64,000 nt of DNA from Flavobacteriaceae bacterium (GTDB taxonomy: Bacteria; Bacteroidota; Bacteroidia; Flavobacteriales; Flavobacteriaceae). Position 1 is the stretch's first letter. Each line of letters begins with the position of its first letter. The translations under genes and the position numbers were made by a program. Where the stretch lies: assembly GCA_016780345.1 (NCBI GenBank), contig JADHLZ010000004.1, positions 1 to 64,000 on the forward strand, written 5' to 3'. The notes beneath the pieces are model-generated. The model ran no database searches. It was not told the origin of the DNA and saw nothing but the letters and a program-made list of their open reading frames with translations. This document shows positions 1 to 64,000 of this stretch, one piece after another.

Positions 1-42
1 TTGGGTGTTAGAGGAAAAAATTTATCTCAAATAAAAAAATAC

Positions 43-1077
43 ATGAATAAGAAATTTGTTATTATTACTGTTTTTGTTGTGTCAATAGGTTATCTATTGA
101 ATAGCACAGGGTTTTTTAGATCAATTGAAAAAAGCTTTGATGGTAATATTATAAAAAAAGTTAATCTTAAAGGTGCAGAAGACATAACTATAAACCATAT
201 AGATAGTTTTGCTATAATTTCAGCTACCAACAGAAAGAACCTGCCTGCAATTGATCAGGAAACTGGTGGATTATATTTTTTAGACTTGAAAGATATCAAC
301 TCAAAACCTGTACTATTAACTAAAAATTTTAATAAACCATTTGCTCCGCATGGAATATCAATTTATTCAAAAAATAATATAACAACTATAGCTGCTGTAA
401 ATCATACATTGGATGGTGAATTCATTGAAATATTCGAATTAAATAACATGAAATTAACTCATGTTAAATCATTGTACAATGATCTGATTTTAGCTCCAAA
501 TGATATTGTTTTATTAGACGATAAAACTTTTTACTTCACCAATGATCATAAATTTAAAACTGGTTTTATGAGATTAATTGAAGAAAATATGGGTCTGTCC
601 TTATCGAATGTAATTTATTATAATGGTCGAAGTTTTAAAGAAGTTGCAACAGGAATATCCTATGCTAATGGTATAAATTATGATGAAAATAGAAACTTGA
701 TTTTTGTTGCTTCACCAAGAAAGTTTGAAATAAAAGTATATAAAAAAGAACTGGACAATTCTTTAACTTTTTTAGAGAATATATATTGTGGTAGTGGTAT
801 TGATAACATAGAATTTGATTTAAAAAACAACCTATGGGCTGGAGCACACCCAAATCTTTTACATTTTTCATCATATACTTTAGGTTACAATAAAACATCT
901 CCATCAGAAATTCTAAAAATTCAATATAAGGGTAAAAATAATTATCAAGTTGATACTGTTTACTTAGAAAATGGTGAAGAAATGTCTGGAGCAACAGTAG
1001 CAGCCCCATTTAACAATTTATTGCTAGTTGGTAATGTGTTTGATAAACATTTTTTGATTTTAGAAACTTCTAATTAG
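43..1077 (+). CDS. Paraoxonase (PON) family lactonase/arylesterase
   Basis: A 344-residue protein with an N-terminal hydrophobic anchor or signal (residues 4-19) followed by a six-bladed propeller of the PON type. Every functional PON1 position I can align is present: calcium ligands E46/D47 (GAED), N167 (FTNDH), N209 (ANGIN) and D254/N255 (DNI), and the two active-site histidines H103 (PHGIS) and H121 (VNH). The WAGAHPN segment near 265-271 also matches. Known PONs are Ca-dependent lactonases, so hydrolysis of lactones is the likely reaction; the natural substrate is unknown. The frame is open to the window edge with a TTG at base 1, but the ATG at 43 gives the normal basic-then-hydrophobic start. 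It converges on sdhB; the two stop codons overlap by 4 bp. Confidence 0.85.
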
Positions 1078-1820
1078 GATGAAAATTTAGCTTTTAAATA
1101 ATCTCTATTCATTCTAGCTATATTTTCTAAAGAAATTCCTTTAGGACATTCAACTTCACAAGCACCAGTGTTTGTGCAATTACCAAAACCTTCATCGTCC
1201 ATTTGTTTCACCATATTAAGGACTCTTTCGTTGGCTTCAACTTGTCCTTGAGGAAGTAATGAAAACTGGGAAACCTTTGCAGAAACAAACAACATTGCAC
1301 TAGAATTTTTACATGTAGCAACACATGCTCCACAACCTATACAAGTGGCTGCATCAAAAGCTTTATCGGCTTTATTTTTATCTATAGGAATTGAATTGGC
1401 ATCTTGGGTATTACCAGATGTATTAATAGAAATAAATCCGCCGGCATGTTGTATTCTATCAAAGGAAGATCTATCTACTACTAAATCCTTTATTACTGGA
1501 AATGTGTTTGATCTAAAAGGTTCAATAAAAATTGTATCTCCATCTTGAAATTTCCTCATGTGTAATTGACAAGTAGTAACCAGTCTATCAGGCCCATGAG
1601 CTTCTCCATTAATAAACATTGAGCATGATCCACATATGCCTTCCCTACAATCGTGATCAAAAGCAACTGGATCTAATCCCTGGGATGTTAATTCTTCGTT
1701 TAAAACATCCATCATCTCTAAAAAAGACATATCAGGAGAAATATTATCGATATCGTAGGATACCATTTTCCCTTTATCTTGATTATTTTTTTGACGCCAA
1801 ATCTTTAGTTTTAATTTCAT
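1074..1820 (-). CDS. sdhB: Succinate dehydrogenase/fumarate reductase iron-sulfur subunit
   Basis: 248 residues. The N-terminal ferredoxin domain carries the [2Fe-2S] cysteines C58, C63, C66 and C84; the C-terminal domain has [11 protein letters not shown] (C160, C163, C166, C170) and C215/C221/C225 for the [4Fe-4S] and [3Fe-4S] clusters. It transfers electrons from the SdhA flavin to the membrane quinone site in complex II. It is the last gene of a leftward sdhC-sdhA-sdhB unit and starts directly after the sdhA stop with no spacer. Its stop overlaps the stop of the convergent lactonase gene. The length and the separate b-type cytochrome gene fit the Bacteroidota/Bacillus type of complex II. 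Confidence 0.96.
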
Positions 1821-3824
1821 TTATTTGTAAGATCTGGTTTTTAATTCAATATTTTCATATTTCAAATCTTCTTTATGCAAAATTGCATTGGAAGGCTGTC
1901 CATTATATTCCCATGCTGACACAAATGTAAAATTTTTATCATCTCTCATGGCTTCACCTTCTTTTGATTGATATTCTTCTCTAAAGTGACCTCCACATGA
2001 TTCAGATCTTTCCAGAGCATCTTTAGCAAATAATTCTCCTAGTTCTAAAAAGTCAGATACTCGTATAGCTTTGGCCAATGACTCATTAAATGAATTTGCA
2101 TTACCTGGAACCAAGACTTTTTTATAAAAATCTTCTCTTAGAGATTTGATTTCATTTATAGCTTCTTTTAACCCTTTTTCATTTCTTGACATTCCGCATT
2201 TATTCCATATGATTTTACCAAGTTTTTTGTGAAAATAATCTACAGTTTTAGAACCTTTATTATTGATAAGGTAATCTATTTTGTCTTTTACTAATTTTTC
2301 GGCTTCATCAAACTCTTTAGAATGAATTGAAATCGGCCCAGTTCTAATATCATCAGCTAAATAATCTCCAATAGTATAAGGAAGAACAAAATAACCATCT
2401 GCAAGACCTTGCATTAAAGCAGAAGCACCAAGTCTATTAGCTCCATGATCAGAAAAATTAGCTTCCCCAATAGCAAAACAACCAGGAATTGTTGTCATTA
2501 AGTTATAGTCAACCCAGATACCGCCCATTGTATAATGAACAGCTGGGTAAATCATCATTGGAGTATCGTATGGATTTTGATCAACAATTTTTTCATACAT
2601 CTGAAATAGGTTTCCGTATTTTGATTTAATTATTTCTTTGCCAAGCTCTTGAACTAATTTTTCATCATTTTCATTTAAACCTTTAACATGAGCTTTTTCT
2701 TTACCATATCTAATGATTGCAGAAGCAAAATCTAAAAAAACAGCTTCACCAGTTTTATTAACTCCAAAACCTGCATCACACCTTTCTTTTGCAGCTCTAG
2801 AAGCAACATCTCTCGGAACTAAATTACCAAAAGCTGGATATCTACGTTCCAAATAATAATCCCTTTCATCTTCAGATAAATCAGTTGGTTTTAATTTTCC
2901 TTCTCGAATGGCAGCAGCATCTGATTTTGACTTAGGAACCCATATTCTACCATCATTTCTAAGAGATTCTGACATTAGTGTAAGCTTAGATTGATGATCA
3001 CCCGATACAGGTATACATGTTGGATGAATTTGAGTAAAACATGGATTTGCAAAATAGGCTCCTTTTTTATGAATTTTCCAAGATGCTGACACATTACTTC
3101 CCATTGCGTTTGTAGAAAGATAAAATAAGTTGCCGTAACCTCCTGAAGCTATTACAACAGCGTGAGCAGAATGTCTTTCAATTTTACCATCAATAAGATT
3201 TCTAGTAATAATACCCCTTGCTTTACCATCAACTAATACTAAGTCCATCATTTCGTGACGATTATACATTTGTATTTTTCCTCTGGCAATTTGACGATTC
3301 ATTGCTGAATATGCTCCAAGTAATAATTGCTGACCTGTTTGCCCTTTAGCATAAAATGTTCTTGAAACTAATACTCCTCCAAATGATCTGTTATCGAGCA
3401 ATCCTCCATAATCCCTAGCAAAAGGAACACCTTGAGCTACACATTGATCAATAATATTGGCTGAAACTTCTGCCAAACGGTAAACATTGGCCTCTCTAGA
3501 TCTATAATCTCCACCTTTAACTGTATCGTAAAATAATCTGTAAACCGAATCACCATCACCCTGATAATTTTTTGCTGCATTAATTCCTCCTTGAGCAGCA
3601 ATAGAATGAGCTCTTCTTGGTGAGTCTTGGAAACAAAAAGATTTAACATTATAACCAAGTTCAGCTAAAGTTGCAGAAGCAGATCCTCCAGCAAGTCCAG
3701 TTCCTACTACTATAACATCAATTTGTCTTTTATTAGCTGGACTAACTAAACGTATATTATTTTTATGATTTGTCCATTTTTCTGAAATTGGTCCTTTTGG
3801 AATTTTTGAATTTAATTTAGACAT
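1821..3824 (-). CDS. sdhA: Succinate dehydrogenase/fumarate reductase flavoprotein subunit
   Basis: 667-residue catalytic subunit of complex II, oxidising succinate to fumarate. It shows a Rossmann FAD motif ([12 protein letters not shown]) near residue 40, the covalent-FAD histidine in [10 protein letters not shown], the substrate-loop [12 protein letters not shown] and the C-terminal ANRLGASAL flavin segment. The length (about 80 residues longer than the E. coli subunit) is usual for the Bacillus/Wolinella-type enzyme. It lies 3 bp downstream of sdhC and abuts sdhB, so one transcript from the promoter before sdhC is expected. The direction in vivo (succinate oxidation) is inferred from the aerobic gene setting (SCO1, HemF). 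Confidence 0.97.
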
Positions 3825-3827
3825 AAA

Positions 3828-4487
3828 TCAATGATTTAAGTAATGAAATATTGCAATAAAACTAAAGCCAAAAGGAATACCAATTGAATATATTGTAGTA
3901 ACTATTTTGATTATAAAATTATACTTATTGTTTATACCCATTGATTGAAAAGAGGAAGAAAAGCCATGTAATAAATGAAGTGATAAAAAAAAGAATGAAA
4001 CAACATAAATTATAACCTTGTTCAAGTCTTCAAACTTATGAGTTAGTTCAGAATAGTATCTATTAGAATCGTCTGGAAGAAATTCAACATATTTATATTT
4101 CATTTCCGGAATCCAAAAATCGTAAAAATGCAAACCTAAAAAAGACAAAATAACTAACCCTGAAATTATCATATTTCTAGACATCCAACTTGCATTACTT
4201 GATCCTTTATATTTTACATATTTTATATTCCTCGAAGCTCTATTTTTGAAATCCAATACAAAGCCCATAACAAAATGAAATATTACTCCAAAAATTAATA
4301 TAGGCTGAGCAATAAATTGAACAATAAAGTTTGTTCCCATAAAATGCGAAAACTGATTGAAAATTTCCTCACTAAATACTGATGTTATATTAATAATGAA
4401 ATGTTGAAATAAAAACACAATTAAAAAAAAACCAGACAGAGCCATGGCAAATTTTTTAATTATAGAAGATTGAATTACACTAGTCAA
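3828..4487 (-). CDS. sdhC: Succinate dehydrogenase cytochrome b subunit
   Basis: 219-residue integral membrane protein with five predicted helices (near residues 11-32, 56-78, 107-125, 157-176 and 192-215). Conserved histidines in or near helices (such as H29 in FQHFIIN, H67 in IFHFVMG, H120 in GLHFYDF and H172 in LHLLHGF) suit di-heme b binding. It anchors SdhAB and passes electrons to menaquinone in this family. It is the first gene of sdhCAB, preceded by a good Bacteroidota promoter (4511-4541), with a leader of roughly 20 nt. No SdhD is present, as expected for the single-anchor type. Confidence 0.93.
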   Translation of the reverse strand: MTSVIQSSIIKKFAMALSGFFLIVFLFQHFIINITSVFSEEIFNQFSHFMGTNFIVQFIAQPILIFGVIFHFVMGFVLDFKNRASRNIKYVKYKGSSNASWMSRNMIISGLVILSFLGLHFYDFWIPEMKYKYVEFLPDDSNRYYSELTHKFEDLNKVIIYVVSFFFLSLHLLHGFSSSFQSMGINNKYNFIIKIVTTIYSIGIPFGFSFIAIFHYLNH

Positions 4488-4510
4488 TATAAAAGTTTTA
4501 TATTATTTTA

Positions 4511-4541
4511 CAAAATTAATCCTTGTTCGTTTACAAGACAA
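4511..4541 (-). promoter_or_regulatory. Promoter of sdhCAB
   Basis: On the minus strand a TTG (4541-4539) lies 20 nt before TAATTTTG (4518-4511), matching the Bacteroidota pattern TTG/TTTG - about 20 - TAnnTTTG. The sdhC ATG follows 23 nt downstream. Seen in sequence; function inferred. Confidence 0.6.
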
Positions 4542-4555
4542 TAAAAATCCAACTT

Positions 4556-7375
4556 TTATTTGATTTTAAATTTCTTTGAAATTTTGCCAAGCTCTAAAAT
4601 ATATTCACCTTGCTTGAGAAAATAATTACCATTATCTGACTTGTAAAAATTATTTTTATTTTTCTTATTAATAAAAGTAGGTGAAAACTCAATAGGAACC
4701 TCAAAAGACTGAAATCCTATATCTAAATTAATTTCTTTGCTGTAAATTAATTTCTTGTTCACTTCAAATAACTTTAAGGTTTTAGTAGACTTCTCGTTTG
4801 AAAAAACATGAAAAAATTTATTAGGTTTTTCAAATTTTGACCAATTATAAGTTCTCTTTCCCCATCTTGGTGACAAATTTATATCAGGTATATTTAAATA
4901 ATAAGTTTGATATTTGATTTTGGATTCTGACAAGTACGAATAAATTACAGATAAATCAGTTTTATAAATTGATCTGCCATGAGTAGCTATCAAAAGGTCT
5001 TTATTATCTTTTTGAATTACTAAATCGTGTACTGCAACTTTATTTAGTCCATTACTAAATAAATTCCATTTTTTTCCTTGATCCAAACTAATATAGGCAC
5101 CATTATCCGTTCCAACATATATTACATTTTCATAAAACGGATCCTCTTTAACAACATTTACTGGTGAATGAGGGAGTTTATTTCCTATTTCAATCCAACT
5201 CTCGCCGTTATTATCTGTATAGTAAACATATGACTTAAAATCGTCAAATCTATATCCATTTAATGAAACATAAATTCTATCTTCTTTATGTTTGGAAAAA
5301 GTCACTCTGCTGATCCATAAATTTTCAGGAAGATTTTTTGATATTAATTTCCATGAGTTTCCTGCATCACTAGATAATTGAATTAAACCATCATCAGTTC
5401 CAACTACTAATTTTCCAAACTTAAAAGCAGACTCATCAATAGCTGATATTGTACCGTATGGAACATTTCCTTTTTTAATTCCATTTGTTAAATCCCTAGA
5501 TTTAAAACTCCAATTATCTCCTCTATCAAAAGAAACGTGAAGTTTATTACTTCCTAAATAAATAATATCCTGGTTGTGGGAAGAAAGTAAAATAGGTGTT
5601 TGCCAATTAAATCTCAAAGGGGTTTCTCCCAAATCATGTTTAGGTTTTATATACTTCCTGCTTTCATTTCCTAAGTTTAATCTGTAATAAACTCCAAACT
5701 GAGACCCAGTGTAAACAATGTTTGAATCTCTATTATCTATCTGAACTTGCATCCCGTCCCCACCCATAATAGACTTCCAATTGTTATGACCAGATTGATG
5801 CCAGCTTGGACTTTCAACTGATTTATTACTTGCCATCCATACACCATTATCTTGTAAACCTCCATAAACATTATATGGTTTCTCATTATCAACATTTATT
5901 GTATAAAACTGCCCTACACTTGGTTGATTTAATTTTATCCAATTAGATCCATTATCGTAGCTTATGTTAACTCCTCCATCATTTCCGTTAATCAAATGAT
6001 TTGGATTTGAAGGATTGATCCATAAATCATGATGATCTACATGTACGTTTGGATAGTCAATAGATTCATAAGTAATTCCACCATCCATTGATTTTATAAA
6101 TGGAACCCCATAAATATAAATATGATCTCTATTATGGGGTGAAACGTGAATTCTTCCAAAATAGTATCCGTAGGTATTATATAACCTATCCAAATAATAT
6201 GAATTTTTTAAACTCCAAGTCAATCCTGCATCATCACTTCGATATACTTGAGCTCCTATTATTGGGGTTTCAAACATGACAGTATTTGCATCCTCTAAAT
6301 AATATTTCAAATCAGAGGGTTTTACTTTATTGTCTTTGACTAGTTCCTTAACAGATTTTGCTGTATATTTTTTGGGAAAATTATTTTTTCTTAAAAACGA
6401 ATTCATTTTAGAATCATCAAGCAGCAGAAATTCTTCCTTAGAAAACTTTTCAAAATCATTTTTTTTAAATTCATTTGTTTTAATACTCTCGACGGATTTT
6501 GTCCTTCTAAACTGATTGTCTACTATCGCATATACTGTATTACTGTCAAATACAGCCAATCCAATTCTTCCAACTCCCTCACCAATTGGGAAACCACTAT
6601 TTTGATCTGAGATTAAATTCCAAGTTTGACCAGAATCTATTGACTTATATATTCCAGAATTTTTCCCACTTCCAACAAAATCCCAGGCTTTTCTATGTTT
6701 TTGCCAAGAAGAAGCGTATTGAACGTTAAAATCATTAGGATTTATTTCTAAATCTATAATTCCAGTAACATCATCAATATAAAGAGTTTTTTTCCATGTT
6801 TTTCCTCCATTTGTAGTTTTAAAAATTCCTCTTTCAGTATTTCTTGAATAAAGATGGCCTAGAACTGCAACAACAATTTCATCAGAATTATCTGGGTTAA
6901 TCTTAACTTTTCCAATGTGATGAGAATCATTAAGTCCAATGTTTGTCCAATTCTTCCCATTATCTATTGACTTTAAAATTCCAATCCCCGCATAAGAAGA
7001 TCTTGAAGAATTATTTTCACCTGTTCCAACTATAATTGTTCTAGTATTCCAATTGATATCAAAGTCTCCAATATTTTGAGTATTGGAATTGTCCATGATA
7101 GGAATGAAAGTTGTTCCATTATTAGTTGTGTGCCATAATCCACCAGAAGCATATGCAACATAAAATTCTGTTGGATCATCAGGGTTAACCTCTATATCAG
7201 TAACTCTTCCACTCATAACACTTGGACCAATATTGACAAACTCAATATTTTTAACCAAAGAATTATGCGCAAGGTCGTTTTGATATTTTATACTTTTTAT
7301 TATTTCATTTGAACTTGTTGCTTTTTGAGAATAAGAAAAAATTGATGCTGCAAATAATAAAATAAAGAGTCTCAT
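4556..7375 (-). CDS. Secreted VPS10/BNR-type beta-propeller protein
   Basis: 939 residues starting with a signal peptide (about 1-16, cleaved after FSYS). The body is made of many short Asp-box-like repeats of the S-x-D-x-G-x-T/S-W type (for example KSIDNGKNW, KTTNGGKTW, KSIDSGQTW, RSDDAGLTW, SFDRGDNW, YTDNNGESW, SLDQGKKW), which are the blade-closing loops of sialidase/sortilin-like propellers. A charged helical insertion near 300-365 interrupts the propeller. Such proteins are widespread in flavobacteria and usually labelled glycosyl hydrolase or sortilin-like; no catalytic residues can be assigned here, so the role (binding or hydrolysis of extracellular polymers) stays open. It is transcribed alone, upstream of sdhC by 68 bp and divergent from the aminopeptidase. 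Confidence 0.8.
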   Translation of the reverse strand: MRLFILLFAASIFSYSQKATSSNEIIKSIKYQNDLAHNSLVKNIEFVNIGPSVMSGRVTDIEVNPDDPTEFYVAYASGGLWHTTNNGTTFIPIMDNSNTQNIGDFDINWNTRTIIVGTGENNSSRSSYAGIGILKSIDNGKNWTNIGLNDSHHIGKVKINPDNSDEIVVAVLGHLYSRNTERGIFKTTNGGKTWKKTLYIDDVTGIIDLEINPNDFNVQYASSWQKHRKAWDFVGSGKNSGIYKSIDSGQTWNLISDQNSGFPIGEGVGRIGLAVFDSNTVYAIVDNQFRRTKSVESIKTNEFKKNDFEKFSKEEFLLLDDSKMNSFLRKNNFPKKYTAKSVKELVKDNKVKPSDLKYYLEDANTVMFETPIIGAQVYRSDDAGLTWSLKNSYYLDRLYNTYGYYFGRIHVSPHNRDHIYIYGVPFIKSMDGGITYESIDYPNVHVDHHDLWINPSNPNHLINGNDGGVNISYDNGSNWIKLNQPSVGQFYTINVDNEKPYNVYGGLQDNGVWMASNKSVESPSWHQSGHNNWKSIMGGDGMQVQIDNRDSNIVYTGSQFGVYYRLNLGNESRKYIKPKHDLGETPLRFNWQTPILLSSHNQDIIYLGSNKLHVSFDRGDNWSFKSRDLTNGIKKGNVPYGTISAIDESAFKFGKLVVGTDDGLIQLSSDAGNSWKLISKNLPENLWISRVTFSKHKEDRIYVSLNGYRFDDFKSYVYYTDNNGESWIEIGNKLPHSPVNVVKEDPFYENVIYVGTDNGAYISLDQGKKWNLFSNGLNKVAVHDLVIQKDNKDLLIATHGRSIYKTDLSVIYSYLSESKIKYQTYYLNIPDINLSPRWGKRTYNWSKFEKPNKFFHVFSNEKSTKTLKLFEVNKKLIYSKEINLDIGFQSFEVPIEFSPTFINKKNKNNFYKSDNGNYFLKQGEYILELGKISKKFKIK

Positions 7376-7425
7376 GTAATTAAAATTAAGTTTATTATAG
7401 ATTCTATGTTGTAGGCTAAATATAC

Positions 7426-7433
7426 TATTTTTG
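7426..7433 (+). promoter_or_regulatory. -7 box for the aminopeptidase/SCO unit
   Basis: TATTTTTG matches TAnnTTTG and lies 11 nt before the ATG at 7445, the same short leader seen at other promoters of this window. No convincing -33 element at the usual distance. Confidence 0.45.
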
Positions 7434-7444
7434 AATTTTAAATT

Positions 7445-8737
7445 ATGATGAAATACTTTCCTATTGATAACTCTCTTTTTTTATTAAACAGAAAAAAATT
7501 TATTGCAAAAATGAAAAGCAATAGCATAGCTTTTTTTAACTCAAATGACAAATATCCTGTAAGCGCTGATACTACTTTGCCATTTGAACAGCATAGAGAT
7601 TTATTTTATTTGACTGGAATCAATCAAGAAGAAACAATTTTATTTTTATTTAAAGAAAATGAAAGAGTTTTTAAAGAGATTATATTTCTTACTAAGCCTA
7701 ATGATCTTTTAACGCACTGGGAAGGAGCTAGACTAAATAAAAAAAATGCAAAATCAGTTTCTGGTATTTCTGAAATATATTGGTTAAGCGATCTTGAAAA
7801 GATTATTGAAAAATTAATAACTGGTAACGAAATCCTCTATATTAATCAAAACGAGCACTATAGAGCTAAAGTTGAAACTGAAACAAGAGAAGATAGATTT
7901 ACCAATTGGCTTAAAAAAAAATATACTTTCAAAAACTATGAAAGAAGTAATCCAATATTACAAAAATTAAGATCAGTAAAACACCCTATTGAACTTGAAT
8001 TAATTCAAGAAGCTTGTAATATTACTGAAAAAGGCTTTAGAAGAATACTAAACTTTGTTAGACCTGGTGTGTGGGAATATGAAATTGAAGCAGAATTTTC
8101 ATGTGAATTTTTAAAAAATCGTTCTAGAAAATTTGCTTATTCGCCAATAATTGCATCAGGTGTTAATTCAAATATTCTGCATTATATTGAAAACAATAAC
8201 CAATGTAAAGATGGAGATGTTTTGTTGCTTGATGTTGGTGCAGAATATGCTAATTATTCAAGTGATATGACCAGAACAATTCCTGTTTCTGGAAAATTTA
8301 CAAAAAGACAAAAATTAATATATAATTCTGTTCTTCATGTAAAAAACGAAGCTACTAAATTACTTAGACCCGGTATTATTTGGAAAGAACATTATAATGA
8401 AGTAGGTAAAATAATGAGCTCCGAATTATTAAAGCTAGGTCTTATTTCTAAAGCTGATGTTCAGAACCAGACTGAAAAAAATCCAGCCTTTAAAAAGTAT
8501 TTTACACATGGTGTTTCCCATCATCTTGGATTGGATACGCACGATTATGGAGATTTAAATGATCCCATTGAAGAAAATATGGTATTTACAGTGGAGCCAG
8601 GAATATATTTAAAAGACGAAAAATTTGGCATAAGACTTGAAGATAATGTAGTGGTGCAAAAAAACTCTGATCCAATCAATCTTATGAAAAATATTCCAAT
8701 AGAAATTGAGGAAATTGAAGATTTAATGAACGCTTAA
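7445..8737 (+). CDS. pepP: Xaa-Pro aminopeptidase (M24B)
   Basis: 430-residue metallopeptidase that removes N-terminal residues preceding proline. The N-terminal domain (1-170) is of the AMP_N type and the pita-bread catalytic domain (175-425) has the five metal ligands: D263 (LDVGAEY), D274 (SSDMTRT), H359 (THGVSHHLGLDTHD), E384 (TVEPGIYL) and E399 (RLEDNVVV). No signal peptide, so cytoplasmic. Two consecutive ATGs (7445, 7448) are possible starts. It is followed after 10 bp by a SCO1-like gene, apparently in the same transcript, although the two functions are not obviously linked. Confidence 0.94.
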   Translation: MMKYFPIDNSLFLLNRKKFIAKMKSNSIAFFNSNDKYPVSADTTLPFEQHRDLFYLTGINQEETILFLFKENERVFKEIIFLTKPNDLLTHWEGARLNKKNAKSVSGISEIYWLSDLEKIIEKLITGNEILYINQNEHYRAKVETETREDRFTNWLKKKYTFKNYERSNPILQKLRSVKHPIELELIQEACNITEKGFRRILNFVRPGVWEYEIEAEFSCEFLKNRSRKFAYSPIIASGVNSNILHYIENNNQCKDGDVLLLDVGAEYANYSSDMTRTIPVSGKFTKRQKLIYNSVLHVKNEATKLLRPGIIWKEHYNEVGKIMSSELLKLGLISKADVQNQTEKNPAFKKYFTHGVSHHLGLDTHDYGDLNDPIEENMVFTVEPGIYLKDEKFGIRLEDNVVVQKNSDPINLMKNIPIEIEEIEDLMNA

Positions 8738-8747
8738 ATTTTTAAAA

Positions 8748-9431
8748 TTGAATTCGAAGAAAAAATACATTAAAAGATACTGGCCATTTGTGATTACTAT
8801 GATTACTTTTTCAGTAATTGTAATTTGTTCATTTTACTTTGTAAATAAGCCTATAAAAAATTTACCTGTCTACAGTCCATCTATGATTTCAAAAGAACTA
8901 GTGGCTGAGGAAATTCAGTTTGTAAAAAAATATCACAAGATCCAAGATTTTAGTTTATTTAATCAAAACGGAGATATTATAACTCAGGAAGATTATCAAA
9001 ATAAAATTTACGTTGCCGATTTTTTCTTTACAACCTGTCCAACAATTTGTCCAATTATGACCGAAAATATGGGTTATCTTCAAAATAAATTGATTGATAA
9101 ACCTGAAATACTTTTAGTTTCCTTTTCCGTTACACCTGAAATTGATAATGTACAACAATTAAAAAAATATGCTTTAGAAAAAAATATTATTGATTCTAAG
9201 TGGAATTTATTGACAGGAGATAAAAAAGAAATTTATGATTTGGCAAGAAAATCTTACTTAGTAGTTAAAAACGATGGTGATGGAGATAAATACGATATGA
9301 TTCACACTGAAAATTTTGTTCTAGTTGACAAGGAAAAAAGAATTAGAGGATATTATGATGGGACAAACGAACTTGAAATGGATAGGCTACTTGATGATAT
9401 AAAAACACTTGAAAACTCTTACTTAAATTAA
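8748..9431 (+). CDS. SCO1/SenC/PrrC family copper chaperone
   Basis: 227 residues with an N-terminal membrane anchor (about 13-33) and a thioredoxin-fold domain exposed outside the inner membrane. The copper-binding set is complete: C97 and C101 (TTCPTICP) and H186 (MIHTENF). The family delivers Cu to the CuA site of cytochrome c oxidase or acts as a thiol reductase. The start is TTG at 8748, 10 bp after the upstream stop; a later ATG (MITFSV) would cut into the anchor. No oxidase genes are in this window, so the partner is elsewhere. Confidence 0.92.
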   Translation: MNSKKKYIKRYWPFVITMITFSVIVICSFYFVNKPIKNLPVYSPSMISKELVAEEIQFVKKYHKIQDFSLFNQNGDIITQEDYQNKIYVADFFFTTCPTICPIMTENMGYLQNKLIDKPEILLVSFSVTPEIDNVQQLKKYALEKNIIDSKWNLLTGDKKEIYDLARKSYLVVKNDGDGDKYDMIHTENFVLVDKEKRIRGYYDGTNELEMDRLLDDIKTLENSYLN

Positions 9432-9518
9432 AGTGTTTAAATAATATACTCTAGCAAAACTTAAATCATCTGAAATAAGAATAAAAATAAATTTTAAAAA
9501 TATCTTTAACAATATTTC

Positions 9519-10337
9519 TTATCCTAAAGCTACGTCTAAAATCATCATAATTATAAATCCCCCTATAAATCCTAGCGTTGCAATATCGGTATTTTTATCT
9601 AGTTGAGTTTCAGGAATTACTTCCTCCACTACAACAAATATCATTGCCCCAGCTGCAAATGCTAAAGCATAAGGTAAAATAGGAGTAAAAAAAGTTACAG
9701 CTAATGCTCCAATAACTGCAGCAATTGGTTCCACAGCTGCTGATGCTTGACCGTACATAAAACTTTTTCTTTTACTCATACCTTGTCTTCTAAGTGGCAT
9801 TGATACAGCAATTCCCTCAGGAAAATTTTGAATACCTATTCCAATTGCCAAAACAATAGCTCCAGTTAATGAAGCCTCTGGTAAATCTAAAGCCACACCA
9901 CCAAAAAGCACACCTATTGCCAATCCTTCTGGAATATTATGAAGCGTAATTGCTAATGTTAGTAATGTAGATCTGTGCCATGGCGTTTTAATTCCTTCAG
10001 CATCTTTGGAATTAATATGTAAATGTGGCAAGAGTTTGTCTAAACCAAAAATAAATAAAGCTCCTAGAGCAAATCCTACAGCAGCAGGAATTACTTTAAC
10101 GAATCCTTCCCCTTCACTCATTTCAATTCCGGGTGCAAGTAAGCTCCAAAAACTAGCAGCTACCATAACCCCTCCAGTAAAACCTAACATTCCATCTAAA
10201 AAAACTCTATTCATAGTTTTAAATAAAAAAACAAAAGAAGCCCCAAGAGCTGTCATTCCCCAAGTGAATAAAGTTGCATATAATGCTCCTAAAACTGGAT
10301 CTATATTTTGAAAAAAGTTTATTATTTGCTGAAACAT
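9519..10337 (-). CDS. ZIP-family divalent metal transporter
   Basis: 272 residues with about eight membrane helices. The metal path motifs HNIPEG (133-138, helix 4) and QNFPEG (170-175, helix 5) identify the ZIP/ZupT family, which imports Zn, Fe or Mn into the cytoplasm. A cytosolic loop with HLHINSKD (105-112) lies before helix 4. The gene follows the DtxR/MntR-like regulator by 4 bp and must share its transcript, so the imported metal is probably the one sensed by that regulator (Fe or Mn). The exact ion cannot be read from sequence. Confidence 0.92.
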   Translation of the reverse strand: MFQQIINFFQNIDPVLGALYATLFTWGMTALGASFVFLFKTMNRVFLDGMLGFTGGVMVAASFWSLLAPGIEMSEGEGFVKVIPAAVGFALGALFIFGLDKLLPHLHINSKDAEGIKTPWHRSTLLTLAITLHNIPEGLAIGVLFGGVALDLPEASLTGAIVLAIGIGIQNFPEGIAVSMPLRRQGMSKRKSFMYGQASAAVEPIAAVIGALAVTFFTPILPYALAFAAGAMIFVVVEEVIPETQLDKNTDIATLGFIGGFIIMMILDVALG

Positions 10338-10341
10338 ATAA

Positions 10342-10998
10342 TTAAAATTTAGTTACATATAAATTATTTGCAGATTTTATAGAAATAGTAAGATTGGTAT
10401 CATCCAAACCAATGTGTAATGATTGATCAAATTCTTCTTTGTGCAGGACATTTATATTACAACCCAAAGAAATTTTTCTCTTATCCAAATAATTAAGAAA
10501 AGCTGAGGAAGAATCTTTAACACCAACGAATTTTCCTTTTTCACCAATTCTAAGATCGCTTAATTTTAATTTTGGAGTGGACTTTATAAAGCCAGCTGGA
10601 TTTGGTATTGGATCTCCATGTGGATCATGCGTTGGAAAATTTAAAAACTTGTCTAATTCCTTGGTCAATTTTTCTGATTGAATATGTTCTAATTGTTCAG
10701 CTATTTCGTGAACTTCATCCCATTTAAAATTTAATTTTTTAACTAAAAAAACTTCCCATAATCTGTGCTTCCTTATAATTTTAAGTGCTTTTTTTCTACC
10801 AAGCTCTGTTAATTGGGCACCATGATATTTTTTATAAACTATAAAAAACTTTTGGTTTAATTTTTTTAACATTTCAGTTACTGATGATGGTTTGGTCTTC
10901 AAATTATTTGCAATAGAATTCGTGGAAACTACATCGTTAGAATTCAATGATAAATGAAAGATAGATTTTAAATGATTTTCTTCAGAAAGAGATAACAT
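10342..10998 (-). CDS. DtxR/MntR-family metal-dependent repressor
   Basis: 218 residues: an N-terminal winged helix (about 5-60, LSLSEENHLKSIFHL to TEMLKKL), the family's dimerisation/metal-binding helices (residues 70-125, with RKHRLWEVFL, EVHEIAEQLEH and PTHDPHGDPIP) and a C-terminal FeoA/SH3-like domain (about 145-218). Family members repress metal uptake genes when loaded with Fe(II) or Mn(II). It is first in a two-gene unit with the ZIP transporter. Two dyads (11015-11028 and 11035-11056) cover its promoter, which argues for autoregulation of the whole unit. Confidence 0.93.
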   Translation of the reverse strand: MLSLSEENHLKSIFHLSLNSNDVVSTNSIANNLKTKPSSVTEMLKKLNQKFFIVYKKYHGAQLTELGRKKALKIIRKHRLWEVFLVKKLNFKWDEVHEIAEQLEHIQSEKLTKELDKFLNFPTHDPHGDPIPNPAGFIKSTPKLKLSDLRIGEKGKFVGVKDSSSAFLNYLDKRKISLGCNINVLHKEEFDQSLHIGLDDTNLTISIKSANNLYVTKF

Positions 10999-11002
10999 AA
11001 AA

Positions 11003-11010
11003 CAAAGATA
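11003..11010 (-). promoter_or_regulatory. -7 box of the metal regulator/ZIP operon
   Basis: TATCTTTG on the minus strand, a perfect TAnnTTTG, ends 4 nt before the ATG at 10998, which implies a leaderless or nearly leaderless transcript. Both operator dyads sit immediately upstream of it. Confidence 0.55.
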
Positions 11011-11014
11011 TAAT

Positions 11015-11028
11015 ATTTAGACTTAAAT
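11015..11028. promoter_or_regulatory. Proximal dyad, likely metal-regulator operator
   Basis: ATTTAGACTTAAAT: arms ATTTA/TAAAT around GACT. It begins 4 bp upstream of the -7 box and shares the TTTAG core with the larger dyad at 11035-11056. Confidence 0.45.
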
Positions 11029-11034
11029 AAAAAT

Positions 11035-11056
11035 TAATTTAGGCAAGACTAAATTA
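11035..11056. promoter_or_regulatory. Distal dyad, likely metal-regulator operator
   Basis: Perfect 8-nt arms TAATTTAG and CTAAATTA separated by GCAAGA (plus strand). The spacing places it over the -33 region of the regulator promoter. DtxR/MntR-family proteins bind dyads of about this size; assignment to this regulator is inferred from position. Confidence 0.6.
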
Positions 11057-11069
11057 TTGAATAAAAAAT

Positions 11070-12038
11070 TTATAATTTTCTATCCATAAGATATTTAGAA
11101 AAATTAATTAACTCTAATTTATTTTTTTTTGAAATATTTAATTTATTTACTGATTCTAAGGCTTTTTCTGTGTAATCCTTAACTAAGTCAAGAGTCTTGG
11201 AATCTGAATTGGTATCCTTAAATATTTTAGAAACTTTTGAAATTTTATCATAAGAATTCTGGGTGTTATAAAGTTTAATTAACGCTTTTTTTTGTTGCTT
11301 ATTTGAGTTTGATATGGATAAATGATACATCGCTGTTTTTTTATTTTCTACTATATCTCCCCCGATTGACTTACCAACCAGAGTTTGATCTCCAAATGTA
11401 TCTAAGTAATCATCTTGAAGCTGAAAGGCAATACCTAAATTAACACCATAGTTATAAATATGATTTAAATCCATTTCAGATGCTTTAGAAATTATAGCAC
11501 CCATTTTTAGAGCAGCTCCAACTAAAACTGCTGTTTTAAGCTCAATCATGTTTAGGTATTCATCAAAAGTCAAGTCAACTTTATTTTCAAAATCAATATC
11601 TAGTTGTTGACCTTCACAAACTTTTAATGCTACTGTATTTAAAACATTATTTAATTTATTGTAAATTTTAGGTTCGTATGATTCTAACAGACGATAGGAA
11701 TAAATTAATAAAGCATCGCCAGAAAGTATAGATTGATTAATATTCCATTTTAAATGAACTGTTTGATTACCTCGCCTTAATGCAGCAGAATCCATTATAT
11801 CATCATGCATTAATGTAAAATTGTGAAAGCACTCTACAGAAAGAGCTGCGGGTAAAGCTTTTTTATAATCAGTTCCGAAACATTTTGCAGAAATTAAAAC
11901 TAAATATGGCCTAATCCTTTTGCCTCCTAATTTTAAAATATACTTAATTGGATTATAAAGAGATTTGGGGGAATTAGAAAAAGATAGGTTTTCTAACTCT
12001 TCGTTAATTATATCGGCATAAAATTTGATATTATTCAA
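11070..12038 (-). CDS. Polyprenyl diphosphate synthase (FPP/GGPP type)
   Basis: 322-residue trans-isoprenyl diphosphate synthase. The first Asp-rich motif DDIMD is at 79-83 and the second, DDYLD, at 209-213; GGKRIRP (38-44) and the LRRGNQTVH segment after the first motif are also present. An aromatic residue (F74) five positions before the first Asp-rich motif is, by the known chain-length rule, typical of short-chain (C15/C20) products rather than long quinone side chains. The start is TTG at 12038, 15 nt after a TATTTTTG box; the next in-frame ATG is far inside the fold. Divergent from the TetR/efflux operon. Confidence 0.93.
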   Translation of the reverse strand: MNNIKFYADIINEELENLSFSNSPKSLYNPIKYILKLGGKRIRPYLVLISAKCFGTDYKKALPAALSVECFHNFTLMHDDIMDSAALRRGNQTVHLKWNINQSILSGDALLIYSYRLLESYEPKIYNKLNNVLNTVALKVCEGQQLDIDFENKVDLTFDEYLNMIELKTAVLVGAALKMGAIISKASEMDLNHIYNYGVNLGIAFQLQDDYLDTFGDQTLVGKSIGGDIVENKKTAMYHLSISNSNKQQKKALIKLYNTQNSYDKISKVSKIFKDTNSDSKTLDLVKDYTEKALESVNKLNISKKNKLELINFSKYLMDRKL

Positions 12039-12053
12039 TTTAATTATTTAATT

Positions 12054-12061
12054 CAAAAATA
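12054..12061 (-). promoter_or_regulatory. -7 box of the polyprenyl synthase gene
   Basis: TATTTTTG on the minus strand, 15 nt before the TTG start at 12038. No clear -33 element. Confidence 0.4.
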
Positions 12062-12111
12062 CACCTTTTACATATTATTAATAATTTCTTAATAAGAAAC
12101 TTTGGAAACCA

Positions 12112-12143
12112 TTTGGGTTTTTAAAGTTTCCTTTTTATATTTG
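12112..12143 (+). promoter_or_regulatory. Promoter of the TetR-RND efflux operon
   Basis: TTTG (12112-12115), a 20-nt spacer and TATATTTG (12136-12143) form a textbook Bacteroidota promoter. Because it ends 15 nt before the TTG at 12159, it rules out the in-frame upstream start at 12102 for the regulator. Confidence 0.75.
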
Positions 12144-12158
12144 CAATCAAAAAAAAAA

Positions 12159-12755
12159 TTGAAAGATATAATCTTAGAAAAATCTCGAGAATTATTCTTA
12201 ACCATCGGCTTTAAAAGTGTCACTATGGATCATATCGCTAATGCAATGGGAATTTCAAAAAAAACTATATATAATTTTTTTGAAAATAAAACATCACTGG
12301 TTAAATCAGTTGCTAATTATATGTTTACAAGTATCACCAGAGGAGTTACTGAAATAAAAAAAAATTCTGAAGATCCAATAAGCGAATTATACGATATCAA
12401 TTTGTTTTTAATAAAATATCTTAAAAAAGAAAGCACATCTCCGCTTTATCAACTTGAAAAATATTATCCTTTGATACATAAGAGTATCAATAAAATGCAG
12501 TTTGATTTTATAATTAAATCAACAAGAGAAAGCCTTGAAAATGGTATAAAACTTGGATTGTTTAGGCATGATATTAAAATAGATTTTATCTCAAGACTTT
12601 ATTTTAAAGGAATGATTGGTATTAGAGATTTAGATACATTTCCTTCAAAAACTTACGATCCTGTTAACCTTAAAATTGATTTTATTGAATATCATTTGAG
12701 AGCCATAGTTACCCCGAAAGGACTAAAAAAATTAAATCAGTTTATTAATAAATAA
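12159..12755 (+). CDS. TetR/AcrR-family repressor of efflux operon
   Basis: 198 residues from the TTG at 12159. The N-terminal helix-turn-helix domain (about 1-50) reads KDIILEKSRELFLTIGF followed by VTMDHIANAMGISKKTIYNFFENK, a classical TetR HTH; the C-terminal part is the ligand/dimerisation domain, not similar to a named subgroup that I recognise. It is the first gene of a unit with an outer-membrane channel, a membrane-fusion protein and an RND pump, and its stop overlaps the next start (TAATG). It probably represses its own operon. The start was chosen because a strong promoter lies inside the longer reading frame. Confidence 0.9.
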   Translation: MKDIILEKSRELFLTIGFKSVTMDHIANAMGISKKTIYNFFENKTSLVKSVANYMFTSITRGVTEIKKNSEDPISELYDINLFLIKYLKKESTSPLYQLEKYYPLIHKSINKMQFDFIIKSTRESLENGIKLGLFRHDIKIDFISRLYFKGMIGIRDLDTFPSKTYDPVNLKIDFIEYHLRAIVTPKGLKKLNQFINK

Positions 12756-14083
12756 TGAAAAAAATAGTTTTATCTATCACTCTATCTCTTTTGTATTATA
12801 ACTTAATAGGTCAGAATGCTTTTACATTAGAAAATGCAATAGATTACTCATTAAAAAACAATAGATTTTCTAAAAACGCAGCATACGACATTAAAAAAGC
12901 TAATGCAAAAAAATGGGAAACCATTGCAACTGGTCTTCCACAAATAAATGCATTTATTGATTACTCTAATAATTTAAAACAACCCGTTTCTTTAGTACCT
13001 GCAGAGTTTTTTGGAGGAAATCCTGGAGAATTTGCAGAACTTTCTTTTGGAACTAAACAAACAATTGATGGATCTGTAACACTTACTCAACTTTTATTTG
13101 ATGGATCCTATATGATAGGTCTTGCTTCAATAAAGCTATATATGGATATAGCGAACAAGGCCAAAATAAAAACTGATCAAGAGGTTAAGAAAACTACTAT
13201 TTCTGCGTACGGGAACGCATTAGTAAGCCAAGAAAGAGTAGAAATTCTTAAAAGAAACATAAAAAATGTTGAGCAAAATTTAAACGAGATTAAAAAAATC
13301 TATGAAAACGGGCTTACTGAACTTGAAAACATTGAACAACTAACAATTTCATACAGCTCATTAAAAAATTCTCTAGACTATGCTGTTAAAGTAAATAAAA
13401 CATCGTTGAATCTTTTGAAATTAATTATTGGTTATGATATTAATAAAGAGATTGTCCTACTAGACAATCTTTCAGGTCTTATTTTAAAGAACTCTAATTT
13501 TGAACAATTAAATGAAAATTTTGATCTAGAAAAAAATATTGATTACCAGCTTGCATTAAACAATAAAAAATCTCAACAAACATTACTAAGGCTTGAGCAA
13601 TCAAAAGCACTTCCAACATTGAAAGCTTTTATTAAAGGTGGATACGACGGAAATAACGATTCTTTTAAGTTTTTTAAGCCCAACCAAAAATGGTACGGAT
13701 ATTCTTTTGTTGGGGTTACTATGTCTGTTCCAATTTTTAGTTCTTTAAGAAAATCTGCAAAAACACAACAAGCTAGAATAGATTTTGAAAAATCAAAAAA
13801 TGATTTAATTGATTCAAAAAATAAAATTTTTATTGAATTAGAAAATGCAAAGAGTGAATACGAATATGCTATTAACTCATATTATAACTCAGTTGAAAAT
13901 TTAAAACTTGCAGAAAAAATTGAAAGAAAAAATCAAGTAAAATTTTTAGAGGGATTAATATCTGGTTTAGACCTTAGACAGGCACAAATTCAACTTTATT
14001 CTATACAAAATGAACTGCTTCAGTCTATGCTTGAAGTAATTAATAAAAAAACAAATCTTGAAATTATTTTAACTCAGAATTAA
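12755..14083 (+). CDS. TolC-family outer-membrane efflux channel
   Basis: 442 residues with a signal peptide (about 1-19, ending at LIGQ) and two outer-membrane-efflux-protein repeats rich in long coiled helices (about 20-215 and 250-440). It would form the outer-membrane duct of the tripartite pump encoded downstream. Start overlaps the TetR stop by 1 bp and the membrane-fusion gene follows after 8 bp, so the three pump parts should be co-translated. Substrate unknown. Confidence 0.93.
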   Translation: MKKIVLSITLSLLYYNLIGQNAFTLENAIDYSLKNNRFSKNAAYDIKKANAKKWETIATGLPQINAFIDYSNNLKQPVSLVPAEFFGGNPGEFAELSFGTKQTIDGSVTLTQLLFDGSYMIGLASIKLYMDIANKAKIKTDQEVKKTTISAYGNALVSQERVEILKRNIKNVEQNLNEIKKIYENGLTELENIEQLTISYSSLKNSLDYAVKVNKTSLNLLKLIIGYDINKEIVLLDNLSGLILKNSNFEQLNENFDLEKNIDYQLALNNKKSQQTLLRLEQSKALPTLKAFIKGGYDGNNDSFKFFKPNQKWYGYSFVGVTMSVPIFSSLRKSAKTQQARIDFEKSKNDLIDSKNKIFIELENAKSEYEYAINSYYNSVENLKLAEKIERKNQVKFLEGLISGLDLRQAQIQLYSIQNELLQSMLEVINKKTNLEIILTQN

Positions 14084-14091
14084 ATATATAT

Positions 14092-15243
14092 ATGAACAAA
14101 ATATTTTACACATTTACAATAATACTTTTATTATCATGCGAAAACCATGAAACTTTTGATAGTATTATAAAATCAAATGATATTGAAAAAATTAAATTAA
14201 AAAGAAAAACTATTGTTGCTTCTCAACAAGATCTTAACAGTAAAATTGAACTGCTTGACTCTGTAATTGAAGAATTAAACGAAAATCCTCAACTACCAAT
14301 AGTGCAGGTAGTGAACGTAACCCCGTCTAAATTTGATCATTATATTCAAGTTCAAGGAAGTGTTAAGTCAGAGGAATTGATCAACATCTTCCCTGAATTT
14401 TCTGGAATTATTAAAAATATTTATGTAAAAAGTGGAGATAAAGTAAAAAAAGATCAACCTCTAATTAAAATTGATGATGGTGGTTTGAAAGAACAATTAT
14501 CTCAGCTAGAAATAAAATTTGAATTAACAAAAACAACTTTTGAAAGACAAAAAAGACTTTGGGAGCAAAAAATTGGAAGCGAAATCCAGTTTTTAGAAAC
14601 TAAATCAATGTTTGAAACGCAAAAACAAGCAATCAAACAGCTTAAAAAACAAATAGAAAAAACATTAATTCAAGCTCCTTTTAGTGGAACAATTGACAAC
14701 GTAATTGCCAAACTTGGTGAGGTAGTCTATCCAGGAAAATCAAACTTAATGATGTTATTGAATATGGATAATCTTTATGTTGAATCAAATGTTCCTGAAA
14801 AATATATTTCCTCTATTAGTTCTGGAAATAAGGTGCTAATTGAGTTCCCGCTAATTGAACAATCTCTTACAACAACGATTCGCCAGTCAGGAAATTACAT
14901 ACATCCAACAAATAGAACGTTTAAAATTGAAATGGGTATTGAATCTAATGATATAAACTTGAACCCTAACTTAAACGCCAAAGTAAAAATTAATGATTAT
15001 TCAAATGCCAATGCATTAATGATAAATCAAAATTTAATTAGCATAGACAGTGAAAATAAAGAGTACGTATATAAAATTTACTCAAAAAATAATAAAAACT
15101 ACGTTTCTAAAACAAATATTAGTACCGGTAAAAATGATGGAATTTATGTTGAAATTCTTTCGGGTATTAGTCCAGGTGATCAGATAGTTTCTGAAGGAAT
15201 TAGAAAATTAGCAGATAATGTAAGAGTTAAAATAATCAATTAA
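14092..15243 (+). CDS. RND efflux membrane-fusion lipoprotein
   Basis: 383 residues beginning with a lipoprotein signal (LLLLSC, lipidated C16). A short coiled coil (about 28-62), a lipoyl/barrel-sandwich half (about 98-130, GIIKNIYVKSGDKVKKDQPL), an alpha-hairpin (about 130-195), the second lipoyl half (APFSGTIDNVIAKLGEVV) and a beta-barrel plus membrane-proximal domain follow in the usual AcrA/HlyD order. It bridges the RND pump and the TolC-like channel. Flanked by both partners with gaps of 8 and 11 bp. Confidence 0.93.
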   Translation: MNKIFYTFTIILLLSCENHETFDSIIKSNDIEKIKLKRKTIVASQQDLNSKIELLDSVIEELNENPQLPIVQVVNVTPSKFDHYIQVQGSVKSEELINIFPEFSGIIKNIYVKSGDKVKKDQPLIKIDDGGLKEQLSQLEIKFELTKTTFERQKRLWEQKIGSEIQFLETKSMFETQKQAIKQLKKQIEKTLIQAPFSGTIDNVIAKLGEVVYPGKSNLMMLLNMDNLYVESNVPEKYISSISSGNKVLIEFPLIEQSLTTTIRQSGNYIHPTNRTFKIEMGIESNDINLNPNLNAKVKINDYSNANALMINQNLISIDSENKEYVYKIYSKNNKNYVSKTNISTGKNDGIYVEILSGISPGDQIVSEGIRKLADNVRVKIIN

Positions 15244-15254
15244 AAGTTACTGAA

Positions 15255-18200
15255 TTGAATAATAAAGAAAAAGACTTTGCTCCTTCATCATGGGCAATAA
15301 ACAATGGTACTACAATGTATGTTATTATGGCATTGGTTCTTTTTTTAGGTATTAATTACTATTTTAATATGCCTAGAGAGGAATATCCTGAAATAAAAGA
15401 AAACATAGTATTTATAAGTTCTATTTATCCAGGGAACACTGCTGAAGATGTTGAAAAACTTATTACAGAACCTCTTGAAGACAAGCTTAAATCTTTAAAC
15501 AATATTCTTGAAATAAAGTCTTCTTCCAAAGAAAATTTTTCATTAATAATTATTGAATTCGATGACGAAATTGGATACACTGAAGCTAAACTTAAAGTAA
15601 AAGATGAAGTAGAATCTGCAGTAGCTAGTGAGGATTGGCCAATGTTTAATAATGTAAAAGTTGACCCTAATGTTTTCAATATGACTTTTACTGAAGAAAT
15701 GCCAATAGTGAATATTAATATTTCAGGAGATTATTCTACTGAAAAACTTAAAGAATATTCTGAAATTTTACAAGATGAAATTGAAAGCTTAAGTGAAATT
15801 AAGAAAGTAGATATTTCTGGTGCTCTTGAGAAAGAAATAGAAGTTGCAGTAGATATTTATAAAATGATGGCTTCTAAAATTTCTTTTTACGATATAATAA
15901 ACTCAATTCAAGCAGGAAATATTTCTATTTCTGCTGGAAACTTAAAGGCAAATGATCAAAGAAAGACTATTCGAATAATTGGTGAAATAAATTCCCCTTC
16001 TGAATTAGAAAATTTTGTCGTTAAATCATCATATAATAATTCAGTATTATTAAAAGATATAGCAGAAATAAAATTTAAAGAAAAAGAAGCTACAACTTAT
16101 GCTCGTGAAAATGAAAAACCCGTAGTAATGTTAGTAGTCAAAAAAAGATCTGGAGAAAATACCTTAAGGGCAGTTGAAAAAATACGTTCTATTGTTGAAC
16201 AACAAAAAGAAAATGTTTTTCCAAAAAACTTAATTGTTTCCATTGCGAATGACCAATCTGAATTAACTGAAAACCAAGTTACTGATTTAGTTAATAGTAT
16301 AATTTTTGGAGTTGTTATTGTTGTTTTAGTATTGTTGTTTTTCTTAGGATTTAAAAATGCCCTTTTTGTTGGAATAGCAATTCCAATGTCAATGTTTATG
16401 TCGATTGCAATTTTAGGTGCAATGGGTAATACGTTAAATACCATGATACTATTTGGTTTGATTCTTGGATTGGGATTGTTAGTTGATAACGCTGTTGTTG
16501 TTGTTGAGAACGTTTACAGATTGATGGAAAAAGAAAACATGAACAGAATTGAAGCTACTAAAAAAGGTATTTCTGAAATTGCTTTCCCAATAATCATTTC
16601 AACCGCTACCACAGTAGCAGCATTTATTCCACTTGGATTGTGGCCGGGAAGAATTGGAAAATTTATGATTTTTTTCCCCATAACCCTTTCGGTAGTGCTG
16701 TGTTCATCATTACTTGTAGCAGTTTTTTTTAATTCGGTATTGGTTTCGAGATATATGCAAATTGAAGACAAAAACATGCCAATAAGTAGAATTATTAGGC
16801 TTACATCAATACTTGCAATTTTTGGAGTTATATTCTTAATTTTAGGTTTTACATTTGATGATATAGAATCTGCAAAAGTTTTTAGATTTTTAGGATCTAT
16901 TATAACATTTATTTCAATTAATTTTTGGATATATAGATTGTTTCTTCGAAAATTAGCTAATAACTTTCAATCTAGAATTCTTCCAATTCTTGACTCGAAC
17001 TATGAAAAACTGTTAAAAAAAATTTTAGTTGGTAAAAGACCATACATAGTAATACTGTCAACCTTCATTAGCTTAATCGTCGCTTTTATTAGCTTTGGAA
17101 AATCTGTTTCCTCGCAAAGAACAAGCATAGAATTTTTTCCCGATGAAGATCCTAGACAGATCATAGTTTATGTAGAATATCCCGAAGGCACAGATATTTC
17201 TAAAACTAACAAAATAGCCAAACTAATTGAAAAAGATATAAATTCCATAATATATTCCGATAAATATTTTGATGATAAGGGTTATAATTTTATGGTACAA
17301 AATAATATTTCACAAATTGGAGAAGGAACAGAAAATCCTGAAAAAGAAATAGGAGGATTAGAGGAGCTTCCTAATAGAGCTAAAATTACAACTTCCTTTA
17401 GAGATTTTAAATATCGCAAAGGATTAAGCTCAAGAGATGTTAGAATGGAGATACAGCAAATATTAAAAAACAAATATCCTGGAGTCTCCATAGCAGTTGA
17501 AAAAAATCAATCAGGACCACCTGTTGGTTACCCTATAAATATTGAGATAACTGGGAAAGATTATAGCACTTTAATTGAAAAAGCTGAAAAAATCACTGAG
17601 TATATTAATTCAAGAAATATACCTGGAATTGAAGAGCTAAAAATAGATGTAAATAAATCTAGAGTTACAAACCTTGTCAACATTGATAGAGAAAAAACTG
17701 GTGAACTGGGATTAAGTGTTGGCCAAATAGGTCAGCAATTAAGAGCAGCACTTTTTGGCACCAAAGCAGGAATTTATAAGGAAAACGGAGAAGATTATGA
17801 GATCAACGTTAGGTTTAATGAAGAAAACAGATATTCCGAAGACATACTGTTTGATCAAAATTTAACTTTTAAAGATCCAAACAATGGAATGATTAAAGAA
17901 ATCCCTATATCAAGTGTGATTAGCAACTCTAGAGCGACAACTTTTAATGTTATTAAGCACAAAAATTTCAAAAGAATTGTTACAATTTATTCTGGATTGT
18001 CCTCTGGATATGTTGATGCTGGTGCAATTGTAAATCAAATTGTAAATGAAATGAAGAATTTCAAAGAAGATATAAGTATGATTGATATAGATTACACAGG
18101 TCAAATTGAAGAGCAAAATAAAAATCAAACTTTTTTACTTAAGGCTTTTGCAACTGGTTTATTATTGATTTTTCTATTATTAATCCTTCAATTTAATTCT

Positions 18201-18734
18201 GTGAGCAAACCCACTATTATAATGATAGCAATCATATTAAGTCTTATTGGAGTTTTCGGATACTTAGCTTTAACTGGAAATTCCTTTGTTATTTTAATGA
18301 CAATGATGGGGATTATCGCTTTATCTGGAATCGTTGTCAACAATGGAGTTGTTTTGCTTGATTACTCGATGATTTTATTAAACAGAAAAAAAGAAGACAA
18401 ATCTAATAAAGACAAAAAGTTAATTTTATTAAAATATGAATCAATTATCGAGTCTTGTAAATCAAGATTAAGACCAGTTTTGTTAACAGCAATTACAACT
18501 ATAGGCGGGCTAGTTCCTCTTGCAACTGGATTTAATATTAATTTCTACACTCTTTTCAGCGATTTTAATCCAAATATTTATTGGGGAGGTGATAATTTTG
18601 TTTTCTGGGGACCTTTGGCTGTTACAGTTATTTCAGGTCTTGTAGTCGCTACATTTTTGACCTTATTTGTGGTTCCATCTTTGTTTATGATGATTGAAAA
18701 ATTTAAATTGTGGATTGGTTTAAGATATAGATAA
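15255..18734 (+). CDS. RND-family efflux pump inner-membrane transporter
   Basis: 1159 residues with the AcrB-like architecture: helix 1 (about 20-37), a large periplasmic porter loop (about 40-335), helices 2-6 (about 345-500), an extra pair of hydrophobic segments near 512-560, a second loop (about 620-960) and helices 8-12. The proton-relay segment in helix 4 reads GLLVDNAVVVVEN with D411-N412, that is Asp-Asn instead of AcrB Asp-Asp, common in Bacteroidota pumps. The start is TTG at 15255. It closes the TetR-controlled operon. Substrate (drugs, bile-like compounds, metabolites) cannot be told. Confidence 0.93.
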   Translation: MNNKEKDFAPSSWAINNGTTMYVIMALVLFLGINYYFNMPREEYPEIKENIVFISSIYPGNTAEDVEKLITEPLEDKLKSLNNILEIKSSSKENFSLIIIEFDDEIGYTEAKLKVKDEVESAVASEDWPMFNNVKVDPNVFNMTFTEEMPIVNINISGDYSTEKLKEYSEILQDEIESLSEIKKVDISGALEKEIEVAVDIYKMMASKISFYDIINSIQAGNISISAGNLKANDQRKTIRIIGEINSPSELENFVVKSSYNNSVLLKDIAEIKFKEKEATTYARENEKPVVMLVVKKRSGENTLRAVEKIRSIVEQQKENVFPKNLIVSIANDQSELTENQVTDLVNSIIFGVVIVVLVLLFFLGFKNALFVGIAIPMSMFMSIAILGAMGNTLNTMILFGLILGLGLLVDNAVVVVENVYRLMEKENMNRIEATKKGISEIAFPIIISTATTVAAFIPLGLWPGRIGKFMIFFPITLSVVLCSSLLVAVFFNSVLVSRYMQIEDKNMPISRIIRLTSILAIFGVIFLILGFTFDDIESAKVFRFLGSIITFISINFWIYRLFLRKLANNFQSRILPILDSNYEKLLKKILVGKRPYIVILSTFISLIVAFISFGKSVSSQRTSIEFFPDEDPRQIIVYVEYPEGTDISKTNKIAKLIEKDINSIIYSDKYFDDKGYNFMVQNNISQIGEGTENPEKEIGGLEELPNRAKITTSFRDFKYRKGLSSRDVRMEIQQILKNKYPGVSIAVEKNQSGPPVGYPINIEITGKDYSTLIEKAEKITEYINSRNIPGIEELKIDVNKSRVTNLVNIDREKTGELGLSVGQIGQQLRAALFGTKAGIYKENGEDYEINVRFNEENRYSEDILFDQNLTFKDPNNGMIKEIPISSVISNSRATTFNVIKHKNFKRIVTIYSGLSSGYVDAGAIVNQIVNEMKNFKEDISMIDIDYTGQIEEQNKNQTFLLKAFATGLLLIFLLLILQFNSVSKPTIIMIAIILSLIGVFGYLALTGNSFVILMTMMGIIALSGIVVNNGVVLLDYSMILLNRKKEDKSNKDKKLILLKYESIIESCKSRLRPVLLTAITTIGGLVPLATGFNINFYTLFSDFNPNIYWGGDNFVFWGPLAVTVISGLVVATFLTLFVVPSLFMMIEKFKLWIGLRYR

Positions 18735-18767
18735 TATCTTGTTAAATTTACACCATAATAAATTATA

Positions 18768-20525
18768 ATGTATAGAACTCACAATTGTGGCGAGCTTAGA
18801 TCCAAAGACAATAATATTGAAGTAACTCTTTCTGGGTGGGTTCAAAAATCTAGAAATAAAGGATTCATGATATGGATCGATTTAAGAGATCGATATGGAG
18901 TTACTCAATTAATTTTTGACGAAAATAGAAGTTCTAAAGATCTTTTTGAAAAAGCCAAATCTCTTGGAAGAGAATTTGTGATTCAAGTCAATGGAATAGT
19001 TATTGAAAGAGCTTCAATTAATCCTAATATTGATACAGGAGAAATAGAAATTTTAGTATCCGAGTTAACTGTATTAAACGAATCTATCACCCCCCCTTTT
19101 ACTATAGAAGAAAACACTGACGGAGGAGAAGAACTTAGGATGAAATATAGGTATTTAGACATCAGAAGGAATTCTATAAAGAAAAAACTAATCTTCAGAC
19201 ATAAAGTAAGTTCTGTAATAAGAAATTATTTGAACAACTTAAACTTTGTTGATGTTGAAACTCCTTATTTAATTAAATCTACACCTGAAGGAGCAAGAGA
19301 TTTTGTGGTTCCTTCACGAATGAACCAAGGTGAATTTTATGCCCTACCACAATCTCCTCAAACCTTTAAGCAGTTATTAATGGTTGGGGGCATTGACCGC
19401 TATTATCAAATTGTAAAATGTTTTAGAGACGAGGACCTTAGAGCTGACAGACAACCAGAGTTCACTCAAATTGACTGTGAAATGTCTTTTGTAAACCAAG
19501 AAGATGTTTTAACAACTTTTGAAGGGTTAATAAAACATTTGCTTAAAGAAGTTAAAGGTATTTCTATTGGGAAATTCCCAAGAATGACTTATGACCAGGC
19601 GATGTCTAAGTATGGCTGTGATAAGCCCGACATTAGGTTTGCAATGGAGCTGGTTGATTTAAATGACGTTTCAAAACATAAAGATTTTAATGTTTTTAAT
19701 TCTTCTGAACTTGTTCTTGGAATTAGAATTGAAAAAGGAAATACACTAACTAGAAAAGAGATTGAAAATTATTCAAATTGGGTTAAAAGACCTCAAATTG
19801 GTGCAAAAGGATTGATCTACCTTAGATGTAATGATGATGGAACCTACAAATCCTCAGTTGATAAGTTTTTTGATCAAGATGACTTAAAAAAATGGGCTGA
19901 TAAAACCAATGCTAAAAGTGGAGATCTTGTATTTGTTTTATCTGGAAAAATTGCAGAGGTTAGAGCTCAAATGAGTGCCTTAAGATTAGAAATTGCAGAA
20001 AATTTAGGGCTTAGAAATCCTGAAGAATTTGCTCCTTTGTGGGTTACAGATTTTCCACTACTTGAATGGGATGATGAGTCTAAACAGTTTCATGCAATGC
20101 ACCACCCATTTACATCACCAAAAATTGATCAATTAGATCTTTTAGAAAAACATCCAGGAAAAGTTAAAGCTGACGCATATGATTTGGTACTAAATGGAAA
20201 TGAAATTGGTGGAGGTTCAATTAGAATACACGATAAAAAAATTCAATCTATAATGTTTAATCATTTAGGTTTTACTGAAAAAGAAGCCAGCCAGCAATTT
20301 GGCTTTTTAATGAATGCCTTTGAATATGGTGCTCCTCCTCACGGTGGTATTGCACTTGGACTGGATAGATTAGTAGCGTTATTAGATGGCCAGGAAAGTA
20401 TTAAAGAATACATCGCCTTTCCAAAAAACAATAGTGGAAAGGATATTATGATCGATGCACCTTCCAAAGTTGATAATTCTCAATTAAACGAATTGGGAAT
20501 TGAACTTAGCAAAAAAATTGAATGA
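18768..20525 (+). CDS. aspS: Aspartyl-tRNA synthetase
   Basis: 585-residue class IIb synthetase of the bacterial type: N-terminal OB-fold anticodon domain (about 1-105), catalytic domain with motif 2 ([19 protein letters not shown], about 214-232) and motif 3 ([13 protein letters not shown] near 527-539), and the bacterial GAD insertion (about 290-410). It charges tRNA-Asp. Length is normal. The last four bases overlap the start of a small membrane-protein gene (ATGA), implying translational coupling. It follows the RND gene by 33 bp without a visible terminator. Confidence 0.97.
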
Positions 20526-20767
20526 AAAATCTAATTTCACTATTATTTTTTATTTTAATCTCTGGAATAATCGCTGGTACTTACGTAGCTAATGATGATG
20601 AAGTTTTAGGCAATAAAATCATTGGTTTTAGTGTAGTTTTTTTAGTTTTTGTTTTCATGCCTATTTTTCTCTATAACAGATGGAAAGGGAAAAAATTAAG
20701 TGACTATACACTTAGTGAAGAAAACTTAAAAAAAATGAAAGCAAAATCCTCAAAATCAATTAAATAA
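20522..20767 (+). CDS. Small two-helix membrane protein, unknown
   Basis: 81 residues with two hydrophobic segments (about 4-20 and 34-51) and a basic, lysine-rich tail (52-81). Its ATG overlaps the aspS stop codon (ATGA), a typical sign of a real coupled gene, and codon use is like the neighbours. I do not recognise the family. The topology (short N-terminal helix, short polar loop, second helix, cationic cytoplasmic tail) says only that it sits in the inner membrane. The functional link to aspS may be no more than shared transcription. Confidence 0.75.
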
Positions 20768-20811
20768 ATTAAATTTTTTCAAGAAAATATCCCCACTTAA
20801 TTATTAATGTA

Positions 20812-20819
20812 TACATTTG
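20812..20819 (+). promoter_or_regulatory. -7 box of the cold-shock gene
   Basis: TACATTTG (TAnnTTTG) lies 23 nt before the cold-shock ATG. The leader would be under 20 nt, so the long cold-sensing leader of E. coli cspA is absent. Confidence 0.5.
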
Positions 20820-20842
20820 CATTCAAATAATTAAAATAATTA

Positions 20843-21040
20843 ATGACAGGTACAGTAAAATTTTTTAATGGATCCAAAGGTTATGGGTTCATTACCAACG
20901 ACGAAACGAGCGAAGATATCTTCGTTCATGTAACTTCTTTAGATGGTGTAAAGCTTAATGAGGGAGACAAAGTAGAATATTCAGAAGAGGAGGGTAGAAA
21001 AGGAAAAGTTGCAGCTAATGTTACTCTAATAGAAGAATAA
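20843..21040 (+). CDS. Cold-shock domain protein
   Basis: 65 residues forming a single cold-shock OB fold with both RNA-binding motifs: RNP1 KGYGFI (about 12-17) and RNP2 DIFVHV (about 25-30). Such proteins bind single-stranded RNA and act as RNA chaperones in the cytoplasm. Monocistronic: own -7 box upstream and a strong rho-independent terminator 27 bp downstream. Confidence 0.95.
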   Translation: MTGTVKFFNGSKGYGFITNDETSEDIFVHVTSLDGVKLNEGDKVEYSEEEGRKGKVAANVTLIEE

Positions 21041-21067
21041 TAAAATATTTTATTTTTAAACGATTAG

Positions 21068-21093
21068 ACCCTCAATTTATTGAGGGTTTTTTA
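21068..21093 (+). terminator. Terminator after cold-shock gene
   Basis: Perfect 8-bp stem ACCCTCAA/TTGAGGGT with loop TTTA, then a T-run (21087-21092). The minus-strand tadA stop codon lies at the end of the T-run. No T-run on the other side, so it acts only rightward. Confidence 0.9.
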
Positions 21094-21540
21094 TTTTATA
21101 TCTCTTTTCTTTTTAAAGAAGTCCTCAACCAAAATTTTAGATTCCTTTGCCATAATTCCATCGATAACTTTTGTTTTTGGATGAAGCTTAGTCTTCATTA
21201 TTCTAAATCCCCTATGAGCATCACTAGCTCCAATAACTAATTTTGAAATCTGTGACCAATAGAGCGCTCCAGCGCACATCTGACACGGCTCAAGAGTAAC
21301 GTACATAGTACAATTTTTTAAATATTTTCCACCTATATAATTTGCTGCGGATGTTATACATTGCATTTCAGCATGAGCTGTAACATCATTTAATGTTTCT
21401 GTTAAATTATGTGATCTTGCTATTATTTGATTATTACTAACAATTACTGCTCCAACAGGAACTTCGTCTTTTTGAAAAGCAATTTTTGCTTCGTCTAAAG
21501 CTCTTCTCATAAAGTAATTATCATCGTAAAGGTTGATCAT
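21091..21540 (-). CDS. tadA: tRNA-specific adenosine deaminase
   Basis: 149 residues of the cytidine-deaminase fold. Zinc ligands are H56 in AHAE with catalytic E58, and C86/C89 in EPCQMC. The length and the ALYWSQISKLVIGASD segment match TadA, which makes inosine at the wobble position of tRNA-Arg(ACG). The gene starts one base before the dgt stop, so dgt and tadA form a leftward pair. A guanine or cytosine deaminase is less likely given the overall match. Confidence 0.92.
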   Translation of the reverse strand: MINLYDDNYFMRRALDEAKIAFQKDEVPVGAVIVSNNQIIARSHNLTETLNDVTAHAEMQCITSAANYIGGKYLKNCTMYVTLEPCQMCAGALYWSQISKLVIGASDAHRGFRIMKTKLHPKTKVIDGIMAKESKILVEDFFKKKRDIK

Positions 21541-22860
21541 TTAACTAATTTTATTGTACCATTCTAAGGCATTACCATCAGTTAAGCTTGCTACAAAACA
21601 ACTAACATCAAGAAGTTGATCGTATAACTCTCCATCCTTATGAATGTAAGTTTCAGGAAGTGAAGCAAGAACTAAATCGTCTAAAGCACTAGTTTTATCT
21701 AATTGATTATTAACGGTTGCGTTTACAAAAACACTAAGTAATTTATGAATGACTTGATATCCTTTTAGTTCTTTTTCAATCACTTCTTTAGATTGATATA
21801 CTTTTTTGACACTGATATCAATAATGTCCTTCATTTGAGCCTTAAATACACTTTCAGAAAGAAGAGTTTTTGAAAAGTCTCCATTTAATATTTTTTCTTC
21901 GTTTGCTAAAAATATTTTTACGGTGTCGTTAATCAAAGTATTAACCGACAGAGCTCTTAAATATGCTACTCTGTCTGTTTTGTGTTTTAATGAATTATAC
22001 TTTTTAGTATCAATACTGTCTTTTACCAATCTTATTAAAAATTCTAATGCATATTCTTCAGAAATCCATCCTAAGTTGATCCCGTCTTCAAAGTCAATTA
22101 AAGTATAACAAATATCATCAGCTGCTTCGACTAAAAATGCTAAAGGGTGTCGCATAAAAGAACCGTCATTATTAACCATTCCAAGCTCATTTGCTACCTC
22201 CTCAAAAAATGAATTTTGAGAGGCAAAGAATCCATATTTTTTATCTTTAATATGAGTTGATTTTTTTGAAATTAATGATCTTCTAGGATATTTAGTAAAG
22301 GCACCTAAAGTTGAATAACTTAATCTCAAACCACCTTTAATACCAGCTTTATTCTCAGAAAGAATTTTAAAACCATTGGCATTTCCCTCAAAGTTACACA
22401 GATCTTTATATTGTTGATCACTTAAATTATTTTCAAACTTTTTTCCATATCCATTCTTAAAAAAATCGCCAATAGCCATTTCTCCACTATGTCCAAAAGG
22501 AGGATTTCCTATATCATGAGCTAAACTTGCAGCAGCGACTATAGCCCCAAAGTCATTACTTTGAAATCCATAGGTTTGTTTTAAATACGGATATTTTTCA
22601 ATCAATTTTTTTCCAACAACTCTTCCTAGACTTCTACCGACAACTGAAACTTCTAGACTATGAGTTAATCTAGTATGGACAAAACTTGTTTTTGAAAATG
22701 GTATAACTTGGGTTTTATCCTGAAGTGATCTAAATGATGATGAAAAAATTATTCTATCATAATCAACCTCAAATCCGATTCTTGTTTCGTCTTGTTCAAC
22801 TCTTAGCCTCTTAAGATTATCTCCTTGTCTTTTTAGTGATAATAATTTTTCCCAATTCAT
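21541..22860 (-). CDS. dgt: dGTP triphosphohydrolase (HD domain)
   Basis: 439 residues. HD-superfamily residues are visible as H62/H67 (VHTRLTHSLE), the H115-D116 pair (AHDIGNPPFGHSGE) and a distal Asp in AADDICYTLID. The family cleaves dGTP (or other dNTPs) to the nucleoside and triphosphate, adjusting dNTP pools. The frame could begin at a TTG at 22863, but the ATG three bases later is preferred. It heads the leftward dgt-tadA pair and diverges from the surface lipoprotein gene; the array of 11-bp repeats at 22906-22955 lies between them. Confidence 0.93.
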   Translation of the reverse strand: MNWEKLLSLKRQGDNLKRLRVEQDETRIGFEVDYDRIIFSSSFRSLQDKTQVIPFSKTSFVHTRLTHSLEVSVVGRSLGRVVGKKLIEKYPYLKQTYGFQSNDFGAIVAAASLAHDIGNPPFGHSGEMAIGDFFKNGYGKKFENNLSDQQYKDLCNFEGNANGFKILSENKAGIKGGLRLSYSTLGAFTKYPRRSLISKKSTHIKDKKYGFFASQNSFFEEVANELGMVNNDGSFMRHPLAFLVEAADDICYTLIDFEDGINLGWISEEYALEFLIRLVKDSIDTKKYNSLKHKTDRVAYLRALSVNTLINDTVKIFLANEEKILNGDFSKTLLSESVFKAQMKDIIDISVKKVYQSKEVIEKELKGYQVIHKLLSVFVNATVNNQLDKTSALDDLVLASLPETYIHKDGELYDQLLDVSCFVASLTDGNALEWYNKIS

Positions 22861-22905
22861 CAATGCAATTTACTGAACTATTTAAAAATAAAATATTAAT
22901 AGTTC

Positions 22906-22955
22906 ATAACATTAGCATAATAATATAATAACATACTAATAACCTGAATTTAACT
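22906..22955 (+). promoter_or_regulatory. Five-unit 11-bp direct-repeat array (Pho-box-like)
   Basis: Five hexamers each separated by exactly 5 bp: ATAACA-N5-ATAATA-N5-ATAACA-N5-ATAACC-N5-TTAACT, starting at 22906, 22917, 22928, 22939 and 22950. The last hexamer ends 20 nt before GTTATTTG (22976-22983), a -7-like element that precedes the lipoprotein ATG by 26 nt. An 11-bp period is the spacing of PhoB/PhoP-type response-regulator half-sites. The regulator is inferred. Confidence 0.7.
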
Positions 22956-23009
22956 GTTGAATAAACTAGATACCTGTTATTTGTGTAATCAAAAATAAAA
23001 AATATAAAA

Positions 23010-24512
23010 ATGAAAAAATTATTTAAACTACAATCTTTGTTATTAGTTAGTCTTTTTATTGTCTCTTGTTCAAGTGATGACCCCGTTGTGGAAATAAATT
23101 CTATTCCGGTTGCTGTGGACATGTCTGCGATTTCCGATGCAGGTGCTGCAGTTGAAATTGAATTAGTTGCAACAGATGCTGACTATGATCCTCTTACCTT
23201 TTCAGTTGTTACTCAACCAACTATGGGTACAGTAACAATTTCAGGTAACAAGGCAACATATACTCCGAACGAAAATGCTGATGGAGTTGACACTTTTACT
23301 TACAAGGCAAATGATGGAGTTGCAGATAGTAACACTGCTACTGCCACTGTAACCGTAAATGGAAGTTTCACATTAAGTGGTACTTACACAACTAACAAAA
23401 CTCTAACTGCTGATAAGATTTGGGAATTAAAAGGAAGAGTGTTTATTGCTGATGGAGCTACATTAACCATTCCTGCGGGAACAATTATTAAAGCAGCAGG
23501 TGGTACTGGAACTGATTCTTCTTTTATTTGCATCGCTAGAGGTGGTAAAATTGATGCTCAGGGTACAGCTGACAAACCAATTATTATGACATCTGTTGCA
23601 GATGATATTACTGTTGGTCAAAAATATGGGTCAAACCTAAATGATTCTAATGTTGGATTATGGGGAGGATTACTTGTTCTAGGGAAAGCGCCAGGTTCGT
23701 TTAAAAATGATGTTGTTGAGTTCCAAATTGAAGGAATTCCATCTGAAGAAACTAATGGATTGTATGGCGGAAATGATCCAGCAGATAATTCAGGAATAAT
23801 CAATTACGTATCAATACGACATGGTGGAACGTCAATTGGAGAAGACAATGAAATAAATGGTCTTACACTAGGTGGAGTTGGTACTGGAACTACAATCACA
23901 AATGTAGAAGTTGTAGGAAATCAGGATGATGGTATAGAATTTTTTGGAGGAACTGTTAATGCTTCTAACCTATTAGTTTGGGGACATGGTGATGACGGTT
24001 TAGACATTGATCAATCTTACGCTGGGACAATTAACAATGCTGTTGTTATTGCAAATTCAACTTCTGATCATGGACTTGAAATTGACGGACCAGAAGGATC
24101 TATGGAAGATAGCTTTAAGCTTGAAAATATTACCTTAATAGGAGATGGAACAGCTGCAAATGGTGAATATGCAGATTTTAGACAAAAAGCCTTAGGTTCG
24201 ATTAATAACTTATATGCTTATGGATTTCAGTTAGGAAAAGATTTTGAACTTGATGCTGAGGCTGACAGCGCTTCTTTTGAGGCTGGGACACTAACTTTTT
24301 CAAATATTGAAATAATTTTACCTGATGGTGAAAGTTTAACAGGAGGAGAAGTGTTTGATGATAAGTCAGAAACTCCAAATGCAATGTATGAAGATGCAAA
24401 AAATTTAGCTGGTGAAACATTTGCTAAAGGTGTAACTAGTGGCACTAGTAGTGTTGGTGCTGACCAATCTGTTTTTAACTGGACTTTTGCAAAGCACAAA
24501 AACGCAATGTAA
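23010..24512 (+). CDS. Surface-exposed lipoprotein, cadherin-like plus beta-helix
   Basis: 500 residues. Signal peptide with lipobox ending at C20 (IVSC) followed by SSDDP, an SDD-type lipoprotein export signal known to send lipoproteins to the cell surface in Flavobacteriia. Residues about 30-115 are an Ig/cadherin-like repeat (DADYDPLTFSVV, GVDTFTYKANDG). Residues 120-500 look like a right-handed beta-helix: repeated G-G-x-x-D-A-x-G-T and N-N-x-x-V turns, WGGLLVLGKAP, DDGIEFFGGTVN, GDDGLDIDQSY. It is followed by its own terminator and then a TonB receptor with the same type of upstream repeats. I infer a cell-surface partner of that receptor; ligand unknown. No catalytic motif recognised. 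Confidence 0.8.
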   Translation: MKKLFKLQSLLLVSLFIVSCSSDDPVVEINSIPVAVDMSAISDAGAAVEIELVATDADYDPLTFSVVTQPTMGTVTISGNKATYTPNENADGVDTFTYKANDGVADSNTATATVTVNGSFTLSGTYTTNKTLTADKIWELKGRVFIADGATLTIPAGTIIKAAGGTGTDSSFICIARGGKIDAQGTADKPIIMTSVADDITVGQKYGSNLNDSNVGLWGGLLVLGKAPGSFKNDVVEFQIEGIPSEETNGLYGGNDPADNSGIINYVSIRHGGTSIGEDNEINGLTLGGVGTGTTITNVEVVGNQDDGIEFFGGTVNASNLLVWGHGDDGLDIDQSYAGTINNAVVIANSTSDHGLEIDGPEGSMEDSFKLENITLIGDGTAANGEYADFRQKALGSINNLYAYGFQLGKDFELDAEADSASFEAGTLTFSNIEIILPDGESLTGGEVFDDKSETPNAMYEDAKNLAGETFAKGVTSGTSSVGADQSVFNWTFAKHKNAM

Positions 24513-24540
24513 AAAATTCTAATTGTTTTTGTTTTGTTAA

Positions 24541-24568
24541 AAAAGGCTTGATTAATTCAAGCCTTTTT
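24541..24568 (+). terminator. Terminator after surface lipoprotein gene
   Basis: Stem AAAAGGCTTG (24541-24550), loop ATTAATT, CAAGCC then T-run to 24569. It lies 28 bp after the stop, so the TonB receptor downstream needs its own promoter, which follows immediately. Confidence 0.88.
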
Positions 24569-24571
24569 TAT

Positions 24572-24588
24572 TTAACATTCAGTTAACA
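24572..24588 (+). promoter_or_regulatory. Two-unit TTAACA repeat before the TonB receptor
   Basis: TTAACA (24572-24577), N5, TTAACA (24583-24588): an exact 11-bp direct repeat directly behind the terminator. The last hexamer ends 20 nt before GATATTTG (24609-24616), with the ATG at 24635. Same geometry as the arrays at 22906, 27846 and 27955. Confidence 0.65.
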
Positions 24589-24634
24589 TAAGATCTTATA
24601 TGTAAATAGATATTTGAAAAAAAATACTTACCAA

Positions 24635-27439
24635 ATGAAAAAAACGATTTTTTTATTCTTTATAACTGGATTTTTATCTGTTAATTTACAGTCACAAACA
24701 GGTATTGTTAGGGGAAATTTAATTGATAATGATTTCCAAGATCCTGTTCCATTTGCAAATATCGTAGTTAAGGAGACAGGCACTGGAACAACCTCAGATT
24801 TTGACGGTAATTATGAACTTGTATTGAATGAAGGGGTTTATACTATTGTGTTTTCATTTATAGGATATGAAACTATTGAAATAGAAGATGTAATTGTAAA
24901 ATCAGAAGAACCATCAATAATTAATGTCACTCTTAACACTCTAGCTCAAGGGCTAGATGAAGTTGTGGTTAGTGTTAGCGCAAGTACAAATACTGAAAAA
25001 TCGGTTCTTGAATTTCAAAAAAAATCTATTAGTCTTGTTGATGGATTATCTTCTGAAAGAATTAAATCTTCAGGAGCTTCAAATATTGCATCAGCTGTAA
25101 AATCAGTTCCTGGTGTTTCTGTTCAAGGTGGAAAATACGTTTATGTTCGAGGTCTTGGAGACAGATATACAAAGTCTATTCTAAACGGAGTTGATATCCC
25201 GGGATTAGATCCAGATAGAAATACTATACAAATGGATATTTTTCCAACAAACATTTTAGATAATGTTATCGTAATTAAATCTGCCTCAGCTGAAATGCCA
25301 GCTGATTTTACAGGTGGAATTGTTGATATAGTTACAAAGGAGTTTCCAAATACCAAAAAGTATTCAATATCATTCAGTACAGCTTACAACTCAAAAATGC
25401 ACTACAATAGCAATTACCTAACATCTAGATCTAGTAAAACAGATTTTTTAGGTTTTGATGATGGATTAAGATCCATTCCAGTAGATCCTTATCAAGGATA
25501 CACAGTTTTGGAAGGAATTAATAGTCCTAAAATTACTCAAGTTACTAGAAAATTTAACCCAAATATGGCAGCTCTAAAGAAAACAAGTCTTGGAGATTAT
25601 AGCTTTAGTTTTTCAGGTGGTAATCAGATTTTATTGAATAATAATAACAGACTTGGTTTTTTTGGGTCTCTGAGCTACAAAAATACAACTGATTTTTACG
25701 AAAACTCTGAAAATAATACTTACTATAGAGAACCTGACAAAAAAATCTTTAATCTTTATGAAAATAGAATTCAAAATGGCCCTTTGGGTGAAAACTCTAT
25801 TATATTAAGTGCGATGACTGGAATTTCTTATAAAACAGAATTATCCAAGTATAAGTTTAATATTCTTCATATTCAAAATGGAGAATCAAGTGCAGGTATA
25901 TTTGACCAAAAAATTAACTTAAATGACTCTAAAAATCTACTCAAACATAACATTGATTATACTCAACGAGCAATTTCTAACATTTTAATTTCAGGAACAC
26001 ATACCTTTAAAACAGAAAGTGATTGGAAATTAAATTGGAAAATTTCTCCAACTAAATCGTCAATACAAGATAAAGATGTAAGGACGACCTCATTTGAAAT
26101 TACAGATGAAGGAAAATATGTAGTTCCTTTAAATGGTAAACCTAGTAGAATATGGAGAAATTTAGATGAAATAAATATTGTAAGTAAAATTGATCTACAA
26201 AAAAAGCTAAAATTATTTGATAGAGATGCTAAATTAAAATTTGGGGCATTTAACTCTTATAAAGAAAGAGAATATGATATTTACAGTTTTAGGATAAATG
26301 TTCCAACAAATCTTGGTGTTATTGATAACGGTAACCCAGATAATTTACTTAAAGCCGAATATACTTGGACTCCAACCAACACAGTTGGAAATCATATTGC
26401 ACTATTTACAAATGGAGGTGTTGAGACAGGCAAAAATTATGATTCAAATCAAGTTAATATTTCAGGCTACTCATCTTTAGAATTCAAAATTAATGATAAA
26501 ATTAAATCTGTTATTGGACTTAGAGTTGAAAATTTTATACAAAAATATACTGGAGAAAACAGCGGAGGATCGATTAAATATATAAATGAAAAGGTAATTG
26601 ATAAATTAGACTTTTTCCCTTCCACAAATTTCATTTATTCTTTAAAAGAAAATTCAAATTTAAGATTATCTTATTCGAAAACTACTGCTAGGCCGTCTTT
26701 CAAAGAAGTGTCAATAGCGGAAATTTACGATCCATTATCAAACATGACTTTCAATGGTAATATAAATCTTAAGCCTAGCTATATTGATAATATTGATTTA
26801 AGATTTGAAATATTTGGAGATCAAAGTCAATTATTTGCTGTTAGCAGTTTTTATAAATCTTTTAAAGACCCTATTGAATTAACCTATTATGAATCATCTA
26901 CAGAAAACTTTCAGCCAAAAAATTTAGGTAATGCAAAAGTGTATGGTTTAGAATTTGAAATAAGAAAACAACTTAGTAATTCTTTAGGTATAAACTTTAA
27001 CGCGTCTATTATTGAATCTAGACAAAAGTATGGAGAAAGTGAACTTAGTCTTAGAACCAAAGGATTAAGAGAGGGTGAAACTTTAGGAAATTACAGAAGA
27101 TTACAAGGTCAATCTCCATATTTAATAAATTCAAGTTTAGATTATAAAAACGAGAATGGTTTAAATACTGGACTATTTTTCAATATGCAAGGCAAAACTT
27201 TAGAGGTTGTTGGAACAGGTTTTGCTCCAGACGTCTACACTCAACCTTTTGAAAGCCTAAATTTAAATCTATCTAAATCATTAGGTGAAAATCAAAACAA
27301 AACAATCACTGTAAAAATTGAAAATATACTAGACTCAAAAAAACAAAGTGTTTATGAATCTTTTAGAGCTGACGATAAAGTGTTTTCCTTTAGAGATCAA
27401 GGAATAACATTTTCGATTGGCTATAGTATTAAGATTTAA
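24635..27439 (+). CDS. TonB-dependent receptor, carboxypeptidase-like N-domain
   Basis: 934 residues from the ATG at 24635 (an in-frame TTG at 24614 overlaps the probable -7 box and is less likely). Signal peptide about 1-21 (LQSQ), then a carboxypeptidase-regulatory-like domain (about 23-105, PVPFANIVVKETGTGTTSDFDGNYEL), a plug domain (about 125-230, YVRGLGDRYTKSILNG, ADFTGGIVDIVTKEF) and a 22-strand barrel ending in an aromatic/hydrophobic strand (TFSIGYSIKI). It should import a large or scarce ligand across the outer membrane with TonB energy. The 11-bp repeats upstream and the phosphate permease nearby suggest a phosphorus-related ligand, an inference only. Confidence 0.9.
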   Translation: MKKTIFLFFITGFLSVNLQSQTGIVRGNLIDNDFQDPVPFANIVVKETGTGTTSDFDGNYELVLNEGVYTIVFSFIGYETIEIEDVIVKSEEPSIINVTLNTLAQGLDEVVVSVSASTNTEKSVLEFQKKSISLVDGLSSERIKSSGASNIASAVKSVPGVSVQGGKYVYVRGLGDRYTKSILNGVDIPGLDPDRNTIQMDIFPTNILDNVIVIKSASAEMPADFTGGIVDIVTKEFPNTKKYSISFSTAYNSKMHYNSNYLTSRSSKTDFLGFDDGLRSIPVDPYQGYTVLEGINSPKITQVTRKFNPNMAALKKTSLGDYSFSFSGGNQILLNNNNRLGFFGSLSYKNTTDFYENSENNTYYREPDKKIFNLYENRIQNGPLGENSIILSAMTGISYKTELSKYKFNILHIQNGESSAGIFDQKINLNDSKNLLKHNIDYTQRAISNILISGTHTFKTESDWKLNWKISPTKSSIQDKDVRTTSFEITDEGKYVVPLNGKPSRIWRNLDEINIVSKIDLQKKLKLFDRDAKLKFGAFNSYKEREYDIYSFRINVPTNLGVIDNGNPDNLLKAEYTWTPTNTVGNHIALFTNGGVETGKNYDSNQVNISGYSSLEFKINDKIKSVIGLRVENFIQKYTGENSGGSIKYINEKVIDKLDFFPSTNFIYSLKENSNLRLSYSKTTARPSFKEVSIAEIYDPLSNMTFNGNINLKPSYIDNIDLRFEIFGDQSQLFAVSSFYKSFKDPIELTYYESSTENFQPKNLGNAKVYGLEFEIRKQLSNSLGINFNASIIESRQKYGESELSLRTKGLREGETLGNYRRLQGQSPYLINSSLDYKNENGLNTGLFFNMQGKTLEVVGTGFAPDVYTQPFESLNLNLSKSLGENQNKTITVKIENILDSKKQSVYESFRADDKVFSFRDQGITFSIGYSIKI

Positions 27440-27476
27440 CAATATCTAAATAAAATAATAGTATTAGAAATTATAG

Positions 27477-27779
27477 TTAATAACTCTTTTCTTCGTTATT
27501 TAACTGCACTTCTACCTCAATTTTTGGATTTTTTGAGGAAACTAATTTTAGAATAGATAATGCTTGATCATTAAACTTTGGACTAACAATTAAAAAAGTC
27601 ACCTCCCTAACTATTTTTCTGTTATCATAAGCTAATTCTACAGCCGAAAATTTTGCACATAGTTCTCCGTTGTAATACACATCTGTTCCGTCATATGTAA
27701 GCCCCTGTGTTGAAATATTAATTAGTGGATTACAACTTAGAGATAGAGTAATCAATAATAAGACGGCAATATTTTTCAT
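27477..27779 (-). CDS. Small periplasm-facing lipoprotein, unknown
   Basis: 100 residues from the ATG at 27779: a lipoprotein signal (LLLITLSLSC, C16) followed by about 85 residues of mixed alpha/beta character with one further cysteine (GELCAKF). I do not recognise the family. After the lipidated cysteine comes NPLINI, without the acidic run needed for surface export, so it probably faces the periplasm. A longer frame from 27827 exists, but it would begin inside the promoter repeats (27819-27846). Its promoter has the same repeat geometry as those of the receptor, lipoprotein and porin/permease genes, so it is probably co-regulated with them. Confidence 0.7.
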   Translation of the reverse strand: MKNIAVLLLITLSLSCNPLINISTQGLTYDGTDVYYNGELCAKFSAVELAYDNRKIVREVTFLIVSPKFNDQALSILKLVSSKNPKIEVEVQLNNEEKSY

Positions 27780-27790
27780 TTTTTTATTTA

Positions 27791-27846
27791 TAAAACTATA
27801 ATTAATATCACTTAAAAATGTTAACATTAGGTTACTAAATTGTAAT
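27791..27846 (-). promoter_or_regulatory. 11-bp repeats and -7 element of small lipoprotein gene
   Basis: Reading the minus strand: ATTACA (27846-27841), N5, GTAACC (27835-27830), N5, TTAACA (27824-27819), then 20 nt and TAGTTTTA (27798-27791), one base off TAnnTTTG. The ATG is 11 nt further on. Two hexamers are degenerate, but the spacing equals that of the other three arrays. Confidence 0.5.
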
Positions 27847-27954
27847 CCAATTAATGTTAATTTTTCTGATCTCTATAGCCAATAAATATAAAATAATGTC
27901 AAGTCCTTTGCCCAACTGAGTAAAAAGATATAAATTTCGTGTTATAGATATTTG

Positions 27955-28026
27955 TTAACATTAAAATAACAATTTCTTAACATAACAATTTCTTAACATT
28001 AGGATCAAAATAAGGTTTTAAAATTG
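27955..28026 (+). promoter_or_regulatory. 11-bp TTAACA repeats before porin/phosphate permease
   Basis: Hexamers TTAACA (27955), ATAACA (27966) and TTAACA (27977) are 11 bp apart; a second register has ATAACA (27982) and TTAACA (27993), also 11 bp apart. The last hexamer ends 20 nt before TAAAATTG (28019-28026), one base off TAnnTTTG, and the ATG follows at 28047. Its position before a phosphate permease is the basis for calling these Pho-box-like. Confidence 0.7.
27967..27998 (+). repeat. Perfect 16-bp tandem duplication in promoter
   Basis: TAACAATTTCTTAACA occurs twice head to tail (27967-27982 and 27983-27998). The duplication supplies the extra hexamer pair of the Pho-box-like array and shifts its phase by 5 bp relative to the first three hexamers. 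Confidence 0.9.
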
Positions 28027-28046
28027 CATCATAAAGTATAACCAAT

Positions 28047-29036
28047 ATGAAAAAAATATTATTTACTCTATTTTTATTATTTTCAATTAATGGATTATCT
28101 CAAGATGATCCAGCTGGAAAACCAAGCTTCAAAGTTTTTTGGAATTTTAAAAATGACTTCACAAAAGATGTAGAAAAAAACACAGCCTTTGAACTTAAAA
28201 GAGTTTATTTAGGTTACTCTTACAAGTTTGATGATAAAATATCTGGAAAAATAACCTATGACATAGGATCTAATTCAAGTGGAAGTGCTTACACTGCTTA
28301 CGTTAAAATAGCTCAACTAGATTGGAAAGTAAGTTCTAAGGTTAAGTTTAGTTTAGGTCTTATAGAAAACAAACAATTTAAAGGTCAAGAAAATTTGTGG
28401 GGTTATAGATATGTTTACAAATCCTTTCAAGATGAATACAAATTTGGAGCGAGTGCAGATTTAGGGTTTAATTCTGAATTTAAATTAAATTCTAAATTAA
28501 CAATGAATGTATTCTTTTTAAATGGAGAAGGATATAAAAATGTACAAGACAATGATGGTAATATTAGACAAGGCGTTAGTTTTTTCTATGATCTGCCAAA
28601 AGGATTCGAAACTAGAATTTATTTTGATTCTCATGATGCAAAAGATGCAAGTGCAATTACGAACTCTTCCTTTTTCTTAGGATACAAAGGAGACGGAGGA
28701 AGATTAGGGTTAGAATATAACAAACTTAATAATGCAAGAAACTATAAGTCATCCCAAGATGGTTATAACAGAGATGGGTTTTCTTTTTATGGATCAAAAA
28801 AATTACCAAAAAATTACGAATTATTTGTTCGTTACGACCAAATGACCTCAAACATACTTAATGGAGAATCCAAAGCATGGAACTATAATAATGATGGTAG
28901 CCTTTTAATGTTTGGTACTCAATACCAAGCAACAAAAGGTGTTAAATTCAACATTAACTATAGATTATTTACTCACGACAATTCAATAATAAACAACAAA
29001 TCAATTCTGTCATTAAATGCAGAATTTAAAATTTAA
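28047..29036 (+). CDS. Outer-membrane porin-like protein before PiT permease
   Basis: 329 residues: signal peptide about 1-18 (NGLSQ) and a body of alternating amphipathic strands with frequent aromatic ends (KVFWNFKNDF, RVYLGYSYKF, KITYDIGS, FETRIYFDSHD, FSFYGSKKL, YELFVRYDQM) finishing in LSLNAEFKI, all typical of a beta-barrel of about 14-18 strands. It resembles the flavobacterial porin-like proteins found with phosphate permeases; a role like OprO/OprP phosphate-selective porins is plausible from context, not proven by sequence. Its stop is 3 bp before the PiT start, so both share the repeat-bearing promoter. Confidence 0.75.
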   Translation: MKKILFTLFLLFSINGLSQDDPAGKPSFKVFWNFKNDFTKDVEKNTAFELKRVYLGYSYKFDDKISGKITYDIGSNSSGSAYTAYVKIAQLDWKVSSKVKFSLGLIENKQFKGQENLWGYRYVYKSFQDEYKFGASADLGFNSEFKLNSKLTMNVFFLNGEGYKNVQDNDGNIRQGVSFFYDLPKGFETRIYFDSHDAKDASAITNSSFFLGYKGDGGRLGLEYNKLNNARNYKSSQDGYNRDGFSFYGSKKLPKNYELFVRYDQMTSNILNGESKAWNYNNDGSLLMFGTQYQATKGVKFNINYRLFTHDNSIINNKSILSLNAEFKI

Positions 29037-29039
29037 CAT

Positions 29040-31412
29040 ATGAATATTCTTAACATTAATTTTACATCGTTTTTTCTAGATTTAACGTATTTTTCAAGTC
29101 AATTTAATAATGACATGGACGTATATTTAATAATGATTATTGCCCTGGCTTTCCTGGCCATTGGAGACTTGGTTGTAGGTGTTAGTAACGATGCCGTAAA
29201 CTTCTTAAATTCAGCTTTAGGATCAAAGGCTATTTCAGTTAGAAATATTATGATCTTAGCCAGTTTAGGTGTTGCAATTGGAGCTGTATTTTCAAGTGGA
29301 ATGATGGAAGTTGCGAGAAAAGGAATTTTTAATCCAGATATGTTTTTCTTCTCAGAAATCATGATCATTTTTATGGCAGTTATGATTACGGACATATTGC
29401 TGCTTGATTTCTTTAACACACTAGGGATGCCTACTTCAACTACAGTTTCTATTGTATTTGAACTTTTAGGTGCAGCTGTAGCGGTTTCACTTATTAAAAT
29501 TTTTGCTACAGGTGGCGATTCAAGTATGCTAGTTGAATATATAAACGTAACTAAAGCAACTCAGATTATTGGCGGAATACTGTTGTCAGTATTTGTTGCC
29601 TTCTCGGTTGGAGCAGTTATTCAGTATGTTTCAAGATTATTATTGTCTTATAATTATGAGCAAAAAGCGACATGGGTAGGTTCATTATTTGGCGGAGTAG
29701 CTTTAACTTCTATAACCTACTTCATATTTATGAAAGGAATAAAGGGCACTACTTATGCTAATCAAAATTTTGACATACTAGATGGTTCAACCATCGCAAA
29801 CTTCATGGAAACTCAAGTTGTTTTAATTGCAATAAGTTTATTTATTGTTTTATCGTTAATTTCATTTTTAATTGTTTCTGTTTTGAAAATTAACATCTAT
29901 AAAATTATAATTGGTGTTGGTACATTTTCATTAGCGCTAGCATTTGCTGGAAACGATTTGGTTAACTTTATTGGTGTTCCAATTGCTGCATGGCAATCAT
30001 ATGAAGCTTGGAGCGCATCTGGAGTTGCGGCAACTGAATTTTCTATGGATGTTCTATCCAAAAAAGTTCCTACTCCAAGTTTACTATTATTTTTAGCTGG
30101 AATGGTAATGGTAGTGACTTTATGGATTTCATCTAAAGCTAAAAAAGTAACTAAAACTGAAATTGATTTAGCTAGACAACAAGACACAAAAGAAAGATTT
30201 AACCCAAACTTTTTTTCAAGAGGAATTGTTAGAGCTTCTGTTAATTTGTCAAATATATTTTCAAAAGTTGTTCCAAGTAATGTTCAAAAACACATTGACT
30301 CACGATTTGAAAAACCTGCAATAGAATTATCATCTAATAAATCAATTGAATTGCCTGCTTTCGATATGATCAGAGCAGCAGTAAACATGATGGTTGCAGC
30401 AATTCTTATTTCCATAGCTACATCTTTCAAATTACCTTTATCTACGACTTATGTAACATTCATGGTTGCTATGGGTACATCACTAGCTGATAGAGCATGG
30501 GGAAGTGAAAGTGCAGTATACAGAGTTGCTGGAGTTCTAAATGTAATTGGTGGTTGGTTCTTTACAGCTTTTATTGCTTTTGTAGGTTGTGGAATTATTG
30601 CGTTCCTAATAAATTTAGGTGGACCTTCAGCTATAGCTATTCTTCTATTTGTAGCATTATTGTTATTAGGAAGAAACTATATTTCTCACAGAAAAGAAAC
30701 TGCTCAGATTAAAAATGAAGATGCTTTAAGCAAAGCAGAAAGCAGATCAATTCAAGGAGTTATTTTAGAGAGTTCAACTAATATTTCAAAAGCTTCAAAA
30801 AAGATTAAAAAAATCTTTACTGCATCAATTGAAGGACTGGCGACACAAGACTTATCATCTCTTAAAAAGAATAAAAAAGAGGTTAAAAAATTAGCTGATG
30901 AAATAGAAGAGTTAAGAAACGATTTATTTTACTTTATTAAAAACTTAGATGAGTCTACAATAAAAGGAGCTAGTAACTTCTATATTAATGTTCTTGGTTC
31001 TTTACAAGATATTACAGAATCTCTAGAATATATTTCAAGGGTTACTTTCAAACATATTAACAACAATCACAAGGCTTTAACTTTTAATCAAATTAGAGAA
31101 CTGAGAGAAATTAACGTTCAGCTTGAATCATTATTTGAGAAAATGAAAACTGTCTTCTCTAAAAATAATTTCAAAGAAATTTCTAATATTCTTGATTCTA
31201 AAATAAAATTATTGAATTCTTTAGGGGAAAAAGTTAATAATCAAATTTCGAGAACAAAATCTGAGGAGTCAAGTCCAAAAAACACAACGCTATACTTTAA
31301 TATATTAACTGAATCGAGTGATTTAATTAAAGCTACAATGTCGATGTTAGAGCTTTACAATGAAGAATATGATTCAAGTGTAGAGCCTCCTTCAAAGGGA
31401 AATAATAAGTAA
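29040..31412 (+). CDS. PiT-family inorganic phosphate permease with PhoU-like tail
   Basis: 790 residues. The two inverted PiT signature regions are present: GVSNDAVNFLNSALGSKA near the first helices and AGNDLVNFIGVPIAAWQS near 300, plus a late FKLPLSTTYVTFMVAMG motif. About 12 hydrophobic segments extend to residue 545, followed by a cytoplasmic all-helical domain (about 560-780) like PhoU/DUF47, a known Bacteroidota arrangement. It imports phosphate, probably coupled to Na+ or H+. Co-transcribed with the upstream porin-like gene behind a Pho-box-like array and ended by a bidirectional terminator. Confidence 0.93.
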   Translation: MNILNINFTSFFLDLTYFSSQFNNDMDVYLIMIIALAFLAIGDLVVGVSNDAVNFLNSALGSKAISVRNIMILASLGVAIGAVFSSGMMEVARKGIFNPDMFFFSEIMIIFMAVMITDILLLDFFNTLGMPTSTTVSIVFELLGAAVAVSLIKIFATGGDSSMLVEYINVTKATQIIGGILLSVFVAFSVGAVIQYVSRLLLSYNYEQKATWVGSLFGGVALTSITYFIFMKGIKGTTYANQNFDILDGSTIANFMETQVVLIAISLFIVLSLISFLIVSVLKINIYKIIIGVGTFSLALAFAGNDLVNFIGVPIAAWQSYEAWSASGVAATEFSMDVLSKKVPTPSLLLFLAGMVMVVTLWISSKAKKVTKTEIDLARQQDTKERFNPNFFSRGIVRASVNLSNIFSKVVPSNVQKHIDSRFEKPAIELSSNKSIELPAFDMIRAAVNMMVAAILISIATSFKLPLSTTYVTFMVAMGTSLADRAWGSESAVYRVAGVLNVIGGWFFTAFIAFVGCGIIAFLINLGGPSAIAILLFVALLLLGRNYISHRKETAQIKNEDALSKAESRSIQGVILESSTNISKASKKIKKIFTASIEGLATQDLSSLKKNKKEVKKLADEIEELRNDLFYFIKNLDESTIKGASNFYINVLGSLQDITESLEYISRVTFKHINNNHKALTFNQIRELREINVQLESLFEKMKTVFSKNNFKEISNILDSKIKLLNSLGEKVNNQISRTKSEESSPKNTTLYFNILTESSDLIKATMSMLELYNEEYDSSVEPPSKGNNK

Positions 31413-31426
31413 TAAAACTTAATTCC

Positions 31427-31461
31427 AAAAAAAAGCAATTCATTACGAATTGCTTTTTTTT
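31427..31461. terminator. Bidirectional terminator between PiT and nrdA
   Basis: A-run, stem GCAATTC, loop ATTAC, GAATTGC, T-run of eight. Because a run of A precedes and a run of T follows, both converging transcripts (PiT rightward, nrdA leftward) get a hairpin with a U-tail. Confidence 0.9.
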
Positions 31462-31477
31462 GTTTGGTTAATTTTTT

Positions 31478-33922
31478 TTAAGATCCACACATTAAACAAT
31501 CATCGTCTTCACTTTGCTTTGACTTTGCAAGCATTTCTTTTAGTTCTTTTGGATTTAATGGTTCAACAGGAATATTAGATGGTTTAGTTGATCCTGACTT
31601 GGAAGAAGCAATTGTTGTTGAAGCAACTTTTTCTTTTTCTGGCTCTGACTTCTTTTTATTATCAATAGTAAATTTAATTGCATCAACAGCGGACTTGGTT
31701 CTTAAATAATACATCCCAGTTTTAAGACCTGATTTCCAGGCATAGAAATGCATAGAAGTTAATTTAGCCATTGTCGCACCTTCCATAAATAAATTTAAAG
31801 ATTGAGATTGATCTATAAAGTAACCTCTATGTCTTGACATATCAATAATATCTTTCATACTTAGTTCCCAAACAGTTTTATAAAGTTCTTTAATATCATT
31901 TGGAATAATATCAATATGTTGTATTGAGCCATTCGCTTTCATCAGTTCCTGTTTTAAACCTTCGGTCCACAAGCCTAAATTCACTAGGTCTTCAAGTAAG
32001 TGTTTATTAACAATAATAAACTCTCCACTCAAAACTCTTCTGGTGTATATGTTTGAAGTATAAGGCTCAAAACATTCATTATTTCCAAGAATTTGAGATG
32101 TAGATGCAGTCGGCATTGGAGCAACTAATAAAGAATTTCTAACTCCATTCTTTTTTATGTCTTTACGTAAAGAACCCCAATCCCATCTTCCACTTAATTC
32201 GCTATCCTCTATTCCCCAAAGATTGTATTGAAACTCCCCATTAGAAATAGGAGATCCTTTATAGGTTTCGTAAGCACCATCTTTTTTTGCCTCTTCCATT
32301 GAAGCAGTTAAAGCAGCAAAATAAATTGTTTCAAAAATTTCCTGGTTTAACTTTTTAGCTTCGTCACATGTAAAAGGAAGTCTTAGAGAGATGAATGCAT
32401 CTGCAAGTCCTTGAACTCCTAAACCAACAGGACGATGTCTAAAATTTGAATTTTTTGCTTCAGGAACTGGGTAATAATTCCTGTCTATAACTCTATTCAA
32501 ATTTTTAGTTACTTGCTTTGTAACCTTAAAAAGCTCTTTATGATCAAATGAGTTGTTTTTAACAAACATTGGAAGTGCTATTGAAGCTAAATTACATACA
32601 GCAACTTCATCTGGAGAAGTGTATTCAAGAATTTCGGTACACAAATTTGATGATCTTATGGTCCCTAAATTTTTTTGATTGGATTTTCTATTAGCTGAAT
32701 CCTTATATAACATATAAGGAGTTCCTGTTTCTATTTGTGACTCTAAAATTTTTTCCCAAAGATCTCTTGCTCTAATTGTTTTTCTTCCTTTGTTTTCTTT
32801 CTCATATTTAGTATAAAGTTTGTCAAACTCATCACCATGACAGTCTTGTAATCCTGGGCACTCGTTAGGACACATCAAAGTCCACTTACCATTTTCTTCA
32901 ACTCTTTTCATGAATAGGTCAGAGATCCACATAGCATAAAATAAATCTCTTGCTCTCATCTCTTCCTTACCATGATTCTTTTTTAATTCTAAAAAGTCAA
33001 AAATATCTGCATGCCAAGTTTCTAGATAAATTGCAAAAGAACCTTTTCTCTTTCCTCCTCCTTGATCTACATATCTAGCAGTGTCATTAAAAACCCTAAG
33101 CATAGGAACTATTCCGTTAGAGGTTCCATTTGTTCCTGCAATGTAAGAACCTGTAGCTCTAATACTATGAATTGATAGACCTATTCCGCCAGCAGATTGT
33201 GAAATTTTTGCTGTCTGTTTTAAAGTATCATAGATTCCTTCAATACTGTCGTCTTTTGTTGTTAAAAGAAAACAAGAAGACATTTGTGGTTTTGGAGTCC
33301 CTGAATTAAATAAAGTTGGAGTTGCATGAGTAAAATATTTTTTAGACATCAAGTGATAAGTCTCGATAGCTGAGTCTAAGTCTTCCATATGAATTCCTAT
33401 GGAAACTCTCATAAGCATGTGTTGAGGTCTTTCAGCAACAATACCATTTAACTTTAAAAGATATGATCTTTCGAGAGTTTTGAATCCAAAATAATCATAA
33501 CTAAAGTCTCTATTGTATATAATAGTTGAATCAAGTAATTCTGCATTTTTTTCAATCACTTTATAAACTTCGTCAGAAAGCAATGGTGCATTTTTGCCAG
33601 TTCTAGGGTTAATATAACTGTACAAATCGGACATAGTTTCAGAGAAAGATTTTTTAGTATTTTTATGAAGGTTAGATACAGAAATTCTTGCTGCAAGCTT
33701 TGCATAATCAGGATGAGTAGTTGTCATTGTAGCTGCAATTTCAGCAGCAAGATTATCAAGTTCAGAAGTAGTAACTCCATCGTATAGACCTTCAATTACC
33801 CTCATAGAAACCTTAACTGGATCCACAAGATCATTTAGGCTATAACATAATTTCCTTACTCTTGCGGTAATTTTATCAAACATTACCGGTTCCTTATGGC
33901 CATCTCTTTTTACTACATACAT
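31478..33922 (-). CDS. nrdA: Ribonucleoside-diphosphate reductase alpha subunit, class Ia
   Basis: 814 residues. N-terminal ATP-cone (about 1-92, [18 protein letters not shown]) for allosteric activity control; catalytic residues C217 (SSCFLL), N426, C428 and E430 (SSNLCTEI) and C443 (CNLASI); and a C-terminal redox tail ending C-L-M-C-G-S (C809, C812) that is re-reduced by thioredoxin. It converts ribonucleoside diphosphates to deoxy forms. The sequence is of the eukaryote-like class Ia group. It follows nrdB by 62 bp in the same orientation and ends at a bidirectional terminator. A charged, serine-rich linker (about 745-800) precedes the tail. Confidence 0.97.
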
Positions 33923-33984
33923 ATGCTTAGTAATTTATAATTTTAAAAATATTTTATGAATATAGAAAAGTTACTTTCCATAGT

Positions 33985-34962
33985 TTAAAAATCCTCATCA
34001 ATACTAAATTCTGAAGATTTAGTGTCATTATTTAAAACACCTGCTTTTTGATATTCAGAAACTCTCTTCTCAAAGAAATTAGTTTTACCTTGAAGAGATA
34101 TCATATCCATAAAATCAAATGGATTGGTTACGTTAAATTCTTTTTCACAATTCAATTCCACAAGTAATCTATCAGCAACAAATTCAAGATATTGAATCAT
34201 TAGTTTAGAATTCATTCCAATTAAACTTACAGGAAGTGACTCAGTAATAAACTCTCTTTCAATATTCAAAGCGTCAACCAATATTTCTCTAATTCTTTGT
34301 TTTGAAACTTTATTCACCAAATGATTGTTGTGTAAATGAACGGCAAAATCACAGTGAACACCCTCATCTCTTGAAATTAATTCATTTGAAAAAGAAAGGC
34401 CGGGCATAAGTCCTCTTTTTTTAAGCCAAAAAATCGAACAAAAAGCACCGGAAAAGAAAATTCCTTCAACAGCAGCAAATGCAATTAATCTTTCAGCAAA
34501 AGAATCTGACTCAATCCATCTTAAAGCCCAGTCGGCTTTCTTTTTAATTGCAGGAAAAGTTTCAATAGCATTAAAAAGTTTGTCTTTTTCTTTAGGATCT
34601 TTAACATAAGTATCAATTAATAAAGAGTAAGTCTCAGAATGAATATTTTCCATCATAATTTGAAACCCATAGAAAAATTTTGCTTCAGAATATTGAACTT
34701 CATTAACAAAATTTTCAGCTAAATTTTCATTTACAATTCCGTCTGATGCAGCAAAAAAAGCAAGAATGTGTTTAATAAAATACCTCTCATCATCTGTTAA
34801 TTTTTCTTTCCAATCGTTTAAATCTTCACTAAGATCAATCTCTTCTGCTGTCCAAAAACTTGCTTCACATTTTTTATACCATTCCCACAAATCGTGGTGC
34901 TCAATAGGAAAAATAACAAATCTATTTTTATTTTCTTGTAAAATTGGTTCAACAGCAGACAT
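33985..34962 (-). CDS. nrdB: Ribonucleotide reductase beta subunit (R2)
   Basis: 325-residue di-iron protein carrying the tyrosyl radical. Ligands visible by comparison with mouse R2 are D43 (TAEEIDLS), E105 and H108 with radical Y112 (ENIHSETY), a glutamate in [10 protein letters not shown] and E/H in RDEGVHCDF. Because Y112 is retained, this is a standard Ia enzyme, not a Tyr-less Ic form. The [13 protein letters not shown] segment is of the eukaryotic-like subgroup. It is upstream of nrdA, so the order is nrdB-nrdA, and a 221-bp leader region contains two DnaA-box-like sites. Confidence 0.97.
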
Positions 34963-35010
34963 ATTAATTAACTTTAGTTTTTAAAATTTAGTAAAATTTT
35001 TTGGTTGTTG

Positions 35011-35064
35011 TTTAACACAAAGATTCTAAAATGTTTCCATAAATAAAAGCAGTAGTTATTCACA
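35011..35064 (+). promoter_or_regulatory. Two DnaA-box-like 9-mers upstream of nrdBA
   Basis: TTATTCACA (35056-35064) fits the DnaA consensus TTWTNCACA exactly and TTTAACACA (35011-35019) has one mismatch, same orientation, 45 bp apart. They lie in the 221-bp gap 34963-35183 before nrdB. A candidate nrdB -7 element, AATCTTTG (minus strand), overlaps the second site. In E. coli, nrdAB is DnaA-regulated. Nothing else recognisable is in this gap. Confidence 0.35.
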
Positions 35065-35183
35065 AACTGAATTAGTTCTTAACAATTTAAAAAATATAAA
35101 TTTTTATTATTAAGACTCGCTATATTTTCAATTGTCTGAAAATCAAATACTTAATAAACATTTTTTTATATTCTATTTTAATG

Positions 35184-35756
35184 TTACTTTTTTCTTTTGT
35201 TTTTTGCAATTTTTTCAAGCTCCAAAAACCATTGTTTTCCAAACTTTTTAATTAATGCATCTTTAACAAATTCAAAGACTGGTTTTTTAAGCTCATTTCC
35301 TAAACTACAGGCATCTGAACATATGTCCCATTTGTGATAGTTAACAGCTGTAAAATCAGAATATTCCTTAACTCTTATAGGATACAAATGGCAAGAGATA
35401 GGCTTATTAAAATTAATTTCTTTTTTATTGTATGCTTTTTCAATAGCACAAGATAATGTGCCGTTTGATTCAAAATGCACATAAACACAAGCTTTAGAAG
35501 CTCCTAAAGGTGTCTCAAATTTTCCGCTCTTTAATGTAATGTACTTTCCTTTTGATTTTATAATTTTGATTGCTCTTGGTAAAAGATATTTTGATATTTT
35601 ATGAAAATTTTTATCAAGAAGTTTAGCTTCATGATTTTCAAGAGGAGCTCCAGCTATACCCTCTACGCAACAAGCTCCCTTACATTTTGAAATATTACAA
35701 TGAAAATTATTTTCCAAAATTTCCTCAGAAACCAAACTTTTACCAATTCTAAACAT
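35184..35756 (-). CDS. DUF3109-type cysteine-rich protein
   Basis: 190 residues with a striking cysteine set: C20, C25, C29 and C30 (FHCNISKCKGACCVEG) plus five or so more at about 90, 105, 124, 148 and 152 (ACVYVHF, LSCAIEKA, ISCHLYPIR, DICSDAC). This pattern is that of the DUF3109 / YkgJ-like families, thought to bind zinc or an iron-sulfur cluster; the function is unknown. No signal peptide, basic C-terminus (KNKRKK). It is divergent from the MarC gene and lies downstream of nothing obvious. Confidence 0.82.
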   Translation of the reverse strand: MFRIGKSLVSEEILENNFHCNISKCKGACCVEGIAGAPLENHEAKLLDKNFHKISKYLLPRAIKIIKSKGKYITLKSGKFETPLGASKACVYVHFESNGTLSCAIEKAYNKKEINFNKPISCHLYPIRVKEYSDFTAVNYHKWDICSDACSLGNELKKPVFEFVKDALIKKFGKQWFLELEKIAKNKRKK

Positions 35757-35803
35757 CTATGATAAATTTAAAAAAATACTTAATTTTTAATTTAATATAA
35801 ATA

Positions 35804-35811
35804 TATATTTG
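35804..35811 (+). promoter_or_regulatory. -7 box of marC-like gene
   Basis: TATATTTG, 11 nt before the ATG at 35823: the same box and spacing as at the cvpA-like gene and close to the TetR gene. Confidence 0.6.
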
Positions 35812-35822
35812 CAAAAAAAATT

Positions 35823-36392
35823 ATGATCAATATTAAAGAAATTTTTACAGTAGGAATGATTCTTTTTGCCGTAATTGATATTATTGGAAGTGTCCCAATC
35901 ATAATTGATTTAAGAAAAAAAGTTGGACATATTCAATCAGAAAAAGCATCTATAGTTTCTGTTATTTTAATGATTGCTTTTCTTTTCATTGGTGAAGAGA
36001 TTTTAAATTTAATCGGAATTGACGTAAACTCTTTCGCAGTTGCGGGAGCTTTTGTAATTTTCTTTATTTCTTTAGAGATGGTTTTGGGAATTTCAATTTA
36101 TAAAGATGAAACACCAGAAACAGCCTCAATTGTTCCTATTGCATTTCCTTTAATTGCAGGGGCAGGTACGCTTACAACACTACTATCTCTAAGAGCAGAA
36201 TTTCAATTAGTAAATATAATTATCGCTATAATTGTAAATATTTTATTTGTTTATTTAGTTCTAAAATTTTCTGATAAAATTGAGAAGATCTTTGGAAAAT
36301 CAGGAATTAGTGTAATTAGAAAAATTTTTGGTATAATTTTAATGGCAATTGCTGTCAAATTATTTACTAGCAATATTCAAGGGTTGTTCTAA
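35823..36392 (+). CDS. MarC-family integral membrane protein
   Basis: 189 residues with six hydrophobic segments (about 5-25, 40-62, 67-88, 102-120, 127-147, 163-183). The GAGTLTTLLSL and VFVYLVLKFSDKIEKIFGKSG-like segments and DIIGSVPIIIDL near the N-terminus are typical of MarC (formerly thought to be multiple-antibiotic-resistance proteins; function actually unknown). It is followed after 1 bp by a small membrane-protein gene, so both are likely on one transcript. Confidence 0.88.
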   Translation: MINIKEIFTVGMILFAVIDIIGSVPIIIDLRKKVGHIQSEKASIVSVILMIAFLFIGEEILNLIGIDVNSFAVAGAFVIFFISLEMVLGISIYKDETPETASIVPIAFPLIAGAGTLTTLLSLRAEFQLVNIIIAIIVNILFVYLVLKFSDKIEKIFGKSGISVIRKIFGIILMAIAVKLFTSNIQGLF

Positions 36393-36393
36393 T

Positions 36394-36582
36394 ATGAAAA
36401 AAATATATTTCTTTATAATTTTAGCTGTTATTCTATTAATTTTTAATTTAACTAAAGTTGATTCCAATCAGTTTTTTTCTAATGATAGTAAAATTGGACT
36501 GATTGGTGTAGTTGCTTGCACATGTGCTGTTACACTATTATTAATTCTTTATGTTTCAAAAAAAATTAATAGTAAACATTGA
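36394..36582 (+). CDS. Small two-helix membrane protein, unknown
   Basis: 62 residues from the ATG at 36394, immediately after the MarC stop (36392). Two hydrophobic segments (about 3-19 and 34-54) connected by a short polar loop; basic C-terminus (SKKINSKH). I do not recognise the family. Its stop abuts the stop of the convergent deaminase gene with no intervening base. The position directly behind MarC is the only functional hint. Confidence 0.65.
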   Translation: MKKIYFFIILAVILLIFNLTKVDSNQFFSNDSKIGLIGVVACTCAVTLLLILYVSKKINSKH

Positions 36583-37008
36583 TTAAATATCATGAATGTG
36601 AACTATTTCTAATCCAGATTTTTTAAGAAAATCTATTCCTGTTTTATCCTTATATTCAATTATATAAACTAGTCTTTTTATACCAGACTGGAAAATTAAT
36701 TTACTACATTCTCTACAGGGAGATAATGTAATATACAAAGTCGCTCCTTCACAAGATTGAGTAGAAGCCGCTACTTTCATTATAGCGTTAGCCTCTGCAT
36801 GTAAAACATACCACTTGGTATTATTTTCCTCGTCTTCACAAATATTTTCAAATCCAGTAGGAGTTCCATTATATCCATCTGAAATGATCATTTTATCTTT
36901 AACTATCAATGCTCCAACTTGTCGTCTATGACAATAGGAGAGTTTAGCCCACTCTTTAGCCATTTTTAAATATGCAATGTCATATTTTTTTTGCTTTAAT
37001 ATGGTCAT
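36583..37008 (-). CDS. Deoxycytidylate (dCMP) deaminase family protein
   Basis: 141 residues with the zinc deaminase motifs HAEANAI (about 73-79, catalytic Glu) and SPCREC (about 96-101), and the CHRRQVGALIVKD plus SDGYNGTPTGFENICED segments that are specific for the dCMP deaminase/ComEB group. It should convert dCMP to dUMP for dTMP synthesis. It lies 1 bp downstream of the HupE/UreJ-like gene, in a leftward group with the DnaJ-like gene. The link to the RNR genes is only proximity. Confidence 0.9.
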   Translation of the reverse strand: MTILKQKKYDIAYLKMAKEWAKLSYCHRRQVGALIVKDKMIISDGYNGTPTGFENICEDEENNTKWYVLHAEANAIMKVAASTQSCEGATLYITLSPCRECSKLIFQSGIKRLVYIIEYKDKTGIDFLKKSGLEIVHIHDI

Positions 37009-37009
37009 A

Positions 37010-37579
37010 TCAAATCATTTGGTATATTAACTTTAAAGATAATAGGATTATTAGTAATGAACATGTGTTTATATAATTAATTCTTTTCAAAAAATTAAAC
37101 CTTATCACAATAAAATTAATTATCAGTATAACTAAAACAACAACTAATTGTGACATTTCAACTCCAAAAGCAAAACCTAAAAGTGGAGTTATTTTAGTTT
37201 CTGTAGAATCTGTTAGCATCTCAAAATAGTTGCCAAAACCAAAACCGTGAATTAATCCAAAAAAAATTGAAAAACCATACTCTAATAACTTATATGTTTT
37301 TACTTGATTATTTAAAATATTATAAACAGAGGTTAAGATTATAGTCACTGGAATTAAAAATTCTATTGTTTCTGAAGGTGGTTTTAAAATATCAAAGGCT
37401 GATAGAATTAAAGAAAAAGTATGTCCTAATGTAAAAGATGTTACTACCCAAAAAACAGTTTTATAATCCTTGAAACTATGAACAATAGTCAATGCAGAAA
37501 GAAACAACATGTGATCAATCGCATTCCAATCTAAAACATGAAATAATCCCAGCTCTAAATAAAAAACTAAATCGTACAT
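37010..37579 (-). CDS. HupE/UreJ-type membrane protein
   Basis: 189 residues with six predicted helices and the family's histidine-bearing motifs: H19 region LFHVLDWNAIDHMLFL, FTLGHTFSL and GLIHGFGFGNYF. HupE/UreJ proteins are proposed metal (nickel/cobalt) permeases, but members outside urease or hydrogenase loci, as here, have no assigned substrate. Middle gene of a leftward group: DnaJ-like, this gene (12-bp gap), dCMP deaminase (1-bp gap). Confidence 0.8.
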   Translation of the reverse strand: MYDLVFYLELGLFHVLDWNAIDHMLFLSALTIVHSFKDYKTVFWVVTSFTLGHTFSLILSAFDILKPPSETIEFLIPVTIILTSVYNILNNQVKTYKLLEYGFSIFFGLIHGFGFGNYFEMLTDSTETKITPLLGFAFGVEMSQLVVVLVILIINFIVIRFNFLKRINYINTCSLLIILLSLKLIYQMI

Positions 37580-37591
37580 ACTTAAATATAA

Positions 37592-38281
37592 TTAGAAACC
37601 TCTTTCATTTTTAATGTTTTGATAAGCTTTTTGAATTTTTTGGAACTTATCCTGAGCCGCTTTTACATAAGCTTCTCCAAGATGTTGAACTTTATCAGGA
37701 TGATGTTTTTTTGCTAAGGCTCTATATGATTTTTTTATTTCATCATCAGAGGAATTTTTATATACCTCTAAAATTTTATAATCATTGTCAATTTCAACAA
37801 TAAACATTGCTTTAATACTTAAAAAATCAGCGTATGATAATTTAAATAAATTTGAAAACTCTAAAAGTTTATTGATTTCTTGATTACTAATACTCCCGTC
37901 TGCCTTAGCTATTCCAAATAAGAAATGTATCACTTGAAGTTTACTTTCATAATTCAATCCGAAATTAAATAATTGTATTATTTGATTTAATGAAACTTCC
38001 TTATTTTTAAAATTATGATTAAAGATTTTAAATACCTCATTAGCTCTATTTTTACCATAAGTCGAAACAAAATAGAGTCTTACAAAATCCAATTCTTTTT
38101 GAGAAACCTTGCCGTCAGCTTTAATAACTATTGAAGCTAGAGCCAATAAATTAATCTCAAAATCCTTATTAGAAATCTTTACTGATTTAGTTGATAATAA
38201 AGACCCAATAAGAAATCCTATTATAGCTCCTGGAAGCTTAAATATTGTATATCCAATAAAAGAAAATATCCATTTATACAT
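37592..38281 (-). CDS. TerB-J-domain protein (DjlA-like co-chaperone)
   Basis: 229 residues from the ATG at 38281 (MYKWIFSF); a TTG six codons upstream is possible, but the MYKW start followed by a glycine-containing membrane segment (about 1-25) is how flavobacterial homologues begin. Residues 35-150 form a TerB-like helical domain (two EF-like acidic turns, IKADGKVSQKELD and AKADGSISNQEIN). Residues 165-229 are a J-domain with the HPD motif (KKHHPDKVQHLG), which activates DnaK ATPase. Likely a membrane-anchored DnaK partner. Confidence 0.88.
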   Translation of the reverse strand: MYKWIFSFIGYTIFKLPGAIIGFLIGSLLSTKSVKISNKDFEINLLALASIVIKADGKVSQKELDFVRLYFVSTYGKNRANEVFKIFNHNFKNKEVSLNQIIQLFNFGLNYESKLQVIHFLFGIAKADGSISNQEINKLLEFSNLFKLSYADFLSIKAMFIVEIDNDYKILEVYKNSSDDEIKKSYRALAKKHHPDKVQHLGEAYVKAAQDKFQKIQKAYQNIKNERGF

Positions 38282-38349
38282 TAATAGAATTTCAGTCAAA
38301 TTTACAAATCTATAGTTAATTAAATGAAGAGTTTTTAATCATTGTTTAT

Positions 38350-38357
38350 TATATTTG
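38350..38357 (+). promoter_or_regulatory. -7 box of bacilliredoxin gene
   Basis: TATATTTG, 21 nt before the ATG at 38379. Confidence 0.55.
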
Positions 38358-38378
38358 TGTGAATAAAAAATTTAATTT

Positions 38379-38789
38379 ATGTATCCAGCTGAATTAGTTA
38401 AACCTATGAGAGAAGATTTAACTTCTGTAGGATTTATTGAATTGAAAGATTCCAATGATGTTAATACTAATCTTCCTAATTGTAAAACAGCTGTTATAAT
38501 TGTTAATTCAGTTTGTGGTTGTGCTGCTGCCAATGCTCGTCCAGGAGTTAAAAATTCATTAAATAACGATAAAAAGCCTGAAAAATTATTTACTGTTTTT
38601 GCTGGTGTAGACAAGGAAGCAACAGATGCTGCGAGGAACTTGATGATTCCTTTTCCTCCATCTTCACCATGTATTGCTTTATTTAAAGACGGCGAACTAG
38701 TTCATATGCTTGAGAGACATCATATTGAAGGAAGATCCTCTGAATTAATTAGTGAAAACTTAAAACAAGCATACAATCAATTTTGCTAA
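38379..38789 (+). CDS. BrxA/BrxB-family bacilliredoxin
   Basis: 136-residue thioredoxin-fold protein with the family's CGC active site (C46-G-C48 in NSVCGCAAANARPGV). In Firmicutes, bacilliredoxins remove bacillithiol from proteins; Bacteroidota members are common, and the thiol partner in this organism is an inference. No signal peptide. Monocistronic, with its stop overlapping that of the convergent kinase gene by 4 bp. Confidence 0.9.
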   Translation: MYPAELVKPMREDLTSVGFIELKDSNDVNTNLPNCKTAVIIVNSVCGCAAANARPGVKNSLNNDKKPEKLFTVFAGVDKEATDAARNLMIPFPPSSPCIALFKDGELVHMLERHHIEGRSSELISENLKQAYNQFC

Positions 38790-40243
38790 CTTTTTATAGG
38801 AAAAGTTATTGTAAAAGTTGTGCCTTTGTTTAATTCAGTATCAAAATCAATAATACCATTGTAAGACATAACAAGGTTTTTTACCATTCCTAAACCAAGA
38901 CCCATTCCTCCAGATTTTGTTGTAAAATTTGGTTCAAAAATATTAGAAATAACATCATCTGAAATTCCATGACCATTATCTTTAACATTTATTTCAACAA
39001 TATCTTCCTTTTTCTCAATTAGAACTTCTATTTTAGGATTAACAACATTTTGACAAGCATGAACTGAATTTTTAATTAAATTAGTAATAATTCTAACAAT
39101 TTGCGGTTTGTCAATTTCAACAATTATATTTTTTAAATCAGATTTAAAAGAAATATTTTCTTCTTTAAAAATTTCTAAAGCTAATTTAACTGCAAGTACA
39201 ATATTTGTTTTTTCTCCTTTTTGAATAGGCATTTCAGAAAAATTTGAAAAAGCGGAAGCTATCGAACTCATTGTTTCTATCTGTTGAATTATCGTTTGAG
39301 TAAATTCCTGAACTTTGTCTTTATTTTTTTTGTCATTTACTTTGAAGTTTCTTTCAAAGCTCTGTACACTTAGTTTCATTGGTGTCAAAGGGTTTTTTAT
39401 TTCATGCGCAACTTGTTTAGCCATCTGTCTCCATGCTTGTTCTTTATTAGATTGAGATAATTCTTTAACATTTTTATCAAGCATCTCAACCATGTTATTA
39501 TATGAATCAACTAAACTATTAACTTCTTTACTTCTTGCTTTAATTATAATCTTGGAATTTTTTTTATCCAATCTAGTCTGCTTCATTTTTAAAGCAATTT
39601 CTGAAATAGCTTTAGTCATGTATTCTGAAATAAAATACGATATTATAATAGAAAGAATCAGTAAAAAAAAGTAGACCTCTCCTAATATAATTAGGAATGA
39701 TTGTAATTCATAAGAGTTTAAATTATCATCATCGTAATAAGGAAGATTAAGAATCCATAGTGGTTTGAAATTATCATCCAAAATTAAGGAATAAGATGAT
39801 CTATATTGAAGATCATCTAATGTTGTAATTTGTATAACTTTATCGCCCTTTTGTTCTAAAATCTTTGAAAGAAGTTCTTTATCAATAAAATTAATTTCAT
39901 TTTTAGAGAGTGTAGAATTAATTAATGATCCGTCCAAGTTATATAAGCTAAATTTTACACTTTGAACGTCTGAAACTTCATATATTTTTTCAGCTAAAAT
40001 GGAGTCAAATTCTTTAATATTTTTTCTATCTCCAGCTTTATTTGAAAAGTAGGCTAAACTTCGTTGTATTTGAGCTTCTTTTCTTTCTAATCTCTTTGAA
40101 TGGTATTTATCAGATTGTGTTTTAAATTGAGGAATTGTAATTAAAGATATTAATATAAATGTAGCAACTACAATAATTGTCATTGCTAAAAAAATTCTAG
40201 CTCTTAATGATAGGTTTGTTTCAAAATTTAAATAATTTTTCAA
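38786..40243 (-). CDS. NtrY-like membrane sensor histidine kinase
   Basis: 485 residues: helix 1 (about 17-37), an extracytoplasmic sensor domain (about 40-180), helix 2 (about 183-205), a HAMP-like linker (about 205-260), the H-box with H280 (AKQVAHEIKNPLTPMKLS) and an ATPase domain with N-box (NLIKNSVHACQN), G1 (DNGHGISDDV) and G2 (GGMGLGLGMVKNL). KNPLTPMK is characteristic of NtrY-type kinases. No response regulator is in the window, so it is an orphan here. Its start overlaps the hemJ stop by 4 bp, making it the last gene of the AraC-hemH-hemJ unit. Confidence 0.9.
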   Translation of the reverse strand: MKNYLNFETNLSLRARIFLAMTIIVVATFILISLITIPQFKTQSDKYHSKRLERKEAQIQRSLAYFSNKAGDRKNIKEFDSILAEKIYEVSDVQSVKFSLYNLDGSLINSTLSKNEINFIDKELLSKILEQKGDKVIQITTLDDLQYRSSYSLILDDNFKPLWILNLPYYDDDNLNSYELQSFLIILGEVYFFLLILSIIISYFISEYMTKAISEIALKMKQTRLDKKNSKIIIKARSKEVNSLVDSYNNMVEMLDKNVKELSQSNKEQAWRQMAKQVAHEIKNPLTPMKLSVQSFERNFKVNDKKNKDKVQEFTQTIIQQIETMSSIASAFSNFSEMPIQKGEKTNIVLAVKLALEIFKEENISFKSDLKNIIVEIDKPQIVRIITNLIKNSVHACQNVVNPKIEVLIEKKEDIVEINVKDNGHGISDDVISNIFEPNFTTKSGGMGLGLGMVKNLVMSYNGIIDFDTELNKGTTFTITFPIKS

Positions 40244-40773
40244 TTTCTTAATATCTTATAAAGTTTAATTAAAACTAGAATCAATATTATAAATATTACT
40301 GTGAAGAATGTAAATAGAGTCCAATTCACTGTGTTTTTTAAAACTACTAAAAAAACAACTGAGACAAGAATCACACTTGTTACTTCATTCCAAATTCGCA
40401 TAAAATCTGAGGAATATTTTATAATTCCTGATTGTAATTCTTTTAAGATATAGTGAGTTTTAATATGATATAAAACAAGAGAAAAAACAAAAATTAATTT
40501 CGTGATCATCCATTTTTCATATAACCAATTTGGAACTAAAATCAATAACCATATTCCAAAGAATAAAGCCATAATTGCTGATGGCCAAGCAATTATAAAC
40601 CATAACCTTTCCATCATAACAGAAATCTGATTAGTTAAAATTTCCTTTTCCAATTTTTCCTTTTTAGAAGACTCAATAAAATATATAAATAATCTAGGAA
40701 TATAAAATAATCCCGCAAACCATGTAATTACAAAAATTATGTGTAAAGATTTAATTATGTTGTAATATTCCAA
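40240..40773 (-). CDS. hemJ: HemJ-type protoporphyrinogen oxidase (CopD-like)
   Basis: 177 residues with four to five helices. The N-terminal segment LHIIFVITWFAGLFYIPRLFIY (written here as its two halves LHIIFVITWFAG and LFYIPRLFIY) is the HemJ signature, with the conserved histidine (H11) and arginine; a second signature is KLIFVFSLVLYHIK around residue 91. HemJ oxidises protoporphyrinogen IX to protoporphyrin IX in bacteria without HemG/HemY. Location 8 bp after hemH supports this over a generic CopD label. Its end overlaps the sensor-kinase start. Confidence 0.82.
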   Translation of the reverse strand: MEYYNIIKSLHIIFVITWFAGLFYIPRLFIYFIESSKKEKLEKEILTNQISVMMERLWFIIAWPSAIMALFFGIWLLILVPNWLYEKWMITKLIFVFSLVLYHIKTHYILKELQSGIIKYSSDFMRIWNEVTSVILVSVVFLVVLKNTVNWTLFTFFTVIFIILILVLIKLYKILRN

Positions 40774-40781
40774 AATAATTT

Positions 40782-41801
40782 TTAATTAAGATTTGCCCAC
40801 TCGTCAATCCATCTGCTTAATGTTTTTACCCATTCTTTATCATCATTTAAACAAGGAACCACGTGAAATTCCTCTCCTCCTTTTTCAATAAAATCTTCTT
40901 TGGCCTCCATCGCAATTTCTTCTAAAGTTTCTAAACAATCGGAAACAAAAGCTGGAGTAACAATAGCCATTTTTTTGGTTCCAGTTTCTGCAAAATTTTC
41001 AACTACCTTATCTGTATATGGTTTTAGCCAAGGCTGACCAGCTAATCTAGACTGAAAGGAACTCGAATAAGACCCCTCATTTAGTTCTAAATACTCAGCA
41101 ACTAGCCTTGTTGTTTCATAACATTGATGTCGATAGCAATATTTATGGGCAGAGGATCTAGTTTGACAACAGCTTTGATCAATTTTACAATGAGATTTTG
41201 TAATATCTGTTTTTCGAATATGTCTCTCAGGAATACCATGATAAGAGAAAAGAATATGGTCCCATTCTTTTCCTTTTAAATATCTTTGAATCGAATTTGA
41301 TAAAACCCGTATGTAATCTTTGTGATTATAAAAAGCTGGTAAATTATTAAAGCGAATATTTGGGAATAACTCATTTTTTATTTTTTCAGCTAAAACTAAA
41401 ATTGTTTCAGTAGAAGCCATAGCATGTTGAGGATATAAAGGAATAAGTAATATTTCTTTAACACCTTTATCAACTAATTCTTGAATTCCTGACTTTATTG
41501 AGGGGTTTCCATATCTCATGGAGAGTGCAACTGGAATTGAGGTGATATTTTTTAATTTTTCCAATAATCTATAAGACAATACTATCAAAGGGGAACCTTC
41601 ATCCCACCATATTTTTTTGTAAGCTTTAGCTGATTTTTTGGGTCTAAAATTCAAAATTATTCCTTTAACCAATAGAGTCCTAAGCCATAACGGCTCATCA
41701 ATAACTCTTTCGTCCATTAGAAATTCCTTCAAATATTTTTTTACATCCTTAACATCAGTGCTATCGGGCGACCCTAAATTAACTAATAAAGCTCCTTTCA
41801 T
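40782..41801 (-). CDS. hemH: Ferrochelatase
   Basis: 339 residues. Active-site region FSYHGIPERHIRKTD (the His coordinates incoming iron), the C-terminal SRLAGQPWLKPYTD segment and EIAMEAKEDF are all typical of HemH, which inserts Fe(II) into protoporphyrin IX. A cysteine-rich stretch (CKIDQSCCQ, KYCYRHQCYETT) is notable but the classical [2Fe-2S] C-terminal cysteines are not evident. Between the AraC regulator (7 bp upstream) and hemJ (8 bp downstream) in the leftward heme unit. Confidence 0.95.
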   Translation of the reverse strand: MKGALLVNLGSPDSTDVKDVKKYLKEFLMDERVIDEPLWLRTLLVKGIILNFRPKKSAKAYKKIWWDEGSPLIVLSYRLLEKLKNITSIPVALSMRYGNPSIKSGIQELVDKGVKEILLIPLYPQHAMASTETILVLAEKIKNELFPNIRFNNLPAFYNHKDYIRVLSNSIQRYLKGKEWDHILFSYHGIPERHIRKTDITKSHCKIDQSCCQTRSSAHKYCYRHQCYETTRLVAEYLELNEGSYSSSFQSRLAGQPWLKPYTDKVVENFAETGTKKMAIVTPAFVSDCLETLEEIAMEAKEDFIEKGGEEFHVVPCLNDDKEWVKTLSRWIDEWANLN

Positions 41802-41808
41802 GTTTAAA

Positions 41809-42690
41809 TTAAATTGACATTAAATATTTTTTTGGAGTGGTTCCAAATTTTTTTTTAAACGCATTTATAAAATGTGTTGCTGTACTGTAACCTACTTTTA
41901 GCGCTACTTCATTCACATTGTATCTTCCAGATGACAATAGCCTTTTTGAAACCTGCATTTTATAATCCAATAGGAAAGAAAAAACTGAAGATCCGTAAAC
42001 TTGCTTGAAACCTTGTTTTAGTTTTTTTAAATTTATATCCACTTCTTTTGCAAGTTCGATTAAAGTAGGAGGTTCTATCATTTTTGAAATTATTATTTCT
42101 TTGGCAAGTTTTATTTTCTTTATGTTATTATCGTCAGCTAAGAAAGGGCACTGTTCTATGTCCATTTCTTTGTCTTTACTAAAATACAAACTCATCAACT
42201 CAAAAACTTTTCCTCTCAGATAAAGAGAGTGCATTGTGAGATTCAATGATTGTTGATACATTTGATTTAAAATTACAGCAATCATTGGGCCAATTTTTTT
42301 TTCTTTATATAACTTGTTTCCAGTATTTTCATTATTTAAAAACAAAATCTGATCCGCCTCATTTGAGAATAAACTATGAAATTTTTTAATTGAAATTAAA
42401 ATTGAAAGGACTTGACTTTCTGAATTTAAAACTAGGTTAATCGGCAATTCTTTTTCTGGGTTATATAATAAAATAGAGTTTTCATTCTCAACATTAAAAA
42501 TATAAGACCCTTCATTAAAAAAAAAATTAGCCATTCCCTTTAAACAAAAATGGAATTGTATATAGTCTTTTCCAATACTATAATTAAAATTTTCTTCATG
42601 ATCTCTATCATTTGTATGCTTGAGTAAAACTATACCCTCATCCACTTTAAAGCTTTCACTGGTCCCTTTTGCGATATTTTTTAAATTCAT
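41809..42690 (-). CDS. AraC-family regulator in the heme locus
   Basis: 293 residues. The N-terminal half (about 1-150) is a cupin-like sensing domain without a recognised ligand signature; the C-terminal 100 residues form the double helix-turn-helix of AraC proteins (LAKEVDINLKKLKQGFKQVYG, split here as LAKEVDINLKKL and KQGFKQVYG, then VNEVALKVGYSTATHFINAFKKKFG likewise across about 255-280). First gene of the leftward unit with hemH, hemJ and the kinase; divergent from hemA. It probably controls one or both heme operons. A 21-bp palindrome (42706-42726) lies 15 bp before its ATG. Confidence 0.9.
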   Translation of the reverse strand: MNLKNIAKGTSESFKVDEGIVLLKHTNDRDHEENFNYSIGKDYIQFHFCLKGMANFFFNEGSYIFNVENENSILLYNPEKELPINLVLNSESQVLSILISIKKFHSLFSNEADQILFLNNENTGNKLYKEKKIGPMIAVILNQMYQQSLNLTMHSLYLRGKVFELMSLYFSKDKEMDIEQCPFLADDNNIKKIKLAKEIIISKMIEPPTLIELAKEVDINLKKLKQGFKQVYGSSVFSFLLDYKMQVSKRLLSSGRYNVNEVALKVGYSTATHFINAFKKKFGTTPKKYLMSI

Positions 42691-42705
42691 AAAAAAAAAT
42701 ATTCT

Positions 42706-42726
42706 AATTTAGAATTGTTCTAAATT
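42706..42726. promoter_or_regulatory. 21-bp palindrome, Fur-superfamily-like operator
   Basis: Perfect 9-nt arms AATTTAGAA and TTCTAAATT around TTG. An overlapping second dyad, ATTCTAA-T-TTAGAAT, is at 42701-42715. The TTAGAAT-T-GTTCTAA core has the 7-1-7 form of Fur-family boxes (compare PerR TTATAAT-N-ATTATAA). It sits just upstream of the AraC gene and about 160 bp upstream of hemA. Confidence 0.55.
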
Positions 42727-42884
42727 GAAAATTATATATTTAAACATTTACTCTGTAAAAATATAAAATATATTAGTATTTAAATAACACTTTTTAGGAA
42801 AAAACTTATTGCGTTATTAATAGACCTTTAAGAGTTATTTTTTGAATAAGTGTAATAGTATTTTTACAGCTATAAAAAAATTAT

Positions 42885-44120
42885 TTGAAGACTCCTTTTT
42901 TTATCGTTGTAGGCATAAGCTACAAAGATGCTGACGCTTCTATAAGAGGTAAATTTAGCATAAACCCATCTTCATCTGAGAAGCTTATTAAATATTCCTC
43001 TAAAATCGGATTAAATAATATTGTGGTAAATTCAACATGTAATAGAGTTGAAATTTATTCGTCATTTAAAGATCCTAATTTACTTATTGATTTACTTTGT
43101 AAATACTCAAAAGGCACTATTAAAGAATTTAAAGATTTCGGATATATAATTAAAGGCAAGAAAGCGATTAAACACATTTTTAATGTTGGAACTGGTTTAG
43201 ACAGTCAAATATTAGGAGACTTTGAAATCATTGCCCAACTTAACAATAGTTTCATAAGATCCAAAAAACTAGGTGCTATTGATCCTTTATTTGACAGACT
43301 TTTCAACATGGTAAAACACTGTAGTAAAAGAATAAAAAATGAAACCAATCTTTCATCAGGAGCGACTTCAGTTTCTTACGCTGCCGTTAGATATATTCTT
43401 GATAATATTCCAGATTTAAAGTATAAAAAAATTCTTTTGTTTGGAGCAGGAAAAATTGGAAGAAATACTTGTGAGAATTTAGTTAAACATACTTCAAATA
43501 AGCATATAACATTAATAAATAGATCTGAAGATAAAGCGAAACTCATTTCAGGTAAATTTAAAGTTTTAATTGAAAACATTAAAAATCTTAATACTTCAAT
43601 TTCTAACTCAGACATTCTTATAGTAGCAACTGCAGCTGATAAACCTACGGTTACAAAAAAAATGATCCCTAAAGCTAAACCGCTTACGATTTTAGATTTA
43701 TCCGTTCCAAAAAATGTAGATGAAAATATATCAGAATTTAAAAATGTAGATTTACTTGACCTTGATTACTTATCAACCATTACAAATAATAATTTAGAAA
43801 ACAGAAAAAAATTCATTCCTGATGCGGAAAAAATAATTATAGAAATTATTAATGATTTTTATCTGTGGATTGAAACTCGAAAGTTTGCACCAACGATAAA
43901 TGCTTTAAAATTAAAATTTAAAAAAATTCAACAAAATAAAATTGACCTTCTCAAGAAAAAAACATCCACTTTTGATGACAATAGTTTGAAAGAAGTATCT
44001 GAACATTTAATACAAAAAATTACAAATCGAATTGCCAATCATTTAAGAGATAGTGATGATTTTGAGGAAGAATTAGAATCGATAAAAACAATTTTTCAAT
44101 TAAATCAAAATGATTACTAA
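42885..44120 (+). CDS. hemA: Glutamyl-tRNA reductase
   Basis: 411 residues from a TTG start at 42885. The nucleophile is C52 in NSTCNRVEIY; the NADPH-binding domain (about 175-300) has LLFGAGKIGRNT, and the C-terminal dimerisation helix follows. It reduces Glu-tRNA-Glu to glutamate-1-semialdehyde, the first committed step of the C5 route. First gene of hemA-C-D-E-F-B; it overlaps hemC by 11 bp. Upstream, the 194-bp divergent region with the AraC gene holds the palindrome at 42706; the hemA promoter itself is not clear-cut. Confidence 0.96.
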   Translation: MKTPFFIVVGISYKDADASIRGKFSINPSSSEKLIKYSSKIGLNNIVVNSTCNRVEIYSSFKDPNLLIDLLCKYSKGTIKEFKDFGYIIKGKKAIKHIFNVGTGLDSQILGDFEIIAQLNNSFIRSKKLGAIDPLFDRLFNMVKHCSKRIKNETNLSSGATSVSYAAVRYILDNIPDLKYKKILLFGAGKIGRNTCENLVKHTSNKHITLINRSEDKAKLISGKFKVLIENIKNLNTSISNSDILIVATAADKPTVTKKMIPKAKPLTILDLSVPKNVDENISEFKNVDLLDLDYLSTITNNNLENRKKFIPDAEKIIIEIINDFYLWIETRKFAPTINALKLKFKKIQQNKIDLLKKKTSTFDDNSLKEVSEHLIQKITNRIANHLRDSDDFEEELESIKTIFQLNQNDY

Positions 44121-45027
44121 TTTAAAAATTGGCACTAGAAATAGCGATCTAGCTATATGGCAGGCTAACTTTGCAAAAAAAAAACTTCAAAATTTAGGAA
44201 TACATTCCAAATTAGTAAAAATTAAATCCGAAGGCGATATAAACCAAATTACACCTTTATATGACTTTGGTATTAGCGGAGTGTTTACAAAAAGTTTAGA
44301 TCAAGCTTTGCTAAACAATAAAATTGATATTGCAATTCACAGTCTAAAAGATGTGCCAATTAATATGGCTAAAGGACTAGAAATTAACTGCGTATTTGAA
44401 AGAGCTAACCCTTTCGATATTCTTGTCTTGAAGAAAAGAAAATTAGATTTTAATTCACCCTTAACAATAGCAACAAGTAGTATAAGAAGAAAAACACAAT
44501 GGTTAAACAAATTTCCTAATCATAAAATAGTTTCTCTAAGAGGAAATATTTGCACGAGAATGAAAAAGTTAAAAAACAATAATTGGGATGGTGCAATATT
44601 TGCTAAAGCAGGATTAGACAGGTTGTCGATTGATCCAAAAAATAAAAAAACCCTTTACTGGATGATTCCCTCTGCTGCTCAAGGCACTATTGCCATAGTA
44701 TCCAAAAAAGATAGCTTAGAGTTGAATAAAATCTTGAAATCCATTTCTTGTCAAGACACTTTTCATTGTGTAGATCAAGAAAGAAAATTTTTAAAACTGA
44801 TGGATGGGGGATGTTCTATGCCGATATCATCCTTCGCTCATATAAAAGGAAATAAGCTAAACTTTAAAGTTGGTTTAACCTGTTTAAGCGGCAAAGATTC
44901 AATTACTGCAAATGATCATTATGAAACAAATGATTCTAATGCTTACAAAAAAATTTACAACTTATTAATGTCAAAAGGGGGGGCGGAAATCCTTTACAAG
45001 CTCAAAAAAAGTAATGGAAAAAATTAG
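44110..45027 (+). CDS. hemC: Hydroxymethylbilane synthase
   Basis: 305 residues. The dipyrromethane cofactor cysteine is C235 in MDGGCSMPIS; other markers are KIGTRNSDLAIWQA, HSLKDVP (77-83), TSSIRRKTQ and LRGN. It polymerises four porphobilinogens into hydroxymethylbilane. Starts inside hemA and overlaps hemD by 14 bp, so translation is coupled on both sides. Confidence 0.96.
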   Translation: MITNLKIGTRNSDLAIWQANFAKKKLQNLGIHSKLVKIKSEGDINQITPLYDFGISGVFTKSLDQALLNNKIDIAIHSLKDVPINMAKGLEINCVFERANPFDILVLKKRKLDFNSPLTIATSSIRRKTQWLNKFPNHKIVSLRGNICTRMKKLKNNNWDGAIFAKAGLDRLSIDPKNKKTLYWMIPSAAQGTIAIVSKKDSLELNKILKSISCQDTFHCVDQERKFLKLMDGGCSMPISSFAHIKGNKLNFKVGLTCLSGKDSITANDHYETNDSNAYKKIYNLLMSKGGAEILYKLKKSNGKN

Positions 45028-45688
45028 AATTCTCTCAACTAAAAACTTAGAACATAAGTTTAAAGTTCTATTCAACAAAAAAAAGTTTGATCTTTATGAA
45101 CATAGTTTTATTAACATAGATTTTGCAGATTTTGATTTTCCTCAACATGATGAAAGCTGGATTTTTAGTAGCAAAAATTCGGTAGAATCTGTTTTCTCAA
45201 AAAAATTTAACTCAAAAATTATATTTAACAAAATATATTGCGTTGGGGAAAACACTAAATTTTTAATTGAAAAATATGGTTTAAAAGTAAATAAAATGTG
45301 TCATAACTCATTAGACCTAGCTAACTATATTTTAAACTATTCCAATAAAGAAAAGTTTTTATTTTTTAGGGGGAATATTCAAAATCATAGTTTTACAAAG
45401 TTTTTCAAACAAGAAAACATTGACTTAAAAGAGATAGTTGTTTATGTCAATAAATCAAACTCAAAAAAGTTAAAAGAAAAGTTTGAAGCTATTATGTTTT
45501 TTAGTCCTAGCGGCATCAAAAGTTTTCTTGAAAAAAATAGTCTTGGAGATTCAACTTGTGTTTGTATTGGTCAAACCACAGCTGAATTTGCAAAAAAACA
45601 TACCTCAAAAGTCATATCTTGCAATATTCCTTCAATGAAAAATGTAATAAATAAAACAATAAAATTATTTGCCAATGAATACCATTAG
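45014..45688 (+). CDS. hemD: Uroporphyrinogen-III synthase
   Basis: 224 residues. HemD proteins are poorly conserved; the identification rests on the alternating alpha/beta pattern of two domains, short family-like segments ([13 protein letters not shown] near 45-57, [13 protein letters not shown] near 155-167, [12 protein letters not shown] near 180-191) and its place between hemC and hemE. It closes hydroxymethylbilane to uroporphyrinogen III. Overlaps hemC by 14 bp and hemE by 14 bp (using the hemE ATG at 45675). Confidence 0.85.
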
Positions 45689-46706
45689 TGAAACTCCTCT
45701 GTTTTTAAGAGCTTTGAATGGAGAAAAAGTAGATAGAACTCCTGTATGGATAATGAGACAAGCAGGAAGATACTTGCCAGATTTCATTACATTAAAAAAT
45801 AAGTATGATTTTTTTACAAGATGTCAAACTCCTGAATTGGTTACAGAAATTACATTAATGCCAATAAAACAAATTGGATTAGATGCGGCTATTATATTTA
45901 GTGATATTCTAGTAATTCCTCAAGCTATGGGGGTAAATGTTGAAATGAAAAATAATTTTGGGCCATACATAGAGTTTCCTATCAAAAACGAATCTGATAT
46001 TCATAAACTAAATATTTCTAACGTTGAAGAAAAATTAAATTATGTCTTTGAAGCTGTCAAAATGACTAAAAAAGAACTTCAATACAATATCCCTTTAATT
46101 GGATTCGCTGGATCTCCATGGACTATTTTATGTTATATGGTTCAAGGAAGCGGATCAAAAACATTTGATATTGCTAAAAGTTTTTGTTTTAAAAATCCTG
46201 AACTCGCCCACAAGTTGTTGAATAAAATTACATCAATAACTATTGATTATTTAAAAATGAAGATAAATGCAGGAGTTGACGCAGTTCAAATTTTTGATTC
46301 TTGGGGAGGAGTTCTTTCACATACTGATTATAATGTGTTTTCTTATCCCTACATAAAACAAATTAATGATGCATTAAAAATTTTAAGGCCTATTATAATA
46401 TATCCCAAAGGATGTTGGCATGCAATAAATTCTTTCTCAAAAATAGGAGCTTCTGGTTTGGGGATTGACTGGACTTGTTCAGCAAGAAATGCACGTTATT
46501 TATCTGGTAATAATATAACGCTTCAAGGTAATATGGACCCAAGCAGACTATTTTCACCAAAAAACGAACTAATCAAACTGACTAAAGAAATGTTAAACGA
46601 ATTTGGAAAGGAAAAATACATAGCAAATTTAGGCCACGGTATTTTACCCAATACTCCTGTTGATAATGTTAAAGTTTTTGTAGATACAATTAAAAATTTT
46701 TCTTAA
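45675..46706 (+). CDS. hemE: Uroporphyrinogen decarboxylase
   Basis: 343 residues from the ATG at 45675; an in-frame TTG two codons upstream is less likely. The N-terminal signature [15 protein letters not shown] (catalytic Arg region) and [16 protein letters not shown] are diagnostic, with QGNMDPSRL and [11 protein letters not shown] near the C-terminus. It removes four carboxylates to give coproporphyrinogen III. It starts inside hemD and ends 1 bp before hemF. Confidence 0.97.
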
Positions 46707-46707
46707 A

Positions 46708-47613
46708 ATGATAAGAAAAGAGTTTTCAAATTTTATCGATAATCTACAAGGAGATATTGTTAACTCTTTGGAAAAAATTGATGGAAAAGAGAGATTCAAA
46801 AAAGACCATTGGATTAGAGAAAAAGGTGGTGATGGACTTACAATGGTAATTGAAAATGGTAATGTTTTTGAAAAAGGCGGAGTAAATGTTTCTAAAGTTT
46901 ATGGCGAACTTCCTAAATCAATGTCAAAAATGTTGAAAGTAAATAATTCAGATTTTTTTGCTTGTGGAATTAGTATCGTAATTCACCCAAAAAACCCCAT
47001 GGTTCCTACATTTCACGCTAATTTAAGATACTTCGAATTGTATGAAAAAGGCAAGCTAAAAGATAGCTGGTTTGGAGGAGGTCTTGATCTTACACCTTAT
47101 TATTTATTTGAATCCGATATAGTTCATTTTCATAATTCTTGCAAAAAAGTTTGTGATCAATTTAATCCTAATTTCTATAAAACTTATAAAAAAAAATGTG
47201 ACGAATACTTTTGGAATGATCATCGAAATGAAGCCAGAGGAGTTGGAGGTTTATTTTTTGACTATTGCAGAGAAAACAAAAATATGACTGCGGACAATTG
47301 GCTATTGTTTATTAAAAAAGTGGGGGGTTGCATAAAAAATTCTTATTTACCTATTGTCAAAAAGAGAAAAGACACTGTCTATAACAATGATAATGTTAAA
47401 TGGCAAAATATTAGAAGAGGACGATATGTGGAATTCAATCTTTTATATGATAAAGGAACCCTATTTGGCCTTAAAACCAATGGTAGGATTGAAAGTATTT
47501 TGATTAGCATGCCTCCTAAGGCAAGATGGGTTTATGATTACACTCCTAAAAATGGAAGCTTAGAAGAAAAAATAATAAAAATTTTAAAATCCCCAAAAAA
47601 CTGGGTTAAATGA
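46708..47613 (+). CDS. hemF: Oxygen-dependent coproporphyrinogen-III oxidase
   Basis: 301 residues, the normal HemF length. Diagnostic segments are HPKNPMVPTFHANLRYFE, WFGGGLDLTPYY (both carry catalytic-site residues), NEARGVGGLFFDY and RGRYVEFNLLYDKGTLFGL. It uses O2 to decarboxylate coproporphyrinogen III, so heme synthesis by this locus is aerobic; no hemN is in the window. Between hemE (1 bp) and hemB (6 bp). Confidence 0.97.
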   Translation: MIRKEFSNFIDNLQGDIVNSLEKIDGKERFKKDHWIREKGGDGLTMVIENGNVFEKGGVNVSKVYGELPKSMSKMLKVNNSDFFACGISIVIHPKNPMVPTFHANLRYFELYEKGKLKDSWFGGGLDLTPYYLFESDIVHFHNSCKKVCDQFNPNFYKTYKKKCDEYFWNDHRNEARGVGGLFFDYCRENKNMTADNWLLFIKKVGGCIKNSYLPIVKKRKDTVYNNDNVKWQNIRRGRYVEFNLLYDKGTLFGLKTNGRIESILISMPPKARWVYDYTPKNGSLEEKIIKILKSPKNWVK

Positions 47614-47619
47614 AAAAAT

Positions 47620-48594
47620 ATGTATCCATTAAATAGAAATAGAAGACTTAGGTCAAAAGAATCTTTAAGAAACCTAATTCGCGAGTCAACAATTCATCCT
47701 CACGATTTTATTGCTCCACTTTTTTTAGTTGAAGGAAAAAATGTTAAAGAAGAAATCTCTTCAATGCCAGACTACTACAGATATAGCTTAGATAATATTG
47801 TAAAAGAAGTAAAACAACTTTGGGAATTAGGAGTTCAAGCAGTTCTTTTATTTGCAAAAATCCCAGAAAACTTAAAGGACAACGCTGGAACAGAAGCTTT
47901 GAATATAGATGGCTTAATGCAAAGGGGTGTAAAAGAAATTAAGAATACTATACCTGAAATTACTGTAATGACGGATGTTGCTTTAGATCCTTATTCAAAT
48001 TATGGACATGACGGAATTGTTGAAAACAACGAAATAATAAACGATAAAACAAACGAAATATTGTCCAAAATGGCATTGTCTCATGCCGTAGCTGGAGCTG
48101 ATGTAATTGCTCCAAGTGATATGATGGATGGTAGAGTGCTTTCTATTAGAAAAATCCTTGAAAAAAACGGGTTTCATAATACTGCAATTATGAGTTACGC
48201 GGCAAAATATGCCTCAAGTTTTTATGGCCCCTTTCGTGAAGCTCTAGACTCAAAGCCAGGTTTTGGAGATAAAAAAACTTATCAGATGGATTTTTGTAAT
48301 AGATTTGATGCTGTAAGTGAAGCAAAATTAGATATCAATGAAGGAGCTGATATTATAATGGTAAAACCAGGAATTTCTTACTTAGACATTTTGAGAGATC
48401 TAAAAAACACAATTGATTCGCCAATAGCAATCTATCAAGTAAGTGGCGAATACTCAATGTTAAAAGCTGCTGGTAAACAAGGGTGGTTAGATCAAGATAA
48501 AGTTATGATGGAACAGCTAATCTCAATGAAAAGAGCTGGTGCAAGTATGATTGCCTCATACTTTGCTAAAGATGCAATAAAGTTAATCTCTTAA
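47620..48594 (+). CDS. hemB: Delta-aminolevulinic acid dehydratase (porphobilinogen synthase)
   Basis: 324 residues. The two substrate Schiff-base lysines are K196 (SYAAKYASSFYGPFRE) and K249 (IMVKPG). The metal-site segment is DVALDPYSNYGHDG (119-132): the cysteines of zinc-type enzymes are replaced by Asp and other residues, so this is a Mg-type active site. It condenses two ALA to porphobilinogen. It is the last hem gene of the rightward unit, although the pathway order would put it between hemA and hemC. Confidence 0.96.
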   Translation: MYPLNRNRRLRSKESLRNLIRESTIHPHDFIAPLFLVEGKNVKEEISSMPDYYRYSLDNIVKEVKQLWELGVQAVLLFAKIPENLKDNAGTEALNIDGLMQRGVKEIKNTIPEITVMTDVALDPYSNYGHDGIVENNEIINDKTNEILSKMALSHAVAGADVIAPSDMMDGRVLSIRKILEKNGFHNTAIMSYAAKYASSFYGPFREALDSKPGFGDKKTYQMDFCNRFDAVSEAKLDINEGADIIMVKPGISYLDILRDLKNTIDSPIAIYQVSGEYSMLKAAGKQGWLDQDKVMMEQLISMKRAGASMIASYFAKDAIKLIS

Positions 48595-48614
48595 ATTTTG
48601 ATACTTTAGCTAAT

Positions 48615-49760
48615 ATGAAAAATAGAAAAAGTTTCATATTATTTTTTTGCATAATTTTTTTTGCATTTGTTTTTAAATCCGATGTAACATATATTTCTGA
48701 GTTAGTTTCTACAATAGCTAAAATTAAGAGAACTAAAGCGGATATTACCGATTACCTTTATTTTGAAAAAATTGAAATCAAAAAAAGTAAAACTCCTCAA
48801 CCTTGGCGTATTCACTCAAATTATAATAAAGTAGAGCCAACCAATACTTTAAAAAATCTTCATGCGGAGCTTGGCACTGTAGCTTTTATGATAATTAAAA
48901 ATGATTCCATTTGGCATGAAAAATATTATAGTGGATATAATATGAATTCTTACAGTAATTCTTTCTCAATGGCAAAGAGTATCGTCTCCGCCGTTATGGG
49001 TAAGGCTATTGAAAAAGAGTTTTTTAAATCAATTGACGATAAAGTCAGCGACTACCTTGATGGTTACGATTCTGGATTTTCTTCAGAGTTAACAATTGGA
49101 GATTTATCAAGTATGTCCTCAGGCATGGACTGGAACGAAAGTTATACAAATATTTTTGGAGTCACAGCTCGATCCTATATAACAAGTGAATTAAATGAAC
49201 TAATAAAATCTAGAGAAATTCTGGAACAACCAGGGAAAAGTTTTAAATACTATAGTAGCAACACTCAACTTCTTTCAATGACAATTGAAAAAGCAACCAA
49301 CAAGAAAATTTCAACCTTAGTTAAAGATTGGTTTCTAGATCCACTTGGGTTTGAAAATAATGTGTATTGGCAAACTGACGGAGATAAAAATAATACAATT
49401 AAAGCATATTGTTGTTTTAATTCTAATGCTAGAGATTTTGCAAGATTTGGAAAGCTTTATAAAGATTTTGGAAAATGGAATGGAAATCAAATTCTTGATT
49501 CAGCTTTTGTCGCAAAATCAATTACACCTAGATTTGAAAAAAGCCCCGAATATGGATATGGATTTTGGCTTGGTGAGATTGAGGGAAATAAATTTTTTGC
49601 AATGAGGGGTATTTTGGGACAATATGTTATTGTTATTCCAGAAAAAAATACAATCATTACGAGACTTGGAAAAAGAAATAATGAGAAAGATAATAATAGA
49701 CCAAAAGACTTTGATATCTACTTTAAGGAGGCTCTTAAAATGCTCGAAACTAAAGTTTGA
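48615..49760 (+). CDS. Beta-lactamase-fold serine hydrolase (S12 family)
   Basis: 381 residues with an N-terminal membrane anchor or signal (about 5-21). The nucleophile motif SxxK is S118-MA-K121 (NSFSMAKSIVSAVMG), the Tyr of the second motif is Y213 (FKYYSSNTQLL), and FWLGEIEGNKFFAMRGILGQYVIVIPE supplies the third-strand region (split as FWLGEIEGNK and FFAMRGILGQYV). Such proteins include class C-like esterases, D-amino-acid peptidases and 6-aminohexanoate hydrolases; true beta-lactamase activity is not implied. Follows hemB by 20 bp and precedes a peptide-type ABC ATPase by 3 bp, hinting at peptide or cell-wall fragment processing. Confidence 0.85.
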   Translation: MKNRKSFILFFCIIFFAFVFKSDVTYISELVSTIAKIKRTKADITDYLYFEKIEIKKSKTPQPWRIHSNYNKVEPTNTLKNLHAELGTVAFMIIKNDSIWHEKYYSGYNMNSYSNSFSMAKSIVSAVMGKAIEKEFFKSIDDKVSDYLDGYDSGFSSELTIGDLSSMSSGMDWNESYTNIFGVTARSYITSELNELIKSREILEQPGKSFKYYSSNTQLLSMTIEKATNKKISTLVKDWFLDPLGFENNVYWQTDGDKNNTIKAYCCFNSNARDFARFGKLYKDFGKWNGNQILDSAFVAKSITPRFEKSPEYGYGFWLGEIEGNKFFAMRGILGQYVIVIPEKNTIITRLGKRNNEKDNNRPKDFDIYFKEALKMLETKV

Positions 49761-49763
49761 TTT

Positions 49764-51380
49764 ATGAAAGCTACAAAAGTTCTGTCCGTCAAAAATTATT
49801 CCTTGAAAATTGATCATAAAAATGTTTTATCTAACATTTCTTTTGAACTAGGAAAGGGAGAGATTTTAGGAATTGTTGGAGAGTCAGGTAGCGGTAAGTC
49901 TTTAACTGCACTTTCTATTTTAAAACTTTTAAATATTCGAAATTCAAAAAGTAGCGGAGAAATTTTTTTTAACGGCAATTCCATAAGTCAACTTGAAGAA
50001 TCAGAAATAAAAAAAATTAGAGGAAACGAAATTTCAATTGTTTTTCAGGAACCGATGAGTTCTCTAAATCCAAGCATGAAATGTGGTCATCAAATCTCAG
50101 AAATTATTTTAAATCATGAAAAAATAAGCACGGCATCATCAAAAATAAAGTCACTTGAATTAATTAGAAAGGTTAAATTAAGCAACCCAAATAAAATTTA
50201 TGAAAAGTATCCGCATGAGTTGAGTGGAGGACAACAACAAAGAATAATGATAGCAATTGCTATAGCATGTAAACCAAAATTACTTATTACTGACGAACCA
50301 ACCACATCACTTGATAGTATAGTAAAAAACGAAATTCTTTCCCTTATAAAATCTTTACAATCTGAATTTAAAATGAGTGTAATTTTTATATCTCACGATT
50401 TAAATCTTATATCAAAGTTTGTGGATAATATTCTTATTTTAAGAAATGGAAAAATAGTAGAGAAAGGTAGAGTAAAGAATATTTTTAAATCTCCAAAAAA
50501 TGAGTACACACTAAAGCTATTAAGCTCTAACCCCCCTAAAAAAAATAGACCTTACAGATTATTAAACTCAAATTCAATAAAAACTAAACTAATATCAACC
50601 AAACAAAGAAAAGAAAATCACAAAATAATTTATGATCAAAATCCAATACTTGAAATAAAAAACATTTCCGTTTCTTATGCAAATCTAACTATCTTAAATA
50701 ATATTTCTTTTGATCTATTTAAAGGTGAAGTTTTAGGTATTGTTGGTGAATCAGGCTCTGGAAAGTCGACAATAGCAAAATGTATTCTTGGACTAATCCA
50801 ATTAATCAATGGTAAAATTCTTTTTAGTAGTGAAAATATTTTTCATATAAAAAATTCAATTTTTAGAAAAAAAATACAACTCATATTCCAAGATCCTTAC
50901 TCCTCTTTAAATCCTGAAATGTCCATTGGAGACAGTATTGTTGAGCCAATGATTGTCCATAAAATTTTTTCAACTAAAGAAGAAATGAAACTTAAAGCTT
51001 TGGCTTTATTAAGTCAAGTAGGTCTTTCAGAAAGTGACTATTATAAATTTCCTGATCAATTTTCTGGTGGACAAAGACAGAGAATAGTTATTGCAAGAGC
51101 ATTGGTTTTAAATCCTGAAATTATCGTTTGCGATGAATCAGTTTCAGCTTTAGATGTTTCTATACAAGCTGAAATTTTAAATTTACTAAACGATTTAAAA
51201 GAAAAACATAACTTAACTTATATTTTTATATCACATGACATGTCAGTTATCAAATATTTCACAGATAGGGTCATCGTTTTAAATAAAGGCAACATTATAG
51301 AATTAAATGAAACAGATGCTTTATTTAAATCTCCAAAAAATGATTATACTAAAGCATTATTAAAAGCAAGCAATTTTTAA
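49764..51380 (+). CDS. Two-domain peptide/nickel-type ABC transporter ATPase
   Basis: 538 residues made of two nucleotide-binding domains, like DppD fused to DppF (YejF/GsiA type). First domain: Walker A GESGSGKS (39-46), signature LSGGQQQR and Walker B LLITDEPT. Second domain: GESGSGKST near 330, signature FSGGQRQR and IIVCDESVSALD. Each would drive import of oligopeptides or similar with a DppB/C permease pair and a binding protein, but none is in this window. The second Walker B has DES instead of DEP, common in this group. The serine hydrolase gene is 3 bp upstream. Confidence 0.92.
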   Translation: MKATKVLSVKNYSLKIDHKNVLSNISFELGKGEILGIVGESGSGKSLTALSILKLLNIRNSKSSGEIFFNGNSISQLEESEIKKIRGNEISIVFQEPMSSLNPSMKCGHQISEIILNHEKISTASSKIKSLELIRKVKLSNPNKIYEKYPHELSGGQQQRIMIAIAIACKPKLLITDEPTTSLDSIVKNEILSLIKSLQSEFKMSVIFISHDLNLISKFVDNILILRNGKIVEKGRVKNIFKSPKNEYTLKLLSSNPPKKNRPYRLLNSNSIKTKLISTKQRKENHKIIYDQNPILEIKNISVSYANLTILNNISFDLFKGEVLGIVGESGSGKSTIAKCILGLIQLINGKILFSSENIFHIKNSIFRKKIQLIFQDPYSSLNPEMSIGDSIVEPMIVHKIFSTKEEMKLKALALLSQVGLSESDYYKFPDQFSGGQRQRIVIARALVLNPEIIVCDESVSALDVSIQAEILNLLNDLKEKHNLTYIFISHDMSVIKYFTDRVIVLNKGNIIELNETDALFKSPKNDYTKALLKASNF

Positions 51381-51827
51381 ATGGAATTAAGCTTAATATA
51401 TAAATGGATTTTACAACTTCATTCCCTTTGGTCTATTTTAACTTTATCTCTTTTAATATTTACAATTATAAAATGTCTTTATAAACTTTCAAAAAATAAA
51501 TTGTTTACAGCTCTTGATTTAAGAATAGCTTTATTTGCTTTAATTTTTTCTTTTTTTCAATTTGTAATTGGATTAATTTTATATTTTATTTCCCCAAATT
51601 TATATCATTGGGAAAACCCTATAAATGAAATATTTGAGAATAAAATTTATTTGTTTCATTTAGTTGAGTATCCTATTTATAATATATTGGGCATTTTAAC
51701 TATTTCTATTGGATGGTCACTATTTAAAAAAGCCAAAACCAATAAGAAAAAATTTTTAAGAATTTCGTTTTTTTATATAATAGGTTCCTTCTTTTTTTTT
51801 ATTATATTTTATAAAATTTACATATGA
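51381..51827 (+). CDS. Four-helix membrane protein, unknown
   Basis: 148 residues with four hydrophobic segments (about 8-30, 45-70, 92-115, 127-147). A polar loop NLYHWENPINEIFENK follows helix 2, and H91 (FHLVEYP) lies at the start of helix 3. It begins on the base directly after the ABC ATPase stop, so it belongs to that transcript. I do not recognise the family; its topology is too short for an ABC permease. Confidence 0.7.
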   Translation: MELSLIYKWILQLHSLWSILTLSLLIFTIIKCLYKLSKNKLFTALDLRIALFALIFSFFQFVIGLILYFISPNLYHWENPINEIFENKIYLFHLVEYPIYNILGILTISIGWSLFKKAKTNKKKFLRISFFYIIGSFFFFIIFYKIYI

Positions 51828-51831
51828 AAAA

Positions 51832-51857
51832 ACACTCTCTTTAAAAAAAGAGAGTGT
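51832..51857 (-). terminator. Strong hairpin, T-run on minus strand only
   Basis: Perfect 11-bp stem ACACTCTCTTT/AAAGAGAGTGT with loop AAAA. On the plus strand it is followed by AAAACC rather than T; on the minus strand a T-run follows. It sits 4 bp after the membrane-protein stop. It may end rightward transcripts weakly and leftward read-through from pheS efficiently. Confidence 0.55.
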
Positions 51858-51951
51858 AAAACCAAACTATTAATAACTAATGAATTTTATCACTTTAAAT
51901 TTAATTTTAAATTAAGTAGTACATTCACAAAATTTTGTTAATCTTTATAAA

Positions 51952-52941
51952 ATGAATTTAAGATATGGTGTTCTTGGTGGTGGAAGTTGGGGAACTGCAA
52001 TTGTAAAGATGTTGTGTGAAAATAATGATTCTATTAACTGGTATATTCGGAACGAAGAAGACGTGTCTTTTATAAAAAAAAAAGGGAAAAACCCTAAATA
52101 TTTACGTTCTGTAAATCTCGAAAACAAAAAACTTAATATAAGTTCATCAATTACAGATATAACTAAAAAATCAGATTTATTAATTCTGGCAATACCCTCT
52201 CCATTTGTCGATGAAGATTTAAAAAAAATTAAACATTTGCTCTCAAAAAAAATTATTTTCTCTGCACTTAAAGGTGTCGTTCCAACTACTCATTTGATAG
52301 TAAGTGAACATTTAAATAAATTTTATAAAATTCCTTTTTCTAATATTGGAATTCTTACAGGACCTTGCCATGCAGAGGAAGTAGCATTAGAAAAGCTTTC
52401 ATATCTAACAATCGCAAGTAAAAATCAAGAAATAGGCTTAAAGTTGAGATCCGATTTATGCTCGAACTATATCAATGTTAAATATTCAAAAGATACTATG
52501 GGTGTTGAGTACGCTGCTATGTTAAAGAATGTTTACGCCATTATTGCTGGAATATGTCACGGTCTTGGTTATGGAGATAATTATCAAAGTGTTTTGATTA
52601 GCAGTTGTGTTAGAGAAATGAAAAAATTTATACAACAAATTTATACAACTAAAAGAGATATTAACGACTCAGAATACCTTGGAGATTTGCTAGTAACTTG
52701 TTATTCTTCTTTTAGTAGAAATAGAACATTAGGTAATATGCTTGGTAAAGGATATACTTTAAAATCTGCAATTTCTGAGATGTCTATGATTGCTGAAGGT
52801 TATTATGCTACAAAAAATGCTTACGAACTAATTGAAAAAAATATTTCCGAATTTAAAATAATTGCTTCTTCTTTTGAAATTTTATATAATAACAAAAACC
52901 CAAAAAAAATAATAAAAGAACTTAGTGTAAATTTAGATTGA
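51952..52941 (+). CDS. gpsA: NAD(P)-dependent glycerol-3-phosphate dehydrogenase
   Basis: 329 residues. N-terminal Rossmann motif [11 protein letters not shown] (about 5-15), ALKGV and [11 protein letters not shown] in the middle, and the catalytic lysine in [14 protein letters not shown] (about 187-200) followed by GLGYGDN. It reduces dihydroxyacetone phosphate to glycerol-3-phosphate for phospholipid synthesis. It converges on pheS with a 9-bp overlap of coding sequence. The upstream 124-bp gap contains the hairpin at 51832 and an unclear promoter. Confidence 0.95.
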
Positions 52942-53952
52942 ATCTCTAAACTGATTATTAAATCTAATATCATTGTCATACAAAATTCTAATGTCTTCTA
53001 TTTGATATAAAAGCATTGCAATACGTTCAATACCCATGCCAAATGCAAAGCCAGTATATTTGTTAGAATCAATTTTACAGTTATCCAAAACATTAGGATC
53101 GACCATTCCGCATCCCATTATTTCAAGCCAACCGGTCCCCTTAGTTATTCTAAAATCTGTTTCAGAATTTAGTCCCCAGTAAATATCAACTTCCGCACTT
53201 GGCTCAGTAAATGGAAAGTAAGATGGCCTTAATCTTATTTTAGATTTACCAAATAATTCTTTTATAAAGTAAAGTAAGGTTTGCTTTAAATCAGAAAAAG
53301 AAACATTTTTATCAATATACAACCCTTCAATTTGATGAAAAAAACAATGAGATCGAGCAGATATATCTTCATTTCTATATACTCTTCCAGGTGAAATTGT
53401 TCTAATTGGCGGGTCGTTATCTTCCATATGTCTTATTTGAACCGAGGAGGTATGGGTCCTAAGCAATAAATCAGGATCTTTTTTTATAAAAAAAGTATCT
53501 TGCATATCTCTTGCTGGATGGTGAAATGGTAAATTTAAAGCTGTAAAATTGTGCCAGTCATCTTCTATTTCTGGCCCTTCTGAAGTGTTGAACCCAATTT
53601 TATAAAAAATATCTATAATTTTATCTCTGATTATCGAAATTGGGTGCCTTGAGCCTAACTCTATCAAGTTAGCTGGCCTTGTTAAATCGATGTTTCCAGA
53701 GTTATTACTAGAGTCTTTAGTGAGAGATTTTTTCAATTCCTCTAGTTTATTATTAGCTACTAATTTAAGTTTGTTAATTGCTTTTCCAAATTCTTTTTTT
53801 TGAGATACATCTACTTTTTTGAATTCAGAAAAGTATCTACTTATATGGCCTTTTTTCCCTAAAAATTTAATTCTAAATTTTTCAATTTCACCACTATCTT
53901 GGCTTGAAAAATCTAAAACTTCTTTTACTTTACTTTCAATTTCTTCAATCAT
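52933..53952 (-). CDS. pheS: Phenylalanyl-tRNA synthetase alpha subunit
   Basis: 339 residues. An N-terminal coiled-coil tRNA-binding arm (about 1-85) precedes the class II core with [12 protein letters not shown], motif 2 [23 protein letters not shown] (shown here as [14 protein letters not shown] and FFHQIEGL) and motif 3 [18 protein letters not shown] near the end. It forms the alpha2beta2 enzyme with PheT, which is not adjacent, as usual in Bacteroidota. Starts 19 nt after a TATTTTTG box. Confidence 0.97.
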
Positions 53953-53971
53953 ACATTAATTTCTACTACCT

Positions 53972-53979
53972 CAAAAATA
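53972..53979 (-). promoter_or_regulatory. -7 box of pheS
   Basis: TATTTTTG on the minus strand, 19 nt upstream of the pheS ATG. No clear -33 element; the region overlaps the 3' end of the upstream hypothetical gene. Confidence 0.45.
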
Positions 53980-53991
53980 CTGAATTTTGAT

Positions 53992-54339
53992 TTATTGAAT
54001 GAGTTGTTTTTCAATAAAATAATTTATGATTGCTTCTTTCATTAAAATACTCTGTTCCCCTGGCTTTAGGTTTGGCAATTTAGATATAGTTTTATAATGT
54101 GGCCAGCCTTCATTATCAACATACTCAAATTTATAATAACCTAAAGGCTCTAATAAACGACAAATAGCAATATGCATTAAATCAATTTTTTGATCTTTAG
54201 TAAATTTAATATTTGTTTTTCCAAATTCTTGTAACCCTATTAAGAAAATTACGCTCTCTAAATCTAGTTTTTCATCAGAATTAAATTTTTCAGACAAGAG
54301 GTCCAAAATTAAATTCCACTTTTCTTTTAAACCTTTCAT
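53992..54339 (-). CDS. Conserved-looking hypothetical protein
   Basis: 115 residues, soluble, no signal peptide or membrane segment, mostly helical: an N-terminal helical half with SDEKLDLESVIFLIGLQEFG, a middle HIAICRLLEPLGYYKFEY and a C-terminal LKPGEQSILMKEAIINYF. I do not recognise a family. Real-gene signs are its normal codon use, an ATG start 55 bp from the divergent cvpA-like gene and tight packing between pheS and cvpA. Function unknown. Confidence 0.65.
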   Translation of the reverse strand: MKGLKEKWNLILDLLSEKFNSDEKLDLESVIFLIGLQEFGKTNIKFTKDQKIDLMHIAICRLLEPLGYYKFEYVDNEGWPHYKTISKLPNLKPGEQSILMKEAIINYFIEKQLIQ

Positions 54340-54355
54340 TTAATTAATTCTATAC

Positions 54356-54383
54356 TTTGATGAAAACAATATACTTATATTTG
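54356..54383 (+). promoter_or_regulatory. Promoter of the CvpA-like gene
   Basis: TTTG (54356-54359), 16-nt spacer, TATATTTG (54376-54383). The TTG start codon is 11 nt downstream, supporting the unusual start. Confidence 0.65.
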
Positions 54384-54394
54384 TAAATAAAAAA

Positions 54395-54910
54395 TTGAAT
54401 TATATTGATATTTTTATTGTTTGCTTAATCCTTTTAGGATTCTTCAGAGGATTCTCAAAAGGCCTAATTATTGAACTTAGTTCTTTTATAGCAATTATTT
54501 TAGGTGTTTATGGTTCGATAAAATTTTCTGAAATAACTTTAAGCTTCATTAATAATACTTTTTCTAATCAACTTGAGTCAATCGATGAAAACTATTTAAA
54601 AATATTTTCTTTTGCTTTCACCTTCATTATTATAATAATTTCAATATCTCTAATAGCTAGATTTTTTACGAAAGTTATTAAAATATTATTGTTAGGATGG
54701 ATCAATAAAATATTAGGAGGCCTTTTTGGTTCATTAAAATACCTTGTTATAATTGCATTTATTATAGTTTTTTTTGAGAATATCAACTCTGAGTTTTCGT
54801 TTGTAGAAATAAAAGAGTTAGAAAAAGTAATGCTTTTTAAACCTTTTTTGGAATTTGGTAATACTTTATTAAAACTTGTTAATTACGATTCAATTAATTT
54901 TTTTAATTGA
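54395..54910 (+). CDS. CvpA-family membrane protein
   Basis: 171 residues from a TTG start (NYIDIFIVCLILLGFFRGFSKGL, here given as NYIDIFIVCLILLG and FFRGFSKGL). Four hydrophobic segments (about 4-18, 26-45, 68-92, 113-133), with the GFFRGFSKGLIIEL turn and LGGLFGSLKYL typical of CvpA/colicin V production proteins, an inner-membrane family of unclear function linked to envelope integrity. Its last 21 bp overlap the convergent batE gene. A good promoter lies directly upstream. Confidence 0.88.
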   Translation: MNYIDIFIVCLILLGFFRGFSKGLIIELSSFIAIILGVYGSIKFSEITLSFINNTFSNQLESIDENYLKIFSFAFTFIIIIISISLIARFFTKVIKILLLGWINKILGGLFGSLKYLVIIAFIIVFFENINSEFSFVEIKELEKVMLFKPFLEFGNTLLKLVNYDSINFFN

Positions 54911-55648
54911 ATTTAATTCTATCCACCCATTTGAACCGTTGTTTAACTCGACCAAAACCCATTCCTTTAACTCTTCTTTAATTTTAACTTTAGTTCCCTC
55001 ATGTAAATTAAATTGAATTTCGCTTCTAAAGTTTGGCTCTGTTCTAAAATCAATTTTTTTATCAAAAATTATAGCTTCTATTTTTGTTTGTTGATTTTCA
55101 AATTTTGAAACTCCTATGAAAATAAAAACAATTGAAATAGAAAAAAGAATTGAAGAAAATATAAAGTATTTTTTTTTAGAATTACTATCACTTTTGAAAA
55201 AATATATTATAAACAAAATTAAAAAAATGTAAATTGAAATTATTCCAATACTTAACCATTGATTTATTGAAAATAAGTTAGAAATATTTACTAGTATGTT
55301 GGATATCTGATCAGATGGAAGTAATTCTATTTTATCAATTAACATATTTTGAGAATATTTAAGGTTATTTTTAACATCTACATTGTTAGGATCAATTTTC
55401 AACGCTTTTTCATAGTAAAAAACACTATTTGGAAGATCATTAATCTTGTAATAAGAATTTCCTAAATTAAAGTAAAGCTCAACAGAGTGCTCTCCATTTA
55501 CTAAAATTTCACTGAACTCTTTGATAGCATTTAAATAATCTCCATTATTGTAAAATTCTAATCCATTTTGAAATTTAACTTCATTTTTAGTTTGAGAAAA
55601 AACAAAAACTGTGAAAAAGAGTGAAATTAAAATTGCTGTTTTTTTCAT
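54890..55648 (-). CDS. batE: BatE: TPR plus SH3 membrane protein
   Basis: 252 residues from the ATG at 55648 (MKKTAILISLF); a longer frame from 55681 would lack a proper signal. Signal peptide about 1-19, two TPR-like units (about 35-105, VELYFNLGNSYYKI and SVFYYEKALKIDPNN), two membrane helices (about 130-155 and 165-185) and a C-terminal SH3-type domain (about 193-250, TEPNFRSEIQFNLHEGTKV, WVLVELNNGSNGWIEL). Last gene of the Bat operon, 1 bp after batD. The Bat proteins are thought to form a MoxR-dependent envelope complex. Confidence 0.88.
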   Translation of the reverse strand: MKKTAILISLFFTVFVFSQTKNEVKFQNGLEFYNNGDYLNAIKEFSEILVNGEHSVELYFNLGNSYYKINDLPNSVFYYEKALKIDPNNVDVKNNLKYSQNMLIDKIELLPSDQISNILVNISNLFSINQWLSIGIISIYIFLILFIIYFFKSDSNSKKKYFIFSSILFSISIVFIFIGVSKFENQQTKIEAIIFDKKIDFRTEPNFRSEIQFNLHEGTKVKIKEELKEWVLVELNNGSNGWIELNSIKKIN

Positions 55649-55649
55649 T

Positions 55650-57425
55650 CTATAGTATTTTATCAATTTCTGAAATAACATTTACAGCATTTTCATAATC
55701 ATTATTAATAGTTACATCAGATGCAGGAGTATATCTGGCAAGTTCACAATTTTCAATTAGCTTTAAAAATGAACTTAAAGTCTGGTTGTTAATATTACGT
55801 TTAGAAAGTAATTTATAAATTCTTTCTTTACTATATTCAGATGTCTCAATTGCAAGTTTAGACTTTAAAAAATTATGCAATGCTTTTTCAAGAGATATAT
55901 AAAAAATATCCTTTTTGTCAAGATTATTTTTTGCTTCAGACAAATATTTTTTTGCTAGTTTATTAGCTCTTTTGGATTTAAAATCCAACATTTCAGATTT
56001 TGAAATCTTCTTTGATCGAAAAAATATAATTAATACAACGATAATTAGAAATGGAATTGCTAATAAAATGTAAAAAGTATTTGAGTAAATAAATGTAGGA
56101 GTATTGATTTTTGTGAGATTTGTTGAAGTCTTTATAAACTTAAACTGATCAATAGAGGGTAAAATGTTTTTTAAATTGGAATCTATATTATTTTCTTTAT
56201 TTATTTGATTTAATGAAATTGGACCTTCCATTACGTTTACAATAAGCTCTTTTGAATATATTGTCTCGTATTTATTTGATTTAGTGTTAAAAAAACTAAA
56301 TTCTATTGGGCTTATAGGATAATTACCTTGAAACTGAGGAACTAAAGTGAATACATTAGAGATAGATCCTTCCATTCCTGATAAATCTGTTGAAATATTT
56401 TCTTTATATTCTGGTTCATATTTTTCCATAGAACTAGGAACTTTGAGATCAGGTGGTGAAAATAATTTAAGATTTCCTTTTCCAGAAACTTTTACAATCG
56501 CTTGTAAAGATTCTGAAGCGTTCAAATTACTTTTTGTTGTTTTTAGTTCCAAATCAAAATCTCCAACAGCACCATTAAAATTTTTTGGAGCTCCCTCAGG
56601 AAGTTTCTTTACATTAATGATTTTTTTACCAGCAGTAACTTTTTTTGAGACTTGATCATAAATTCTGTTACCAAAAAAATCTCTCCTATTTGTTGGAACA
56701 TCAACGGAGACATCAAGTGATAAGGGCAAAATTTCTAATTTTCCAGACTTTTGAGGATAAAGTACTGTTTTTTTCCATGTAACATAGTTATAATTATCTC
56801 CCTTAAAAGATCCTCTTTCAATTTGTAGTCTTGGTATTTTAATATTTTGAGACCAAAAATTTTTAAATTCTGGTGTCTCAACCTCTCCAACATTAGTAAC
56901 ATTAATTTGAGGTGAATAATATAGTTTATATACAATTGAAATTGCCTCGTTTACATATGGATTAATATTGGACACTTCCGCAACTAAATGTAAGTTCTCA
57001 TTTACAACATAACTTGGGTCATTAGGATCTTTGCTAATTTTAACTGATTCGCTAACATTAATATTAACAGGTAGAGTTTTAAATAGTTTGCCATCAACTT
57101 CAATTGTTGCTTGACCTAATTTCAATTGACCTTTTTGTAAAGGACTAAGAAAATATGAATAGCTTTTTGAAAAAGTTCTTTTTCCATTAACCCACATATT
57201 ACTAACAGATTGATTAGGTCCGCCAACAACTTTAAATCCTTCGAAATTTGGAGGAGTAAAATTGTCTCCATCTTTATTCATCTTGAAATCAACTCTTAAG
57301 TTTTCATTAAGTCCTAAGTTTTTTTTACTTACAATAGCTTCAAAATTTACTGAATCATCTTGAGCATTTAATTGTAATCCAAAAATCAGAAGACAAAAAA
57401 TAATACGAAAATTAGTAGCCCTCAT
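55650..57425 (-). CDS. batD: BatD: oxygen-tolerance periplasmic protein
   Basis: 591 residues from the ATG at 57425 (MRATNF), 2 bp after the batC stop; a TTG three codons upstream is possible. Signal peptide about 1-21 (LNAQ), a long extracytoplasmic region built of repeated Ig-like domains of the BatD/DUF11 kind (about 25-430), one membrane helix (about 448-468) and a cytoplasmic helical tail (about 475-591). Length matches BatD of Bacteroidota. Between batC and batE. Confidence 0.9.
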   Translation of the reverse strand: MRATNFRIIFCLLIFGLQLNAQDDSVNFEAIVSKKNLGLNENLRVDFKMNKDGDNFTPPNFEGFKVVGGPNQSVSNMWVNGKRTFSKSYSYFLSPLQKGQLKLGQATIEVDGKLFKTLPVNINVSESVKISKDPNDPSYVVNENLHLVAEVSNINPYVNEAISIVYKLYYSPQINVTNVGEVETPEFKNFWSQNIKIPRLQIERGSFKGDNYNYVTWKKTVLYPQKSGKLEILPLSLDVSVDVPTNRRDFFGNRIYDQVSKKVTAGKKIINVKKLPEGAPKNFNGAVGDFDLELKTTKSNLNASESLQAIVKVSGKGNLKLFSPPDLKVPSSMEKYEPEYKENISTDLSGMEGSISNVFTLVPQFQGNYPISPIEFSFFNTKSNKYETIYSKELIVNVMEGPISLNQINKENNIDSNLKNILPSIDQFKFIKTSTNLTKINTPTFIYSNTFYILLAIPFLIIVVLIIFFRSKKISKSEMLDFKSKRANKLAKKYLSEAKNNLDKKDIFYISLEKALHNFLKSKLAIETSEYSKERIYKLLSKRNINNQTLSSFLKLIENCELARYTPASDVTINNDYENAVNVISEIDKIL

Positions 57426-57427
57426 AA

Positions 57428-58171
57428 TTACCAATCTTTTTTATTTTTTATAGGTGTGCCTTTGACCTTGTTTTTATTGACTTTATTCTGAACTTTTTTT
57501 TCTTCATTATCCATTGCTTTAAGTAAGTTTTTCAATTGTTCAGGTGATATTTTATTTAGGTTAGGTTTATTTTTTTCTTTATTATCATTTTTCTTATCAG
57601 ATTTTTCATCATTCTTCTGTTCCTCTTTTTTATTATCTTTTTTATCCTTGTCGTTCTTTTTGTCTTTATCGTCTTTATTATCTTTATCGTTCTTTTTGTC
57701 TTTATCGTCTTTTTTATTGTTTTTTTGTTGATTCTTAAGAAGTTCTTTTGCTAATACATAGTTATACCTTGTTTCGTCATCAGTGGGTCTATTTAATAAC
57801 GCTTTTTTAAATGAATCAACAGCATTTTGGTAATCTTCATTTTGCATAAAGATGTTGCCAAGATTATGAAAAGACTTGTGTAAAAGATCTTTATCAGTAG
57901 TTTTGTTTATTGAATTTCGATATTGATTAATTGCTTCATCCTTTAATTTATTTTTATATAATGAGTTTCCCAAATTATAAACAGCTTTTAAATTTGCGGA
58001 ATCTCTAGAAATTGACTTTCTGTATAATGACTCTGCTTCAACTAAATTATTTTCAGAAAATAGAATATTTCCGTCTAAAGTCAAGTTATTAGATTCTTTA
58101 TTAATAACAACTTCTTGAGCATTAGAATTGAATATAAATAGTACTAATGTTAATAATACAAACTTATTCAT
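57428..58171 (-). CDS. batC: BatC: TPR protein with Lys/Asp repeat tail
   Basis: 247 residues. Signal peptide about 1-18, three TPR units (about 28-150, LKAVYNLGNSLYKN, LHKSFHNLGNIFMQ, AVDSFKKALLNRP) and a low-complexity tail (about 155-215) of Lys, Asp and Asn with a 12-residue repeat (NKDDKDKKNDKD). The final part (LSPEQLKNLLKAMDNEEKKVQ-like region) is the conserved BatC C-terminus. Overlaps batB by 8 bp. The tail is encoded by a 36-bp repeat at 57651-57712 and may vary in length between strains. Confidence 0.9.
   Translation of the reverse strand: MNKFVLLTLVLFIFNSNAQEVVINKESNNLTLDGNILFSENNLVEAESLYRKSISRDSANLKAVYNLGNSLYKNKLKDEAINQYRNSINKTTDKDLLHKSFHNLGNIFMQNEDYQNAVDSFKKALLNRPTDDETRYNYVLAKELLKNQQKNNKKDDKDKKNDKDNKDDKDKKNDKDKKDNKKEEQKNDEKSDKKNDNKEKNKPNLNKISPEQLKNLLKAMDNEEKKVQNKVNKNKVKGTPIKNKKDW
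57651..57712 (+). repeat. 36-bp imperfect tandem repeat inside batC
   Basis: A unit beginning TCGTTCTTTTTGTCTTTATC starts at 57651 and again at 57687; the first 26 bases of the copies are identical. It encodes the 12-residue Lys/Asp repeat of BatC and related shorter copies flank it. Confidence 0.8.
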
Positions 58172-59195
58172 TAAATAAATTTAATTTTCTTATCCAAAAT
58201 GTTTTCTTTTCAAAAACAAACAATTCCAAACTTAAAAAAAGTATTGCAAAAGCGATAAACCATTGAAATTGATCTTTATATGCAACAAACTGTTTAGATT
58301 CAAATTCTTTTTTATCCATATCCTTAAGTTTTTTAACAACTGAATTTACAACTTCTTCAGTGTTAAAACCATCAATATATATGCCATTACTTGATTTTGA
58401 AATTGAAATCAACAATTCCTTATTTAATTTAGAAATTACAACATCTCCTTTTTCATTTTTTTTGTAGGTCTTAATTATATTATTTTCTTTTACAGGAATG
58501 GGTGAGCCTTTAATTGATCCAATGCCTACAGAAATAATTGTAATTCCTGATTGTTGAACTAATGGAATAATATCTTCACTTTTAAACTCATGATCTTCAC
58601 CGTCTGAAAGTATAACCAAAACCCTATTCGTTTGTTCTTCGTCGTCGTAAAATTCTTTAGCAAGATTAATTGATTGAGAAATTGCAGTTCCCTGAGATGA
58701 AAGCATATCGGCACTTAGACTTTGTAAAAAAGTTTTTGCTGTTGAGTAATCATCTGTTATGGGTAATATTGGTAAGGCTGATGCAGCATAAGCAATTATT
58801 CCAACTCTATCATTATTAAGAGAGTTTATAATTTCTGAAACAATTCTTTTACCTTTTTCTAGCCTATTAGGTGCAATGTCTTCTGCAAGCATACTCTTTG
58901 AAACATCAATAGCAAAGACTAAGTCTACACCTTCTCTTTTCACAGTTTTTAATTCAGTTCCAATTTTTGGATTAACTAACGATATAGTAGAGAAAAAAAT
59001 AAAAAGAGATAATAAAAATAGTTTTACTTTGGGCTTAAATGTTGAAATGTTTGGGCTCAAAACTTTTAATAAATCAGAAGAAACATATTTATTTTGAGTG
59101 TTTTTTTTCCACCTATTTAGCGTAAAAAAAACTAAAATCATTAATGGAATGATTAGAAGCAAATAAAAGAAATATGTGTGCTCTAGCTGATACAT
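58164..59195 (-). CDS. batB: BatB: von Willebrand factor A membrane protein
   Basis: 343 residues. N-terminal helices (about 8-25 and 57-74), a VWA domain (about 90-300) with an intact MIDAS: D97-S99-S101 (AIDVSKSM), T in GTAIS and D in LSDGEDH; and a C-terminal helix (about 310-328). VWA domains bind metal and partner proteins; MoxR AAA+ proteins commonly work with them. Starts directly after batA stop (0 bp) and overlaps batC. Confidence 0.93.
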   Translation of the reverse strand: MYQLEHTYFFYLLLIIPLMILVFFTLNRWKKNTQNKYVSSDLLKVLSPNISTFKPKVKLFLLSLFIFFSTISLVNPKIGTELKTVKREGVDLVFAIDVSKSMLAEDIAPNRLEKGKRIVSEIINSLNNDRVGIIAYAASALPILPITDDYSTAKTFLQSLSADMLSSQGTAISQSINLAKEFYDDEEQTNRVLVILSDGEDHEFKSEDIIPLVQQSGITIISVGIGSIKGSPIPVKENNIIKTYKKNEKGDVVISKLNKELLISISKSSNGIYIDGFNTEEVVNSVVKKLKDMDKKEFESKQFVAYKDQFQWFIAFAILFLSLELFVFEKKTFWIRKLNLFNE

Positions 59196-60197
59196 TTAAA
59201 TAAAACTTTTAAAAAATGTTGTTTTTAAAATCCACTCAATTAATATTAATATGACAGCTCCCAATACAAATAATCTGTAAAATTCTTTTGCATTTGAATA
59301 CTTTAGCTCCTCAACTTCTGTTTTTTCAAGTTTATTAATTTCATCATAAATTTCCTTTAACTTTTCATTATCAGTCGCTCTAAAGTATAACCCTCCAGTT
59401 TTTAAAGCAATTTCCTTTAAAAGTTGTTCATCAATTTCAACTTTAGTTAAGCCATATCTAAAAGAGCCATCAGGATTTAATGCAATAGGAGCTCTAGCAT
59501 TACCATTACTACCAAGACCAATGGTATATGTTTTTATTCCAAAAGAAGTTGCTAAATCAGCTGAAGTGTTAGGATCAATAAAACCAGAATTATTTACTCC
59601 ATCAGTAAGCAATATTACTACTTTACTCTTTGCCTTACTGTTTTTTAACCTATTCACTGAAGTTGCCAAACCCATACCTATTGCTGTCCCATCTTCAATT
59701 ATACCATCAAAAATAATTTCATTAATTGAATTAATTATTATCGATTTATCTGAAGTAACAGGTGTTTTAGTGTAACTTTCTCCAGCATAAACCACCAAAC
59801 CTATTCTATCATTAATTCGATCATTCACAAATTCTTTTGCCACTTCTTTTAAAGCTTCCAACCTATTTGGTTTCAAGTCTTGAGCAAGCATACTTGAAGA
59901 AACATCAACAGCAATAACGATATCAATACCTCTGCTTTTTTTTGTTTGTATTGAAACATCAATAATTTGAGGTCTTGCTAGTGCAACAATTAGCATGAAT
60001 AGTGCTGTAAATCTTAATACATTTAATAACGGGAAGAACTTTACTTTTAAAGATTTATTACTAAAAGATTTAATTGAAGAGATTTTAAAACTTAAATTTT
60101 TAACATTTTTCAATTTATAGTCAATTAAGATTATAATAAATAGAATTACTGCTAGCCATAAAAATTCGGGATTATTAAATGTTATATTTTCTAACAT
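59196..60197 (-). CDS. batA: BatA: von Willebrand factor A membrane protein
   Basis: 333 residues: helix near 12-26, helix near 57-74, VWA domain (about 88-290) with MIDAS D98-S100-S102 (AVDVSSSM), T in EDGTAIGMG and D in LLTDGVNN, and a C-terminal helix (about 308-326). Closely similar to BatB; the pair probably forms a heteromer on the periplasmic face. Follows the 522-residue gene by 2 bp. Confidence 0.93.
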   Translation of the reverse strand: MLENITFNNPEFLWLAVILFIIILIDYKLKNVKNLSFKISSIKSFSNKSLKVKFFPLLNVLRFTALFMLIVALARPQIIDVSIQTKKSRGIDIVIAVDVSSSMLAQDLKPNRLEALKEVAKEFVNDRINDRIGLVVYAGESYTKTPVTSDKSIIINSINEIIFDGIIEDGTAIGMGLATSVNRLKNSKAKSKVVILLTDGVNNSGFIDPNTSADLATSFGIKTYTIGLGSNGNARAPIALNPDGSFRYGLTKVEIDEQLLKEIALKTGGLYFRATDNEKLKEIYDEINKLEKTEVEELKYSNAKEFYRLFVLGAVILILIEWILKTTFFKSFI

Positions 60198-60199
60198 CT

Positions 60200-61768
60200 T
60201 TAATTCGATTTAAAATTTATTGAGTTTTTTAGCCTTGTTATAATCTGAGATGCATACTTATTATTTCTGTCTATAATACAAGTGACAGTTTGTGATCCTC
60301 CTTTTTCAAAAAAAATTAAATTAGAATATTCTTTTTTTACAACATTGCCTTCTTTATTAATATAATCAAAAGATCCAAAATATCTTACAGTTGTTATTCC
60401 ATTTTCTAAAACGAATTCATCTTGTTGAGATAAAATATTAAGAGCGCCTTTTTCTTTTAAATGATTAAGCAATATGTTTTGAAGATCCTCATCATTATTG
60501 GCAGGCTTTGTAATTAAAGAAACATAGAATGAATTTTCCAAAGATTGAAATTCAAAAGACTGTCCAACCTCAGAATCTACTCTTATTAGAACATCAGGAG
60601 AGGAAATTGTAATAGGATATGCACCATATGTACTTGTAACCCAATCTTTAGATTCAAGCAAAGTCTTTGTTTTATTGCCAAATACATTGTCTTTAACTTC
60701 TTCCCAACCAAAAAAAGCGATTGAAGAACTTATTAAAACAAAGACCCCAATCAAAGTAAATTTTAAGAAATTAATAATCAATTTTTTGTTCTTTTCTTTT
60801 CTTATTTGAATCAAATATTTTTCACTCTTTAATAGTTCTTCTTCTGTTGGAGCTGGTATTGCTTCTTTTGTGTCAACTAGTACTGTCTCTAGAATTTTTT
60901 TGTCCCGTATAGCAACTTCAGGACCAGGGTTAGATTTTGCAAATTTTACTAAATCAGCATTGGATAAAACAGAATGAAAATTTTTTAATGTTTCATTGTC
61001 GATATCTAATTTACCAGCTCCCTTTAAAAGCTTTAGTTTTTCTATCAGTTCATCAGAGGTACTTTCAATAGCATCCATTTTAACATCCTCTTCTAAATAA
61101 TTTTTTACAATTTCTGTCAGCTTTGAGTAATATAATTTATAATCTGATTGATTGCTAAGTTTTTCAAAATCTAAATGTTGTAATGCTTGTATTGCCTTTT
61201 CAATTGGAGGAGTTAATTTTATCTCATTTGAACCAAAAAAATTTGAATTTTTATATAAAATCCACAGTAAAAACATAATAGAAATAAAAGAAATAATTAG
61301 AAAATATTTTTTCCACCAACCATCATTATTTTTAGAAAACGGGATTATGTTCTTAATATCAAAAAATTTTTTACTAACAGTATCCACATCAACAGTAGAA
61401 ATATCAATAACAATTGAATCGTTTAATTTTATAATATTATCTCTAATTATAAGGGGAGGAGTAATTGAATATGAGCCAGACTCAAAACTTGTCAAATGGT
61501 ATTTTTTTATAATACTCACTTGATTATTACTGTATAATGTGTCCATCTGAAAGTCTTCAATTATTTCAAAAGGGGGATTAAAATTTCTAATTTCAAAACT
61601 TAGATTGCTTAAAGAGTCAATTGAAAAACTAAATTCATATTTTATTTTTTCCCCAACTTTTATTGATGTTGTGTCGGCTTTAGACTCAACATTAATTACT
61701 GATTGAGAATAAATTTTAGTAAAAAAACTAAAAGCTATAATAATCGATATGAATTTAAATTTAAGCAC
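60200..61768 (-). CDS. Bat-operon membrane protein with BatD-like N-domain
   Basis: 522 residues in four parts: signal peptide (about 1-21); an extracytoplasmic beta domain (about 22-130) that resembles the BatD oxygen-tolerance module; a membrane helix (about 155-173) then a cytoplasmic helical region (about 180-325) with charged motifs; a second helix (about 331-352) and a C-terminal extracytoplasmic domain (about 370-522) of unknown fold (TSTYGAYPITISSPDVLIRV, VRYFGSFDYINKEG). The gene sits where a DUF4381-like protein usually lies between DUF58 and batA. The C-terminal domain looks like an addition. Overlaps the DUF58 gene by 8 bp. Confidence 0.7.
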   Translation of the reverse strand: MLKFKFISIIIAFSFFTKIYSQSVINVESKADTTSIKVGEKIKYEFSFSIDSLSNLSFEIRNFNPPFEIIEDFQMDTLYSNNQVSIIKKYHLTSFESGSYSITPPLIIRDNIIKLNDSIVIDISTVDVDTVSKKFFDIKNIIPFSKNNDGWWKKYFLIISFISIMFLLWILYKNSNFFGSNEIKLTPPIEKAIQALQHLDFEKLSNQSDYKLYYSKLTEIVKNYLEEDVKMDAIESTSDELIEKLKLLKGAGKLDIDNETLKNFHSVLSNADLVKFAKSNPGPEVAIRDKKILETVLVDTKEAIPAPTEEELLKSEKYLIQIRKEKNKKLIINFLKFTLIGVFVLISSSIAFFGWEEVKDNVFGNKTKTLLESKDWVTSTYGAYPITISSPDVLIRVDSEVGQSFEFQSLENSFYVSLITKPANNDEDLQNILLNHLKEKGALNILSQQDEFVLENGITTVRYFGSFDYINKEGNVVKKEYSNLIFFEKGGSQTVTCIIDRNNKYASQIITRLKNSINFKSN

Positions 61769-62627
61769 GATTTTTAAAATAATTTAATAGTTTTTTTATA
61801 TAACTTTCATCAGTTCTACACAATATTGTTCCTGCTCCATTTTTTGTAAAAATTTCATTAAAACTTTTAAACTTAAATAACATTTCTTTTCTATAATTAT
61901 CTCTAATCTTTTTAGATGAGGTGTCAACCAATTTAAGTTGACCTGTTTCTTGATCTTGCATTCTAACTAGTCCAAGATTAGGGATTTTTTCTTCAAAAAT
62001 ATCGTAAACCTTGATTCCGGTTAAATCGTGTTTTTTAGAAGCTATTTTAAGAGTTTTTTCAAAAGTTGGAGAAATAAAATCCGATAAAATAAAAGCAATT
62101 GATTTTTTTTTCAAAACTTGAGTTAAAAACTCAAAAGGAATTTTAATATCTGTGTGTTTACTTTTAGGCTTAAATTCGATTAGTTCTCTGATGATTCTCA
62201 AAACATGTGTTTTACCTTTACTTGGTGGAATAAATAATTCAACTTGATCAGTAAACATAATCATACCTACTTTATCGTTGTTTTGTAATGCTGAAAATGC
62301 AAGTGTTGCAGAAATTTCAGTTATAATATTTTTTTTGAGGGAGTTTTTTGTCCCAAACAAAGCAGAACTACTAACATCAACCATTAGCATTAAAGTTAAT
62401 TCTCTTTCTTCTTCAAACACTTTTACAAATGGCTCGTTGTATCTAGCAGTTACATTCCAATCTATGGTTCTAATATCGTCTCCAAACTGATAATTTCTAA
62501 CCTCACTAAAAGTCATACCCCTTCCTTTAAAGGCACTATGATACTCTCCCCCAAAGATGTTGTTACTTAACCTTCTGGTTTTTATTTCGATTTTTCTAAC
62601 TTTTTTTAATAGGTCTATTGTTTCCAA
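61761..62627 (-). CDS. DUF58 domain protein
   Basis: 288 residues, cytoplasmic, containing the DUF58 core FSEVRNYQFGDDIRTIDWNVTARYNEPFVKVFEEERELTLML (seen in pieces: FSEVRNYQFGDDIR, IDWNVTARYNEP, FEEERELTLML) and a VWA-like fold with DVSSSALFG (about 90-98). This is the usual partner of MoxR ATPases. 37 bp downstream of moxR; overlaps the 522-residue gene. Role presumably in the MoxR-Bat complex. Confidence 0.93.
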   Translation of the reverse strand: METIDLLKKVRKIEIKTRRLSNNIFGGEYHSAFKGRGMTFSEVRNYQFGDDIRTIDWNVTARYNEPFVKVFEEERELTLMLMVDVSSSALFGTKNSLKKNIITEISATLAFSALQNNDKVGMIMFTDQVELFIPPSKGKTHVLRIIRELIEFKPKSKHTDIKIPFEFLTQVLKKKSIAFILSDFISPTFEKTLKIASKKHDLTGIKVYDIFEEKIPNLGLVRMQDQETGQLKLVDTSSKKIRDNYRKEMLFKFKSFNEIFTKNGAGTILCRTDESYIKKLLNYFKNRA

Positions 62628-62664
62628 AATATTGAAATTGAATTATCAGAAAAAAACTTAAATT

Positions 62665-63660
62665 CTAAGGGACTTCTACTTGATTAACAATTTTGTTAAT
62701 AATATCTTCCGAAGAAATATTTTCTGCCTCTGCCTCATATGTTAACCCTATTCTATGTCTTAAAACATCATGAATTACTGCTCTAACATCTTCAGGAATA
62801 ACATAACCTCTTCTTTTAATAAAAGCATAACATCTTGAAGCATTAGCAAGGTTTATAGATCCCCTAGGAGATGCACCAAAATTTATCATTGGTTTTAAAT
62901 CACCTATTCCATATTTTTCTGGATATCTGGTAGCAAAAATCAAATCTAAAATATATTTTTCAATTTTTTCATCCATATAAACCTGCCTAACTGATTCTTG
63001 TGCTTTTATAATTTGTTGTACAGTAACTACAGGCTTAATACTTCCAAAGCTATTATTAATATTTGCTCTAACTATTAATTGTTCATCCTCAATTTTAGGA
63101 TAATCAATAATAGTTTTTAACATAAATCTATCTACTTGAGCTTCAGGTAGAGGATATGTTCCTTCTTGCTCAACTGGATTTTGGGTTGCCATAACTAAAA
63201 AAGGAGGTGTTAGCTTGAAAGAAGAGTCCCCAATAGTCACCTGTTTTTCCTGCATGGACTCTAACAAAGCAGATTGAACTTTGGCAGGTGCTCTGTTTAT
63301 TTCATCAGCCAAAACAAAATTTGCGAAAATTGGACCCTTTTTAATTGAAAAATCATTTTCTTTCATGTTATAGATCATAGTGCCAATAACATCAGCTGGC
63401 AGTAAATCAGGCGTAAATTGTATTCTACTAAAACTGCCTTTAACTGCTTTACTTAATGAATTAATAGCAAGTGTTTTAGCCAATCCAGGAACTCCTTCTA
63501 ATAAAATGTGCCCTTGACCCAAAAGGCCAATCAACAGTCTCTCAATCATATGTTTTTGGCCAACAATAACTTTATTGATTTCCAATAGAAGTAGATCAAT
63601 AAATGCACTTTCCTTTTCAATAATTTCATTTATTTCTTTAATGTCTATTTCTTTGCTCAT
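62665..63660 (-). CDS. MoxR-family AAA+ ATPase
   Basis: 331 residues. Walker A GVPGLAKT (56-63), Walker B LADEINRAP with the sensor NPVEQEGTYPLPEAQ(V)DRFM segment characteristic of MoxR, and the arginine-finger region ASPRGSINLANASR. A chaperone-like ATPase, probably remodelling the VWA/Bat complex. First gene of the leftward operon moxR-DUF58-(522 aa)-batA-B-C-D-E, preceded by a 105-bp gap up to nadD. Confidence 0.95.
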   Translation of the reverse strand: MSKEIDIKEINEIIEKESAFIDLLLLEINKVIVGQKHMIERLLIGLLGQGHILLEGVPGLAKTLAINSLSKAVKGSFSRIQFTPDLLPADVIGTMIYNMKENDFSIKKGPIFANFVLADEINRAPAKVQSALLESMQEKQVTIGDSSFKLTPPFLVMATQNPVEQEGTYPLPEAQVDRFMLKTIIDYPKIEDEQLIVRANINNSFGSIKPVVTVQQIIKAQESVRQVYMDEKIEKYILDLIFATRYPEKYGIGDLKPMINFGASPRGSINLANASRCYAFIKRRGYVIPEDVRAVIHDVLRHRIGLTYEAEAENISSEDIINKIVNQVEVP

Positions 63661-63765
63661 ATTAATTAAATTTATTATTTAAAAATACTCATAAAACTAA
63701 GGGGGTGCAATTTGAGCAAAAAAAATGATTCAAATTGTTAATAATTGGTTAAATAATTCAAAAAG

Positions 63766-64000
63766 CTAATTCTGATTTTTGGATGTAATTAACATTTCTT
63801 CAATTTCTTTAGGAACTAAATTAGAAATAGATATGTTATTTTTAATTCGATCTCTTATTAAAGTCGAAGAAATTTTCATTATAGGTGCGTCATACAGATT
63901 AACATTTGGATGTGAAAGTAGCTTACTTTTTTCATTTGTTTCACTAATTCTTGGATAAACACAAATTTTATGATTTAATATCCTCTCGTAATCACTCCAT
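63766..64000 (-). CDS. nadD: Nicotinate-nucleotide adenylyltransferase, C-terminal part
   Basis: Only the last 77 residues are in the window; the 5' end lies beyond base 64000. The visible part begins WSDYERILNHKICVYPRIS and contains APIMKISSTLIRDRIK, whose ISSTxIR is the NadD ATP-binding motif, followed by the usual short C-terminus. The enzyme makes deamido-NAD from NaMN and ATP. Same orientation as moxR, 105 bp upstream of it. Confidence 0.88.
   Translation of the reverse strand, partial: WSDYERILNHKICVYPRISETNEKSKLLSHPNVNLYDAPIMKISSTLIRDRIKNNISISNLVPKEIEEMLITSKNQN

Follow-up and report, generated by a model that had tools for sequence, protein, structure and literature searches.

A predicted Fur box before an AraC-type regulator gene may couple heme synthesis to iron supply in Flavobacteriaceae

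Between the gene of an AraC-family regulator and the divergent hemA gene of a Flavobacteriaceae genome lies a palindrome whose position raises the question of which protein reads it and which of the neighbouring genes it controls. The initial annotation of the window (the whole stretch of 64,000 nucleotides analysed here) had described it as a perfect 21-bp dyad lying 15 bp from the start of the AraC gene, and both statements hold: it reads AATTTAGAA-TTG-TTCTAAATT, with nine-base arms around three central bases, and leaves 15 bp between itself and the araC ATG (42690) and 158 bp between itself and the start codon of hemA. As argued below from sequence comparison, the ferrous-iron-responsive repressor Fur very probably binds this palindrome, which is kept before araC across this large marine family. 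Because it precedes a regulator gene that stands between two sets of heme genes, the dyad may couple heme production to iron supply.

Table 1. Genes and predicted regulatory features at the araC/hemA locus (window coordinates)
Feature	Position	Strand	Remarks
Sensor histidine kinase gene	38786..40243	-	4-bp overlap with hemJ
hemJ (UPF0093)	40240..40773	-	8 bp after hemH
hemH, ferrochelatase	40782..41801	-	7 bp after araC
AraC-family regulator gene	41809..42690	-	cupin-like N-domain, two-helix-turn-helix C-domain; HTH_18, HTH_AraC
Overlapping exact 7-1-7 dyad, third half-site	42701..42715		ATTCTAA-T-TTAGAAT; poorly conserved
Fur box (predicted), perfect 9-3-9 dyad	42706..42726	-	inner 19-mer 42707-42725; in predicted araC 5' leader
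araC promoter -7 box (predicted)	42756..42763	-	TATTTTTA, variant of TAnnTTTG; from alignment
Distal direct-repeat half, candidate AraC-protein site	42810..42818	+	TGCGTTATT
Proximal direct-repeat half	42831..42839	+	AGAGTTATT; at hemA -33 element position
hemA promoter -7 box (predicted)	42859..42866	+	TATTTTTA
hemA, glutamyl-tRNA reductase	42885..44120	+	first gene of divergent hem cluster

The close spacing of araC, hemH, hemJ and the kinase gene (Table 1) fits an operon. Among the 67 related loci with enough sequence, hemH lies on the araC strand in 40 and directly adjoins araC in 22, within the limits set in the script. The fold model of the AraC protein (pLDDT 79.9, pTM 0.59) has a cupin-like N-domain and an AraC-type C-domain, and Foldseek retrieved AraC-type regulators with a cupin-like N-domain, with whole-chain TM values of at most 0.38 for the top matches; neither the model nor Foldseek indicated a ligand.

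The symmetry of the dyad is by itself at chance level in such DNA. The 64-kb window is 71% AT and holds three perfect 9-3-9 dyads, compared with 0-4 in 20 Markov-1 simulations; symmetry was accordingly dropped as evidence, and the dyad is significant because it is conserved across loci, not because it is symmetric. Raw counts in this genome (1.39 Mb, 78% complete) are equally uninformative, since reversed controls gave equal or higher numbers: the 17-mer TTTAGAANNNTTCTAAA at up to one mismatch gave 20 strand-matches at 10 places, as did its reversed control, and TTTAGAN5TCTAAA was found 31 times per strand against 70 for its control. The exact 17-mer occurs once in the genome, at the araC dyad. 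Two single matches were put down to chance, one in this genome (L005) lying between convergent genes and one in another (G019, locus L047) lying inside a reading frame. The annotation had further described three half-sites in one block with a 7-1-7 core. The block is indeed present at 42701-42726, and the 7-1-7 layout is exact for the overlapping second dyad; however, anything similar to that dyad was seen in only 18 of 114 loci examined, and the third half-site is thus mostly particular to this genome. For the main dyad, whose inner pair is T/G and whose central three bases differ between species, 7-3-7 is for these reasons a better description than a strict 7-1-7.

A strong match to the AraC-type regulator (E<=1e-60) was found in 232 of 249 sampled Flavobacteriaceae genomes. 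We gathered 137 araC loci (30, plus 27 new ones and 80 named ones, the latter being the best-scoring 80), of which 126 were distinct after removal of 11 duplicates; hemA is divergent from araC in 123 of these, which formed the conservation set. Conservation between species, which the annotation had proposed to look for, is extensive: in 117 of the 123 loci, TTTAGAA-N3-TTCTAAA stands with up to two mismatches no more than 70 bp from the start of araC, although such counts are not independent trials, given the relatedness of the loci and the choice of the 80 named ones by score. Among 9788 other 70-bp windows from the same loci, taken as a control, 15 come within two mismatches and none within one. 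Over the 123 loci the 17-mer shows no mismatch in 46, one in 58, two in 13, three in one and at least five in five; the value for L038 is meaningless, as its upstream region runs off the contig. A good dyad before araC is absent from six of the 123 loci (L036, L039, L040, L075, L079 and L213). Separately, in two members of the genus (L026 in G007 and L027 in G009) no hemA was found beside araC, and the araC dyad is also missing. A weight matrix built from 103 sites, all of them in other genera (loci with AraC less than 65% identical), scores the window site at 25.7 bits; no other place in the 64 kb exceeds 8.7 bits.

The conserved sequence resembles a published box of the same order. A study of Riemerella anatipestifer predicted the Fur box ATTTAGAATTATTCTAAAT and reported that purified Fur bound promoter fragments, four of which were picked for gel shift (PMC5609570). 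The inner 19-mer of the window dyad is identical to this box at 18 of 19 bases. It should be noted that the published box is itself a prediction, that several of the eleven sites listed there match it poorly, and that the abstract of the study gives a different consensus of the E. coli type (PMC5609570). Metal-dependent Fur binding has also been described at rhuB, where the box is a near variant (PMC10986502), and at another receptor promoter (PMC7976709). The likeness to the Riemerella case extends to the position near a start codon and to TonB receptors among the targets, whereas neither of two Riemerella Fur papers mentions AraC, ferrochelatase or glutamyl-tRNA reductase in its main text.

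Copies near iron genes, which had likewise been suggested as a check, were found at several promoters. The second dyad of this genome lies between the genes for an FbpA-type ferric-binding protein, which has periplasmic iron-binding proteins among its best solved relatives, and a TonB-dependent receptor; of the 13 usable genus loci, 12 have it upstream of fbpA (up to two mismatches), L114 being without it and L121 being incomplete. The third precedes nqrA, where it is kept in 21 of 21 genus loci, about 95-109 bp upstream of the gene (e.g., L250-L270), and also occurs in more distant genomes (L061, L285), which suggests iron control of the Na-pumping respiratory enzyme. The fourth, which is weaker, is situated 6 bp before the start of a gene for an Mrp/NUBPL iron-sulfur carrier. 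With the extended motif TTTAGAAYNATTCTAAATAA at up to one mismatch, 60 genomes gave 129 strand-matches, where a palindrome may be counted once per strand, and the reversed pattern gave 4; in this genome only three places were found, namely araC, nqrA and the fbp/TonB receptor region. The 30 loci of this motif that were listed comprise araC/hemA (nine), feoB, mrp and nqrA (three each), and a TonB receptor, an FbpA-like protein, a ferredoxin and a cytochrome c (one each), and eight are without any iron link; the naming relied on Pfam for 16 proteins, and on resemblance or the place in the AraC search for the araC/hemA loci and L287, L291, L292, L293, L295 and L296. A Rieske-type lipoprotein/symporter promoter (Rieske assigned from a motif and a weak solved-structure match) carries the dyad in 8 of 18 genus loci and lacks it in this genome, and is retained as a side member only. 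As a separate observation, small DUF6686 proteins are encoded beside strong Fur-type dyads in two genera (L283 and, by resemblance, L287).

One FUR-family protein (PF01475) was found above the cut-off in this genome; since the assembly is 78% complete, a second Fur paralogue may be missing from it. The nearest solved relatives of the protein found are Fur (E 6e-19) and then PerR (9e-12), and NCBIfam ranks Fur models first, PerR next and Irr third, none of them over its cut-off: the best Fur model gives 70 bits against a cut-off of 220, so that equivalog level is not reached, and the Irr models give 38-39 bits against 150-170. Among 22 genomes of the genus, 18 encode one FUR protein, three encode two and one encodes none. 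That the protein passes no family cut-off, with PerR and Irr models also matching weakly, leaves some room for the view that the dyad serves another iron or peroxide factor, be it a PerR- or Irr-type paralogue or a regulator of unrelated type, for example MliR, which affects iron homeostasis in Bizionia (PMC9478572). However, we consider this improbable in view of the near-identity to a site shifted by a flavobacterial Fur, the iron uptake genes among the targets and the single FUR protein found; moreover, no catalase, dps or ahpC promoter was recognised among the 30 listed loci or the sites looked at in this genome. The earlier description of the dyad as a Fur-superfamily operator therefore stands, supported by conservation, recurrence at iron genes and the Riemerella match, and the dyad is better named a Fur box than a PerR box; neither PerR nor Irr is needed.

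In the alignment of the intergenic regions, four blocks are conserved and keep their order: first the -7 box of hemA, then a direct repeat, followed by the -7 box of araC and finally the Fur dyad. The predicted -7 boxes are variants of the consensus TAnnTTTG (PMC9723704), and that of araC was placed from the alignment; the automated scan picks a tied neighbouring match in this genome. In the window, an identical 11-mer, TATTTTTACAG, stands in opposite orientations at 42753-42763 and 42859-42869, in both divergent promoters, and each copy looks like a -7 box with its start site. Measured from start to start, the dyad follows the araC -7 box by 37-39 bp in the commonest layout (77 loci), and by exactly 38 bp in 69. 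The position of the dyad downstream of this box, within the predicted leader, fits iron-dependent repression of araC-hemH-hemJ, and the proposal that the unit of regulator, hemH, hemJ and kinase is its most direct target is thus supported. Just before the araC -7 box, a second palindrome, ATGACANNTGTCAT, occupies a mostly fixed place in 53 of the 123 loci (up to two mismatches; 13 of 5085 control windows), at about -92 from araC codon 1; it belongs to other genera (e.g., L035, L086 and L030) and, judged by eye on the alignment, is absent from that of the window.

The direct repeat consists in the alignment of ATAACGCT and GTATCGTT, 21 bp apart, and is found at up to two mismatches in 119 of the 123 loci, a count that is partly circular because the pattern was drawn from an alignment of the same loci. 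The results on spacing, distance and uniqueness are less circular. Pairs of the TAWCG type are spaced by 21 bp in 80 loci, as against at most nine for any other spacing from 15 to 29; the start of the proximal half lies 26 bp upstream of the -7 box of hemA in 109 of 119 loci; and the pattern has 16 matches in the 22 genus genomes, 15 of them at araC loci or an araC fragment and one elsewhere. The TTTG/TTG of a -33 element is missing from the hemA promoter in 99 of 116 loci. AraC-type proteins usually bind direct repeats of this sort, and the pair at 42810-42839, with its halves about two helical turns apart beside the target promoter, is for this reason likely a better candidate than the dyad for the AraC protein's own site.

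These findings bear on the idea, also raised in the initial annotation, that the AraC protein itself binds the dyad and regulates its own gene. Such autoregulation would agree with the 15-bp distance to araC and with the fact that most genomes of the genus hold a single exact copy of the dyad, at araC. Nonetheless it appears very unlikely, as the dyad is an inverted repeat with a spread well beyond araC, also standing before nqrA and fbpA in nearly all genus loci and before feoB and mrp elsewhere, while it is the conserved direct repeat nearby that has the form typical of AraC sites. Still less probable is an RNA hairpin in the araC leader: although the dyad lies in the predicted leader and its sequence would allow a 9-bp stem with a three-base loop, the arms retain their sequence rather than co-vary, pairing is often lost at the innermost positions (7 and 11), and the same dyad recurs about 95-109 bp upstream of nqrA. 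That the palindrome arose by chance in AT-rich DNA, as its symmetry alone would permit, is refuted by its family-wide conservation at a fixed position (117/123 against 15/9788 in the controls).

The comparative evidence for a Fur operator thus comprises the site itself, its conservation, its recurrence at iron genes, the match to a published box and the fixed promoter geometry. We estimate a probability of roughly four in five that the dyad is a Fur operator in the araC-hemH-hemJ leader that represses with iron, and that AraC then acts on hemA. According to this model, at sufficient iron a Fe-Fur dimer would occupy the dyad just downstream of the araC promoter and stop transcription, and iron shortage would lift the block, so that the AraC-type regulator and ferrochelatase would be produced. 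AraC would then bind the 21-bp-spaced direct repeat that appears to stand in for the -33 element of hemA, and would set the activity of the divergent hemA operon, most likely as an activator. We infer from the comparison that the Fur of this genome binds the dyad and represses, and, similarly, that the direct repeat is bound by AraC, with activation of hemA as the result; the sign of the latter action is a guess. Induction of a hemA activator under iron starvation is physiologically odd. Repression of hemA by AraC at low iron would be easier to reconcile with the physiology and is compatible with the position of the site. A broader proposal for heme entry in Flavobacteriaceae, in which Fur shuts off a dedicated AraC-type regulator (encoded here together with ferrochelatase), this regulator alone opens the -33-less hemA promoter by way of the 21-bp direct repeat, and the two together do the job that Irr does in rhizobia, is put forward tentatively, at slightly less than even odds.

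Each part of this arrangement has relatives among known systems. PchR, AlcR and YbtA are Fur-controlled AraC-type siderophore regulators, with a Fur box before a regulator gene that lies beside its target operon; at the present locus, by contrast, the target is heme synthesis. In B. subtilis, hemAXCDBL is under PerR, which likewise places a heme operon under FUR-family control, but with another box, directly and without an AraC-type relay, and together with peroxide rather than iron genes. Rhizobial Irr and its iron control element are alike in belonging to the Fur superfamily, in the iron control of heme synthesis and, it seems, in their TTCTAAA-type half-sites, and differ in that a Fur-like protein and iron-uptake targets are found here. 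The apo form of Irr binds DNA, with heme as the signal (PMC7762939).

The box itself is of a known kind, and the Fur-AraC-hemA arrangement is apparently undescribed; no report of Fur control of the araC/hemA region in flavobacteria was found in the open-licence literature searched, and a study of Bizionia calls for more work on whether iron genes are under the control of its Fur-related gene (PMC9478572). If the proposed arrangement is correct, a two-tier switch would be contained within one divergent promoter, and Fur would not act directly on the heme entry step. Little of the Fur regulon has been mapped in the Flavobacteriaceae, which are among the major groups of bacteria in the ocean. The conserved box thus offers a testable regulon (araC-hemH, fbpA/TonB receptor, nqr, feoB and mrp), and the locus a candidate regulator of heme synthesis with its own putative operator.
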